Shown here: in pieces, positions 1 through 64,000 of the stretch
Layout: each line of letters opens with the position of its first letter
How positions within the stretch are numbered: position 1 is the first letter of the stretch
NCBI GenBank assembly: GCA_031291035.1
Contig: JAISLI010000050.1
Span: forward strand, 1 to 64,000
DNA from: Desulfovibrio sp.
GTDB taxonomy: Bacteria > Desulfobacterota > Desulfovibrionia > Desulfovibrionales > Desulfovibrionaceae
Length of the DNA stretch: 64,000 nucleotides
Direction: 5' to 3'
Made by a program: the position numbers and the translations under genes
The notes under the pieces: model-generated
Database searches by the model: none
What the model saw: the letters and a program-made list of their open reading frames with translations, nothing else
What the model was told of the DNA's origin: nothing

Positions 1-116
1 TGGGTATAGAAACCATGAACATTATAAGATGGCTATCTATTTTTTCTGCGGCGGGCTGGACCTCTACCCGAGGGCTGCCGGGTGATGAGATGACCCACAA
101 GAAAGTCTGAAGGACC

Positions 117-182
117 AAAAAAAACGGCAACCCGCGCGGCGCGGAGCCGGTCCCCGTTCCGGCTCCCGCGCGCCGCGCGGGT
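117..182 (-). terminator. Rho-independent terminator downstream of the 3-hydroxyacyl-CoA dehydrogenase gene
   Basis: Very long GC-rich hairpin (acccgcgcggcgcg...gagccgg/ccggctc...cgcgccgcgcgggt) followed on the minus strand by tgccg and T8. Confidence 0.8.
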
Positions 183-213
183 GAGCGTCGGGAAGGCATC
201 GCAGAGCGGCGCG

Positions 214-1164
214 TTATTTTTCCGCCTGGTCTTTGCGCAGAAAATCAATCAGCGTCTGCTCGCGCGCTGAACGGCGTTGTTGTATTCTTTCCGCGGGCCA
301 GTCGTAGTATCCTTTGCCGGTTTTCAGGCCGAGTTTGCCGGCGGCGCGCAGCTCGTCCACTAGGGCAGGCGCTTTTTTGTAAGCGCAGAGCTTGTCGCCC
401 AATTCATCCAGCAAGGCGCCGAGGATGTCCCATCCGCCCATGTCGGCGCTTTCAATGGGGCCGGTTTGCGCGTAGCGGCGGCCGAGGCTGTAGACGACGG
501 CTTTGTCCACGGTTTCCGCCGAAGCCCAGCCCTGCTCCACGATGTACACGGCTTCGCGCAGCACTGCCGCCTGGATGCGGTTGATGATGAAGCCCGACAC
601 GGCCGTGCTGAGTTCAATGGGCATATTCCCGATGGATTTCACCCATTCCACAGCGGTTTTGCGCACGAAATCCGAAGTCGCCGAACACGGGCAGACTTCG
701 ACTGTGGGCATGAGATAGGGCGGAGTGAAGAAGTGGATGGAAAGAAAGCGTTCGGGACGTTTGAAAGCGGTGCGGATCTGCTCAAGGTCCAGACCGGAGG
801 TGTCCGTGGCGATGACGGCGTGTTCCGGGCTCGCGGCTTCCACCACGGCGAAGACATCGCGTTTGACCTGCAGAACCTCGGCAACGGATTCCATGACCAG
901 GTCGGCGCCGGCGGCGGCTTCTTCCAGGGAGGTGACGCCGGTGATATTTTTTCTGATTTTGTCTCCTTCACCGGCCGCTGTGAGTTTGTTGTTTTCGTAC
1001 AAGGCTATGGCCCGGTCGATGCTGTCGAGTCCGCGCTTGATGCTTTCCGGCGAACGGCCGAACAGCTTGACGGCATAGCCGGCCTTGGCGGCGAGAAAGG
1101 CGACTCCGTGTCCCATGGTTCCGGTGCCCAGACAGGCGACCGTATTGATGTTTGCTGCCCGCAT
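214..1164 (-). CDS. 3-hydroxyacyl-CoA (3-hydroxybutyryl-CoA) dehydrogenase family protein
   Basis: 316 aa; N-terminal Rossmann motif VACLGTGTMGHGVAFLAAKAGY; ESVAEVLQVKRDVFA; C-terminal FIINRIQAAVLREA. Confidence 0.88.
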   Translation of the reverse strand: MRAANINTVACLGTGTMGHGVAFLAAKAGYAVKLFGRSPESIKRGLDSIDRAIALYENNKLTAAGEGDKIRKNITGVTSLEEAAAGADLVMESVAEVLQVKRDVFAVVEAASPEHAVIATDTSGLDLEQIRTAFKRPERFLSIHFFTPPYLMPTVEVCPCSATSDFVRKTAVEWVKSIGNMPIELSTAVSGFIINRIQAAVLREAVYIVEQGWASAETVDKAVVYSLGRRYAQTGPIESADMGGWDILGALLDELGDKLCAYKKAPALVDELRAAGKLGLKTGKGYYDWPAERIQQRRSAREQTLIDFLRKDQAEK

Positions 1165-1225
1165 GGCGACGACTCCTCTGTGTGACGGTTAGGTGCGGTT
1201 GTTTGTTTGTTTGTGTGTTTATTTA

Positions 1226-1300
1226 TTTCAATCCGCGGCCGACTCCATCCGCCGACCGACTCCGTCCCTGCGGATAGGAGCCGGGTGGATTGCCCCCTCC
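1226..1300. repeat. Dispersed imperfect palindromic repeat, family C, copy 1 (upstream of gyrB)
   Basis: tttcaatccgcggccgactccatccgccgaccgactccg...ggataggagccgggtggattgccccctcc; inverted relative to copies at 23557 and 61211. Confidence 0.7.
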
Positions 1301-1366
1301 TTGAAGGAAGGGCTTACCGGGAAGGTAGACCCGGCTTCGCCGGGCGTCAAGCGGGAAGCTCCCTGA

Positions 1367-3934
<2,568 letters not shown>

Positions 3935-3997
3935 GGAAACGCTGATGTATTCTTTATCAGGCATCACGTTGAAAAAAGGCCTGGGGAAACCGAACAT

Positions 3998-6532
3998 ATG
4001 ACGAATCTGCCGGACGAGACGGGCAAGGATGCCGCCGGAGCGGGCGACGCGCGGCCGGGCATCGACATAGAGAAAGAACTGCGCAAGTCCTATCTGGAAT
4101 ATTCGCTGTCCGTCATTATAGGACGGGCTATTCCCGATGCGCGTGACGGGTTGAAGCCCGTACACAGGCGCATTCTTTTCGCGCAGCATGAACTCGGCAA
4201 CGCGTACAACCGCCCGCACAAGAAAAGCGCCCGCGTGGTAGGCGACGTCATAGGCAAGTATCATCCGCACGGTGATTCCGCCGTTTACGACGCCCTTGTG
4301 CGCATGGCCCAGGAGTTTTCCATGCGCGCGCCCCTGGTGGACGGGCAGGGGAACTTCGGCTCCATCGACGGCGACGCGCCTGCGGCCATGCGCTATACGG
4401 AAGTGCGCATGTCCCGCCTTGCCCATGAGTTTCTGAATGACCTGGACAAAGGCACGGTGGATTTTTCTCCGAACTACGACAATACCTTGGAAGAGCCGTC
4501 CGTTCTGCCCGCAAAAGCGCCAAATCTGCTGCTCAATGGATCTTCCGGCATTGCCGTGGGCATGGCCACCAACATTCCCCCCCACAACTTGGGCGAATTA
4601 TGTGACGCGCTGCAATATATGCTGAACAACCCCCAGTGCGGCGTAGGCGACCTTATGAACTTTGTGAAGGGGCCGGATTTTCCCACATTCGGGGCGGTAT
4701 ATGCGGGCAAAGGGCTTTATGACGCCTATCATACCGGGCGGGGCACGGTGAAGGTGCGCGGGCGGCTCATAACGGAAGAACGCAAAAAAGGCGCGGAATC
4801 CATCGTAATCAAGGAAATCCCTTACGGCTTGAACAAATCCGCCCTGGTGGAAAAGATCGCCGCGCTTGTAAACGAGCGGAAGATTGACGGCATTACGGAT
4901 TTGCGCGACGAATCCGACCGTAAGGGCATTCGCGTTGTCATTGACCTCAAGCGCGGGACGATTTCCGAGATCGTGATCAATGCCCTGTATAAATATACGC
5001 CGCTGGAATCAAGTTTCGGCATCAACATGCTGGCGGTTGTGGACAACCGCCCTCAACTTCTGAATCTCAAATCGGCATTAAGCTGTTTCGTGGATCACCG
5101 GCGGGAAGTGGTCATCCGGCGCACCCGTTTTGATCTGGAGAAGGCGCAGGCGCGCGCCCACATCATTGAAGGCCTGCAGACAGCCATAGACAACATTGAC
5201 GCCGTGGTAGCCCTGATACGCTCTTCGGCCAATCCGGACGAGGCCAGGTCCGGCCTCATGTCGAAATTCGGCCTTTCCGAAGCGCAGGCAAGGGCGATAC
5301 TGGAGATGCGTCTGCAGCGTCTCACCGGGCTGCAGAGGGAAGAATTGCAGAACGAATACGCGGAGCTTGTGGGCAGGATAGAATTTTTTCTTTCCATTTT
5401 GAATGATGCGGAAGTCCTGCGCGCGGAGATAAAGCGGGAAATTGCGGAATTGCGGGAGTCCTTTGCCACTCCGCGCCGTACCGAAGTGCTGGCGGAAACC
5501 CTGAGCGGCATTGATGTGGAAGATCTGATAGCGGATGACGAGGTGGTGATCACCCTCTCCCGGCGCGGCTACATGAAGCGGACCAATCTGGAGAACTATC
5601 AGCAGCAGAAGCGCGGCGGAAAGGGAATCGCGGCCTTGCACATTTCCGAGGACGATTACGTTCAGGAGTTTTTGACAACAACAAATCATCAATATCTTTG
5701 TCTCTTTACAAACAAGGGGCGCATGCTGCAGCTCAAGGTTCATCAGGTGCCTGAAGGCAGCCGCACGGCCAGGGGGGCACACATCAACAATCTCATTCCG
5801 CTGGAAGAGGGAGAATGGGTCACAACCGTGCTGGCTCTGCGGGAATTTGCCGAAGATAAATATTTTCTTTTCGTCACCAGACGCGGTATGGTCAAAATTT
5901 CCGCCGCCTCCCTGTATGCCCGCTGCCGCAAAACCGGTATTATGGCCGTCGGACTGCGCAATGATGACGAGCTTGTGGCGGTGCGTCCCATACGCATGGA
6001 TAACCATATTGTTCTTGTTACGGCCGGCGGTCTGGCAATACGCTTTGCCAGCAATGCCCTGCGCCCGCTTGGACGTGTCGCCGCCGGCGTCAAGGGTGTT
6101 GCCCTGCGCCGCAATGACTGTGTTGTGGCTGTCGTTGTGCTGAAGGAGGAGGATCAGAGCACGGAAATCATGAGCATTTCCGAAAACGGCTTTGGCAAGC
6201 GCACCAGCGTGGATTTGTATCGTCTGCAATCACGTGGCGGCAAGGGTATCCTCAATTTCAAGGTGACGGCAAAAACCGGCGATGTTGTAGGGGCCATGCC
6301 CGTTCGTGACGATGACGGTCTTGTGCTGCTGACGTCGGCCAGCAAGGTGGTGCGTATTGGCGTGGAAGATGTGCGCAGTACCGGCCGGGCCACCCAAGGC
6401 GTAATGCTGGTGCGTCTGGACGGCGGAGCCCGGGTTGTGGGTTTTGATCGTGTGGACGAAGGAGGAGGACGGTCCAACCGCGACATCTTGGGAGAAGACG
6501 ACAGCGCCTCCGGCGGTTCCGATCCCGGTTAG
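3998..6532 (+). CDS. gyrA: DNA gyrase subunit A
   Basis: [29 protein letters not shown]-like N-terminus; [33 protein letters not shown] GyrA-box; C-terminal beta-propeller repeats. Confidence 0.98.
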
Positions 6533-6553
6533 GGCAGTTCGCTTACGATCCAT

Positions 6554-9500
6554 TCAGCGTTTCAGCCGCGCGGTCAGCAACAGCTTGTAGGCCGTGGGTA
6601 TGATGAACATGGAGAGAATCGCGGCGCTGACCATGCCGCCAAACATGGGGGCCGCGATGCGGGTCATGATTTCGGAGCCCGTGCCGGCGCGCCAGAAAAT
6701 GGGCAGGAGGCCGGCCACAGTGGTGATGACCGTCATGGCTTTGGGGCGTACGCGCAGCACCGCGCCCTCATGAATGGCCGCGTCAATGAGTTCGCTTGTC
6801 GCGGTGTCGGGGGAGGCCAGTTCCGGCCGTTCGGTTACGGAATTTTTCAGATACATGAGCATGATGACGCCGAATTCCGCCGCCAGGCCCGCCAGAGCGA
6901 TAAAACCGACTCCTGTGGCCACGGACATGGCATAGCCCTGCGCATACATGAACCATACCCCGCCGACAAGGGAAAAGGGGAGGCAAAACATGATGAGCAG
7001 GGTTTCCTGTACGCTTTTGAATTCCAGGTACAGCAGAATGAAGATGATGACGAGCGTCGCGGGAATCATCAGCTGCAGGCGGGCTGTCGCCCGCTCCAGC
7101 ATTTCGAATTGCCCGGCAAAGGCTATGCTGACGCCTGTGGGCATATCCGGCAACACTTGTATGGCCTTGCCCAGATCACGCACTACTGAAAGCGGATCAC
7201 GGCCCCTGGAATCAATGTAAACCCAGCTTGCCAGGCGGGCGTTTTCGCTTTTCAGCATGGAAGGGCCGCTGGTCATGGTCACGTCGGCCACATCTTCCAG
7301 AGTAATCTGCTGGCCTGACGGCGTGAGCAGGGGCATGCCCCTGAGCGAGGCCAAGCTGTCCCGGTATATTTGCGGGTAACGGATATTGATGGGATAACGG
7401 GCAACACCATCCACTGTTTCGCCGACATTTTCACCGCCGATGGCGGAGGAGACGAAAAGCTGCACGTCGGCGATGTTCATGCCGTAGCGGGCGGCGGATT
7501 CCCGGCGGATATGCACATCCGCATAGCGTCCGCCAGTGAGGGTTTCCGCAAGCGCCGAGAAAACGCCGGGTACACTCCTGGCCGCGTTTTGAACCATGAC
7601 GGCCGCCTTGTCTATGCTTTCAGTGTCGGGGCCGGAAACCTTGACGCCGATAGGGCTTTTAACCCCTGTTGAAACCATGTCAATGCGGTTGCGGATTGGA
7701 GGAACCCAAAGGTTGGCGACCCCCGGCAATTTTACCGCGGCATCCAGTTCTTCTATGACGCGTTCGGGCGTCATGCCGGGCCGCCATTCGTCCACCGGCT
7801 TCAGGCGGATGGCGGTTTCGATCATTTCCAGAGGGGCGGTATCCGTAGCTGTTTCCGCGCGGCCGGCCTTGCCGAACACGCTTTCGACCTCCGGCACGCT
7901 TTTGATCATTCTGTCGGTGAGTTGCAGGATGCGCCCGATCTCCGCCACGGAAACGCCGGGCAGCGTGGAAGGCATATAGAGCAGGTCGCCTTCATCCATG
8001 CGGGGCAGAAATTCGCCGCCCAGACGCGTCAGGGGCCAGAGTGTGGAGATCAGTATAAGGAAGGCGGCGCACAGCGTCGATTTGGGATTGCGCAGTATGG
8101 CCTGAATGGCCGGCGTATACAGGCGTATGAGAAAGCGGTTGATGATGTTGCTGTTTTCAGAGGGAATTTTTCCCCGCACCCATAGCCCCGTCAGTACGGG
8201 AATGACGATGACGGATAACAGTGCCGCGCCTCCCATGGCGTAGAGTTTTGTCAAGGCCAGCGGGCGGAAAAGGCGGCCTTCCTGCCCTTCCAGAGAAAAG
8301 ACCGGAATGAAGGAAAGGGTTATGATCAGGAGGCTGGCAAACAGCGCCGGGCCGACTTCCACGGTCGCCCCGGTTACCAGCTCCCAGCGCCGCTCCGGGG
8401 AAATCCGCGAACCGGGATTCTCATCCTGCCAGCGTTCCAGCTTGCGGTGCGCGTTTTCCACAGTGACCACAGAGGCGTCCACCATGGCGCCAACGGCAAT
8501 GGCGATGCCGCCAAGGGACATGATATTGGCGGTGATTCCCTGATAGTACATGATGATGAAGGAGAGAAAAAGGGCCAGGGGCAGCGAGAGAATGGCCACG
8601 AGGGCCGAGCGGAGATGCATGAGAAAAACCGCGCAGACAACGGCCACCACAATGAATTCTTCCGCAAGGTTATGCGTCAGGTTGTCCACCGCCCGCTCAA
8701 TAAGGGCGCTGCGGTCATAAGCGGTAACAATTTCCACGCCCGGCGGCAGTCCTGACTTCAGGCTTTCCAGTTTTTTCTTTACGGCCGCAATGACGGCGCG
8801 GGCGTTTTCACCGAAGCGCATCAGCACAATCCCGCCGGCCACTTCTCCCTCGCCGTCCAGTTCCGCTATGCCGCGCCGCATTTGCGGGCCGAGGCGCACC
8901 TCCGCGACATCCTTGAGATATATTGGCGTACCGCCGGGGCCAGCTTGCAAGACAATGTTCCGGAAGTCTTCCAGGGTGCGCAGATAGCCATCCGCCCGCA
9001 CCATGTATTCCGCTTCGGCCTGTTCCAGAACCGAACCGCCGGCTTCCTGATTTGAGGCAGTTACCGCCTCCACAAGCATTTTCAGGGGTATTTTGTATTG
9101 TGCCAGTTTTATCGGGTCCGGCATAATCTGATATTGTTTGACCACGCCGCCGACCGGGGCGACTTCCGCCACACCCGGCACGGAGGAAAGTTCAAATTTG
9201 AGCAGCCAGTCCTGAATGGAGCGCAGGGCCGCGAGGTCGTATTTGTTGCCGCGATCCACCAGGGAATATTCAAATATCCACCCTATGCCGGTGGCGTCCG
9301 GCCCGAGGGCCGGCGCCACGCCGGGCGGAAGTCTGTCCTGGGCCTGGCTCAGGTATTCCAGTACCCGGCTGCGCGCCCAGTAGATATCCGTGCCGTCGTC
9401 AAAAATGATATAGACATAGGAATCCCCGAACATTGAATAGCCGCGCACGGATTTTGCGCCCGGTACGGACAGCATGGCCGAGGTCAGCGGATAGGTGATC

Positions 9501-9691
9501 TGATCCTCCACCAGACGCGGCGCTTTGCCCGGATAGGAGGTCCGTATGATGACCTGTACGTCGGAAAGATCCGGCAGGGCGTCCATGGGCGTTTGCGTGA
9601 TGACCCAGACGCCCCAGACCGAAAGAATGGCCGAGACGAGCAGCACAAAGAAACGGTTGCCCATGCAGGCCCGAATAAGAACGGCGATCAT
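6554..9691 (-). CDS. cusA: CusA/CzcA-family heavy-metal efflux RND inner-membrane transporter
   Basis: 1045 aa RND protein; [36 protein letters not shown]; adjacent to adaptor, CusF-like and OMF genes. Confidence 0.92.
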
Positions 9692-10974
9692 TCGGCGTGC
9701 TCCTTTGCGCTGTGGTCATGATTGTCTGTCTCTTTTGCGCGGCGCATGCGGTCAAGCGCGCCGCGCAAATTGGCTTCCGAGTCGATGAGAAAGATGCCTG
9801 AAACCACCACGTCATCGCCTTCGTCAAGGCCGGAAAGCACGGCGGTTTTTTCCCGTGCGCTCCGCAGCACCTGTACCTGCCGGGGCACAAAAGAGCCGTC
9901 GGCGGCGCGGATGATGACGCGTTGCTCATCCCCCAGATCAATAAGGCTTTGGGTGGGGATGAGCAGCTCTTCCTCCCCGTCGTTCCGCAGGCGGATGGAT
10001 GCGGTAAGCCCCGGCCTGAGCAGTCCCTCCGGGTTATCCAGGGAAAGTCGCAGGGGCACGGTTCGCGTGGCCTGATCGGCCTTGGGCAGCAAAGTTGCGG
10101 ATTGCGCGTGGAAGGCTCTGTCCGGATAGGCCGGGATGGAGACGCGCGTCCGTTTGTTGCCGACCAGGAATATGTCCCGTTCCGGCACATCAGCCGTGAC
10201 CCATATCGGATTGATGCCCTGAATGGTTGCCAGCGTCATGCCCTTGTCCACATTCATGCCCGGATAGGCGTCAATGGCGGTTATGACGCCACTCAGGGGC
10301 GCATGCACCGTCAGGCGGGTCTGTACGCGGCCTGTGGCGTCCACGGCTTTCAGCAGGTCTTCCGGCATGCCGGAAAGACGCAGCCGTTCGCGCACGCCCC
10401 GTATAAGATCCGGCGCCGCCTTCTGGCCGCGCAGCAGCAGATATTCGCTTTGGTCCGCCGCCCAGGCGGGCACGGTGATGTCCACAAGCGGTTGTCCCGC
10501 CGTCACCGCGTCGCCCACGGCCAGAGCATATGTTTTTTCCACGAAACCGTCGGCCCTGGGTTGCGCTTTGGCGAGCTGATAGGCGTTGAATTCCACGTTG
10601 GCCGGAATTTCACGGGAGAAAACCAGCCTGCCCCGTTGAGCTTTTTCCGTGCGAACGGCCAGATTTTGCACTTGTCCCGGATCAATGCGTATGCCCGTTC
10701 CCGCGTCATCCTCCGCATAGCGCGGAACAAGCTCCATATCCATGAAGGGGGATTTGCCGGGCTTGTCAAACCTGGTTCCGGGATACATGGGGTCATACCA
10801 GTAGAGAACTTTACGTTCCCCGGAGCTTTGCGCCGCCCCCTGTCCGTCTTCGGCCCTCTCATGGGCCGTGTGCCCGGCCTTTGGTCTGTCGGGAGCAAGA
10901 ACGGTGAAGCCGTAGCCCAAAGCCCCTCCGGCCAGCAGGAGAAACAGGGAAAGAAAAAAAGTTTTGAATCGCAT
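9688..10974 (-). CDS. cusB: RND efflux periplasmic adaptor (CusB-type) with N-terminal heavy-metal-binding domain
   Basis: [23 protein letters not shown] signal; [31 protein letters not shown] metal-binding domain; start chosen at the ATG preceded by ggggaggcgacc. Confidence 0.9.
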
Positions 10975-11030
10975 GGTCGCCTCCCCGCACGGGGTCCGGC
11001 CGCGCTGAAGAGCGCGGCCGGACGCGGCAG

Positions 11031-11411
11031 TCACTTAAGGGCTTCAATATCCACAATCACGGGGTCGCGTCCTGGGCCTTCGGGGCGAAAATCAAGGCGC
11101 ACCGGACTGCCGTTTTCCAGTCCGTCAAGCAGTGAGGGATCTTCCACGCGAAACGGCATGGTCATGCGCGGCCATTTGAGAGCCGGAACAGGTTCGTGGT
11201 CGATGGTGACCTTGCCGGCGGCTTTGTCCGTGTGTACGATTTTTCCTTTCGCGGTGTAGACCTTCCCGGCCGGGGCCTGTGCCGGCGCATGAGTTGTTCC
11301 GCTGTGCGCGGCATGTCCGTGTCCGCCGTCAGACGCGGCAAAAACGCCGACGGTCGGGGAAACAAAAAACAGAATCAGGGTCAGAATCGGGAATGTATAA
11401 CGTATTTTCAT
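11031..11411 (-). CDS. cusF: CusF-like periplasmic copper/silver-binding protein
   Basis: Signal peptide, His-rich linker, KWPRMTMPFRVEDPSLLDGLENGSPVRLDF with W/M/M CusF motif. Confidence 0.88.
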   Translation of the reverse strand: MKIRYTFPILTLILFFVSPTVGVFAASDGGHGHAAHSGTTHAPAQAPAGKVYTAKGKIVHTDKAAGKVTIDHEPVPALKWPRMTMPFRVEDPSLLDGLENGSPVRLDFRPEGPGRDPVIVDIEALK

Positions 11412-11424
11412 GGCGTTCCTCTTT

Positions 11425-12870
11425 CTATTGATGGAGTGTCGCGGTATCGCTCTTGCGTTCCGCGGGATTTGTGTCTTTCAGGCCGCCGCCCAAGGCGGCA
11501 TAAAGGTTGATGTCGTTTACAAGCTGTTCCCGCCTGGCGGTGAGCAGGTTCCGTTCGGCCTCAAAAACGCTGCGCTGGGCGTCCAGTACCGTCAGGTAGG
11601 TTACAGCGCCGTTGGCGTAGTTGCTTGTCGCCAGTTGCAGCACGAGCCGTTGCGACTGCAAATATCGCTGCTGGGCGGCCAGCTTTTCCGCCAGTGCGGC
11701 TCTTGCCAGCAGGCCGTCGGCCACTTCGCGAAAGGCCGTCTGTATGCGCTGCTCATACTGGACGATGCCTTTTTCCTTGCGGATTTCCGCCAGATCCAGA
11801 TTGGTCTTGTCGCGTCCGCCGCGGAATATGGGGAGTCTGATTGTCGGCAGAAAGGACCAGAATGAGGTTGTGCCGTCAAGCAGCAGCCCCAGATCGTCGC
11901 TTTGGGAACCAAGACTGCCGGTCAGGGAGAGGCTTGGAAAAAATGCCGCCCTTGCCGCGCCGATTTCGGCATTGGCGGCCCTGAGGTTGAACTCCGCCTC
12001 CATGATGTCCGGGCGTTTCAGCAGGACAGTGGAGGGAATCCCCTCAGGCAGCTCTGACAGTCGCTGTTTCATCAACTCTACCGGAGGGGGGAGCTGTTGC
12101 CCGGCAAAAGTGCCGAGCAACAGAGCGAGCGCGTTTTCAGCGCGTATGCGCTCGTCCTTTCTGGTTGCGGCATCGGCCCTGGCGGATTCCATCTGACCCC
12201 GGGCCTGTTCCAGATCCAGCAGCGAGGACTGGCCGGACTGTATCCGGCTTTGCACAAAGGCATAGGAAGCCTGCCGGCTTTCCAGCGTGCGTTCGGCAAG
12301 CAGGCCCAGTTCCGTTGCAAGATGTTCGGCCAGATAGCTTTGCGCCACCTGGGAGACCAGGGCAATCTGGACTGCTCTTTTCGCTTCCTCTGTTGCCAGG
12401 TAACGCCGCAAAGCCGCGTCACTCAAGCTTTTCAGCCGTCCGAAGAGGTCCGGTTCAAAGGAGACGACGCCTGTGGCCGAGTATCTGTTGTCGCCATATC
12501 TGTTGCCCGCCCTGTCGTCAAAGACGCCTTCGTAAGCATCCGCCGCCTCGCCACTGATCTGCGGCAGGCGGTCGGCCCGCTGCACACGGTATTGAGCCCT
12601 GGCCTCTTCAATGGACAGCATCGCCTGGCGCAGGTCGCGGTTTTGCCGCAATGCGGCGGCGATCAGTTCCCGCAGGCGCGGATCGTGAAAAAATCCCCAA
12701 GGGCTGACGTCAAACATGCCGTCAGCGTTCATAGTGCCCGTGGGAGCGGCAGCGATGTTTTCCGGAACGGGACTTTCCGGCCGCGTGTACGCGGGCGCAA
12801 GGGAGCATGCGGCCAGCAGGAGCGGCAGCAGTATGAAGGCCGCCGTTCGCGAAAATAGGTGCGAAATCAT
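11425..12870 (-). CDS. cusC: Efflux transporter outer membrane factor lipoprotein (CusC/OprM/NodT family)
   Basis: Lipobox LLAACSLAPAYTRPESPVP; SLTGSLGSQSDDLGLLLDGTTSFWSFLPTIRLPIFRGG. Confidence 0.92.
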   Translation of the reverse strand: MISHLFSRTAAFILLPLLLAACSLAPAYTRPESPVPENIAAAPTGTMNADGMFDVSPWGFFHDPRLRELIAAALRQNRDLRQAMLSIEEARAQYRVQRADRLPQISGEAADAYEGVFDDRAGNRYGDNRYSATGVVSFEPDLFGRLKSLSDAALRRYLATEEAKRAVQIALVSQVAQSYLAEHLATELGLLAERTLESRQASYAFVQSRIQSGQSSLLDLEQARGQMESARADAATRKDERIRAENALALLLGTFAGQQLPPPVELMKQRLSELPEGIPSTVLLKRPDIMEAEFNLRAANAEIGAARAAFFPSLSLTGSLGSQSDDLGLLLDGTTSFWSFLPTIRLPIFRGGRDKTNLDLAEIRKEKGIVQYEQRIQTAFREVADGLLARAALAEKLAAQQRYLQSQRLVLQLATSNYANGAVTYLTVLDAQRSVFEAERNLLTARREQLVNDINLYAALGGGLKDTNPAERKSDTATLHQ

Positions 12871-13054
12871 GGATCACCACCTGTGAACGTCGTTTCATTC
12901 GGTGCCCGGGTCGAACTGCTGTTATGCGGTTTGACGCCGCGGGCGTGCCGGATTGCGGACATAACGGGAGGCGGGGACACGCGGGGGGAGCGCGGCGGTA
13001 TCGCGGAGAAAATTTCAGGGCGAACTGCAGGCGGTGCCGCGCGTGTCGGGGACG

Positions 13055-13444
13055 CTATCCCGTGCGGGCGTCGTCGGGACGGGGAGGCCGGAACAGGCTT
13101 CCGTCGTAAAGGTGGGTGACAGGATCATTGAGGCGCGATGCAAAATGTGCCGTTTGCACCGGAACCGGGGTCAGTCGGTGCGGGTGAGGCAATAGTACGG
13201 ACGCGCCGGACGAGCAACGGACGTTTGAAGGGCAAATATCGCATTCCGTGCCGGTATGGTCGGGCCGGGCGCTGCTTTCCGCAACGGCAGGGAACAGGGC
13301 ATCGTGACCGCATGACCCGCAGCATCCTTTCTCTGCCGGGGAGAGGAGCAGCCCTGCCGTGGAAGGCTGGATCAGGGGCATGCCCAGAAGCAGCCCCAGC
13401 ATCAGCAGGGACGCAAAACGGCTGTGGCGTGTCAGCGCTTCCAT
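13055..13444 (-). CDS. Small exported cysteine-rich hypothetical protein, first gene of the metal-efflux cluster
   Basis: N-terminal signal-like MEALTRHSRFASLLMLGLLLGMPLIQPS; EKGCCGSCGHD and TECDICPSNVRCSSG clusters; co-directional with the cus-like genes. Confidence 0.6.
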   Translation of the reverse strand: MEALTRHSRFASLLMLGLLLGMPLIQPSTAGLLLSPAEKGCCGSCGHDALFPAVAESSARPDHTGTECDICPSNVRCSSGASVLLPHPHRLTPVPVQTAHFASRLNDPVTHLYDGSLFRPPRPDDARTG

Positions 13445-13450
13445 GCGGCA

Positions 13451-13479
13451 AAGTTATCCGCTTTCCGGAAAGCTGTCAA
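13451..13479 (-). promoter_or_regulatory. Candidate promoter/operator of the metal-efflux operon
   Basis: Minus strand TTGACA - 17 nt - TAACTT; spacer contains perfect 14-bp palindrome GCTTTCCGGAAAGC (13460-13473). Confidence 0.6.
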
Positions 13480-13651
13480 GAATGACCGCGACCCTCCGGA
13501 AAATTTTTATGTCGAGGCCACGGATTTTCGCGCACGCATGGCTTGAAAGTCGCGCCGAATACTGCTATCAGAACCCTGCGGTATTATGTGGCGGTTTCAG
13601 ACTCTGCCGGGGGCTGCTGCCGCTTTGGCGGCATTCTTCGTGCCTTCCAGG

Positions 13652-13772
13652 CAGTTCACATGAAACGAGTGAATGCTCCGCAAGGATTTGCAGGCAAATC
13701 CTTGCCGCGAAACAGGAACAGGCGGGCTTTACCCGCCGTAAGCGAACTGTTTCAAGCGTTAATTGCTGTGGA
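13652..13772 (+). repeat. Dispersed triple-hairpin repeat, family B, copy 1
   Basis: cagttcac..gaaacgagtgaatgctccgcAAGGATTTGCagGCAAATCCTTgccgcgaaacaggaacaGGCGGGctttaCCCGCCgtaagcgaactgtttcaagcgttaattgctgtgga. Confidence 0.85.
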
Positions 13773-13786
13773 ACTGGTGTGACGTT

Positions 13787-14599
13787 ATGTTAAAAATTCG
13801 CCATTCGTTGCATGGCATTCCGGTACTGATTTGCCTGGTCGCGAGTGTGTTTTTGGGCTGTGAACGGGCTTCTGTCGGGAGGGACGATGATGATGTCGCC
13901 TTGGCCCGTGCGGCTGTTGCGCAGCGCGACTGGCCGCTTGCCGAGAGGCTCTTGCGCAGATCTCTGCGCACGGAGCAGGAGCCGGACAGGCGATGGGAAG
14001 TCTGGAACATGCTTTTGGCATCGGTCAATGCTGAAGACGAGGAGCCGCGGCTCAGTCTGGAGTACCTTGAAGTCATGCTGGAGGAGTTTTCCGAAAATGA
14101 GTCGCGGACCAAGACCATTTTGGAGCGCATGGGCCGTTGCGCGGAAATGCTGCGCCGTTTTTCCCGCGCGGCGGACATCTGGAGCTCCTACATCTGGCTT
14201 GCCGACCTTGGGCCTGAGGAAATGGTGAACGGCTACCGCCACCTTGCCCAGGCGCATTTCAGCAGACGGCAGTTCGAAGCCGGTGAGGATGTGCTGCAGC
14301 AGTGTCTTTCCCTGTCCCTGTCCGATCACGATAAAATTTTATGTATGTACGATATTGCGGATCAGAACATGGCGCGCCAATGTTGGCAGGAAGTTGCCGG
14401 GATATCACGGCAACTTCTGGACAGCAACCCGGACGGGAAAATGAGGGGCCTTGCCTCCTATCTGCTGGCTGACGCACTGGAACAGCTGGGACGCGGCAAA
14501 GAGGCTCTGGAGCTGTTTGAGCAGGCCCGTGCGGACTATCCCAATCCCGCAGTTATTGATAATCGCATTGCGTTCTTACGTAAAAAAATCAGACGCTAG
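13787..14599 (+). CDS. TPR-repeat lipoprotein
   Basis: [29 protein letters not shown] lipobox; repeated helical TPR-like segments ([35 protein letters not shown]). Confidence 0.75.
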
Positions 14600-14712
14600 C
14601 TGTTTCCCGCCGCGCTTGCCGACGTCGCCTTGACGGTCAAGACCGCGCCTGTTACTATGTCTAAGCGGATATACTTCGTCACAAACGGTAATCTCAAGCG
14701 TAAGTCGCTCTT

Positions 14713-14828
14713 GAGCAGTTCACGAATGAAACAAGTGAACCGCTCCGCAAGGATTTGCTTGCAAATCCTTGTCGCGAAACAGGAGCAGGCGGGCTTTGTC
14801 CGACGTAGGCGAACTGTTTCAAGCGTTA
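14713..14828 (+). repeat. Dispersed triple-hairpin repeat, family B, copy 2
   Basis: gcagttcacgaatgaaacaagtgaaccgctccgcAAGGATTTGCttGCAAATCCTTgtcgcgaaacaggagcaggcgggctttgtccgacgtaggcgaactgtttcaagcgtta. Confidence 0.88.
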
Positions 14829-14854
14829 GAGCAATTTCATTTTGAAATTGCTCT
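14828..14854. repeat. Near-perfect hairpin AGAGCAATTTCA-TTT-TGAAATTGCTCT linking B and A elements
   Basis: 12-bp perfect inverted repeat with 3-nt loop, read directly. Confidence 0.9.
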
Positions 14855-14952
14855 GGCGGCGGGGCGGATGCACCGCCGCCCGCCCATGAGGCGCAGGCGA
14901 AACCGCGTTTCGCCGTAAAGCGCCGAAGGGAGCGTTTCAAAAGCAAAATGCT
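14855..14952. repeat. Dispersed repeat, family A, copy 1 (fused to B copy 2)
   Basis: ggcggcggggcggatgcaccgccgcc...gcgaaaccgcgtttcgccgtaaagcgccgaagggagcgtttcaaaagcaaaatgct. Confidence 0.85.
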
Positions 14953-15075
14953 GGCCGGGCGGCCGGCCCGCGCAAGCGCAAAACATGTGCGCGGGCGTCC
15001 GTGCGAACCATCCGGGATGACCGCGCTGCCGGTTCGCCGCAAAACGGGATAGGCCGCACGGGAGCGGAAGGAATC

Positions 15076-15642
15076 ATGTCTCTTTCATTTTCGTTGAGCG
15101 AAGAAGACAAGCAATATCTTTCACGTCTGGCCCGACAGTCAATACAAAGCGCCTTCGACAAAACGCCCGCCGCCGCGCCCGCGCCGTTCGACGCGGCGGT
15201 GAACGGCTCTCTGCGCAGAAATCTGGGATCTTTTGTCACGCTCTCCATCAATCACCGTCTCAGGGGGTGCATCGGCACCATCATGGGCAGCGAGCCGCTC
15301 TATGCCAATGTCTGGCGCATGGCGCGCGCGGCCGCCTTTGAAGACCGGCGCTTTCCTCCCCTCGCGCCGGAAGAATGGGCCAAGGCCGATGTGGCCATTT
15401 CCGTACTGGATGAACTTACGCCCTGCTCCGCGCCGGATGCCGTGGAAGTGGGACGGCACGGTCTCGTTCTGCAATACGGCGGCCGCGGCGGAGTTTTTCT
15501 GCCACAGGTACCGGTGGAGCAGGGCTGGGACCGTCTGACCTATCTGGATCAGCTTTGCCTCAAGGCCGGTCTTCCGCCCGGCACTTGGCGCAAACAGGAG
15601 GCGCGGCTGTTCTGGTACGAAGCGTTGGTGTTTCCGGCCTGA
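15076..15642 (+). CDS. amrA: AMMECR1-domain protein (AmmeMemoRadiSam system protein A)
   Basis: [78 protein letters not shown]. Confidence 0.88.
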
Positions 15643-15699
15643 CCGCCGGATTTCGCATCCGCCGTTTCAACCGTTCAAGTCTGCTAGGGCCTGTTGGCA

Positions 15700-16329
15700 C
15701 TAATGACCTTGCCTGCCGAGCCAGCCAACAATCGCCGCCGTCAGGCCAGATTTCACAATGTCCGCGAAAATAAAGGGGAAAAAGCCTTTGGCCGCGGCAT
15801 CCATCAGCGTAACCGGCTGTCCGGCGGATTCAAGCCAGCCCCATAGCCAGAGCGTGCCCGGCGTGAGTACAAAAACGGCGTCGCAGACAAAGATGGCTCC
15901 CCACATTGGGAACCAGCGGCAACGGGCGGGGTTGGCGGCAAACAAGTTCAGCGCCGCCCCTTCAAGGACAAAACCCAGAAGATACCCGGCAGTCGGCCCG
16001 GCAAAGACGGCCAGGCCACCCAGACCGCTGACAGTCCAAGGCGCGCCGAGGGCAATGCAGGCGGCATACGTGGCCACGGAAGCCCCGCCCCATCCCCGGC
16101 CCATGGTCACGGCGGCAGCCGCCACGCCGAATGTCTGCAGGGACAAGGGAACCGGCGTAAAGGGCAGCGGAATGGCGACCCGCGAACACAACCCGATGCC
16201 CGCCGCCGCCGCGAACATAAGACACAGGCGGCCGATGGGGCTCATGCCGTCACGCCAGTCGTAAAAAGACCGGCGGCCGCGCCCCGCCAGATCAATCCAT
16301 CCCTGCCAGACATGCGTCACAGAATACAT
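15700..16329 (-). CDS. bioY: Biotin transporter BioY
   Basis: GLCSRVAIPLPFTPVPLSLQTFGVAAAAVTMGRGWGG; GGLAVFAGPTAGYLLGFVLEGA; RBS aaggagaacacga before ATG. Confidence 0.9.
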   Translation of the reverse strand: MYSVTHVWQGWIDLAGRGRRSFYDWRDGMSPIGRLCLMFAAAAGIGLCSRVAIPLPFTPVPLSLQTFGVAAAAVTMGRGWGGASVATYAACIALGAPWTVSGLGGLAVFAGPTAGYLLGFVLEGAALNLFAANPARCRWFPMWGAIFVCDAVFVLTPGTLWLWGWLESAGQPVTLMDAAAKGFFPFIFADIVKSGLTAAIVGWLGRQGH

Positions 16330-16407
16330 TCGTGTTCTCCTTATAGCGTCTGATATTGTGTTTCGACACAGCGAGTTGGCGGGCCAGGACAAGCAAGCGG
16401 CGTCTCC

Positions 16408-17927
16408 TCAATCCTTTGTCATGGCGCGCAACGTGATATTCATAGGCTTTTTCGTCACGCCGTGGGCAAAAAATGTTTTTGCAAGACAGGAACCAAAATT
16501 CTCCTTGGGATGGGGCCACCGTGTCGTCGGCACAAGGATGACGACATTGGTTTCCCCGTGTGCCTCGGCCTCCCGCACGTCACTAACCCACCGGTTGATA
16601 ACCGCCATGTGGTATGGCGTTCCGACGCCTTGCATAAAAGGACGTTCCGGATTGGAACTTTCAATAAAAAGCAGGGCCAACACCGCGGGCGCCAGCGAGC
16701 GCAGCACGCGGACATCGGTGAGCAGATAGGCGGCACTGTATAAAAAACACAAAAGCAAAGAAAAAAACACGCCGATGGCGGCTTCAATTCTGCCTGTCAA
16801 CATTGCTGTGGTGTGCGCGGATATGAATGAAGCAGCACGCTCATCATGAGAATGGCGACCAGTGTTATGCAAAAAATTTCCAACATGCGGGAATCATCGG
16901 TTTGCCATCCGCTTGTCATGAATTTCCAGATAAAACGCGCAAGGCACCCGGAACAGACAAGAGCGGCGACAATAACGAACGCAATATTCAGTTGCGCCCA
17001 CAGTTGGCCGAAAGCGGCGAGAGCCATGTCGAAGTGCCATTCATTCAGGCGGACGCGGCCGTATCGGCCGCCCAGCATGTCCAGCGCCGCGGCCAGAATC
17101 CAGAAAACGACAATGGTGAGCAGCATACCGTCAAATGTCGTGAGCGATTGCACAAAGGAACGCATTTTTGCGGACAGTTTTTTTTTCGGCTGACGCCACA
17201 GACGCAGCAAAAGGGTGGAAACGGCATGGCCGCAGGCGATGGCGCTGGCGCATGTCATAGAAAATTGCGCAAGGAAGACGCCGAGCGCGAAAAAGCCCTT
17301 TGTCAACGTGTTCCCGGCGAGTATGTCTTTTCCCGTAAATTGTCCGTGAATGACATAGAGCGCCAGGGCGCAGTTGAGTACGGCGGGGAATACATAAAAC
17401 GCGGATGCCGTGATGCAGTAAGTGTGAAATAAAAAAAGATTATCGTGCGGACGGGATTTGAGCAGACAAAAACTGCATACGGCGAAGGCCAGCGTCAGGA
17501 AGAGCGCCATGCTCCGTTCATTGAGCATGTCCGCAAGGCAGATGTATATCACAACACAGAGGGAGGTGGTAAAAAAGGCCATGAACAATGCGTGGCTTTG
17601 TACCGCTGCCTCAACATAATTTCCCGTAAAGGAGTAAAGGATGGAGGCGAGCCAGCCCATCAGAGGTTGCAGGACTTCAGGAAATATCCTCGCCGGATTC
17701 CAGCGGGTGAGGGAGGGAAACAGGTCGCGGAACTGGGAAAAGTAGGTCCAGTCGTCGCCGCTCCGTGGGGGGAGAGGCATAACCTCTGTATACAGCCAGA
17801 CAATATGGCAGAAAAACAGCAGGCCAAGGCAGAGCGGAATTACCGGATTCCCCTTTGGGCCGCTTGAGAGATTTTTTGAGAAATGTACTGTGGCAAGTTT
17901 CGATGGCACCATGATATGGCAATTCAA
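16408..17927 (-). pseudogene. Multi-TM membrane protein gene interrupted by a frameshift near 16800-16840
   Basis: Upstream ORF 16797..17927 (TM-rich) ends ...LVAILMMSVLLHSYPRTPQQC*; the continuing TM-rich frame ...SAHTTAMLTGRIEAAIGVFFSLLLCFLYSAAYLL lies in the overlapping -1 frame ORF 16408..16872. Confidence 0.65.
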
Positions 17928-18107
17928 CTTTATAATAGAACAATATTCTGAAACAATGCCAAAGATAATTTGAGAGTTTTTGTTGTGTTACCGCTTGCAA
18001 TAACTGAGATTAAATTCAGATTCAAAAAAGGTGACGGCGTAAAAATACTCCTTATCCCGCGCTCAGTCAAGTTCGCGGCCTACCAGACGCATAAAGCGGG
18101 CCGGGCT

Positions 18108-19286
18108 TCAGTACACGGGCATCGCCGTATCCACTTCCCGCGCCCAGGCGTTCATGCCGCCCCTGAGGTTGAGCATTCGTCCGGGGTAGCCCTCTTCGCG
18201 CAGCATCTCAATCGCGAGGGCGCTTTTTTCGCCCACCTTGCACACAAAAATCGCGTCGTGCGCGGGGGATATCTCGTCCATGCGCCGGGCGAGCTGTTTG
18301 AGGGGGATGGATTTCGCGCCGGGAAGGACGCTGATTTTCAATTCTTCCGGAAGACGCACGTCTATGATCTGTGGCTTCGCTCCGCCCGCGAGGAGCGCCT
18401 TCAGTTCCTTCGGGCCTATTTCTTCAACCGGTTCTTCCAGCGGCGCGCGGCGGGAGCCGCAGAACCGCTCATAATCCGTCAGTTCCCGGATTCGCGGATG
18501 TTCGCCGCACAGCGGGCAGGCCGCGCTTCGGGGGATGTCAAATGTATGGAAGCGCATGGTCCAGGCGTCGAAGGCGAGCAGTTTGTTGATGAGCGGCGAG
18601 GAGCCGCTCAAAATCAGCTGAATTGCCTCCGTTGCCTGTATGCCGCCCACAATGCACGGCAGAACGCCGAGGATGCCTCCCTCCCCGCAGGTGGGCACAT
18701 CTTCCGGCGCGGGCGGTTCCGGCATCAGGCAGCGCAGGCATCCGCCGCGCCGGGCATCGAAGACTGTGGCCTGCCCCTCGAATTGATAGACCGCGCCGTA
18801 AACGTCAGGTTTGCCCAGCAGGGCGCAGGCGTCGTTGATCAGATAGCGCGCGGCGAAATTGTCCGTGCCGTCCACAATGATGTCGAAGTCCCTGAATATG
18901 TCCAGGGCATTGGCGCTGGAGAGGGTCTCATTGAGGGCGGTGACGCGGACATGGGGATTGATGCGGTGAATGCCCTCTCTCGCGGAGTCGGCTTTCGGCC
19001 GCCCGATGTCCTCCGTGCCGTGGATGATCTGCCTCTGGAGATTGCTCTCGTCCACGTCGTCGTTGTCGATAATGCCGATATGGCCCACACCGGCCGCGGC
19101 CAGATACATGGCGGCGGGTGAACCCAGCCCGCCGGCTCCCACAAGCAGCACGCCGCCGCCCTTCAGTTTTTTCTGGCCCGTCAGGCCGACTTCCGGGAGC
19201 AGGAGATGGCGGCTGTAGCGCAGTATTTCCTTCCGGTCCAGTTCCGGAGGAACAGCCTTCGGCGGCGCGACGGCGGTTTTTTTCAT
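18108..19286 (-). CDS. moeB: MoeB/ThiF/HesA-family adenylyltransferase with C-terminal rhodanese domain
   Basis: RYSRHLLLPEVGLTGQKKLKGGGVLLVGAGGLGSPAAMYLAAAGVGHIGIIDNDDVDESNLQRQIIH; CLRCLMPE and CPLCGEH; C-terminal IIDVRLPEELKISVLPGAKSIPL rhodanese. Confidence 0.92.
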   Translation of the reverse strand: MKKTAVAPPKAVPPELDRKEILRYSRHLLLPEVGLTGQKKLKGGGVLLVGAGGLGSPAAMYLAAAGVGHIGIIDNDDVDESNLQRQIIHGTEDIGRPKADSAREGIHRINPHVRVTALNETLSSANALDIFRDFDIIVDGTDNFAARYLINDACALLGKPDVYGAVYQFEGQATVFDARRGGCLRCLMPEPPAPEDVPTCGEGGILGVLPCIVGGIQATEAIQLILSGSSPLINKLLAFDAWTMRFHTFDIPRSAACPLCGEHPRIRELTDYERFCGSRRAPLEEPVEEIGPKELKALLAGGAKPQIIDVRLPEELKISVLPGAKSIPLKQLARRMDEISPAHDAIFVCKVGEKSALAIEMLREEGYPGRMLNLRGGMNAWAREVDTAMPVY

Positions 19287-20032
19287 GGCCGGTCCCCGAT
19301 CCAGATAAGGCTTGCCTGGCGACCGCATGTTTTTTCTCTTCTGTAGGAGAAGAAAAGGTCGCTGTTGTCCGCCGTGCAGAGATCAATACCGTAAATGTGG
19401 CGTTCCGCGAGCCCCGCTTCGAGAAGTTGCGATCTTGTAAGCCCCCAGAGATCCACGGTTCCGGACGCGGAGTCAAACCAGCGCCTGAAAGATTTCCCCC
19501 ACTCCGCGTCAAAATTGACGAACTCCGCCCGGGGAGGGGAAAGGCTTGGCCCCCGCACCGCCAGCACGTCCCCGGGGTCAAGCCCGTAGCGGCGGCAGAA
19601 GCGCTCCGTGCCGGAAACGGGAAAGGCGCGGCGGTTGCCCCGCCATCCCACATGCAGGGCCGCTATATACTCGCCGCTTCTGTGGGCGAGCAGCAGGGGC
19701 TGGCAGTCCGCCGTCCGTATCAGCAGGGCAAGGCCGCGCCGCCTTGTGGCGAGCCCGTCGCCCCTGTCCGTTTGGCCGGCATGCGGCGAGGTTCTCCAGT
19801 GGACAGGCGCGGGTTCAAAAATAATCTCGTCGCCGTGAACCTGCTCAAGTTCCGCCATCGGGCCGACGTCCAGAATACGGCGCAGGGATTCGCGGTTGGC
19901 CGCGACGCGGGCGGGATCATCCCCCGCGCTGAAGGCAATGTTGCCGCCCCGGCGCGTCTGGAAGGCGCAATGGACATTGGCGATTCCGGGGAACGTAAAG
20001 GGAATATAGCGTATGCTCCTGTTTTTCATCAA
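19283..20032 (-). CDS. pgeF: Peptidoglycan editing factor PgeF / multicopper polyphenol oxidase (YfiH) family
   Basis: LEQVHGDEI; DGLATRRRGLALLIRTADCQPLLLAHRSGEYIAALHVGWRGNR; CTADNSDLFFSYRREKTCGRQASLIW. Confidence 0.92.
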   Translation of the reverse strand: MMKNRSIRYIPFTFPGIANVHCAFQTRRGGNIAFSAGDDPARVAANRESLRRILDVGPMAELEQVHGDEIIFEPAPVHWRTSPHAGQTDRGDGLATRRRGLALLIRTADCQPLLLAHRSGEYIAALHVGWRGNRRAFPVSGTERFCRRYGLDPGDVLAVRGPSLSPPRAEFVNFDAEWGKSFRRWFDSASGTVDLWGLTRSQLLEAGLAERHIYGIDLCTADNSDLFFSYRREKTCGRQASLIWIGDRP

Positions 20033-20093
20033 AAATTCCTTAAATCATTATATGGGGGGAAGCGCGAAACGCATGGGGGCCGCGGGCGGGTTT

Positions 20094-20729
20094 TCAGGGA
20101 CGGGTTTTCCAGAAACGTTTTTCCGTGCAGACATAGTGTACCGGCTGATCCCAGGCCTCGGCCGGCAGGCTTTCGACAAACTGAAATTCGAAGCATATCC
20201 CCACACACCGGAAATCCGTCAGGCGGCGCAAAAACCTGTCGTAGTAGCCGCCGCCGAAGCCAAGTCGCGTGCCCTGTTTGTCAAAGGCGAGTCCCGGCAC
20301 GACCAGAATGTCCGGCCTGAATGTTTTGCCGGTCTCCTCCGCGCCGAAACCCGGCAGGTTTTCCGGCGGCTCGCGCAGGCCGAAGGCGGCGGGAACGAGT
20401 TGCGCCAGACTCCCGCAAGGGACAAAATCCATGACGCCGGATTCGCGGCGGCGAACGCGGGGCAGGTAGACCGCGCGGCCGCTTGCCCAGGCGTTTTCCA
20501 TCAGCATGTCCACGGAAAGTTCGTCCTGACGGGCCGCATACAGGGCCACGGAACGCGCGTTTTTCCAGTACGCGGTGTCCGCCAGCCGGGCCTGGGCCCT
20601 CCGACCGCGCTTCCGGGCGATGTCCGGCGGCTGGTTTTCGCGCAGCATGCGCATGCGGCGGCGCAGGATGATTTTTTCCGCGGCGGCCGGGGATGATTCC
20701 GGCACGGCGGATTCAGGATTCCGCGGCAT
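20094..20729 (-). CDS. 5-formyltetrahydrofolate cyclo-ligase
   Basis: Central LVVPGLAFDKQGTRLGFGGGYYDRFLRRL and C-terminal WDQPVHYVCTEKRFW. Confidence 0.9.
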   Translation of the reverse strand: MPRNPESAVPESSPAAAEKIILRRRMRMLRENQPPDIARKRGRRAQARLADTAYWKNARSVALYAARQDELSVDMLMENAWASGRAVYLPRVRRRESGVMDFVPCGSLAQLVPAAFGLREPPENLPGFGAEETGKTFRPDILVVPGLAFDKQGTRLGFGGGYYDRFLRRLTDFRCVGICFEFQFVESLPAEAWDQPVHYVCTEKRFWKTRP

Positions 20730-20776
20730 GGCCTCCCCTTTTCACGCGGCAGAAATTGTGGCACAGTCGCCCGCGG

Positions 20777-20800
20777 CGGATCCGTTGCGCAACGGATCCG
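20777..20800. other. 24-bp perfect palindrome CGGATCCGTTGCGCAACGGATCCG in a divergent intergenic region
   Basis: Read directly; lies between the 5-FCL gene (minus) and the phosphoesterase gene (plus). Confidence 0.9.
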
Positions 20801-20833
20801 GAACGTCCTCTTTTATACAAAGGATATCCTGTT

Positions 20834-21520
20834 ATGCCAAGCGCCAATATGCCTGAACAACTGTGGGTTGTCGTGGGGGACATTCATGACGACGCCTCCC
20901 TTTTCGCCCGGATTCCTGAACTGGAAAAAGCCGCGGGAATTCTCGTCACAGGGGATTTGACCATTGTGGGCGGCGTGAAAAAGGCGGAGGCCGTCATGGA
21001 GGAGCTGCGGCGGAGCGGCAAGCCGGTTTTGGCGCAGATCGGCAATATGGACAGGCCGGAGGTTGACCGCTGGCTCACGGAACAGGGAATAAACCTCCAT
21101 GCCCGCACCCGCGAACTGGCGCCGGGAATCGCCGTTTTCGGCGCCGGCGCCTCGACGCGGACCCCTTTCGGCACGCCCAGCGAATTCCCCGAATCCGCCT
21201 ATGAGGACTGGCTGAAAGAGTGTTGGCGCGAGGCCAAAAAATATCCGCACACCGTTCTGGTGTCGCACAATCCCCCCAGAGGAACAGCTTGCGACGTCAT
21301 CCCCGGCAATGCGCACGTAGGTTCCGCGGTTGTGCGGGTCTTTCTGGAAGAAGCCCGGCCCGACGTCTGCCTGTGCGGGCATATCCACGAAGCGCGGGCG
21401 GCGGACAGGGTAGGGCGCACGGCAGTGGTCAACCCCGGTCCGCTCGCCGAAGGGGGGTACGCGCTGCTGCGCTTCGATACCTCCGGTTTGACGGCTGAGT
21501 TGCGGACTCTCGCGCTCTGA
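20834..21520 (+). CDS. Metallophosphoesterase (YfcE/DR1281-like)
   Basis: VVVGDIHDDASLFARIPEL; GDLTIVGG; GNMDRPEVDRWL; SHNPPRGT; CGHIHEARAADRVGRTAVVNPGPL. Confidence 0.85.
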   Translation: MPSANMPEQLWVVVGDIHDDASLFARIPELEKAAGILVTGDLTIVGGVKKAEAVMEELRRSGKPVLAQIGNMDRPEVDRWLTEQGINLHARTRELAPGIAVFGAGASTRTPFGTPSEFPESAYEDWLKECWREAKKYPHTVLVSHNPPRGTACDVIPGNAHVGSAVVRVFLEEARPDVCLCGHIHEARAADRVGRTAVVNPGPLAEGGYALLRFDTSGLTAELRTLAL

Positions 21521-21634
21521 AAAATTTTTGTCCGGAGTACTGGACGAATCTCCGGAAGGTCTTAGTTATACAGCACGCGGGCGAAATACTCCGCGCGCGG
21601 CTGAAAAATTGATTTTTCCCCGGAGGATTCAGAT

Positions 21635-23545
21635 ATGTCCAAAATCATCGGTATTGACCTCGGCACGACAAACTCATGCGTGTATGTGATGGAGGGCAAA
21701 GACCCGAAGTGCATCACCAACCCCGAAGGGGGCCGCACAACGCCCTCGGTGGTGGCTTTTACCGACAAGGAGCGTCTGGTCGGCGAAATCGCCAAGCGCC
21801 AGGCGGTGACAAACCCCCGGCGCACCATATTCGCAATCAAGCGGCTCATGGGCCGCAAGTATGACGGCGCGGAAGTGAATCGCTGGAAAGAGCATTCCCC
21901 GTATGCCATAGCCAGGTCCGCCAATGACGACGCCGGAGTGGAGGTTGACGGGCGCACGTACAGCGCGCCTGAAATCTCCGCCATGATTCTGGCGAAGCTG
22001 AAGGCCGACGCCGAGGCCTATCTCGGCGAGCCGGTTTCCGAAGCCGTCATCACCGTGCCCGCGTATTTCAACGACGCGCAACGCCAGGCCACCAAGGACG
22101 CGGGGCGCATCGCCGGCCTTGAGGTCAAGCGTATCATCAATGAGCCCACGGCCGCCTCGCTGGCCTACGGCATGGATAAAAAGGCCAACGAAAAAATCGC
22201 CGTTTTTGACTTGGGCGGCGGCACGTTTGACATCTCCATTCTGGAGGTGGGCGATAATGTCGTGGAGGTGCGCGCCACCAACGGCGATACCTTTCTCGGC
22301 GGCGAGGATTTTGACCAGCGCGTCATCAACTGGCTGGTGGAAGAATTCAAAGGAAACAACGGCATTGATCTCTCCAAGGACAGTATGGCCCTCCAGCGTC
22401 TGAAGGAATCCGCGGAAAAAGCCAAGAAAGACCTTTCGACCTCCATGGAGACGGAGGTCAACCTGCCCTTTATCACGGCGGATCAGAACGGCCCCAAACA
22501 TCTGCTCATCAAACTTTCGCGGGCCAAACTGGAATCCCTGGTGAGCGATCTTGTTGACCGCACCATTGAACCGTGCAACAAGGCTCTGATGGACGCCGGC
22601 CTCAAGCCCGGCGAGATTGACGAGGTCATTCTTGTGGGCGGCATGACGCGCATGCCGCTGGTTCAGCAGGTGGTGGGCAAGTTTTTCGGCAAGGAGCCGA
22701 ACCGTTCCGTCAATCCCGACGAAGTGGTGGCGCGCGGCGCGGCCATTCAGGGCGGCATACTCGCGGGCGACGTGAAGGATGTGCTCCTGCTCGACGTGAC
22801 GCCGCTTTCCCTGGGCATTGAAACCATGGGCGGCGTGTTTACAAAACTTATTGAGCGCAATACCACCATCCCCACGCGCAAGAGCAATGTGTTCACCACG
22901 GCGTCGGACAATCAGCCCTCCGTGTCCATCCATGTCCTTCAGGGCGAACGGCCCATGGCCAACGACAATATGACCCTGGCCCGTTTTGATTTGACGGGCA
23001 TACCGCCGGCCCCGCGCGGCGTGCCGCAGATTGAGGTTTCCTTCGATATTGACGCCAACGGCATTGTGAATGTCTCCGCCAAGGACATGGGCACCGGCAA
23101 GGAGCAGTCCATCAAAATCACCGCGTCATCGGGTCTTTCGGAGCAGGACATCCAGCGACTGGTGCGCGAGGCGGAAACGCACGCCGGCGAAGACAAGAAA
23201 AAGCAGGAGCTCATTGAGGCCAGAAATCATGCCGACAGCCTGATTTACGGCACCGAGAAATCCCTGGCCGACCTGGGAGACAAGGCCGATGCCGCCCTCA
23301 GGGGAGATATAGAAAGCAGGGTGGCCGCTCTGCGTAAAACTGTGGAGGGCGATGACGCCGCCGCCATCAAGAGCGCCACGGATGATCTCGCCAAGGCTTC
23401 ACACAAGCTTGCCGAGCAGCTCTACCAGCAGCAGGCCCAGCAGAATGCCGGGGGCGCGGAGCGTCCGGCCGATGCCGGCCCACAGGCCCAGGCTCAGGCC
23501 GCCGATGACGTGGTGGACGCCGATTATACCGAAGTGAAGAAATAG
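21635..23545 (+). CDS. dnaK: Molecular chaperone DnaK (Hsp70)
   Basis: [61 protein letters not shown]-terminal [13 protein letters not shown]. Confidence 0.99.
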
Positions 23546-23556
23546 GTTTCCTTCAG

Positions 23557-23632
23557 GGAGGGGGCAATCCACCCGGCTCCTGTCTGCCGGGGCGGAGTCG
23601 GTTGGCGGATGGAGCCGGCCGTGGATTGAAAC
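23557..23632. repeat. Dispersed imperfect palindromic repeat, family C, copy 2
   Basis: ggagggggcaatccacccggctcctgtctgccggggcggagtcggttggcggatggagccggccgtggattgaaac, 11 bp after the dnaK stop. Confidence 0.8.
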
Positions 23633-23660
23633 ATGTACCGGCGAATAAATCATCCGGGAG

Positions 23661-24782
23661 ATGTCTGTGCGCGTGGCCTTGATCCATTATTGGCTGGTGG
23701 GCATGCGCGGCGGCGAGAAGGTTCTGGAGAGTCTCTGCCGTCTCTTCCCCCAAGCGGACATCTATACCCATGCGCTTGATCGCGACGCAATCTCTGAACG
23801 CATTTTGCGCCACAATATCAGGACCACATTCATAGGCAAGCTGCCAAGGGCCGTAAAGTGGTATCAAAAATATTTGCCTCTCATGCCTCTGGCTCTGGAG
23901 CAACTGGATTTGCGCGGCTATGACCTGGTCATAAGCAGCGAGTCCGGCCCGGCCAAAGGAGTGCTGACCGGGCAAAACTGTCTGCATGTATGCTATTGCC
24001 ACAGCCCCATGCGTTATCTCTGGGATTTTTATCAGGACTACCTGGAAAACTCCGGCGCGCTTACCCGCATGACTTTCAAGTATTTCGCCCACCGTCTGCG
24101 TGTGTGGGATTACGCCTCGGCCGCGCGGGTGGATTACTTCATTGCCAATTCCCGCAATGTGGCGGAACGCATTCGCAAGCACTACCGCCGCGAGGCCGGG
24201 GTCATCCATCCGTGGGTGGAGTATGCCCGTTTCAAGCCGGATAAGTTCATTCCCGCGGCACCCGGAGCCCCCTATGTATTTCTGGGACAGCTTGTGGCTT
24301 ACAAACGGGCGGATATAGCCGTAAGGGCCTTCAATGCATCCGGCCGTCCCTTGCTCATCATCGGTGAAGGAGAGGAGCGCCGCCGCCTGGAAGCCGCGGC
24401 TCAAGGCAACATCACCTTTCTGGGCCGCCGGGAAGACGCGATGCTGCCGCGTCTGCTGCAGGAGGCGCGCGGCCTTATTTTCCCCGGCGAGGAGGACTTC
24501 GGCATTGTGCCTTTGGAGGCTCAGTCCGCGGGCCGCCCGGTGGTCGCCTACGGACGCGGCGGCGCGCTGGAGACGGTGAGGGAGGGCGTAACCGGCCTGT
24601 TTTTTGCTCAACCTACCCCGGAGAGCCTGAACATGGCTGTTGACCGGCTGGAAGCCAATTACACGGATTTTGCCCCGGAGGTTATCTCCGGGCACGCCGC
24701 CGCCTTTGACGTGAGCGTGTTTGAGCGGAAACTGGCGGCGCATGTTGAGGCTCTCATGGCGGGGAGCAAGAATTTTCCTTAA
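23661..24782 (+). CDS. Glycosyltransferase family 4 protein
   Basis: VALIHYWLVGMRGGEKVLESLCRLFPQADIYTH; CYCHSPMRYLWDFYQDYL; LIFPGEEDFGIVPLEAQSAGRPVVAYGRGGALETV. Confidence 0.9.
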   Translation: MSVRVALIHYWLVGMRGGEKVLESLCRLFPQADIYTHALDRDAISERILRHNIRTTFIGKLPRAVKWYQKYLPLMPLALEQLDLRGYDLVISSESGPAKGVLTGQNCLHVCYCHSPMRYLWDFYQDYLENSGALTRMTFKYFAHRLRVWDYASAARVDYFIANSRNVAERIRKHYRREAGVIHPWVEYARFKPDKFIPAAPGAPYVFLGQLVAYKRADIAVRAFNASGRPLLIIGEGEERRRLEAAAQGNITFLGRREDAMLPRLLQEARGLIFPGEEDFGIVPLEAQSAGRPVVAYGRGGALETVREGVTGLFFAQPTPESLNMAVDRLEANYTDFAPEVISGHAAAFDVSVFERKLAAHVEALMAGSKNFP

Positions 24783-24929
24783 TCTGAATCAAAAGAGTTA
24801 CGCTCGTATTGAAGAATGGCGCAATCGTCCGCTGGAGAAGGAATATCCGTATGTTTTCATGGATGGCATTTGACGGAAATTCTCAACTTGCGTGAAAGCT
24901 CACACAGGTTCACCCTCTTCGGAGTGGGG

Positions 24930-24968
24930 AAGAAAAAGGGCCTTCAGGATGATTTCCAGAAGACCCTT
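24930..24968 (-). terminator. Candidate terminator of tRNA-Arg
   Basis: Minus strand AAGGGTCTTC-loop-GAAGGCCCTT followed by TTTCTT. Confidence 0.6.
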
Positions 24969-24976
24969 GTGTTTCT

Positions 24977-25053
24977 TGGCGCGCCCGGCCTGAATTGAAC
25001 AGGCGGCCTATCGCTTAGGAGGCGATCGCTCTATCCGACTGAGCTACGGGCGC
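24977..25053 (-). tRNA. tRNA-Arg (anticodon CCT), CCA encoded
   Basis: Minus strand GCGCCCGTAGCTCAGTCGGATAGAGCGATCGCCTCCTAAGCGATAGGCCGCCTGTTCAATTCAGGCCGGGCGCGCCA; cloverleaf pairing checked by eye. Confidence 0.95.
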
Positions 25054-25238
25054 GTCCATCATGCCCGGCGCAACTCGTTGTTAGGAAATCTTGGCCTTTC
25101 TGTCAAGCGCGAGTTTCGGCGGGCACCGGAAGCGCCGTCAACGCTGGACAAAAAATAAAAATTGTACAATTATGTTGTACCGCTGCGGCATTCAGGGCCT
25201 TTTCGGAATGAAAACGCTCCGGAGCGCCAGACACGCGT

Positions 25239-25336
<98 letters not shown>

Positions 25337-25520
25337 CAATCCAGCCGGGTTCGGCGCGGTCTGAAAAGTCTTTCCTGGCAAGGGAAAACGTGAAACAGGT
25401 TGTCCGAACTCGGCCTACTTTTATGCAGGTGTCGCTGTGGATGCCTCCGCCCTGAGGGTAGGGTCAGATTTTCTTGACTTGCCCGTCCGTATGTGTAATT
25501 TCTGCGACGAGGATCCCGAC

Positions 25521-25817
25521 ATGACTCAACATCATAGCGAGGGCGGGGCGTCCGGCGCAACACCGTTGCCGGAGGTCAGCTTTTCCACATTCATACTTTC
25601 CCTGGCCTCCTCGGCTCTGGCGCAGCTTGGGGAAGTCCCTCTGCCGGAAAGCGGCCGTGTGGAGAGAAATCTTCCGCTGGCAAAACACAACATTGATGTT
25701 TTGGAAATGCTGCGCCGTAAAACGGAATCCAGCCTGGATGATCAGGAACGCCGTCTGCTTGAGGGGATTCTGTACGAATTGCGTTTGAAATATGTGATCC
25801 TGTCCGAAAAGCCATGA
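25521..25817 (+). CDS. DUF1844 domain-containing protein
   Basis: PEVSFSTFILSLASSALAQLGEVPLPESGRVERNLPLAKHNIDVLEMLRRKT; 4-bp overlap with argC. Confidence 0.8.
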   Translation: MTQHHSEGGASGATPLPEVSFSTFILSLASSALAQLGEVPLPESGRVERNLPLAKHNIDVLEMLRRKTESSLDDQERRLLEGILYELRLKYVILSEKP

Positions 25818-26866
25818 AAACATACCGGGTGGGGCTGGTGGGCATAACCGGCTATGCCGGCATGGAAGTGGCGCGGCTTTTGGCGGGACATCCGGTTTTG
25901 CGCCTTGTCATGGCCTGTTCGCGCGCCGAGGCGGGCAAACGTCTGGGGGAGTTTTACCCGTTTCTGGAAAAATTGCCCGGCGCTGATGTTGTGATCAGCG
26001 TTTTTGAGCCGGAAAAAGCGGCGGCATGCTGCGATATCGTCTTTCTGGCCGTGCCGGCCGGCACGGCCATGGACATGGCTGTGCCGCTGATTGCCAATGG
26101 GGCAAAGGTTGTTGATTTTTCCGCCGATTTTCGTTTGCGCGGCCGGCAAGCCTATGAAGAATGGTACAGCCGTCCGCACAAGGCCCCTGATTTGCTCGGG
26201 GAAGCAGTATACGGCATTCCGGAGCTCTATGCGGAGCAAATCGCCGGCGCGCGCCTTGTGGCCAATCCCGGCTGCTACCCCACCTGCTCCATTCTGGGTC
26301 TGTATGCGGCGCTGAAAAACGATCTCATAGAAACCGGGGGCATCGTCATTGACGCCAAATCCGGCGCGAGCGGCGCAGGGCGAAAGCCTGCCGCGGAGAC
26401 GCTGTTCTGTGAAGTGTCGGATACGTTTCGCGCCTACGGTCTGCCTCGCCACCGGCATACGCCGGAAATCGAGCAGGAGGTTTCTCTTCTGGCCGGGCGG
26501 GATGTGCGGCTTTCCTTCAATCCCCATCTTGTGCCCATGAATCGGGGCATATTCGCCACCATATACGCGGTCCTCAAATATCCGCGCATGAGCGCCATTG
26601 AGGCCCATGCGGCTTTCAGCAAAACATGGGGAGGCAGCCGCTGGGTGCGTGTGCTGCCCCAGGGATCCCTGCCGGAAACTCGTTACGTCCGGGGCGGCAT
26701 GTTTTGTGACATCGGTATTGTCGCGGACCAGCGCACCGGACGCCTGATTGTGCTCTCGGCCATTGACAATCTCTGCCGCGGCGCGGCGGGCCAGGCTGTC
26801 GCCAACGCCAACCTGATGTGTGGTCTGCCGGTGGAGACGGGGCTGGCTCTGGCCCCCGCGGTGTAG
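25814..26866 (+). CDS. argC: N-acetyl-gamma-glutamyl-phosphate reductase
   Basis: VGLVGITGYAGMEVARLLAGHP; NPGCYPTCSILGLYAAL; KSGASGAGRK; GLPRHRHTPEIEQ. Confidence 0.97.
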   Translation: MKTYRVGLVGITGYAGMEVARLLAGHPVLRLVMACSRAEAGKRLGEFYPFLEKLPGADVVISVFEPEKAAACCDIVFLAVPAGTAMDMAVPLIANGAKVVDFSADFRLRGRQAYEEWYSRPHKAPDLLGEAVYGIPELYAEQIAGARLVANPGCYPTCSILGLYAALKNDLIETGGIVIDAKSGASGAGRKPAAETLFCEVSDTFRAYGLPRHRHTPEIEQEVSLLAGRDVRLSFNPHLVPMNRGIFATIYAVLKYPRMSAIEAHAAFSKTWGGSRWVRVLPQGSLPETRYVRGGMFCDIGIVADQRTGRLIVLSAIDNLCRGAAGQAVANANLMCGLPVETGLALAPAV

Positions 26867-26867
26867 G

Positions 26868-27611
26868 TCATTCCGGACCCCGCCGCGGGTCAGCGGTTTT
26901 TTCTGAATTCCGTTTGAAATTGCTCTGGCGGCGGGGCGGATGCACCGCCGCCAGCCCATGAAGCGCAGGCGAAACCGCGCTTCGCCGATACGCAATGATG
27001 TCTTTGACCGCCACAACGGGAAACGCGTGGCGCCCGGCAAAGTTGACTATTTCCGGCAGCCGCGCCATGCTGCCGTCATTGTTTGTCAGTTCGCACAGTA
27101 CGCCGCTTGGCGGCAGTCCGGCGAGTTTCATCATATCCACTGTGGCCTCTGTGTGGCCGGGGCGTTCCATAACGCCGCCTTCTTTCGCGACAAGAGGGAA
27201 GACATGCCCCGGATGCCTCAAGTCTTCCGGTTCGGCATCATCCGCGGTGGCCGCTTTGACTGTCGTCACCCGATCGGATGCTGAAACACCGGTAGATACT
27301 CCCCCGGCGGCTTCTATGGAAATTGTAAACGCCGTGCCGTAGGGGCTGGTGTTATTCTCCACCATCGGACGAAGGCGCAGTGATGAGGCTTTTTGGGCGG
27401 TAAGACACAAACAGACGATGCCGCTGCATTCTCTGATGAGTAATGCCATCTGCTCGTCGGTCAGGCTGGCGGTTGAAAAAATAAGGTCACCCTCATTTTC
27501 CCGGTTTTCATCATCCACAACGAGAATGCCATTGCCTTTTTGCAGGGAATTCAGCGCATTGCGAACGCGGACAGCGGGGGAACCAAAAGAAGACAAAAGA
27601 TTCCGGCTCAT
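26868..27611 (-). CDS. ribB: 3,4-dihydroxy-2-butanone-4-phosphate synthase (RibB domain) with repeat-derived C-terminal tail
   Basis: [77 protein letters not shown]; tail after VKDIIAYRR overlaps repeat family A. Confidence 0.93.
26913..26987. repeat. Dispersed repeat, family A, copy 2 (inside the ribB reading frame)
   Basis: tttgaaattgctctggcggcggggcggatgcaccgccgcc identical to 14841-14880; continues gcgaaaccgcgcttcgccg. Confidence 0.9.
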
Positions 27612-27694
27612 GCGTACCTCCTGATGGGTTATGCCAGAATCAGGGCGCACGACAGAACCATGCAACAGGCTGCACGGAAAGAACATTTCCTTGG

Positions 27695-27842
27695 CATGCC
27701 GTATTCTCTTCCATCCGGACTGTCACCGTCGGTTCCGGAATCGCACCGGATCTGCTGACCCTTTTGCCGTCAAAAGGCGCTCGCGGACTTCTCGATACCG
27801 AGTCATCGCCGGTGGGGATTTACACCCCGCCCTGAGAATACA
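27695..27842 (-). ncRNA. FMN riboswitch (RFN element) upstream of ribB
   Basis: Minus strand ATTCTCAGGGCGGGGTGTAAATCCCCACCGGCGATGA...GTCCGCGAGCG...CAGATCCGGTGCGATTCCGGAACCGACGGTGACAGTCCGGATGGAAGAGAAT, the canonical RFN consensus. Confidence 0.96.
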
Positions 27843-28154
27843 GTCTAATATCCGCTTGTCTCTTTGCCGTGTCAAGAAATGGATGAGGAGCATCCCACAA
27901 ATATTTTTTTTGTCCTCGTCAGCCTGTGGACGATCACGCGCCGGGATGACGAAACCGCGCTTACAAAGGGATAAAGTGGTATTTTTCAGGATTGACTGCC
28001 TGTATCGGGCATATCCTGTACTCGTGACATACCGCGAATACGTCCTTGCCAGCACGGCGGAAAACAATATATTCTGCGACGTTCACAGACGACAGGCATG
28101 AATGGCGGTCCACTGAAATTGAAAGTCGGCCCGCGGCAACCTCCGGAGAAAAGA

Positions 28155-29468
28155 ATGACCGCCCTGACCCCTCGAGAAATTGTGGCCGAGCTTGACAAAT
28201 TTGTTGTCGGCCAGGAGCAGGCCAAGAGTATGGTGGCTGTGGCTGTCCGCAACCGCTGGCGCCGTCAGCGGCTGCCCCCGGAATTGCGCGATGAAATCGC
28301 TCCCAAAAATATCATCATGATGGGGCCGACCGGCGTCGGAAAGACAGAAATCGCCCGCCGTCTCGCCCGCCTTGCCGGCGCGCCCTTTCTCAAGGTTGAG
28401 GCCACAAAGTTTACGGAAGTGGGTTACGTTGGGCGTGACGTGGAATCCATGGTCCGGGATCTTACGGAAATCGGCATAAACCTGGTGCGGGAGGAAGAGA
28501 ACGCCAGGGTCAAGGGAATCGCGGAATCGGCGGCCGAAGGACGCCTTCTGGATCTGCTCCTGCCGGCTTCCTTCGGCCAGGAAGAGCGCGCGGGCACGCG
28601 TGAAAAACTGCTGCGACAGTTCCGGCAGGGCTTTTTGGATGACAGGGAAGTGGAGCTGGAAACAACGGAACAGGCCGGCCCTGTTATTGATGTTTTCGCC
28701 ATACCCGGCATGGAGCAGATAAGCGGGCAAATCAAAGATATGTTCGGCAAGGCGTTGCCTCCCCGTCAGCGCCGTCGCAAGATGAAAATCAGAGAAGCCT
28801 TCAATGTGCTGGTTCAGGAGGAATCCGAAAAACTGACGGACCATGAGGCCATCGCGGAGACAGCCAGGGAGCGCGTGGAGCAGAGCGGAATTATTTTTAT
28901 TGATGAACTGGATAAAATAGCATCCCCCTCACAAAACCGCACTTCGGACATTTCCCGTGAGGGCGTCCAGCGCGATCTGCTGCCCATAGTGGAAGGCAGT
29001 TCCGTAAACACCAAGTACGGCATGGTCCGCACGGATCACATTCTCTTTATCGCCGCGGGGGCTTTTCATTTCAGCAAACCGTCGGACATGATTCCGGAAC
29101 TTCAGGGGAGATTCCCCCTGCGCGCGGAATTGCAGCCCCTCGGCAAAAAAGAATTTCTGCGCATACTCACGGAGCCGGACAACTCCCTCACCAAACAGTA
29201 CGAGGCCTTGCTGGCGACGGAAAAAGTGACCTTGAGCTTTACGGAGGACGGCCTTGAGGAAATCGCGGCATTCGCCGAAGATACCAACTCGCGCACGGAA
29301 AACATAGGCGCGCGCCGCCTCTACACGATCATGGAAAAAATTCTTGCGGGCATTTCCTTTGACGCGCCAGACACGCCCGGCATCCTTGTGGACATCGACA
29401 GAGCCTATGTGCGGGAACATCTTGAAGACGTGCTGAACGACCAGGGCTTGCGCCAATATATTCTATAG
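28155..29468 (+). CDS. hslU: ATP-dependent protease ATPase subunit HslU (ClpY)
   Basis: [60 protein letters not shown]-terminal [13 protein letters not shown]. Confidence 0.98.
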
Positions 29469-29855
29469 TTCCGCAAAGTTCTCGCCTTCCCTTTCAAGAC
29501 GGCCGATGAACGCCATGAGGTTGTCCTGCATGCCCTCCTTGTGTTCGTCGGGATAGAGGAGGGCGGACATGTAAAAAACGGAATTCAGGCGCAAAGCGGT
29601 ACGCGCCCCGGATGCGAAGCGGTCAAGCGCCAGAGCCAGCCTGAATCTCAACTCGCCCGGAAGGGGCGTCAACAGCGGCTTTGCGTCCTCGTCCAGTCTG
29701 GACAGAAGCTCGGCCTTTTCGCGCATGCCGGCAGCGTAACCCTGCGTATCGCCGGCTTCGACACGGCGCATTGCCCCGGCCTCCAGAGCCATAACACGCG
29801 AATGGCGTTCCCTCAGGAAGTTCGCGAGCGCGTCCAGTTGATTCCCGGTGTCCAT
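29463..29855 (-). CDS. Hypothetical protein
   Basis: 130 aa ORF, overlaps the stop of the upstream ligase gene; no family recognised. Confidence 0.55.
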
Positions 29856-29896
29856 GCTGTCTCCATTTTTTTGTCGGGCGGTGCACAAAAACGCCG

Positions 29897-31162
29897 TCAA
29901 TCCCAGTGACGCTTGTCCTCAATCGGCCGGGTCTGTGGCGCAAGAGTGCCGGGCGGCAGTATGTTCAGTTTTGGACGCAATTTTATCTTCTCACGGAATT
30001 GGTGCAGAAGTTCCTCTTCCCGATTGAATTCACTGCTCTCGATGAAAAGCGTCATCTCATCAATACCGCCCGGATTGGTGACCTCAATGACCCAGCGTTT
30101 GATTTCCTCAAAGCGGCTCATGACCTGTTCAACCTGATGCGGGTATACAAACATGCCCATAATGCGGGCCGTTGTGTCAACGCGTCCCACGATGCTGCCC
30201 AGCCGCGGACTCATGCGCCCGCAGCCGCATGGACCGCGATCAACGTAGGAGAGATCGCCGGTGGCGAGGCGTATCAGGGGATAGGTTTTATTGAAAGCCG
30301 TCACGACTATTTCTCCAACTTCACCGTCTTTAAGGGGGATGCCGGTGTCCGGATGGCAGATTTCCACATAGCAGCGGTTTGCCATGTGCAATCCCGTTTT
30401 GTGAAAACACTCGTAGCCTATGCAGCCCACATCGGCGGTTCCGTAACATTGGCGCATGATCAGATCATATTTTTTTTCCATCTGCGAACGCATTTTTTCC
30501 GAAAGACGCTCGCCTGTGACCAGCGCGACCTCAAGGAAGAGATCCTTGCGCAGGTTAAGCCCCTTTTCTTCGGCTCTTTGGGCTAGGTGCATGAGGAAAC
30601 TCGGCGTTCCGATATAGCCTGAAATGCGCAGTTTCTGCATGATGTCCAGTTGCGTTATCGCATCGGAAGGGCCGGCCGGAATTACGGCGCAACCGAGATT
30701 GCGCAACGGTTCCTCGAACATCAGCCCCGCGGGCGTAAGCTGATAGTTGAATGTGTTCTGTACGGCGTCGCCCGGACGAAAACCGACGGAATAAAGGGCT
30801 TCCGTGTAGCCCCAGTAGTCCTCCCCGCGATCTTCGGGATCGAAAATCGGTCCCGGCGAGAGAAAAATGCGCCTGAGATCGCCTATGTCCTTGGTCAAAA
30901 GCCCGCCGAGGCGCGGCCCCATGGATTGCAGAAAAATGAGTTCCTTTTTTTTAAGAATGGGTATGTGCTTGATGTCGGAAAGGCTTTTGAATTTCTCCAC
31001 ATGAAACTGGGCGCGGTCGAAACGCTTTTTGACGTCTTCCGAGTAACGGTACGCATAGGAAAGCAGTTCTTTAATCTGTATAAGACAATATTGGCGGCGT
31101 TCGCTTTCGTCATACACTTCGCGGCGGCTGTAAATGCCTTCGGTACGGTCTTTGCGGGTCAT
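29897..31162 (-). CDS. Phenylacetate-CoA ligase family (PaaK-like) AMP-dependent ligase
   Basis: IKELLSYAYRYSEDVKKRF; MRQCYGTADVGCIGYEC; YPLIRLATGDLSYVDRGPCGCGR; VYPHQVEQVMSRF. Confidence 0.88.
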   Translation of the reverse strand: MTRKDRTEGIYSRREVYDESERRQYCLIQIKELLSYAYRYSEDVKKRFDRAQFHVEKFKSLSDIKHIPILKKKELIFLQSMGPRLGGLLTKDIGDLRRIFLSPGPIFDPEDRGEDYWGYTEALYSVGFRPGDAVQNTFNYQLTPAGLMFEEPLRNLGCAVIPAGPSDAITQLDIMQKLRISGYIGTPSFLMHLAQRAEEKGLNLRKDLFLEVALVTGERLSEKMRSQMEKKYDLIMRQCYGTADVGCIGYECFHKTGLHMANRCYVEICHPDTGIPLKDGEVGEIVVTAFNKTYPLIRLATGDLSYVDRGPCGCGRMSPRLGSIVGRVDTTARIMGMFVYPHQVEQVMSRFEEIKRWVIEVTNPGGIDEMTLFIESSEFNREEELLHQFREKIKLRPKLNILPPGTLAPQTRPIEDKRHWD

Positions 31163-31227
31163 TGTCTGCCTCGTTAGCAAAAAAATTGGTTCGGTGTTGA
31201 AAGCCTGTGCGGTGCAACCTGATTTTG

Positions 31228-33063
31228 TCATTCCACGGTGACGCTTTTGGCAAGATTGCGCGGCTGGTCAACGTCTTTCCCCAGATAGTCGGCCATTTCG
31301 TAGCTGAAAAGCTGGAGGGCGGGCAAAACAACAAAACCGGCCAGAGGAGAGGGCAGGCGGGGGATCGTCCAGATATCGTCAGCCGACAAATCCGTCCCCT
31401 CGTTGGTCAAGGCGATAACCTTGCCCTGACGGGCCTGCACTTCCACAATATTCGATTTCGTCTTGGGAAAGAGCGGGTCGTCAGGAGCAATGGCAAAAGT
31501 TGGAAAGGCGGGATCAACAAGCGCTATGGGCCCGTGTTTCATCTCTCCGGCGGCGTACCCCTCCGCGTGGATATAGGAAAGCTCCTTCAATTTCAGTGCG
31601 CCCTCAAGGGCAAGGGGAAAGCAATGCCCTCTCCCCAGATAAAAAAAATTGTCGGCCTTCGCATACTTTCTTGAAAGTTCCCTCGCTTTTTCATGCATGG
31701 CTGACAAGGCGTCTCCAAGGACGGCGGGCAGGGATACAAGGGCGCTTATCCGTTGGCCGCGCGGGATTTGCCGGGATTCGTCCGTGTTGCCCCGCCGCGC
31801 CTGCCAGTAAAGGGCCAGAAGGGCAAGCATGAGCATTTGGCTGCACATGGCTTTTGTTGACGCCACGCTGATTTCCGGCCCGGCCTGCGTGTACAGAACC
31901 GCCGTGGCCTCACGGGCTATGGAGGAGCCGATGATGTTGCACAGGCCGATGACAGTTGCCCCCCGTTCCCTGGCGATGCGCAACGCGGCAAGCGTGTCCG
32001 CGGTTTCGCCGCTTTGGCTGATAACCAGCGCCATTTCGTCCCTTTCAAACAAAAAATTGTCGCGATGGCGGAATTCCGAAGCAATTTCCACCTGTACGGG
32101 AATGCGCGCCCAATCTTCCAGCAGATGGCGTCCCCAAAGCGCTGAATGCCAGGAAGTGCCGCACGCGACGATATGGAGACGGACAGGCACCGGCAGGCTG
32201 TCCAGTTCGGGAAAAAGCACGCTATCGCCCTGTTCGCTGATACGACCGGCAAGAACGTCCGTCATGACCCTGGGCTGCTCAAAAATTTCTTTGAGCATGT
32301 AGTGCCTGTAGCCGTTCTTCTGGGCGGCCTGCATGTCCCACAGCACTGTTTGCGGCTCGTGGGCGACGGGTTCCAGGTTTTCCAGACGAAATATGTCATA
32401 ATCCCTGGCGGTCGCCCGCACGATATCGCCGTCATCCAAAAAAATAACCTTGCGGGTATAGGGAAGAAACGCTGGAATGTCGGACGCCGCGAAATTTTCG
32501 CCGGTTCCGAGGCCAAAAATAAGGGGGGCGGACATACGGGCCGCATAAAAAGTGTCCGGCGCGTTCCGCTCCATCAGACAAACAGCGTACGCGCCGCGCG
32601 CGCGGCGCAAGGCGGCCGCGAATGCGCGCAGCAGTTCCGGCTCGTCCTTGCGGCATTCGGCAATCAGGTTGACAAGAACCTCCGTGTCTGTTTCCGAATA
32701 AAAGACATAACCTTTTGCGGCGAGTTCCGCTTTCAATTCCTGAAAATTTTCAATGATGCCGTTGTGCACAATGGCCAGGGAATCGTCGTTCGAGCAATGG
32801 GGGTGCGCATTGCGCTCCGCCGGGACGCCGTGAGTGGCCCAACGGGTGTGCCCCATGGCGCATGTCGCCGTGGTTGTCTGCTCGGAGGCGAGTTTCTCCT
32901 CAAGGGCACCCAGTTTTCCTTTGGCGCGTATAACGCGGAAAGAGTTGTTGCGCACAAAGGCCACCCCCGCGGAGTCATACCCGCGGTATTCCAGACGGTG
33001 CAGTCCTTCGACCACTACGGGCACCGCGGGTCTGCGCCCAACGTATCCAATTATGCCGCACAT
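31228..33063 (-). CDS. glmS: Glutamine-fructose-6-phosphate aminotransferase (isomerizing)
   Basis: MCGIIGYVGRRPAVPVVVEGLHRLEYRGYDSAGVAF; C-terminal DVDQPRNLAKSVTVE. Confidence 0.98.
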   Translation of the reverse strand: MCGIIGYVGRRPAVPVVVEGLHRLEYRGYDSAGVAFVRNNSFRVIRAKGKLGALEEKLASEQTTTATCAMGHTRWATHGVPAERNAHPHCSNDDSLAIVHNGIIENFQELKAELAAKGYVFYSETDTEVLVNLIAECRKDEPELLRAFAAALRRARGAYAVCLMERNAPDTFYAARMSAPLIFGLGTGENFAASDIPAFLPYTRKVIFLDDGDIVRATARDYDIFRLENLEPVAHEPQTVLWDMQAAQKNGYRHYMLKEIFEQPRVMTDVLAGRISEQGDSVLFPELDSLPVPVRLHIVACGTSWHSALWGRHLLEDWARIPVQVEIASEFRHRDNFLFERDEMALVISQSGETADTLAALRIARERGATVIGLCNIIGSSIAREATAVLYTQAGPEISVASTKAMCSQMLMLALLALYWQARRGNTDESRQIPRGQRISALVSLPAVLGDALSAMHEKARELSRKYAKADNFFYLGRGHCFPLALEGALKLKELSYIHAEGYAAGEMKHGPIALVDPAFPTFAIAPDDPLFPKTKSNIVEVQARQGKVIALTNEGTDLSADDIWTIPRLPSPLAGFVVLPALQLFSYEMADYLGKDVDQPRNLAKSVTVE

Positions 33064-33072
33064 GAGAATTCT

Positions 33073-33126
33073 CCCGCGTTTCGCCGTAAAGCGCCGAAGG
33101 GAGCGTTTCAAAAGCAAAATGCTCTA
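33073..33126. repeat. Dispersed repeat, family A, copy 3 (between ppiD and glmS)
   Basis: cgcgtttcgccgtaaagcgccgaagggagcgtttcaaaagcaaaatgctcta, identical core to 14915-14952; ends on the ppiD stop codon. Confidence 0.92.
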
Positions 33127-34632
33127 AAGTTCCTTTCGCTCAATAACGCTCCGGTTAAGAATCTCAATCTTCGCCCCGGCGAAAAGGTTGAGCATAAAAG
33201 CTTGAAAAATCCCGTCCGTCCGCTCCCTTGTCGTGATGTTTTCCATCAGTCCCCGCATGCTCTGCCATTCTTCGGGGTCGGGATCATGTATGGCGATTGT
33301 TCGGCATAACATCGCGCCCACGCCTTCTGTTTTGCTGTCAACAGTCAGGACAGTTGCAATCCATTGTTGCGGAGCGGAGGAAAAAACAGCTTCCTCAAGG
33401 GTCGAATCGGGCTCAAAATCCTCCGGTGTTCCCATGCGCTGCAAGGATGCGGTCCGGACGCGGAACTCCTTTTTCTGCGTTTCCGTCAAAGGGGCATTGC
33501 CCAATTTGTCGAGTTGCAAGGCGGCCTGCTCCCTGGCCGCCTCAAGCCCTTTTTCCGCTGTCAAGCGCGCGGTAATAGTCTTTTTGACATCATCGAACGG
33601 CGCTGTGGTTCTTGGCGTCGTTTCCAGCACACGCGCAATGAGATACCTGTCCCGGGCCTCAAGAACGGCATCAACGGGCGAACCCGCGCTGCCCGCAAGA
33701 AGAAGGGCGGCCTTGTCCGGCGCAAGGCCAAACATGTTTTCAAGCTCCGGCTGTGTTGACAGAGCGGTTTTTTGCGCGGACAGACCAAAACGGGCCGCGC
33801 TCTCACCGAGATTTTTGTCAAGGATATTGTCCTCCATCAGCCTGTCAAGAATTTCCTGCAATCTGTCCGCGCTGTCTTGCTGCACTTCAGAATTTTTTCC
33901 CCCGGATGATTTGAGTACGGATTCCGGCTCCACAAGCACATATTCAACGGCAACCCTGGGCGGAAGTATGAAATCTTCCCTGTGCGCGTCATAATACGCC
34001 CGCATTTCCGCATCGGCGGGAGCGGCGGCCGCAAATTTTTTCGCCGGCAGGAAAATATATTCAATCTGCCGCGTTTGCCGCCAAAAATGGTAGCGGTTTT
34101 TTGTCTCATCGGGCGCTGTCCAGGCGGGAGAGGTTATCATGGCATAGAGTTTGTCGCGCAGCAAATCTGTGCGCAACAACTGTTCATACTGGGCAGGGTT
34201 CATGCGCTGCGCGGCCAGGACGCTCTTGTACGCTTCAGGGTCAAAACGACCCTGCGCGTCCTGAAAGACTTTGAGCCGGGCAACCGCCTGACGCAACTCC
34301 AGGGGAGACACCGTTATTCCATGCTCCGCGGCCGCCTGTCCGAGAAGTATGCCGGATGCGAGTTCCTGAAGCACTTGCAGACCCAGCCCGGAGTTTTTCA
34401 ATTCTTCGCGGGTCATGTCGGGAGAATTGCGTAGGGTGGCCTCTTCGGCATTCTGGTAGGCCTGCTCAAACTGCTGCATTTGTATGGCTTCCCCGTTAAC
34501 GGCGGCCACAGTGTTGCCATAGTTCTGATCGGTGAAGCTGCCGACGCCCCAAAATACAAAAACCAGAATAATGATGCCGAATGCCAGCTTAATTCCGAAA
34601 GATTGCGCGTTGGATCGTATATAATCAAGCAT
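33124..34632 (-). CDS. ppiD: Peptidylprolyl isomerase / SurA-PpiD-like periplasmic chaperone
   Basis: MLDYIRSNAQSFGIKLAFGIIILVFVFWGVGSF single N-terminal TM; SurA_N-like region. Confidence 0.82.
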   Translation of the reverse strand: MLDYIRSNAQSFGIKLAFGIIILVFVFWGVGSFTDQNYGNTVAAVNGEAIQMQQFEQAYQNAEEATLRNSPDMTREELKNSGLGLQVLQELASGILLGQAAAEHGITVSPLELRQAVARLKVFQDAQGRFDPEAYKSVLAAQRMNPAQYEQLLRTDLLRDKLYAMITSPAWTAPDETKNRYHFWRQTRQIEYIFLPAKKFAAAAPADAEMRAYYDAHREDFILPPRVAVEYVLVEPESVLKSSGGKNSEVQQDSADRLQEILDRLMEDNILDKNLGESAARFGLSAQKTALSTQPELENMFGLAPDKAALLLAGSAGSPVDAVLEARDRYLIARVLETTPRTTAPFDDVKKTITARLTAEKGLEAAREQAALQLDKLGNAPLTETQKKEFRVRTASLQRMGTPEDFEPDSTLEEAVFSSAPQQWIATVLTVDSKTEGVGAMLCRTIAIHDPDPEEWQSMRGLMENITTRERTDGIFQAFMLNLFAGAKIEILNRSVIERKEL

Positions 34633-34767
34633 GATGACTCCGGTGCGCTGAATTTGATTTCAAAACAATTTTTAACTATAGAAAATTTTCTTCGGGTTGA
34701 CAACCGACGCGCGATGGCGGACGATAGAAACAATGTTGATCAATACCGCAAAAAAAGAGTGGATTGC

Positions 34768-35271
34768 ATGAATACAATCACATTTAAGGGAATTTCGCTT
34801 CACCTTGACGGCGAGCAACCGGCGCAGGGCGCAACGGCTCCGGATTTCGACCTGCTTGCCAATGACCTGAGCCCGCGTACTCTCAAAAACTACCGCGGCA
34901 ACATTCTTGTGCTCCTCAGTGTGCCTTCCCTGGATACGCCCGTCTGCGACACTGAGGTACGCCGCTTTAACACAGAAGCCGCAAATCTTTCCGGCAAGGT
35001 GCGCATTGTCGCGGCAAGTTGCGATCTTCCGTTCGCGCAGGCCCGCTGGTGCGGAGCCGCCGGCATTTCATCTGTGGAAACCCTTTCTGACCATAGAGAG
35101 ACAAGCTTCGGAAGAAATTACGGCGTACTCGTAAAGGAACTTCGTCTGTTGGCGCGGGCTGTTTTTGTCGTCGCCCGAAACGGGACGCTGGCATACAGCC
35201 GGGTTGTCCCGGAGATAACCCATGAGCCTGACTACGCCGAGGTCCTTGCCGCCATACAAAAGCTTGTGTAA
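34768..35271 (+). CDS. tpx: Thiol peroxidase
   Basis: NILVLLSVPSLDTPVCDTEVRRFNTEAANL; VAASCDLPFAQARWCGAAGI. Confidence 0.93.
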   Translation: MNTITFKGISLHLDGEQPAQGATAPDFDLLANDLSPRTLKNYRGNILVLLSVPSLDTPVCDTEVRRFNTEAANLSGKVRIVAASCDLPFAQARWCGAAGISSVETLSDHRETSFGRNYGVLVKELRLLARAVFVVARNGTLAYSRVVPEITHEPDYAEVLAAIQKLV

Positions 35272-35319
35272 CACCCGAAAGTCGGCTTGACGGGGGCTGG
35301 CGACGCGCGTTGCGGCCTG

Positions 35320-36615
35320 TTACTTTCCCATGGCGTTCATAAAATCTTTATTGGATTTTGTGCCGCGCATTTTATCAAGCAAAAATTCCATACTGTCAAT
35401 GGAAGACATGGGCGCGAGAATTTTACGCAGGATCCAGACGCGGTTGAGAATGTCCTCGGGAAGAAGCAAGTCTTCCTTGCGAGTGCCGGTGCGGTTTATG
35501 TCAATGGCCGGAAATACCCGTTTTTCCGCGAGGTGTCGATCCAGATATATTTCCATATTGCCGGTGCCCTTGAATTCCTCAAATATAACCTCGTCCATGC
35601 GTGAGCCTGTGTCAATCAGGGCGGTGGCGATAATGGTCAGGCTGCCGCCTTCCTCAATATTGCGGGCCGCGCCGAAAAAACGTTTCGGGCGCTGGAGGGC
35701 GTTTGCGTCCAGACCGCCGGAAAGAATGCGCCCCGACGAAGGCGTTACCGCATTGTAGGCGCGTCCAAGCCTGGTTATGGAATCCAGCAAAATCACCACA
35801 TCCCGCTTGCGTTCCACCAGACGCTTGGCCTTCTCAAGAACCATCTCACATACTTGAACATGACGCTGGGGCGGTTCGTCAAAGGTCGAGCTGATCACCT
35901 CCGCCTTTTTCACGGTACGCTCCATATCCGTAACTTCTTCGGGGCGTTCATCTATGAGCAAAACTATCAGATACACATCCGGATTGTTGGCGTTGACGGC
36001 ATTGGCGAGCGATTGCAGCAAGATGGTTTTGCCCGTGCGCGGAGGAGCCACAATCAGACCGCGCTGGCCGCATCCGACAGGGGCCAGGATGTCGATAACG
36101 CGATTGGAGAGGTTTTTATCCCCATATTCCATGATAAGCTGGGTGTCGGGGTAAATGGGGGTCAGATTGTCGAACAGCACAAGGTTTTTGGCATGTTCCG
36201 GCTGCTCAAAACTGATCTCCGTCACTTTGAGCAGGGCGAAATAGCGTTCCCCTTCTTTGGGGGGCCGGATTTGCCCTGAAACGATGTCTCCCTTGCGCAG
36301 GGAAAAACGACGTATCTGTGAAGGAGAAACGTAGATATCGTCAGGCCCCGGCATATAGCTGCACAAGGGCGAGCGGAGAAAACCAAACCCGTCCGGAAGG
36401 ATTTCCAGAACTCCGTCGCCGTAAATGGCGCCGTTTTGAGAAGCGCAAGTGGAAAGCAGGGCAAAAATAAGCTCCTGTTTGCGCATGGAACTGGCATTCT
36501 CAATATCGAACTGCTCCGCGAGTTCCATCAGTTCCTGCATGGAGCGGGTTTTAAGATCCGTCAGGCTCAAGACGCTGTCTGTCAGCAAAACTGATGTAGT
36601 TTTCTTTTTTCGCAT
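35320..36615 (-). CDS. rho: Transcription termination factor Rho
   Basis: [62 protein letters not shown]. Confidence 0.98.
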
Positions 36616-36785
36616 AATAATCCACTATGTTAATAATAAACGAGAACCGTCAACATATCGTCGCGCGGCGGGACAAGGGTAAATGGCTAGGGAACAAAAC
36701 GGCGTGTGTTGAAGCGACTACCGCATCTTTTCAATGTTGGCAAGAAAAAAAATGAAGTTCGGGAAAAAAACCTCGCGCCCTGGAA

Positions 36786-36907
36786 CAATTAACGCTTGAA
36801 ACAGTTCGCTTACGGCGGGCAAAGCCCGCCTGCTCCTGTTTCGCGGCAAGGATTTTCCGACAAATCCTTGCGGAGCGGTTCACTCGTTTCATTTGTGAAC
36901 CGCTCTA
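36786..36907 (-). repeat. Dispersed triple-hairpin repeat, family B, copy 3 (between carD and rho)
   Basis: Minus strand TAGAGCGGTTCACAAATGAAACGAGTGAACCGCTCCGCAAGGATTTGTCGGAAAATCCTTGCCGCGAAACAGGAGCAGGCGGGCTTTGCCCGCCGTAAGCGAACTGTTTCAAGCGTTA. Confidence 0.92.
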
Positions 36908-37453
36908 GCCGACAGCCTCTGTCGGGGCCAGTTGCTCCGGAAGGGAAGAAATTTTCTGTCGGCAGCATTGCGTGTAAATGTCAAAAAGCTCTTCGCGCAG
37001 GGCGTCTTTTGACACCTCCAGCACTTCGGCGAGCTCTCCGGCGACAAGATTCATGGACAGTTCCTGCAGACGGCGTTCTCCAAAGGAGAGTTCCTTGTTT
37101 TTGCCGATAAGTAAAAGTTCACGTAATACTTCAATAACAACATGCAGACTGTGGCTTTTCAATCTTTCGGAATATTCACGGAAACGGCGATTCCAGTTTT
37201 GACCTGTGCAGATGGTTCTGCCGGTATCATTTCGCAGACTTTGCAGGATGCGTTCCGCCTCGGTATGCGAGACAAGGGGACGCAACCCCACCTTGTCGGC
37301 GTTGTTGACCGGCACCATGAGTATGACGTTGTTGGAGCGGATGCGGACAACGTAAAACGGGCATGTGCCGCCGTCAATTTTTTGCCTGTCTATGCGTTCA
37401 ATTATGCCAACCCCTTGGGCCGGATACACCACGAGATCATTCAGAGCAAACAT
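36905..37453 (-). CDS. carD: CarD family transcriptional regulator
   Basis: [50 protein letters not shown]. Confidence 0.92.
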
Positions 37454-37651
37454 GGCTCACCACACGCGCCGTATTCGCCACTCCCGGCGAAACAGGGAGA
37501 AACCGCCACAGGCGTGGAAAAACCGCTTTTAAGATTATGAGACATGGCCCATCACATCAGGATTGTATAAAGGCATGCGTTTAGGGTTACGCCAGGTTTT
37601 GAAAAAGGTCCAGATAAAAATTGAATCCGCTGAAGCTGGCGCCTTGTCACG

Positions 37652-38833
37652 TCAGTGCGCGGCGTACGCGGAAGAAACCATATCCGCCAGCCTGCGGTGC
37701 GGCGTCGGCATGGGCAGATCGGCAATTTCCTCCGGGGCGGCCCAGCGCCAGGAAGAGGCGGACGCGAGATGCGCGGGCGGAGGGAATGGGGCCGGCGGAC
37801 AGGGAGATTCAGTCAGCTTCAGCCCGAAACAGTGCATGGCGATTTTATAAGTCGTGTACCCGTGTCTGATTATTCCATACTTGCAAACCGGAGTTACGGC
37901 GAAGCCGGTTTCCTCCATAAATTCACGAATCACCGCATCAGCCGGGCGTTCGTTGTTTTCGACCCTGCCGCCGGGGAATTCCCACAGATTGCCCCATACC
38001 CCGCCGGACAGCCGTTTTTGAAGAAAAATTCTGCCATTGCGCCGCAGAATGCCTGTGGCCGTGACAGCCGGGGTAATGGCCGCTTTTTTCCCGGGCACGG
38101 GGCGTTTATCGGCAACGCCCATGTTTCTGCCGACGCAGAATGCCGCCAGCGGACAACGTCCACAATGAGGTTTTTTGGCGCAGACGAGCGCTCCCAGTTC
38201 CATCATGGCCTGGTTGTGTTCCCTCGCCCTGCCCTCGGGCACGAGCGCCAGAGCCAGTTCGCGAATTTTCGGGGCGGCGGGTTTCTGTCTGACGGGAGTG
38301 TCAATGTTAAAAACGCGGGAAAGCACGCGTTCCACATTGGCGTCAATACAGGGAAGTTTTTCGCCGAAGGCAATGCTGGCCACGGCGCCGGCCGTGTAGG
38401 GGCCAATTCCCGGCAAGGCGCGTATCCGCGCGGGGTCCGAGGGAAAAATTCCTTTGTGTTCCGTCATGACAAGCCGGGCGGCGGACAAAATGTGCCGCGC
38501 CCGCGCGTAGTATCCAAGCCCCTCCCATAACCGCAGAACCTCGTCCTCGGAGGCGGCGGCAAGGCTTTGTATGTCCGGAAAATGTTTCATCCAGCGTTTG
38601 AAATAGGTTACTCCACGCTCCATCCGCGTTTGCTGGAGCATGATTTCAGAAATCCAGACTTCATAAGGGCTGTAGCTTGCGCGCCAGGGGAGGGGGCGTT
38701 TGTGCGCGGCAAACCAGTCAAGCAAGGCCCGTTGTAATTGCGGCAAATGGGCTTCAGGCGGTAAAAACCGGTTCCCCGGCCCGATGTCCGGAAAAAAAAG
38801 TTGTCCTGTCGCGCGCTTCATCATGTTTGACAT
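37652..38833 (-). CDS. mutY: A/G-specific adenine glycosylase
   Basis: PLPWRASYSPYEVWISEIMLQQTRMERGVTYFKRWM; ALPGIGPYTAGAVASIAFGE; CGRCPLAAFC Fe-S; C-terminal NUDIX-like region. Confidence 0.96.
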   Translation of the reverse strand: MSNMMKRATGQLFFPDIGPGNRFLPPEAHLPQLQRALLDWFAAHKRPLPWRASYSPYEVWISEIMLQQTRMERGVTYFKRWMKHFPDIQSLAAASEDEVLRLWEGLGYYARARHILSAARLVMTEHKGIFPSDPARIRALPGIGPYTAGAVASIAFGEKLPCIDANVERVLSRVFNIDTPVRQKPAAPKIRELALALVPEGRAREHNQAMMELGALVCAKKPHCGRCPLAAFCVGRNMGVADKRPVPGKKAAITPAVTATGILRRNGRIFLQKRLSGGVWGNLWEFPGGRVENNERPADAVIREFMEETGFAVTPVCKYGIIRHGYTTYKIAMHCFGLKLTESPCPPAPFPPPAHLASASSWRWAAPEEIADLPMPTPHRRLADMVSSAYAAH

Positions 38834-39197
38834 CCGCCCTATACCTCCATTCCCATCTGTCAGGCAAGCGGCGCGAGCGGAAAAAGGACTGGGCCGCTTC
38901 TGGCCGCCCCCACTCAAGGTAATCGAATGGACGACGTAACCCGTTAAAAAGCCGGAGGAATATTTTCAGGCAAAAATTGATAAATATTCGTTATTTCAAT
39001 GTGCTATGAATTTTTCTTCGAGTGCCCCAAAAATTATGGAGAAAAATTTTTACTTTCGCGCCGCGAACAGGTAGGTGTTTCGCCTGTGTGACGATTGTAC
39101 GACGTTCCGGCACTGCCGAACGGACATTTTTTCTCTGGGCGGACGGCATGAAGATGCGGGCGAAAAAGGATATCCATCCCGGAAAAAAGAAAAAAAG

Positions 39198-39252
39198 GAT
39201 GGACGCGCGGGCTGAAATCGGCTGTTGTGGCCTGATTTTTGCGTATACACAC
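39198..39252 (+). repeat. Dispersed repeat, family D, copy 1
   Basis: ggatggacgcgcgggctgaaatcggctgttgtggcctgatttttgcgtatacaca; inverse of 41477-41524. Confidence 0.7.
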
Positions 39253-39370
39253 ACATCAACACCGCCGGATAACGCGCCTTTCGCCAGGAACGGCGCGGTT
39301 TTTCCATTTCAGAGCGGCTCTGTTTCCTTCGGGAGACAGGGCCGTTTCGTCGTTTTCGCCGCAAGCCTGA

Positions 39371-39766
39371 GTGGAGGTCAAGGTGACCGGCGCAACGTGG
39401 GAGGTGACATCGACAATAACGGGTTTGTCCACTACTGACACTGATCAAAATCCCGTATGGCGACGCGACAAAAATGCGAAGAACGGGCTGACGTGGGTGG
39501 ATTCAGAAACGGCTACCGTGTCCAGCGGCACTTGGAGCAGTACTACGATTACGGGCACGGAACCAACCGGAGGCACGGCGTATCTGGCGGATATTGTGGG
39601 TTCCCGAACGATCACGGTGAAGGTCACGGTCCCCGGCGGTGACACCGCATACTGGAGCAGCGATGCCTTCAGTCCTTACGTCGTGCGATCCCTGCGGATG
39701 GGCACTGGGGCGACTGGCGTTCAAAACATCGATAATAATCCGAGACCGTTTGCCTGCCGCCGGTAG
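39371..39766 (+). pseudogene. Possible remnant of a surface/Ig-like repeat protein
   Basis: VKVTGATWEVTSTITGL...SSGTWSSTTITGTEPTGGTAYLADIVGSRTITVKVTVPGGDTAYWSSDAF beta-rich Thr/Ser/Gly composition; no proper start (TGA immediately 5'), degraded 3' end. Confidence 0.35.
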
Positions 39767-39796
39767 TTTCGCCTTTACTTCCGCCTGCCGACAGAC

Positions 39797-39860
39797 GCGG
39801 TTCACGAATGAAACGGGTGAACCGCCCGGCAAGGATTTGCGGGCCGTGAGCGAACACGCT
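39797..39860 (+). repeat. Family B repeat, truncated copy (first hairpin retained)
   Basis: GCGGTTCACgaatgaaacggGTGAACCGCccggcaaggatttgcg. Confidence 0.7.
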
Positions 39861-40112
39861 TGGAAGGCATAATGACCGGGGCGTGAGGCCTGTTGCCAAG
39901 GGCGACATTGATTGTTATCCATGGATGGAGGCGGTATGGATAAAAAACAGTAAGATATGGAGGAAACTATGAGCGGGTGGATTTTTCCTGTTATCAGGCC
40001 TGGAAGAACCGATTTACCCTGATACGGCAGAGACGCAATCGAACCTTTGCGACAGATGTGTTACACTTGCGCGTGAAGGTCAAATTCAAACGCAAACGCT
40101 TCGGGAGAGCTC

Positions 40113-40781
40113 ATGCCGGAAGTTCGGCACAACAGCATTGACGATCTTTCGTCCCTGACCACGGAGTCCTGGCGGACATTCCGCATTATGGCCGAAATGG
40201 TGGAGGGCTTTGACACGCTGAACAAGCTTGAGGTCTGCTGTGTTTCCATCTTCGGCTCGGCCCGCGTCATGCCGGACAATCAGTCCTACAGGGATGCGGA
40301 AAAAATGGCCGGGGATCTTGTGCGGGCCGGGTTCGGCATCATCAGCGGCGGCGGGCCGGGCATAATGGAAGCGGCCAACAAGGGCGCGCACGAGGCAGGG
40401 GGTGTGTCCGTCGGCCTGCATATCCATCTTCCCCACGAGCAGGGCTGCAATCAGTATGTGACAACACAGTGCGATTTCAAATATTTTTTTGTCCGCAAAC
40501 TCATGTTCGTCAAATACGCCATGGCCTATGTGGTTATGCCCGGCGGTATGGGCACCATCGACGAACTTTCGGAAGCCTTTGTGCTGGCGCAGACGGGCCG
40601 CATACGGCCGTTCCCCATAATTCTTTATGATTCAGGCTACTGGGACGGGCTGCTGAAATGGATGCGCACCTCTATGACGGGAGACGGTTTTATCCGGAAG
40701 GAAGAGATTGACCGCCTCATCACCGTTTGCGACACGCCGGAGGATGTGGTCAGCCATTTGTCGAGGGTTATTGTTGTATAG
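40113..40781 (+). CDS. LOG family protein (TIGR00730 Rossmann-fold, lysine decarboxylase-like)
   Basis: VSIFGSARVMPDN; GIISGGGPGIMEAANKGAHEAGG; YVVMPGGMGTIDELSEA PGGxGTxxE motif. Confidence 0.92.
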   Translation: MPEVRHNSIDDLSSLTTESWRTFRIMAEMVEGFDTLNKLEVCCVSIFGSARVMPDNQSYRDAEKMAGDLVRAGFGIISGGGPGIMEAANKGAHEAGGVSVGLHIHLPHEQGCNQYVTTQCDFKYFFVRKLMFVKYAMAYVVMPGGMGTIDELSEAFVLAQTGRIRPFPIILYDSGYWDGLLKWMRTSMTGDGFIRKEEIDRLITVCDTPEDVVSHLSRVIVV

Positions 40782-40854
40782 GCCGCGACCGCGCGTTTTC
40801 AGGCCGTCCGGCCCTGTGCCCGCTCCGCCGGCCGGCCGCGCCTGGGAGGAACTG

Positions 40855-41307
40855 ATGGACAGGGCTCTGGACCTTGCCCGCCGGGGAGCCGCGGCCGGGG
40901 AGGTGCCGGTCGGCGCGCTGGTTGTGGGGCGGGGGGGAGAGATTCTCGCCGAGGCGCACAACGCGCCCGTCGGTCTGCGCGATCCTACGGCCCATGCGGA
41001 AATCCTGGCCCTGCGCGCGGCGTGCGGGGCACTGGGCAATTATCGCCTTGGGGGATGTACGCTTGTCGTCACCTTGGAGCCGTGCCCCATGTGCGCGGCG
41101 GCCCTTGCGCATGCGCGGCTTGACGGGCTTGTTTTCGGCGCCGCCGACGAGGCGGCCGGGGCTGTCGTCTCCCGGGCGGAATACCTGGACATGCCGGCAA
41201 ACCACAAAATCTGGCACATGGGCGGCGTGCGGGCGCGGGACTGCGCCGTCCTGCTGCGCGACTTCTTCGCCCGGAAGAGAGAGGGGGCCGGGGCGGTTCA
41301 CGAATGA
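40855..41307 (+). CDS. tadA: tRNA adenosine(34) deaminase TadA
   Basis: EVPVGALVV; PTAHAEILALRAA (HAE); TLEPCPMCAAALAHARL (PCxxC). Confidence 0.92.
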   Translation: MDRALDLARRGAAAGEVPVGALVVGRGGEILAEAHNAPVGLRDPTAHAEILALRAACGALGNYRLGGCTLVVTLEPCPMCAAALAHARLDGLVFGAADEAAGAVVSRAEYLDMPANHKIWHMGGVRARDCAVLLRDFFARKREGAGAVHE

Positions 41308-41476
41308 TACGGCGGACGCCCTGTTGCAAACCAAGGCGCGGCAACGAGCGGTCTTGCCCGACATGGACGTGAAACCGTTCCAATTCGCCAAAATCGGGAA
41401 CATGGCCTCGCCGTATCCAGCCTACCGTGAGATCATGGCAAAACGCTTCCGGAAAAAGATGGACGCATCACGGCTT

Positions 41477-41524
41477 ACTGTGTATGCAAAAATCAGGCCA
41501 AAATAGCCGATTTCAGCCCGCGCG
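41477..41524 (-). repeat. Dispersed repeat, family D, copy 2 (inverted)
   Basis: actgtgtatgcaaaaatcaggccaaaatagccgatttcagcccgcgcg vs reverse complement of 39198-39252. Confidence 0.7.
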
Positions 41525-41567
41525 GCCCTTTCCCGCGGGTAAAGGAAAACCCGCCTCTTCCCCACAG

Positions 41568-42362
41568 TCACGCGCTGGTCTCGTTCAACAAATCCCGCAT
41601 GCCGTAAAGCGCGCCGGGTTTTTTCCCGGCAATCCAGCGGGCCGCCCGCAGAGCCCCTTGGGCAAAGTTTTCCCGTGAATGCGCCTGATGGCACAGTTCA
41701 ATGCGTTCGCCCTGTCCCAGAAAGTAAATGGTGTGTACGCCGACAACATCTCCGCCGCGAACGGCCTGGATGCCTATCTGCTCCCTGGGGCGGCCTGCCG
41801 TGGTCCCGTCCCGCGAGGAACAACGCGTTTCGGAAAAATCCCAGCCGCGCGTCCGGGCAAGGCAGTCGCCCAGCGACATGGCTGTGCCGCTGGGAGAATC
41901 TTTTTTCCGGCTGTGATGGAGTTCCACAATTTCGACATCGTAGTTTTCGCCGAGGGCGCGGGTCAGCTCCGGCAGAATCCTCAGAATTACATTCACGCCG
42001 ACGCTCATGTTGGAGGACCAGAAAATCGGCGTTCTTTCCGCAAGAACGCGCAATTGTCGCATCTGGTCATCCGAAAATCCCGTTGTGCCGATCACGAGGG
42101 GATGCCCCGTTTCCGCCGCGGTGCGCGCGAACCGCAAACTGGCTGACGGCGCGGTGAAGTCGATAATGACCGCTTGCGCCGTCCCGCGCAGGATCGCCTC
42201 AAGGCTGTCGCCCGCCGGACAGCCGAAAGCGGCAAGCCCATGCGCCGCTTCCTCGCGGTCCACAAGACCGGCAAGATCCAACGACGGATCAGCGGCCGCA
42301 AGACCGGCAATTGTTTTGCCCATTCGTCCGTTCGCCCCTACGACCACAATCGCTGTTTTCAT
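41568..42362 (-). CDS. dapB: 4-hydroxy-tetrahydrodipicolinate reductase
   Basis: AIVVVGANGRMGKTIAGLAA; EIVELHHSRKKDSPSGTAMSLGD; HQAHSRENFAQGALRAARWI. Confidence 0.96.
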   Translation of the reverse strand: MKTAIVVVGANGRMGKTIAGLAAADPSLDLAGLVDREEAAHGLAAFGCPAGDSLEAILRGTAQAVIIDFTAPSASLRFARTAAETGHPLVIGTTGFSDDQMRQLRVLAERTPIFWSSNMSVGVNVILRILPELTRALGENYDVEIVELHHSRKKDSPSGTAMSLGDCLARTRGWDFSETRCSSRDGTTAGRPREQIGIQAVRGGDVVGVHTIYFLGQGERIELCHQAHSRENFAQGALRAARWIAGKKPGALYGMRDLLNETSA

Positions 42363-42410
42363 GATGTTTTCCCGTGTGTTAAACGGCCGCGCCGGGACGC
42401 CTTGCCCCAG

Positions 42411-42475
42411 TTGCCGCGAAACAGGAGCGGGCGGGCTTTGCCCGCCGTAAGCGAACTGTTTCAGGCGTCAATCGC
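42411..42475 (+). repeat. Family B repeat, right-half copy (between ligA and dapB)
   Basis: gccgcgaaacaggagcGGGCGGGctttGCCCGCCgtaagcgaactgtttcaggcgtcaatcg. Confidence 0.85.
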
Positions 42476-44555
42476 TATGGAGCAACCGCATAAATTCAGA
42501 CTCGGTCAGTATCGGTATGCCTAGGGAGCGGGCCTTTTCAAGTTTGCCGCCCGGCGATTCTCCCGCCACAAGGTAGTCAAGATTTCTGCTTATGCCCCCG
42601 GCCGGCATCGCCCCCGCGGCCTCAGCCAGTTGGCGGGCGCGATGTCTCGGCAGTGAGAGGGTTCCCGTGAACAGCACGCTTTTTCCCCGCAACGGATTCG
42701 GGGCGCGCGCATTCTCCTCGGCCTGTCTTCGAGGCCAGAGGCCCAGCGCGCGAAACCGCGTCAACAGAGCGCGGTTCCCCGCGTTATCGAAAAAGCTTGT
42801 TATGGAAGACGCCACTTCCGGGCCGATATCCGGCAGGGACTGGAGCGTCTCCGCGTCGGAGCCGGCCAATTCGTCCAGATCGCGATAGCGTTCGGCCAGC
42901 AGACGGGCTGTCTGCTCGCCCACGTGGCGGATGCCGAGCGCGCAGATCAGTTGCTTGAGCGAGGCGCTTTGTCTGGCTTTTTCAAGCGAGGCAAGAAATT
43001 TTCGGGCCAATGTCTCTCCCATGCGCTCGAATTTCAACAAATCATCCAAGGTCAGATCAAAAAGATCCGCCGGAGAGCTGACCCGGCCCGAGTCGGCAAG
43101 CTTCTCCATCCAGCTTGACCCCAGACCCTGAATGTCCAGCCCCGCCCTGGAAACGAAGTGTTCCAGGCTGCGCAGACGAACGTCGGGACAGGAGAGATTG
43201 CCGCAACGCCACGCGATTCCGCCGCTTTCCCTGTATCCCTTTTCACCGCATGCCGGACAGACATTCGGAAAAACGTAGGAAACGGAATTTTCCGGGCGCA
43301 TGGACAAAACCGGCCCCACAACTTCGGGAATGACGTCCCCGGCCCGCTGAATGATGACGGTATCCCCTTCGCGTACATCGCGCCTGACGATTTCGTCCTC
43401 ATTGTGCAAGGTCGCGCGGGAGACCACCACTCCCCCCACAAGCGTCGGCGCCAGCACGGCCACCGGCGTGAACACGCCCGTGCGGCCGACCTGTATTTCA
43501 ATGCGCTCAAGCCGCGTTCGCGCCTGATTCGCCGGAAATTTGAAGGCCACGGCGAAACGCGGAGCGCTAGCCGTATAGTCAAGGTCTTTCTGGTCTTCAA
43601 GGCTGTCCAGCTTGATGACCACGCCGTCGATTTCCATGGGAAACAACTGCCGGCGCATCCTCACCGAGGCCGCATATTCCTCGACTTCCTTCAGGCCGGA
43701 ACAAAGCTTTCCATCAGGAGGCGTCAGAAATCCCCACGATTTCAGACGTTCCATGACATCGTGGTGGCGGGTGGAAGGGACGGCCTCTCCCCAATCGACA
43801 TTGCCGACATTGTACGCCAGAAAACGCAGGGGACGGGACCGCGCGACCGCGATATCCAGCTGGCGCACGGCGCCCGCCGCGGCATTGCGGGGATTGGCGA
43901 AAATTTTCCGGCCGAGTTCTTCCTGGCGTTTGTTCAATTGCGCGAAATCATGTTTATACAGTATCGCTTCACCCCGAACCGCCAGCGAGGCCGGAAACGG
44001 CCCTTCGCCGCGCAGGCGCGGGGGTACGGTTCTGATCGTCCGCACCGCCCGGGTGACCACCTCTCCGCGCGTGCCGTCACCCCTGGTGAGAGCTTCGGCC
44101 AGCACGCCGTTTTCAAAAACAATCTCCAGCGCCAGCCCGTCCAGTTTGGGGTCGCACCAGAACGAGAGCGGGCGGCCGGGCAGGGCGCGCGCCATACGTT
44201 CGGCAAAGGCGCGCCATTCGGTTTTCGAAAACACTTTTTCCAGACCGTACATGCGGCTGCCGTGATCTTTTTTGGCGAGTCCTTCCAGCAGTCCGCCGCC
44301 CACGCGCAGCGTGGGTGAAGAGGGGCTGCGCAGATCCGGGTATTCGCGCTCCAATGCCTCAAGTTCCCTGAACAGGGCGTCGTATTCATCATCGCTGATT
44401 TCCGGCGCGTCCAGAGTATGGTACAGATAGTTGTGCCGGTGCAGCTCCGCGGCCAGCCATTCCATGCGCCGCCGATCCTTTTCGGCGTGCCCGGCCTGGA
44501 GTGACGGCCGGCGGGGCTGTTTCATGTACCGGGAAAATCGGTTTCGGGATGACAT
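42468..44555 (-). CDS. ligA: NAD-dependent DNA ligase
   Basis: ISDDEYDALFRELEALEREYPDL; CDPKLDGLALEIVFENG; zinc finger CPACGEKG...CGNLSCPDV; BRCT end. Confidence 0.98.
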   Translation of the reverse strand: MSSRNRFSRYMKQPRRPSLQAGHAEKDRRRMEWLAAELHRHNYLYHTLDAPEISDDEYDALFRELEALEREYPDLRSPSSPTLRVGGGLLEGLAKKDHGSRMYGLEKVFSKTEWRAFAERMARALPGRPLSFWCDPKLDGLALEIVFENGVLAEALTRGDGTRGEVVTRAVRTIRTVPPRLRGEGPFPASLAVRGEAILYKHDFAQLNKRQEELGRKIFANPRNAAAGAVRQLDIAVARSRPLRFLAYNVGNVDWGEAVPSTRHHDVMERLKSWGFLTPPDGKLCSGLKEVEEYAASVRMRRQLFPMEIDGVVIKLDSLEDQKDLDYTASAPRFAVAFKFPANQARTRLERIEIQVGRTGVFTPVAVLAPTLVGGVVVSRATLHNEDEIVRRDVREGDTVIIQRAGDVIPEVVGPVLSMRPENSVSYVFPNVCPACGEKGYRESGGIAWRCGNLSCPDVRLRSLEHFVSRAGLDIQGLGSSWMEKLADSGRVSSPADLFDLTLDDLLKFERMGETLARKFLASLEKARQSASLKQLICALGIRHVGEQTARLLAERYRDLDELAGSDAETLQSLPDIGPEVASSITSFFDNAGNRALLTRFRALGLWPRRQAEENARAPNPLRGKSVLFTGTLSLPRHRARQLAEAAGAMPAGGISRNLDYLVAGESPGGKLEKARSLGIPILTESEFMRLLHSD

Positions 44556-44557
44556 GG

Positions 44558-46588
44558 CTATTCCGGCAAAGTGAGAAATTGTTGGCGCAGCATGCGTATT
44601 TTGTCGCGCAGTTCCGCCGCGTATTCAAATTCCAGGTCGCGCGCGGCCAGACGCATTTCCTTTTCCAGTTTTTGTATGGCGGCCGCGGCCTCTTCCGCCG
44701 TTTTGGGCGCGACGTCCGCCGGTGTCGCCGTCTTGCGTCCGCGCTTGCCGCCACGCGGGGGATCCTTTTCCGAGTACAGCGAATACAAGGGAGATTCAAG
44801 GCTTTTGCGGATGGTTCTGGGAATAATGTTGAACCGTTCATTGAAGGCCGACTGTTTCGTCCGGCGTCGGGTCGTCTCGTCAATGGCGGCTTTCATTGAA
44901 GGCGTCATCGCGTTCGCATAGAGGATAACCTGGCCGTTCACGTTGCGCGCGGCCCTGCCGAATGTCTGGATCAGGGAACCGGTGGAACGTAGAAAACCCT
45001 CCTTGTCCGCATCCAGGATGCAGACAAGGGAAACTTCTGGGATGTCAAGACCTTCGCGTAAAAGATTGATGCCCACAAGCACGTCGAAGTCCCCCAGGCG
45101 AAGGGCGCGGATGATCTGAATGCGCTCCAGCGTGTCAATGTCGGAATGCAGGTATCTGGCCCTGATGCCCATATTGCAGCAATATTCCGTTAAATCCTCG
45201 GCCATGCGTTTTGTCAGCGTGGTTACCAGCACGCGCTCCCCGCGCGAAGTCCTGGCTCGGCATTCGCCCAGCAGGTTTTCCATTTGGCCTTTCACCGGGC
45301 GCACATCCACACGGGGGTCCAGCAGCCCCGTGGGGCGGATGATCTGCTCGGCGCCGCCGCCGCCGGCCACGTCGCGCTCATAGCGGCCGGGAGTGGCCGA
45401 CACGTACACAGCCTGATTTGTCAGGGCGGAAAATTCCTCAAACCGCAGGGGGCGGTTGTCCAGCGCCGAGGGCAGGCGAAAACCGTAATCCACAAGCGTC
45501 TGCTTGCGGGACCGGTCTCCCTTGAACATGCCGCCTATCTGCGGCACTGTAATGTGCGATTCATCCACAAAAAGCAGAAAGTCACGGGGGAAATAATTGA
45601 GAAGGCAGGATGGAGGCTCACCCGGCCTGCGCCCGTCCAGATGGCGGGTGTAGTTTTCGATGCCGTTGCAATAGCCGAGCTCCTCAATCATCTCCAGGTC
45701 AAGCCGGGTACGCTGCTCCAGCCGCTGGGCCTCCACAAGCCTGCCCTGTTCCCTGAACCAGGCCAGACGCGCTGCCAGTTCCTGACGGATATCGGCAGCG
45801 GCGCGCCTGAGATTGTCATGCGCCGAGACATAGTGGCTTGCCGGAAAGATGACGCTTTTGGCCGTCTCCGACAAAACCTCGCCGGTAATCGGGTCTATCT
45901 CGCGCATGGCCTCCAGCTCGTCGCCGAAAAATTCCAGGCGTAGCGCTCTTTCGTGGTGATACGCGGGTATGATTTCCAATACGTCTCCGCGCACACGGAA
46001 GGCGCCGCGGTGCAGATCATAGTCATTGCGTTCGTAATGCACTTCAACGAGACGGGCCATGAGGGAATCCATCGTCAAGCGCTGCCCCGTCTCGACGGGA
46101 ATAACCATTTTGGCGTAGTATTCCGGCGACCCCAGGCCATAGATACAGGATACGGAAGCCACGATGATCACGTCGCGCCGCGTCAGGAGGGCGTGCGTTG
46201 CCGCATGGCGCAGTTTTTCAATATTGTCGTTGATGGCGGAATCTTTTTCAATATAGGTGTCTGAAGCCGGAACGTAGGCTTCCGGCTGGTAGTAGTCGTA
46301 ATAGCTCACGAAATATTCCACCGCATTGCGCGGAAACAGCTCGCGGAATTCGTTGTAAAGCTGCGCGGCCAGCGTTTTGTTGGGCGCGAGCACTAGGGAG
46401 GGGCGGTCGCAGCGGGCAATGACGTTGGCCATGGTGAAGGTTTTTCCGGAGCCGGTAACGCCCAGCAGCACCTGGGAGCGTACGCCCGCCCGCAGGTTGT
46501 CCGTCAGCGTCGCAATGGCCGCCGGCTGATCGCCGGTGGGGGTGTAATCCGTCTGAAGCTGAAAGAGAGCGGAGGAATCGTTTTTCAT
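44558..46588 (-). CDS. uvrB: Excinuclease ABC subunit B
   Basis: [77 protein letters not shown] motif at C-terminus. Confidence 0.98.
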
Positions 46589-46653
46589 GTGCCGGTGAAA
46601 ATCATAGGTATTCTCGCCGTTCTCCGCAACAGCATTTTTGCCGGTTCCCCATC

Positions 46654-46709
46654 CCGCCGTAAAGCGCCGAAGGGAGCGTTTAAAAGGCAAAATGCTCTAA
46701 TTGCTGTAG
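46654..46709. repeat. Dispersed repeat, family A, copy 4 (between prmC and uvrB)
   Basis: cgccgtaaagcgccgaagggagcgtttaaaaggcaaaatgctctaattgctgtag; spans the prmC stop codon. Confidence 0.9.
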
Positions 46710-47557
46710 CCCTTCACGGCGCAGGTGCAGCGTTCCAGACCGGCTAGGTCACGAAATGTTTTTGCCTTGCGGAAAGAGCCGGCGCCGTCAAACAATGCGC
46801 GCGCGCGCGCGCCCTGTTCCGCGCCGTGTTCCACAAGCGCCAAGCCGTTTTTTTTGAGTGCGCGCGCGGCCAGACGGATGGCGGCTTCAAGATGGGCGGC
46901 GCCCTCAAGGGGAGAAAAGAGCGCTTCGTGCGGTTCGAAGCGCAGCACTTCAGCCATGACCCGCGCTGTTTCGGACTCCCCGATATAGGGAGGGTTGCTT
47001 ACCACAAGATCGCAGGAGCATGATTGTAGCGGCGCACGGCGCATATCTGCCTGAACATACGTGAGTTTTGAGGACGCTTCAAGTCTTCGGGCGTTGATTT
47101 TTGCGACTTCAAGCGCCTTTCCGGAAATGTCCAGGAGCATGCCGCGCCAGAGCCTGCGTTCCAAAACCAGGGTTATGCCGATGCATCCGGAGCCTGAGCC
47201 GACATCCACAAAAAACAGGCGGCGGGACTCCGGCAGAAGCGCAAGGGCCGTCTCAACCAGTAATTCCGTTTCGGGGCGCGGGATCAGGGTATCCGGGGTA
47301 ACGTGAAAATTACGGCTGAAAAATTCTTTTTGACCGAGAATATAGGCCAGAGGCTCTCCGTTGATCCTGCGGAGAACCAGCTGGTTCAGCAGTGAAATCT
47401 GTTCCTCCGCCAACGCCCTGTCAACACCGGCGATACAATCCAGAGGGCTGATTTCAAGAAGGTGGCAAACCAGAAGCCTGGCGCACAGGAGCGGGCTGTC
47501 CACCCCGGCGGCGCCGAGTCGCCGTCCGGCTTCCGTTACATAACGGCGCAGACGCAT
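46697..47557 (-). CDS. prmC: Peptide chain release factor N(5)-glutamine methyltransferase
   Basis: LIPRPETELLVETAL; DVGSGSGCIGITL; LVVSNPPYIGESE. Confidence 0.95.
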   Translation of the reverse strand: MRLRRYVTEAGRRLGAAGVDSPLLCARLLVCHLLEISPLDCIAGVDRALAEEQISLLNQLVLRRINGEPLAYILGQKEFFSRNFHVTPDTLIPRPETELLVETALALLPESRRLFFVDVGSGSGCIGITLVLERRLWRGMLLDISGKALEVAKINARRLEASSKLTYVQADMRRAPLQSCSCDLVVSNPPYIGESETARVMAEVLRFEPHEALFSPLEGAAHLEAAIRLAARALKKNGLALVEHGAEQGARARALFDGAGSFRKAKTFRDLAGLERCTCAVKGYSN

Positions 47558-47622
47558 CGCGGGCGAAAGCCGGGGTTGCGGCGGCGGACCTGAGCCTGCT
47601 CCATAAGCGTCAGACGGGCGGG

Positions 47623-48324
47623 CTATTTCCCCGATGCGTCGGCATCCTGCGCATCGACAATGCGTACGCCGAACTCCGCCACGCCGGAGGGCGGATCGTA
47701 AAAAAGCGCCATGAAGGGGACTTCTTCGTCCCGCGGCACATTGATGTTATTGGAGAGAATTTCTATTTTGTTGTTGAGGAACGACTCCATTTCCTTTTCG
47801 CTCAAAACCTGTAACTGAAAAAGCGAAAGCTGTGTGCCGGCCATCTGCTTTTTGACGGAAAGGGTATTCCTGTCCTTGTCGTAAATGGCGGCCTCCACGG
47901 CGATCAGGGCCTTGGGCCGGGAGGAACCGTTGACAACCTTTCCCTCGATTACCATAACCTTGCCGATTTTTTCATTGTCAACATAATATTGCCGCACATT
48001 GCGCATGGTCAACTCGGCGACTTTCTGCGCGATATCCTCCATTGGGGGCGTCGCCGGGTTTTGCCGGCCGTACCAGAAATATCCCAGAAGGCCGCCCGCA
48101 AGGCAAAGCGCAAGCAAAAGGGCGGCAAGCGCTGTCTTGCGGCCGTATTTTTTTTTGTCCCGGACCTTTTTTGCCGGATCCGACGGCTGTTCTAACGCCT
48201 TTGCGTCCGGCACCGAACAGGGAAAAACGGTTTTGCAGACGGAACAGCGCAGCTTCGCGCCGTCCCGCGCGAGATCTTCAGGCAGATTGAATCTGCTGGC
48301 GCACTTGGGGCATTGAATTTCCAT
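47623..48324 (-). CDS. Zinc-ribbon (MJ0042-type) / DUF3426 domain membrane protein
   Basis: MEIQCPKCASRFNLPEDLARDGAKLRCSVCKTVFPC; single TM ALLLALCLAGGLLGYFWYG. Confidence 0.82.
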   Translation of the reverse strand: MEIQCPKCASRFNLPEDLARDGAKLRCSVCKTVFPCSVPDAKALEQPSDPAKKVRDKKKYGRKTALAALLLALCLAGGLLGYFWYGRQNPATPPMEDIAQKVAELTMRNVRQYYVDNEKIGKVMVIEGKVVNGSSRPKALIAVEAAIYDKDRNTLSVKKQMAGTQLSLFQLQVLSEKEMESFLNNKIEILSNNINVPRDEEVPFMALFYDPPSGVAEFGVRIVDAQDADASGK

Positions 48325-48332
48325 TGAATGTT

Positions 48333-48875
48333 TTACTCCGCTATAATCTCGCAAACGGCCGGCAGGGAGCGCCAGCGTTCGGCATAGTCAAGTCCGTAAC
48401 CTACCACGAAGCCTCTGTCCACATGAAAGGCGGCAAAGTCGATGCGCACCGCGACTTCCCGGCGTTCATGCTTGTCGATGAGCGCCGCCAGACGCAAGCT
48501 GCGCACATGACGCATGGCCAGTCTCTCCAGCAGGAAATTCATGCTCCGGCCGCTGTCCACTATATCTTCCACTATCAGCACGTGTTTGTCGTTCAGAGGA
48601 ATGTCCGCGTCCTTGTTGATGACTACCCGCCCCCGGCTTGTGGAACTGTTTCCGTAGCTGAAAAGACGTACGAAATCCACTTCGATGTTTTTGTTGCGCA
48701 GACAGCGCACCAGATCGCTGCAAAATATAAAGGCGCCTTTAAGAACGCATAGTACCACAAGCGCCTCCTCACCATAAAGAGCATCAATCTCTTTTGCAAG
48801 TTCTTGCAGGCGCAGCGATATCTGATGTGGAGCGAAAAGTTCTCTCAATCCCGCCGCCCGCGGTGCGTCAGTCAC
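48333..48875 (-). CDS. hpt: Hypoxanthine phosphoribosyltransferase
   Basis: LVVLCVLKGAFIFCSDLVR; HVLIVEDIVDSGRSMNFLLERL; VGYGLDYAERWRSLPAVCEI. Confidence 0.95.
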   Translation of the reverse strand: MTDAPRAAGLRELFAPHQISLRLQELAKEIDALYGEEALVVLCVLKGAFIFCSDLVRCLRNKNIEVDFVRLFSYGNSSTSRGRVVINKDADIPLNDKHVLIVEDIVDSGRSMNFLLERLAMRHVRSLRLAALIDKHERREVAVRIDFAAFHVDRGFVVGYGLDYAERWRSLPAVCEIIAE

Positions 48876-49413
48876 ATTTTTTCTCCTTGCTTTGGCGGGA
48901 TGCCGAAGTTGCGCCGGCGATGGACGCCATTGGCCTGTTTTTATTCCCGGAAATATCCAGCAATACGGCGATTTCGTCGCAGTCAGGGTACTTGGGGCAG
49001 TTCACGCAATCCGCCCAGATTTTTTGCGGCAGAACATTTTTTTCCACCACGCTGAAACCAAGGTTGATAAAAAAGGCGTCCTGATACGTCAGGGCAAAAA
49101 TTTTTTTCAAATGCAGTAATTCGCATTCGCCGACGCAGGCCTCCACAAGGCGACGGCCCAAACCCTGACGCTGCAACTCGTCGCGCACAACCAGGGAACA
49201 GATTTCACCAAGGTCTTCCCATATTGGCGCCAGCGCGCAACAGGCGACGATGTCTCCTTCCGGCGATTCGGCCACAAAAAAGTTGCGAATGTGACTGTAA
49301 AGGTAGATGAGGGCGCGCGGCAGCAAAAGGCCCTGTTGGGCGGAATACAGCAAAAGCGCGTGCATCGCCCTCACATCGTTCTGATGCGCCTTGCGTATGG
49401 TGCATTGCTTCAT
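48868..49413 (-). CDS. GNAT family N-acetyltransferase (ArgA-like amino-acid acetyltransferase)
   Basis: CSLVVRDELQRQGLGRRLVEACVGECELLHLKKIFALTYQDAFFINLGFSVVEKNVLPQKIW. Confidence 0.82.
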   Translation of the reverse strand: MKQCTIRKAHQNDVRAMHALLLYSAQQGLLLPRALIYLYSHIRNFFVAESPEGDIVACCALAPIWEDLGEICSLVVRDELQRQGLGRRLVEACVGECELLHLKKIFALTYQDAFFINLGFSVVEKNVLPQKIWADCVNCPKYPDCDEIAVLLDISGNKNRPMASIAGATSASRQSKEKKCD

Positions 49414-49418
49414 CGTAT

Positions 49419-49877
49419 TCAGTATTCAAGAAGTTTGTCGATAACCATTCGCAATGTTGCGTTGTCAAGAATTCCCGGTTCTGAAATCATCAACAGGCCG
49501 TTTTTTGAATAAAAGGCGTTGTGCGGGATGCTGCTGACGCGGTAAGCTCCGGTTATGTCCCGGCCGGCCATGTATACCGGGTAGTTTACTCCCATATTTT
49601 TAATGAAGGATTCCACCTTGTCGGGATCTTCATCCACGGAAAGCCCGACAAATATGACGCCTTTGCCGGCATATTCGCGGACAGCGCGGGAGAGTTCGGG
49701 AATCTCCGCCCGGCAGGGGGGGCACCAGGTGGCAAAGAAATTGATGGCGATCACCTTGCCCCTGTGTTTGTCCAGCATGTCCGAAAGGCTGTTCAGGTCA
49801 AGCCCGGTGGGAGGCAGGGCAAAGGCGGCGCAGGGCATGAGCAGGCTGAATATGAAAAACAGAAAACAATGTTTCAC
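49419..49877 (-). CDS. TlpA/ResA-family thioredoxin-like protein, exported
   Basis: Signal peptide; VIAINFFATWCPPCRAEIPELSRAVREYAGKGVIFVGLSVDED. Confidence 0.92.
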   Translation of the reverse strand: MKHCFLFFIFSLLMPCAAFALPPTGLDLNSLSDMLDKHRGKVIAINFFATWCPPCRAEIPELSRAVREYAGKGVIFVGLSVDEDPDKVESFIKNMGVNYPVYMAGRDITGAYRVSSIPHNAFYSKNGLLMISEPGILDNATLRMVIDKLLEY

Positions 49878-49896
49878 GGCGGCTTCTCCAATATAA

Positions 49897-52296
49897 TCAT
49901 GCCCGCAAAAGATTCTTCGCGGCGCGCACGGCGCTCACCGCGTCGGCGGCGTAGGCGTCGGCGCCGATGGCTTCGGCAAAAGCCCGGGTGACGGCGGCTC
50001 CCCCCACCATGACGCTGATGGGCAAGGCGCGTTCCCTGACCAGACGTATTGTGTCTTCCATACGCACCATGGTGGTTGTCATCAAGGCCGACAGCCCGAT
50101 AATATGCGCATTGTGCCGTACCGCGCAAGATACAATGGTCTCGGCAGGCACGTCCTTGCCCGCGTCAATCACCTCAAACCCGTGGTTTCCAAGTAAAAGC
50201 GCCACAATGTTCTTGCCGATGTCATGGATATCTCCCTCCACTGTGGCCATAACCACGACAGGGCGGGATTTGGGGAGCCGCCGGCTTTCCAGAAGCGGTT
50301 TCAGATGCGCAAAGGCCGTCTGCATGGTTTCGGCGGAACGGATAAGCTGCGGCAAAAAATATTCGCGGCGCTCGTAGCGCGCGCCGACTTCCGTGATGGC
50401 CGGAAGCAGCGCGTCCTGCATCAGCCGGAAGGGTTCCGCCCCGCCGGCGATCTCGGTGTTGAGAAAATCCAGCACGTTTTCCTTGTCGCCGTTCAGCACC
50501 GCCTCATGGAGGTTCGCGCTCGCGTGCTGTTTGCCCGTACTCCCCGTCCGGCCGCCTTCATGTTTCCAGGCGGAGTAAGAACTGATAAAGGCGGCCGCGT
50601 CCTTGTCGTCCCCTTCAAGTACGGCAATGGCCTCCACCGCTTCCCGCACGCGCGGGGCGGAAGGATTGGCTATGCAGGAATTGAGTCCGGCTCCCGAGGC
50701 CAGCGACAGGAATGTGGCGTTGAGCAGATCCCGTGCCGGCAAACCGAAAGAAATGTTGGAGAGGCCGATTATCGTCGGCAGTCCTTCCCTGCGGCACCAC
50801 CTTGCCATTTCCAGGCATTCCCTGCCCCCTTCAGATGCGGAGGATACGGTCAGGGCCAATATGTCAATCAGGATCAGGCGTCTGGGTATGCCAAGACTTT
50901 CAGCCCGCGCCATCAGTTCCCCGACGATGCGAATCCGCTCGACGGCCTTGCGCGGCAACTCCGCCCCTTTGAGCGGCAAAAGAATAAACGGGGCGCCGAA
51001 ATTTTTGCACAGCGGCCCCAGTGTTTCCATGCGCCCCTGCTCTCCGCTGACAGAGTTGACAAGAAAGGAACCCGGACACCAGGGCAGCGCGGCGGCTATG
51101 GCGTCGGAATTCGAGGAATCCAGCGAAAGCGGGTGGGGCAAGCGCGCGGAAAGAAGGCGCGTCAGTTCCGGTAGAAGGCGCACTTCATCCGCCGGAGAAA
51201 TGCCGACATTGACATCCAGAACGCGCGCGCCCGCGCCCGCCTGTTCATCCGCCAGATGCAGGGCCGTTGTGAAACAGTCTTCCCGAAGTTCTTGGGCCAG
51301 AATTTTTTTGCCCGTCGGATTGATGCGCTCTCCAATAATGACGAAGGGCTCGTCCGCGCCGATGCGCACCAGTTGCGAGCGGCTTGTCAGACTGACAGCG
51401 GCCCGCGGCGCCGTGGGGGCGCTGTCGCAACGCATGTCGCGCACAGCCGACGACAGGGCGGCCAGATGTTCCGGGCCGGCGCCGCAGCATCCGCCGAGCA
51501 CGCGCGCGCCCTTCGCGGCGAAGAGCGCCGTTTTCCGCGCGAATTCCTCCGGCCCTAGGGGAAAAATTGTCTCGGCGCCGCGCAGTTCCGGCATGCCCGC
51601 ATTGGGTTCGGCCAGAACGGGGCAGGAACAGACAGACAGCATTTCTTCAATGACGGTGAGCAGTTGCTCAGGCCCGACGCTGCAATTGGTGCCGACGACA
51701 TCCACGCCCATATTCTGCATTGTCTCGGCAAAAACGGCGGGCGTGGTTCCGGTCAGACTCAGGTTTTGCTCAAAGGTCATGGAAACCATAACCGGCAGGC
51801 CGCATTCCCGCCGTGCCGCCATGACGGCGGCTTTGGCTTCCGCCAGGTCAAATTGGGTTTCAATGAAAATCAAATCCGCTCCGCCGGCGACAAGCCCCCT
51901 GATCTGCCGGGCAAAGGCCTCAAGGCACTCCTGCGGTTCAATTTCGCCCAAAGGTTTTATAAACTGTCCCGTGGGACCCACATTTCCGGCGACAAAGCAG
52001 GGCCTTCCGATTTCGCGTCCCGACCGGCGCGCCATCTCGACCAGCTTTTTGTTGATTGAGAACACGTCCGCGTTTTTCGGCAGCTTGCGGGGATTGCCCC
52101 CAAAAGTGCAGGAGGTTATAATATCCGCTCCGGCATTCAGATAGGCCTTGTGAATCGTTCGCAGCAAATCCGGATTTTCAATGCAGAACAGTTCAGGATG
52201 CACGCCGGCCGGCATCCCCGCCTTTTGCAGCATGGTGCCCATTGCGCCGTCAAGCAGAAGGATTCGTCCCGATGAAAGCGCCTGTCTGAATGTCAT
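49897..52296 (-). CDS. metH: Methionine synthase-like protein (homocysteine S-methyltransferase, pterin-binding and cobalamin-binding domains; no reactivation domain)
   Basis: LLLDGAMGTMLQKAGMPAGVHPELF; GGCCGAGPEHLAAL; ERINPTGKKILAQEL; VEGDIHDIGKNIVALLLGNHGFEVIDAGKDVP; ends after the B12 domain at 799 aa. Confidence 0.93.
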   Translation of the reverse strand: MTFRQALSSGRILLLDGAMGTMLQKAGMPAGVHPELFCIENPDLLRTIHKAYLNAGADIITSCTFGGNPRKLPKNADVFSINKKLVEMARRSGREIGRPCFVAGNVGPTGQFIKPLGEIEPQECLEAFARQIRGLVAGGADLIFIETQFDLAEAKAAVMAARRECGLPVMVSMTFEQNLSLTGTTPAVFAETMQNMGVDVVGTNCSVGPEQLLTVIEEMLSVCSCPVLAEPNAGMPELRGAETIFPLGPEEFARKTALFAAKGARVLGGCCGAGPEHLAALSSAVRDMRCDSAPTAPRAAVSLTSRSQLVRIGADEPFVIIGERINPTGKKILAQELREDCFTTALHLADEQAGAGARVLDVNVGISPADEVRLLPELTRLLSARLPHPLSLDSSNSDAIAAALPWCPGSFLVNSVSGEQGRMETLGPLCKNFGAPFILLPLKGAELPRKAVERIRIVGELMARAESLGIPRRLILIDILALTVSSASEGGRECLEMARWCRREGLPTIIGLSNISFGLPARDLLNATFLSLASGAGLNSCIANPSAPRVREAVEAIAVLEGDDKDAAAFISSYSAWKHEGGRTGSTGKQHASANLHEAVLNGDKENVLDFLNTEIAGGAEPFRLMQDALLPAITEVGARYERREYFLPQLIRSAETMQTAFAHLKPLLESRRLPKSRPVVVMATVEGDIHDIGKNIVALLLGNHGFEVIDAGKDVPAETIVSCAVRHNAHIIGLSALMTTTMVRMEDTIRLVRERALPISVMVGGAAVTRAFAEAIGADAYAADAVSAVRAAKNLLRA

Positions 52297-52596
52297 GGGT
52301 TTTTCCTGCGGCGTAATGGAAACAGTTTCCTGTTATTGCTGAAAAGCATTGAAAAAAATAGGTTAAAACGATATGATGTCATGTGCTGTTTTTTTCGGAT
52401 CAAAACCTGATTAGGCTAATTATATCCGATTATTATATTTATACAACAGTTGGTGATTCAGGGTTTGCCTCCGGCGCGCGAAGCCGCCGGCTTCGCGAGA
52501 AACGGGGCGGCCCTGCCGCCGCCGCGAATCGACAAACGCCGCGATACGCTGAATTGAAATCATGATGTTCGGATACGACTGCCCTGGTGCGCAAGT

Positions 52597-53649
52597 ATGA
52601 TGAGAAGCAAAAAAAATAGCAAGGCGGAGGCCAGGCCGACGGTTGAGGTTCTGCCGGCATCGCGGGATGCGCCTGAAGTCGGGGAGGATGTGCTCGATTC
52701 GTTGGATATGCCCCCCGAAGACAGCCTTGAAGCGGACGATTTTTCCGACCCGTCCCTGCCTGTTCCCGCCTGTTCCCGCCTGCCCAAACTCGCGGGCGGC
52801 GGAGACAGCCTGTATTTGTATTTGCGCGAAGTGAGCCGTTTTCCCCTGCTCACGCCGGAAGAGGAGCATGAAATGGCTTTGCGCGTCCGGGATCATAATG
52901 ACCCGGATGCCGCTTTCCGGCTTGTTTCTTCCCATCTGAGGCTTGTTGTGCGCATTGCCATGGATTTTCAGCGCCGCTGGATGCAGAATGTGCTTGACCT
53001 CGTCCAGGAAGGCAATGTGGGACTGGTGCGCGCCGTCAACAAGTTTAATCCGGACAAGGGCATCAAATTCTCCTATTACGCATCTTTCTGGATCAAGGCC
53101 TATATTCTCAAATTCATAATGGACAACTGGCGGATGGTGAAAATCGGGACCACGCAGGCGCAGCGCAAGCTCTTTTATAATCTGAACCGGGAGCGGCAGA
53201 AGCTGATCGCCCAAGGCTATGTTCCGGACAATGCGGCTCTTTCCAAAAAGTTCGGCGTCAGTGAGGACCAGATTGTGGAAATGGATCAGCGCCTTTCTTC
53301 CGCTGACGTTTCCCTCAACGCGCAGGTCGGGGACGAGTCCGGCGCCACCCGCATGGATTTTTTGCCGGCACTGGAGCCCGGCATAGAGCACAGGCTGGCA
53401 TCGGACGAAATATCGGGCATCGTGCGCGAGCGCCTCAAGGTCATTAGCCCCGAACTCAACGAAAAGGAGCTTTACATTTTACACAACCGCCTGCTGACGG
53501 ACGAACCGGTGACCTTGCGCGAGATAGGCGAGAGGTATAATATCACAAGGGAACGGGTGCGACAGCTTGAGGCGCGGCTTCTGGAAAAAATTCACGAACA
53601 TCTTGCCGGAAATATCACCGATTTTTCCGACGCATGGATACAGACGTAA
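52597..53649 (+). CDS. rpoH: RNA polymerase sigma-32 factor (RpoH)
   Basis: YLREVSRFPLLTPEEEHEMALRV; VLDLVQEGNVGLVRAVNKFNPDKGIKFSYYASFWIKAYILKFIMDNWRMVKIGTTQAQRKLFYNL RpoH box. Confidence 0.95.
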   Translation: MMRSKKNSKAEARPTVEVLPASRDAPEVGEDVLDSLDMPPEDSLEADDFSDPSLPVPACSRLPKLAGGGDSLYLYLREVSRFPLLTPEEEHEMALRVRDHNDPDAAFRLVSSHLRLVVRIAMDFQRRWMQNVLDLVQEGNVGLVRAVNKFNPDKGIKFSYYASFWIKAYILKFIMDNWRMVKIGTTQAQRKLFYNLNRERQKLIAQGYVPDNAALSKKFGVSEDQIVEMDQRLSSADVSLNAQVGDESGATRMDFLPALEPGIEHRLASDEISGIVRERLKVISPELNEKELYILHNRLLTDEPVTLREIGERYNITRERVRQLEARLLEKIHEHLAGNITDFSDAWIQT

Positions 53650-53665
53650 GGTGACGGAAACAGGA

Positions 53666-55396
53666 ATGAAATCCAGGACGCTTGTCCTGTTCTGCGCGCT
53701 TCTGCTGGCGGCGTTCCCGGTATCTTTTCTGGGGTGCAGCGGCTGCGTCGGCAAGAAGGCGGACAAGGCCGCCCCCGCCGTCAGCGCCGACCGGCCGCCG
53801 GAAACGCGGCCCGCGCCTTCCGAACTTTCCGCCGGAGCTCTCGACACCTACGCCTACCTGGTTTTTGCCTCATGTATGTACGATGAGGATGAAAAAGGTC
53901 TCTTTGAGGCAAGGGAACTGATGAAGCGGGCCAAACTTCCGGCAAAAGCGTGGATGGAGGGCGGCGTGTGGCTTTTGGGGCTGAGATCGCCCCATGCCGC
54001 GCCTTTTCTGGAAGACGCGCACAGCTTGTGGCCGGATGACGCGTCGCTCAACCTGCTTTATGCCGAGGCGCTGATAAACGACGGCGGGATAGAGCGGGCA
54101 ATCGCGCTTATTCGCGCGTATCTGCGGAAAAATCCGGACTCCTTTGACGCGCGTCTTGAACTTGCCCTGCTTCTGGTCAAGAACAGGGAATTTATGGAAG
54201 CGGAGGAACTGCTCGGAGCCATTCCGGCAAAAAAACGGACGCCCCTTGTCAACTATTATTTTGCGAGAGCATTGATCGGCATGCAGCGTCAAACCGAGGC
54301 ATTGCCTCTGCTGCAGGCCGTTGTCAGGGAGCAGCCGGATTTTGTGGAGGCGCTTGCGGAACTGGCCTTTGTTCACGAGCAGCGTTCAAATTTGCCGGAG
54401 GCGCGCAAGGTTTACGAACGCATTCTCAAACTTGACTTTGCCGCGCCGGACGTGCTGTTGCGTCTCATCAACATTTCCCTTCGGCTCCGGCAGCCGGAAA
54501 AGGCGCTCAAGTATATGCAACGGGGGCCGGACACAAAGCAGTTCCGCCTGGCGGTGGCGGGCATGTTCATGGATTTTCAGCATGCTCTTCAGGCGGAAAA
54601 CATCCTGAAAAAAATCGCGGTGGAGGGCGACAAAAGCGGTGAATCCCACATTTTGCTTGCGGATGTCGCGTATCAACAGCGGCGCGATCTGGCCGGCGCG
54701 CTTGCCTGGCTTGACAAGGTGCCGGCGGAAAGCAAACACGCGGGACAGGCGCAATTATTGCGCGCGCGCATTCTGGCCGAGGCCGGCCGGGGCGCGCAGG
54801 CTCTTGAGGAGACCCGCAGGGGACAGCAAAAATTTACGGACCTCTCCGATTTCTGGGAGATGGAAATCCGTATTCTGGCCCATGAAAAAAAGATGGCGGA
54901 AGCGCTTGAAGCCGCCCGCAAGGCCGTTGGGCTCTGGCCCAAAAATTCGGATTTGCTGTTTTTGCTCGGCTCGCTGCTTGATGAAACAGGCGATAAAAAA
55001 GAGGCTTTCAGGGTGATGGAAACAATTTTGGAGAGCCACCCGGACAACTTTCAGGCGCTCAATTATGTGGGTTACACCTTGTCCGAGGAAAATCATGATC
55101 TGGACAGGGCGCTGGAACTGATTGTCAAGGCCGACCAGCTTTCGCCGAACAAATCGTACATAGTGGATTCCCTCGCCTGGGCGCTTTTCAAGGTTGGCCG
55201 AGCGCAGGAAGCCCTAGTTGAAATCCGCCGGGCGGTGGACCTGGGAGGGCAGCCGAACCCTTCCATCTGGGAGCACTACGGCGATATTGCCCGGCATCTG
55301 AATCTCAGGGATGAAGCCCGCAAGGCTTACCAAAATGCTCTGGATCTCAAACCGGCCAATGCCGAGTCCTTGCGCCGCCGTCTGTCACAGCTATGA
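53666..55396 (+). CDS. TPR-repeat lipoprotein
   Basis: LLLAAFPVSFLGCSGC lipobox; multiple TPR units (NFQALNYVGYTLSEENHDLDRALELIVKADQLSPNKSYIVDSLAWALFKVGRAQEAL). Confidence 0.9.
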   Translation: MKSRTLVLFCALLLAAFPVSFLGCSGCVGKKADKAAPAVSADRPPETRPAPSELSAGALDTYAYLVFASCMYDEDEKGLFEARELMKRAKLPAKAWMEGGVWLLGLRSPHAAPFLEDAHSLWPDDASLNLLYAEALINDGGIERAIALIRAYLRKNPDSFDARLELALLLVKNREFMEAEELLGAIPAKKRTPLVNYYFARALIGMQRQTEALPLLQAVVREQPDFVEALAELAFVHEQRSNLPEARKVYERILKLDFAAPDVLLRLINISLRLRQPEKALKYMQRGPDTKQFRLAVAGMFMDFQHALQAENILKKIAVEGDKSGESHILLADVAYQQRRDLAGALAWLDKVPAESKHAGQAQLLRARILAEAGRGAQALEETRRGQQKFTDLSDFWEMEIRILAHEKKMAEALEAARKAVGLWPKNSDLLFLLGSLLDETGDKKEAFRVMETILESHPDNFQALNYVGYTLSEENHDLDRALELIVKADQLSPNKSYIVDSLAWALFKVGRAQEALVEIRRAVDLGGQPNPSIWEHYGDIARHLNLRDEARKAYQNALDLKPANAESLRRRLSQL

Positions 55397-56181
55397 AAAC
55401 CCGCGTTCTTTTCGCCCTGCTCATCCTTCTTTCGGCTTGCGCAAAGCCGGCCGCGGTCGACGTGACGGAGGAAAAGCGAAACGGGATGGACAATTTGCGG
55501 AACTATCTGGCTTCGGCGGATGTGCCCTCCACGCCGTTTCATGTGCGGATGAGCCTGCGTTTCGGCTCCGCCGAGGATACGCGGCGGGTGACGGCCCTGT
55601 TCTGGGGCAACGGCGAAGATCGCCTGCGGCTTGACGTCATGGCGGGCATTGGAGTCACAGCGGCAAAAATCGCAGAGGACGACCGGCATTTCCTCGTATA
55701 CAGCCCCAATGAAAACAAAGCCTGGTTTTTTCAGGGAACGGCGAAACCCCTTTTGCGGATAGGGGTTCCCATACCGTTTCATCTCAGTCATCTGGCGAAT
55801 CTGCTGAATGGACGTTATGCCCGCGTTTTCGGGAAGGAGTGCGGCCAGGGAGAATTGTCGCAGGATGGTCTTTTGCGTTGCGAGCTTGCCGGCAAACCCG
55901 GCGGCAGTCTGACCATCGACGCCGACGGGTTGCCGCGTCTCTGGCATGAAAACCGGAAGGACGGTGGGTGGGAAATGCGGATTGTTTATAGCGAGGACGC
56001 GCGCGGTTTGCCGCATCGCCTGATGCTCACGGCGGAAGACGGCAAACGCGCCGTTGTTCTTGTCAAGGAACGCGAAAAACCGTCAACGCCTTTTACAGAC
56101 GGGCAGTTGCGCCTTGCCTTGCCGGAGGATACGCCGCTTTTGCCGTTGGCAAAGTACAAATCCGTCCTCCGCGGGCAATAA
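55393..56181 (+). CDS. LolB-like outer-membrane lipoprotein
   Basis: LLILLSACAKPAAV lipobox; FHVRMSLRFGSAEDTRRVTALFWGNGEDRLRLDVMAGIG; LRIGVPIPFHLSHLANLLNGRY. Confidence 0.65.
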   Translation: MKTRVLFALLILLSACAKPAAVDVTEEKRNGMDNLRNYLASADVPSTPFHVRMSLRFGSAEDTRRVTALFWGNGEDRLRLDVMAGIGVTAAKIAEDDRHFLVYSPNENKAWFFQGTAKPLLRIGVPIPFHLSHLANLLNGRYARVFGKECGQGELSQDGLLRCELAGKPGGSLTIDADGLPRLWHENRKDGGWEMRIVYSEDARGLPHRLMLTAEDGKRAVVLVKEREKPSTPFTDGQLRLALPEDTPLLPLAKYKSVLRGQ

Positions 56182-56301
56182 GCGAATTGACATTGAAATT
56201 GTATAATTGTTCCGTGGAGATTTGTCCGCAAACTGGTTTTGCGGCGTTGCGAATGACACAGCGGCGCATGTTGCGGCTGTCGGATTTATCGGGGAGGAGT
56301 C

Positions 56302-56751
56302 GTGCGGCGCATTCATATCGCTTCCGATCACGCGGGTTTTGTCCTGAAACGGATATTGGCGCGGAATCTGGCGGAGCGGGGTTGCGAGGTCGCGGATGAC
56401 GGACCTTTCACGGAGGAAAGCTGCGACTATCCCGTTATGGCGCACAAACTCTGCCATGCCGTCGCGCGTGAGGGCTGCCTTGGCATTCTGGTTTGCGGTT
56501 CCGGCATCGGCATGTCCATGGCGGCCAACCGGCACCCCGAAATCAGGGCGGCTCTCTGCACGACGGAACTGCACGCGGGCTTGGCGCGCCGGCACAACAA
56601 TGCCAATGTTCTCTGTCTCGGCGCCAGAATTACCGGTGTGGAACTCGCCATGTCCATTGTGGCGGCATTTCTGGAAAACGACTTTGAGGGCGGCCGCCAT
56701 GCGCGCCGCATCGGCCTGCTCGCGCCGCTTGCCGAAAACCTTGAAACCTGA
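56302..56751 (+). CDS. rpiB: Ribose-5-phosphate isomerase B
   Basis: RRIHIASDHAGFVLKRIL; LGILVCGSGIGMSMAANRHPEIRAALC; RRHNNANVLCLGARITG. Confidence 0.96.
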   Translation: MRRIHIASDHAGFVLKRILARNLAERGCEVADDGPFTEESCDYPVMAHKLCHAVAREGCLGILVCGSGIGMSMAANRHPEIRAALCTTELHAGLARRHNNANVLCLGARITGVELAMSIVAAFLENDFEGGRHARRIGLLAPLAENLET

Positions 56752-56759
56752 GGCACAGC

Positions 56760-58211
56760 ATGCTGTTGTATAATACCCTCGGACGCAAAAAAGAAGAATT
56801 CATACCTGTCAGGCCCGGCAGGGCAACCATGTATGTTTGCGGCATAACAGCCTATGATTTCTGCCATATCGGACATGCGCGGTCAGCCGTTTTTTTTGAT
56901 GTTCTGGCGCGCCGTCTGCGCCATTCAGGCCACAATCTCACATTCGTGCGCAATTTTACCGATGTGGACGACAAGATTATCGCGCGGGCCAACAGCGAGG
57001 GGCGTGATTGGCTGGAGGTGGCGAACACCCACATCGCCGCCTTTCATGAGGACATGGACCGTCTGAAGGTTTTGCGCGCGGATTTTGAGCCGCGCGCGAC
57101 AGAGTATATTCCGCAGATACAGGAAATTTGCGTGACCTTGATTGCCGCGGGCAAGGCCTATGCGACTCCCTCCGGCGACGTGTATTTTCGCGTGCGGGCC
57201 TGGCCCAGGTACGGCCGGCTCTCGGGACGCGGTCTGGATGAACTGCTTGCCGGAGCGCGGGTCGTCTCCGGAGAGGAGAAGGAAGACCCGCTGGACTTCG
57301 CCCTCTGGAAGGCGGCGAAGAACGGCGAACCGTTCTGGGAGAGCCCCTGGGGCAAGGGCAGGCCGGGCTGGCATATAGAGTGTTCCGCCATGAGCGCTCC
57401 CTGGTTGCCCCTTGATATACACGGCGGCGGGCAGGATTTGATTTTTCCGCATCACGAGAACGAGATCGCCCAGTCTGAGGCCGCCGGCAATGCCGCTCTG
57501 GCGAACTACTGGATACACAACGGTTTTGTGCAGACGAACGCGGAGAAAATGTCAAAATCTTTGGGCAATGCTACTACAATTCGCGCGATGTTAAAAAATT
57601 ATCTGCCGGAAACATTACGTTTTTTTATTTTGAGCAAGCATTACCGCAGTCCCGTCGATTTTACGCAGCAAAGCATGGATGAAGCGGAAAAGGCCCTTCG
57701 TCGCGTCTATTCCGCTCTGCTGGAGGCAAGCGGCGCCCTCGCGCGCGGAAAATGGAAAAATTCCGCGTTGCCCGAAAACATGCGCCGGGAATGGGAATCA
57801 CTGCCGGAAGCCTTCGAGGTCGCCCTTGACGATGACGTCAATACGGCCCAGGCGCTGGGACAGATTTTTTCACAGACGAGGCTTGTAAACCGTCTGCTGG
57901 AGGACAAAAATCTGCGCGGCAGCGAAGGCGGGCGTAAAATGCTGGCGGAATTCCTTGAGCGCGCCTTTGACTGGGAACGCCAGCTCGGTCTTTTCGGCGC
58001 CACGCCGGCCGCGTTTCTGGAGGAGCTGCGGGATATCCGCGTCCGGCGAAAAAATCTCGACAGGGGACGCATCGCAGACCTGCTCAAACGGCGGGAAATT
58101 GCCCGCGCCGGGGAAAATTTTGCCGAATCCGATGAACTGCGCGACAGGCTTGCCGAATCCGGCGTCACCGTGCGCGACACGCGGGAAGGCCAGATTTGGG
58201 ATTTGGAGTGA
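56760..58211 (+). CDS. cysS: Cysteinyl-tRNA synthetase
   Basis: MYVCGITAYDFCHIGHARSAVFFDVLARRLRHSGH; GWHIECSAMS; KMSKSLGN. Confidence 0.98.
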   Translation: MLLYNTLGRKKEEFIPVRPGRATMYVCGITAYDFCHIGHARSAVFFDVLARRLRHSGHNLTFVRNFTDVDDKIIARANSEGRDWLEVANTHIAAFHEDMDRLKVLRADFEPRATEYIPQIQEICVTLIAAGKAYATPSGDVYFRVRAWPRYGRLSGRGLDELLAGARVVSGEEKEDPLDFALWKAAKNGEPFWESPWGKGRPGWHIECSAMSAPWLPLDIHGGGQDLIFPHHENEIAQSEAAGNAALANYWIHNGFVQTNAEKMSKSLGNATTIRAMLKNYLPETLRFFILSKHYRSPVDFTQQSMDEAEKALRRVYSALLEASGALARGKWKNSALPENMRREWESLPEAFEVALDDDVNTAQALGQIFSQTRLVNRLLEDKNLRGSEGGRKMLAEFLERAFDWERQLGLFGATPAAFLEELRDIRVRRKNLDRGRIADLLKRREIARAGENFAESDELRDRLAESGVTVRDTREGQIWDLE

Positions 58212-58215
58212 CCCC

Positions 58216-59625
58216 TTGACGACAGCCCTGTCTCTTTTGCTCCGCCGCGCCCTGACTTGGTTTCTGGCCGCAACCTTTGTCGTTCAGGCGCTGCCCGCGC
58301 CCGCCCACGCGTTTCTTTTCGGCGGGGTCACGATCAGGGACGAAAAGGAGATGGGCCGGAAATTTGACGCCATGATCCGATCAAATCTGTCTGTCATTGA
58401 CGATCCCGAGGTCAGGCAATACGTCATGTCTCTCACTGAACGTCTTGTCCGGACCATGCCGAAACAGCCCTACACCTTCAACGCGTCGGTGATCCTGAAC
58501 AACGCGCTTAACGCTTTTGCCGTGCCCGGGGGCTACATTTATGTTTTTTCCGGCCTGATTATGAATTTCGACAGCGAGGACGAGCTGGTCGGCGTCATGG
58601 CCCACGAACTTGCGCACGTCACGCAGCGGCATGTCGCTTCGCGGCTTGAGCGGGCGCAGTTTGTCTCCCTGGGTTCGTTACTGCTTGCCGTCGCCGGCAT
58701 AGCCGCCGGAGGTCCCGGAGGCGGAGCGGTGGCCGTGAGCGCCCTGGGCGCCGGTCAGGCTACCATGCTCAATTACAGCCGTCTTGACGAGACAGAGGCC
58801 GATCAGATAGGTCTGCAATACTTGGTCGCCGCCGGATACCCGCCGGAAGGCATGGTGAACGGCTTCAAGGTGCTTCGGCGGAAAAGCATGATGAGCGGCG
58901 CTTCCGTACCCTCCTATCTCTCCACGCATCCCGCCATAGGCGAACGCATAAATACCCTTCAGTCCAGGATAGCCGCCATGCCCGACAAAGCGCGGGAAAG
59001 TCCTTCGGAGAACCGGCGCTTCAAGCGCGTGAACACGCTGCTTTGGGCTCGCTACGGCGACGAGCAGGCGGCCCTGCAGCGTTTTTCCAAAAACGACGCT
59101 CTTTCCTGCATGGGCAGAGGGATTGTGCTGAACCGGCTGAACAGAATTCCGCAGGCTTCCGCGGCCTTTGACAAAGCTTTGGCGGCCGCTCCGGACGATG
59201 CCCTGGTGTTGCGCGAGGCCGGCGTGTTTCACTTTCGCAGGGGCGAGATGCGGCGTGCCGGGGATCTGCTTGAAGCGGCGCTGCGCCTGGACCCGAAGGA
59301 TTACATGGCCGCTTTTTACTACGCCCGCATGCTGGACGAGACCGGACGCGGCGGAGCCGCCGGATATTATGAAGACGTTCTGCGCCATGTGCCGGAGGAT
59401 GCCGAAGTGCATGAGGCCTATGCGCGTTCGCTGGGAAAATCCGGCAGGCAGTTTGAGGCCTATGTTCATCTGACGTACAGCGTGCTGTACGCCGACAGGC
59501 AGAAACTGGCGGAGCGCTATTTTGCGAAGGCGCGAAGCCTTGCTGAACACGCGCCGGACAAGCGCCCTTTTCAGCGTTTGGAAGCGGCGTACAAAGAACG
59601 CAGGGAAATGTGGAAAAAACGATGA
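58216..59625 (+). CDS. M48-family metalloprotease with C-terminal TPR (BepA/YfgC-like)
   Basis: [22 protein letters not shown] (HExxH); [26 protein letters not shown] start assigned. Confidence 0.9.
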
Positions 59626-60182
59626 CGGAGACGCACGGCACCACCATTCTGCTGGTCAGGCGCAACGGCCGTGTCGCCATGGCCGGGGACGGGCAGGTGA
59701 CATTCGGCCAGAACATGGTCATGAAACAGACTGCCCAGAAGGTGCGCCGCCTCAGCGACGGCACCGTCCTCGCGGGTTTTGCGGGCGCCACGGCTGACGC
59801 CTTCACGCTTTTTGAACTTTTTGAGGAGAAGCTCAAGCATTTCAGCGGCAATTTGCTGCGTTCCGCTGTGGAACTGGCGCGGGAATGGCGCAGGGACAAA
59901 TACCTGCGCAGGCTGGAAGCCATGCTGCTCCTTGCCGATGCCGCGCATTTGCTTGTTCTTTCGGGAAACGGCGACGTCATTGAACCGGATGACGGGGTCA
60001 CCGCCATCGGAAGCGGCGGGCCATACGCTCTGGCGGCCGCCCGGGCGCTGCTTGAGCACAGCGAACTCGACGCCGGGGAGATCGCCCGCGCGGCCATGGG
60101 CATTGCCGCGGACATTTGCGTGTACACAAACCGTCATCTGACCATAGAGACGCTGGCCGCGGAAACGGAAAAGGCAGGCTGA
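59622..60182 (+). CDS. hslV: ATP-dependent protease subunit HslV (ClpQ)
   Basis: [62 protein letters not shown]. Confidence 0.97.
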
Positions 60183-61094
60183 ATGCCCCCTTCCCCTGTC
60201 CGGCTTTCAACCGGCTGCAAGGTCAATTTCGGCCTTCGCATTGTCGGCGTGAGGCCGGACGGCTACCACGAGCTGGACTCCATTTTGTATCCCCTGCCGT
60301 ATCCGCGTGATGGGCTGACCATTCGCCGCGCGTCCCGGGACGGAATCAGGGTTGTTTGTTCCGACCCGGACATTGACGCCGAAAATAATACCCTGACAAA
60401 AGCCTACGCGGCCTTTGCGGAAGTTGCGGGCCCGGTTCCCGGTCTTGAAGTTTTCCTGCAAAAACGCATTCCCGTCGGAGCCGGTCTCGGCGGCGGCAGC
60501 GGCAATGCGGCCGCACTGCTGCGCTGGCTGAACAGGGAAAGCGCGCGCCCGCTGAATATGGAGGCCCTGGCCGGGCTCGCCCTGACCGTGGGGGCCGACA
60601 CGCCGTTTTTTCTGCGGGCTTCCCCCTGTCGTGTTCAGGGTATCGGAGAGAGAATCACGCCCGTCGCATTGGACTTGTCCGGCTGTCCGTTGGTTCTGGT
60701 CTGCCCGGACATTCAGGTCAGCACAGGCCGGGCCTACGCCGCCTACGACGCGTCGCTCCTGCCCCCAAAACCTCTTGCGGGGCGGAAGCGCTTGACAAAA
60801 TCCGTATCGGGGGATAAATGTTCTCCCCTGTTTGAGGCGGCACGGAGAACATATTTCCGCGACACTCCGGGGAATGGTCTTGTGAACGATCTGGAGGCGG
60901 TCGTCTTTCAAGGACAGCCGGCACTGGCCTCCATCAAGGCCGGACTGTTGCGGCTTGGCGCCGACGCGGCATGTATGAGCGGGAGCGGTTCAAGCCTGTT
61001 TGGCCTGTTTCCCCGGCACGGGGCGGAGTCGGCCGCAAAGGCCGCGTTCGCGTTGCGGACAGGGCGGAGGCGCGTATTTCTGCTGAGTTTGTGA
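60183..61094 (+). CDS. ispE: 4-diphosphocytidyl-2-C-methyl-D-erythritol kinase
   Basis: CKVNFGLRIVGVRPDGYHELDSIL; KRIPVGAGLGGGSGNAAALLRWLN; CMSGSGSSLFGLF. Confidence 0.95.
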   Translation: MPPSPVRLSTGCKVNFGLRIVGVRPDGYHELDSILYPLPYPRDGLTIRRASRDGIRVVCSDPDIDAENNTLTKAYAAFAEVAGPVPGLEVFLQKRIPVGAGLGGGSGNAAALLRWLNRESARPLNMEALAGLALTVGADTPFFLRASPCRVQGIGERITPVALDLSGCPLVLVCPDIQVSTGRAYAAYDASLLPPKPLAGRKRLTKSVSGDKCSPLFEAARRTYFRDTPGNGLVNDLEAVVFQGQPALASIKAGLLRLGADAACMSGSGSSLFGLFPRHGAESAAKAAFALRTGRRRVFLLSL

Positions 61095-61099
61095 CGTGC

Positions 61100-61174
61100 T
61101 GGGATGTAGCCAAGTGGTAAGGCAACGGGTTTTGGCTCCGTCATACGAAGGTTCGACCCCTTCCATCCCAGCCA
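61100..61174 (+). tRNA. tRNA-Gln (anticodon TTG), CCA encoded
   Basis: TGGGATGTAGCCAAGTGGTAAGGCAACGGGTTTTGGCTCCGTCATACGAAGGTTCGACCCCTTCCATCCCAGCCA. Confidence 0.97.
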
Positions 61175-61210
61175 ATTGGAGCACGTCACGTTGGAGCGAA
61201 TTGGGGCAGT

Positions 61211-61274
61211 TCACCCGGCTCCTGTCCGCCGGGCTGGAAGCAGTCAGCGGATGGAGCCGGCTGTGGATTGAAAC
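61211..61274. repeat. Dispersed imperfect palindromic repeat, family C, copy 3
   Basis: tcacccggctcctgtccgccgggctggaagcagtcagcggatggagccggctgtggattgaaac. Confidence 0.8.
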
Positions 61275-61306
61275 GAGTGAATTGTTTCAAACGTTAATTG
61301 CTGTAG
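61268..61306 (+). repeat. Family B repeat, internal-deletion copy fused to C copy 3
   Basis: ttgaaacgagtgaattgtttcaaacgttaattgctgtag joins B left and right parts. Confidence 0.65.
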
Positions 61307-61402
61307 TACACGCCCGCCTGAGCGGCTTGATGCGTTTGCCTTTATGTCCCGCGGCGGTGCGGCAAAGACGGGCTCCGGCTTTTACCGGAGGACAGGCACA
61401 AC

Positions 61403-62350
61403 ATGTTCGGCGCTATGAAAATTGTTACCGGAGGCTCAAATCCGGAACTGGCCAGGGGCATTTGCGACCATCTTGGTTGCCGACTCACGCCCACGCTTGC
61501 CACGACTTTCAGCGACGGCGAGCTGCGTATTGAAATCGGTGAAAACGTCCGCGGCGATGATGTGTTCGTTGTCCAGCCTGCCTGTCCTCCGGCGGTCAAC
61601 CGCAATCTCATTCAGCTCTGCCTGATGCTGGACGCGCTCAAACGCGCCAGCGCCGGCCGCATAACCGCCGTCATTCCCTATTACGCCTATGCCCGGCAGG
61701 ACCGCAAGGTCAGTCCGCGCTCGCCGATAAGCGCGAAACTGGTGGCGGATTTTATCAGTGTCGCCGGGGCCGACCGCGTTGTCACCATAGATCTGCATGC
61801 CGGTCAGATCCAAGGTTTTTTCAACTGCCCGGTGGACAATATTTTTGCCGCGCCGGTCATGCTGGACACTTTGAGGGAATTCGGAACAGAAAACATTGTC
61901 ATGGTTTCGCCGGACGCGGGAGGGGTTGAACGCGCGCGGGCCTATGCCAAACGGCTCAACGCTCCCCTCGCCATCGTGGATAAACGCCGCGACCGGCCCA
62001 ATCAGGCAATGGCCATGTACGTCATCGGCGATGTGGAGGAACGGGTCGCCATTATGGTGGACGACATGATCGACACGGCGGGCACGCTTTGCGCCGGCGC
62101 GGAAGTTCTGCTCAAATGCGGCGCGCGGAAAATTGTGGCCTGCGCGACCCATCCTGTTCTGTCGGGGCCCGCCATTGACCGCATCAACGCCACGGAGGCC
62201 CTTACCCAGGTCATTGTCGCCGATACCATACCCGTGGGCGACAAAATTGAGCGTTGTCCGAAACTCAGGATTATTTCCGTAGCGGCGCTTCTTGCCAAAA
62301 CCATTCACAACATCCATACGGGTTCATCCGTGAGCGTGTTGTTTGTGTAA
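61403..62350 (+). CDS. prs: Ribose-phosphate pyrophosphokinase
   Basis: KIVTGGSNPELARGICDHLG; VIPYYAYARQDRKVSPRSPISAKLVADF; VMVDDMIDTAGTLCAGAEVL. Confidence 0.98.
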   Translation: MFGAMKIVTGGSNPELARGICDHLGCRLTPTLATTFSDGELRIEIGENVRGDDVFVVQPACPPAVNRNLIQLCLMLDALKRASAGRITAVIPYYAYARQDRKVSPRSPISAKLVADFISVAGADRVVTIDLHAGQIQGFFNCPVDNIFAAPVMLDTLREFGTENIVMVSPDAGGVERARAYAKRLNAPLAIVDKRRDRPNQAMAMYVIGDVEERVAIMVDDMIDTAGTLCAGAEVLLKCGARKIVACATHPVLSGPAIDRINATEALTQVIVADTIPVGDKIERCPKLRIISVAALLAKTIHNIHTGSSVSVLFV

Positions 62351-62365
62351 TGAAGGAGAGGAACC

Positions 62366-62977
62366 ATGAGCATTGAAAAGACGTTATGCGTGCAAAAGCG
62401 CGAACAGTCAGGCAAAGGCCCCAGCGGCCGCCTGCGCGCGCGGAACCTCGTCCCCGGCGTGTTCTACACCGGGGGAGGGGGGAATATTTCCGTCCAGATT
62501 CCGGCGCTTCCGCTGGACAAAATGTATGAGGAAATGGGGCATACCACTGTGTTTAACCTCGAAATAGACGACAGCGGACAAAAATCCGTCCATCCGGTTC
62601 TGATTTGGAGCGTGCAGCGTCACCCCTACAAAAAAGCTTTCAGGCATATTGATTTTTATGGCGTGGACTTGGACAGGGAAGTGAAAGTCGAGGTGCCCCT
62701 GGAATTTGTGGGCACGGCGCGCGGGGTGAAATTGGGGGGCACGCTGGAAACCTATCGCGAAACGCTGCGCCTTGCCGGCAAGCCCTTGGATATTCCCCGG
62801 AAAATCACGATTGACGTGACAGACATGGGCATCAATGACACCGTGACGGTTCAGGATTTGCGGTTGCCGGCCGGTGTGCTCCCCGCCGGTGGCCGAAATT
62901 TCGTCATTGTCAGCGTTCTGGCAAAATCCAAAGACGAAACTGAAGGCGAAGCGGCGGAGTCCTCTTCCACCGGCTAG
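62366..62977 (+). CDS. rplY: 50S ribosomal protein L25/general stress protein Ctc
   Basis: KREQSGKGPSGRLRARNLVPGVFY; IWSVQRHPYKKAFRHIDFYGVD. Confidence 0.95.
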   Translation: MSIEKTLCVQKREQSGKGPSGRLRARNLVPGVFYTGGGGNISVQIPALPLDKMYEEMGHTTVFNLEIDDSGQKSVHPVLIWSVQRHPYKKAFRHIDFYGVDLDREVKVEVPLEFVGTARGVKLGGTLETYRETLRLAGKPLDIPRKITIDVTDMGINDTVTVQDLRLPAGVLPAGGRNFVIVSVLAKSKDETEGEAAESSSTG

Positions 62978-63031
62978 CCTCTTTTTGGTATTGAACATAG
63001 AGCAATTTCGCTTTGAGATTGTCGCTAGAGT

Positions 63032-63637
63032 ATGGAATATCAAGGGGCGCTGATCGGTCTGGGCAATCCGGGGCCCCGGTACGCCGGCACGCGCCACAAC
63101 ATGGGTTTTCTGCTGGTTTCCGCTCTGCTTGCGCGCGCCGGGGAGGAAGGGCGGCTTGACGAACTCAACGGTTCCCGTTTCGGCTGCGAGCTCTACAGGG
63201 TTCATCTGGCGCAATTGGGCGGAGTCTGGCTCGCGGCAAGGCCCCTGACATTCATGAATGAGAGCGGCCGTTGCGCGCGGCCGTTGCTTGCATGGCACAA
63301 ACTGCCGCCGTCGCGTCTTGTTGTGGCGCATGATGAGCTTGACATTCCGGCGGGTGAGCTGCGTTTCAAGCGGTCCGGCGGAAACGCCGGGCACAACGGC
63401 CTGAAATCCGTTGCCGAATGCCTCGGTACGCAGGATTTTTTCCGGCTCCGGATGGGGATAGGGCGTCCGTCGTGCAAGGGCGATGCGTTGAACTGGGTGC
63501 TTGGCCGTCCGGACGAAGCGGATTCCGGGCTGCTGAACGCCGCGCTGCCCAGGGCGCTTGACGTGCTGTTCGCTTTCGCCGGAACGGGTCTTGAGGCGGC
63601 TGCCCGGCTGGCCCGTCACCAGGGCGGTTCAAGTTGA
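63032..63637 (+). CDS. pth: Peptidyl-tRNA hydrolase
   Basis: ALIGLGNPGPRYAGTRHNMGFLLV; LARPLTFMNESGR-like; VAHDELDIPAGELRFKRSGGNAGHNGLKSV. Confidence 0.97.
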   Translation: MEYQGALIGLGNPGPRYAGTRHNMGFLLVSALLARAGEEGRLDELNGSRFGCELYRVHLAQLGGVWLAARPLTFMNESGRCARPLLAWHKLPPSRLVVAHDELDIPAGELRFKRSGGNAGHNGLKSVAECLGTQDFFRLRMGIGRPSCKGDALNWVLGRPDEADSGLLNAALPRALDVLFAFAGTGLEAAARLARHQGGSS

Positions 63638-63658
63638 AAAAGGCGGTTGGTTTCCGCG

Positions 63659-63827
63659 TCAATACCGCGCTTTCAGCGGCTCTCCCTCTTCCCACAGGCA
63701 TTGCCATTCGGCGGCATAGTGTCCGGTCAATTCCGGCGCTTCGCGGATGAGCAGGACATTCTCGGCGTTTTTGTTCACCGCCGCCGGGTAATTGAAACTG
63801 CCTGTCCGCACATGCCGCCCGTTCCCT
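63659..63827 (-). pseudogene. C-terminal fragment of a phospholipase D-like nuclease
   Basis: Minus-strand frame GNGRHVRTGSFNYPAAVNKNAENVLLIREAPELTGHYAAEWQCLWEEGEPLKARY*; upstream HKD motif not present in frame. Confidence 0.6.
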
Positions 63828-64000
63828 TCCTGCCCGCTACTCCGGGGAGAGGGCCAGCCGAAACAGGGTGATTTCCCGCATAATACGCTCCTTTGAGGAA
63901 ATTAATCGCCTTTGTAAAATTGCAGGCGCTGTTTGCCCGGGTAATCCCCCCGCACGCCGTATGCACACAAACGGAACAGACTCTTTCAGGCCATACCATG

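Follow-up and report, generated by a model that had tools for sequence, protein, structure and literature searches.

Insertion at a YTAR target probably explains why short IS630-type elements of a Desulfovibrio genome sit on stop codons

Two families of short repeats in a Desulfovibrio genome, referred to here as A and B, are very probably non-autonomous IS630-type MITEs whose YTAR target makes stop codons landing sites and whose starting G rebuilds the stop as TAG. An in-frame TAR is by definition a stop codon (TAA or TAG), so stop codons are the only in-frame YTAR targets, and because the first base of the element is G, the interrupted stop is rebuilt as TAG. The window analyzed here is a 64,000-nucleotide stretch of a 2.04-Mb host genome (51 contigs) with kin in Desulfovibrio. 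Genome-wide counts were drawn from 385 kb of stretches around element copies, on which genes were called by codon usage for this analysis rather than taken from external annotation.

A (129 bp, TAGAGCAATTTCACTTTGAAATTGCTCT...GAGCGTTTCAAAAGCAAAATGCTCTA) and B (127 bp, TAGAGCGGTTCACGAATGAAACGAGTGAACCGCTC...AGCGAACTGTTTCAAGCGTTAATTGCTSTA), measured with the TA at both ends included, number about 100 copies in the host genome among the matches listed. Both are short (127-130 bp), lack a transposase gene, and are predicted to form strong multi-hairpin folds (z -5.6 for A and -7.3 for B). A 22-nt terminal inverted repeat of the form TAGAGCNNTTNNCNNTTGAAAC is common to all four ends; its third base is usually C at the B right end. 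No Rfam family matches A or B, and no account of them in Desulfovibrio turned up in a literature search. Copies located in the window by nhmmer include a nearly full-length B (13652..13770, + strand), a B left part attached to no gene end (39797..39844, +), and a composite (14711..14955, +) in which an A with a deleted right edge lies at a TTA inside the B right repeat, an arrangement also seen at L039 and L056. A third, TA-flanked hairpin module (GAGCAGTCCAACTTTGAAAAAGTTGGACTGCTC) adjoins some A and B copies (L022 and L025, on other contigs) and could itself be another short element. The window also holds a repeat family of 72-84 nt (GGGGCAATCCACCCGGCTCCTGTCTGCCGGGG...GTGGATTGAAAC; 1226-1309, 23548-23632, and 61203-61274) that is unrelated to A and B, with copies 82-90% alike, one of them 3' of a tRNA gene.

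The insertion target was read from 158 intact element ends, and from 58 elements with both ends intact. TA flanks 119 of the 158 ends, and most of the others carry CA or TG, one transition away. Paired elements have TA on both sides in 34 of 58 cases, and in 20 more a single transition has changed one copy. When the empty sites were rebuilt, Y-TA-R was found at 50 of 58, compared with 12.8% of intergenic TAs (p = 1.6e-36). The rebuilt targets were CTAG (13), TTAG (16), TTAA (14), and CTAA (7), a rule wider than the CTAG-specific targeting of IS630, which was rejected as a description of these elements. A direct view of such a site is provided by carD in a close relative (G001, 86-90% identical DNA), where the empty site, with a single TA, reads GTCGGT TAA AGCGCAAGG against GTCGGC TA[B]CA GGGCGCGAGG in the host.

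Terminal sequences connect the elements to the IS630 family. IS630 elements of the genus start with TAGAGCAATT..ACTTT and carry an inverted copy at the other end; they include the 993-bp L281 of genome G048 (326-codon open frame), the 995-bp L279 of G022 (partial frame), and the 997-bp L291 of G025 (322-codon open frame). The A left end matches these ends at 19-20 of 22 positions, and the A right end matches decayed IS630 copies in the host genome, which retain the right end TAGAGCATTTTGCTATTGAAA, at 20 of 22. The B ends fit the terminal consensus but match IS630 less closely (14-17 of 22). The transposases of L291 and L281 belong to DDE_3 (Pfam; E = 1.7e-36 and 1.4e-33), so that the lineage has a candidate partner in intact proteins within same-ended elements of G025 and G048. 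In the host genome, a search for an intact transposase bounded by precisely the ends of A or B found only fragments with these ends. Judged from these sequences, A and B would have been mobilized in trans by an IS630-family (Tc1/mariner-type DDE) transposase. One further locus (L095, 1406-1830) holds an IS630 copy with an internal deletion and TAGAGCGTTTTAACTTTCA inverted repeats at both ends, a possible IS-to-MITE intermediate. A different origin, as palindromes of the REP/BIME type dispersed by a RAYT (Y1) transposase, would fit the palindromic, intergenic, multi-hairpin character of A and B, and two Y1_Tnp matches occur in the host genome. However, both matches are broken or partial, no A or B copy lies near them, and no intact RAYT flanked by A or B was found; the duplicated TA and the match of the inverted repeats to IS630 also speak against it. 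We rejected this origin as extremely unlikely.

Five genes in the window illustrate the outcome, and the repeat edges that the first-pass annotation had placed at their stops are all present in the sequence. The two simplest cases are carD and ppiD. The carD gene (36905..37453, - strand; Pfam CarD) ends in EAVG-stop, as it does in G001, with the junction GTC GGC TAG followed by AGCGGTTCAC; a full B (36781..36907, -) occupies the TA of the stop. The ppiD gene (33124..34632, -; SurA_N/PPIase Pfam) ends in ERKEL-stop, with GAA CTT TAG followed by AGCATTTTGC, and an A right part (33054..33126, +; nhmmer) lies at the stop. Element-free relatives end ppiD at the same place, as TTT TAA in G001 and TTG TAG in G046. 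A comparison with the C-termini of relatives lacking the repeat had been suggested; PrmC, LigA, and TadA differ from these, while CarD and PpiD end where their orthologs do.

At prmC (46697..47557, -; 286 aa, ending KGYSN-stop; PrmC_N Pfam match) the junction reads TAC AGC AAT TAG followed by AGCATTTTGC. The right half of an A (46644..46699, +; nhmmer, query positions 74-129), absent in relatives, lies between prmC and uvrB, and its right TA (46698-46699) forms the prmC TAG stop. The adjoining ATTGCTGTA (46700..46708, +) corresponds to the outermost 9 nt of a B element on its right side; since A elements insert inside B at TTA, and by parallel with the other A-in-B composites, this extension beside prmC is explained as the remainder of a B entered by the A. 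ATTGCTGTA encodes the YSN tail of PrmC, the TA of the original stop having become TAC through the B end, and the protein is 3 residues longer than in relatives, whose PrmC stops 3 codons earlier. In ligA (42468..44465, -, stop at 42468-42470; Pfam and ortholog comparison) a B right part (42410..42479, +; nhmmer, d = -9 in the end table) lies in the last codons, giving CTC CAT AGC GAT TGA followed by CGCC. The product ends LLHSD-stop, 2 residues shorter than that of G001 (LLQSGNS-stop). The weakest of the five junctions is that of tadA (40855..41307, +; 150 aa; deaminase Pfam), whose 3' end GCG GTT CAC GAA TGA coincides with a B left-end remnant (CGGGGCGGTTCACGAATGA, 41289..41307, +) of which only ~19 nt remain. 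As read from the sequence, this remnant makes the AVHE-stop tail, where the G001 TadA ends KRAGG-stop. The window also holds a 49-nt inverted repeat (39201-39249 and 41479-41527), 90% complementary over a separation of 2.2 kb and unrelated to A and B.

The coincidence of repeat ends with stop codons extends beyond the window and beyond chance. In 32 of the 158 intact ends, the TA supplies the opening T and A of the TAG at which the incoming gene stops, and 23 of the 58 paired elements (40%) lie at a stop. Tabulated by distance, element copies are thus not randomly placed relative to stop codons. Chance overlap of TA-bearing ends with stops would have some room, as stops account for 5% of the intergenic TA sites left unoccupied and for 11% of the YTAR sites among them, but the paired elements exceed both backgrounds (odds ratio 12, p = 2e-14 for TA; odds ratio 5.4, p = 7e-7 for YTAR). 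These counts lead us to reject chance, whose probability is negligible.

The same 40% could mean that the elements specifically prefer the 3' ends of genes, or terminators, guided by structure or transcription rather than by a short sequence. Against this, the strong YTAR rule holds equally at sites away from stops, including sites inside other elements, and in genes that end in TGA the insertions lie at TAs beyond the stop, not on it. We therefore regard such a dedicated preference as very unlikely; the target preference suggested in the first-pass annotation exists, but its object is YTAR rather than the gene 3' end.

Comparison with element-free orthologs in G001 distinguishes landing on a stop from supplying one. 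Of the 25 genes with an element at the stop and an ortholog in this closest relative, 22 have their stop (TAA, TAG, or TGA) at the identical codon there, and the sequence beyond is unrelated, which indicates that the usual event is insertion into an existing stop. Of the earlier suggestion that the elements land on or supply stop codons, landing is accordingly the main mode and supply a minority (about 7 genes). These data also bear on the proposal that selection for function is responsible, in that insertions that end translation, or hairpins that protect or process mRNA 3' ends, benefit the upstream gene. First, with the stop already at the same codon in those 22 orthologs, none had to be supplied. 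Second, among YTARs 0-60 nt past stops, 29 unoccupied sites coincide with the stop and 26 lie past it, and for occupied ends the numbers are 32 and 18 (odds ratio 1.6, p = 0.32); restricted to paired YTAR sites within 60 nt, the division is 21 and 8 (odds ratio 2.35, p = 0.10), again no significant excess. Finally, the occupied sites are not shared with the closest relative, and so give no sign of long-term retention. On the other side stand the very stable hairpins, an orientation bias of the left end at stops, and the excess above all intergenic YTAR sites. Taken together, these points make selection for function unlikely, and selection for translation-ending insertions, as first suggested, is not required, since occupied and unoccupied YTARs near stops do not differ significantly.

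Near gene ends, then, the YTAR rule suffices to explain the pattern, given the power that the data afford. Against the background of all intergenic YTARs, however, insertions at stops are in 5-fold excess, so some purging or further preference is needed; this leftover excess would be explained most simply by loss of copies at promoter-side positions. Outside the host genome the effect is of uncertain strength, replication being weak: a small set of related elements from G046, G017, G002, G054, and G055 yielded only 4 stop junctions, and the end motif also matched inner hairpin arms.

The orientation of the elements adds a second pattern. The left end faces the gene in a ratio of 26:6 at stops, compared with 6:12 at 1-60 nt downstream (p = 0.0016), and the left hairpins begin at or beside the stop. 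For B, a right end facing the gene would in most cases abolish the stop. For A alone the ratio of left to right ends toward the gene is 13:5 at stops and 2:9 at 1-60 nt downstream (p = 0.008), and this bias is predicted by nothing in the target mechanism. The left hairpin may act at the 3' end of the mRNA. A broader version, in which the ends of the IS630 lineage were shaped for harmless landing (YTAR, G, and TGA at +16) and left-hairpin copies were kept as mRNA 3' structures, appears rather unlikely to us. If such copies were retained, the left-end bias would be explained, and if the ends were so shaped, insertions would be almost invisible to host proteins.

The element ends also carry stops of their own in the direction of entry, as the first-pass annotation had held: TAG at position 0 (with TAA or TGA at +9 in B right ends) and, for 143 of the 158 ends, TGA at +16. 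Two frames thus contain stops; the third is open, and no open-frame fusions were seen among the tabulated ends, where numbers are small. In the genes for which the element supplies the last codons, the reading frame always closes only a few residues from where the ortholog ends, and the G001 orthologs end within a few residues without the tails. The claim that PrmC and LigA share a tail encoded by the same repeat edge was borne out, as the B right end is read in frame 0 in PrmC (..KGYSN-stop), in LigA (..LLHSD-stop), and in a third gene, C26:79947, with an identical YSN (..RPYSN-stop). The B left end, in another frame, gives the tails of TadA (..GAVHE-stop), C51:25038 (..FRAVHE-stop), C43:60421 (..VRAVHE-stop), and C26:24178 (..RALHE-stop). 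Unrelated proteins (PrmC, LigA, TadA, and others) thereby come to end in the same short run of residues, a likeness that could wrongly be taken for a common motif. A separate case is RibB (26868-27611, -), downstream of an FMN riboswitch (27699-27843), which apparently has ~30 extra C-terminal residues from antisense reading of a truncated A that overlaps the ribB 3' end (26906..26999, +; nhmmer).

A and B insert at Y-TA-R and duplicate the TA, as their anatomy and the empty sites show, and we hypothesize that an IS630-family transposase moves them in trans. In-frame targets are TAA or TAG stops, at which the TA-G junction restores TAG and leaves the protein unchanged. Where an element enters a gene out of frame, or where a B right end, with its initial C, abolishes the stop, the gene would be closed within ~20 nt and gain a short element-coded tail (YSN, HSD, or AVHE). 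Copies elsewhere in genes or on the promoter side would presumably be purged, leaving an excess at gene ends. Such a mechanism would offer a simple reason for small transposons piling up at bacterial gene ends: the target letters occur in frame only at stops, and the element end repairs the stop.

The nearest described kind of element is RUP of Streptococcus pneumoniae, a 107-bp MITE linked to IS630-Spn1. Like A and B, RUP is a short intergenic repeat of ~100 copies with terminal inverted repeats like those of a resident IS630 and insertion at TA (PMC3049150, PMC2229807). RUP differs in sequence and host, IS elements are reported as its favored targets, and no stop-codon rule is reported for it in these two papers. 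ISY100 likewise transposes into TA with duplication (PMC2170065), and a preference of IS630 for TA in CTAG, one form of YTAR, is cited there from Tenzen and Ohtsubo 1991. Unlike these autonomous elements, A and B lack a transposase and also use TTAG/CTAA and TTAA. QMITE1 and QMITE2 of Coxiella burnetii resemble A and B in that they overlap the final bases of genes and extend proteins with C-termini encoded by the element (PMC5896051), but belong to other sequence families, with no stop-linked target rule described; enterobacterial MITEs that overlap gene ends or extend proteins have also been reported (PMC2759123). Correia elements of Neisseria (100-155 bp) and ERIC/RU-1 of enterobacteria (ERIC, 127 bp) are MITEs of similar size to A and B, with TA at their termini and some copies fused to genes (PMC2229807, PMC2759123, PMC10969869), although Correia copies lie largely upstream of genes and carry promoters, whereas A and B favor gene 3' ends. 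The words "stop codon" are absent from a recent review of prokaryotic MITEs (PMC10969869), and explaining stop landing by a target rule may not have been spelled out previously, though it follows from known principles. A and B belong to a known type of element and show an unusually clean target effect.
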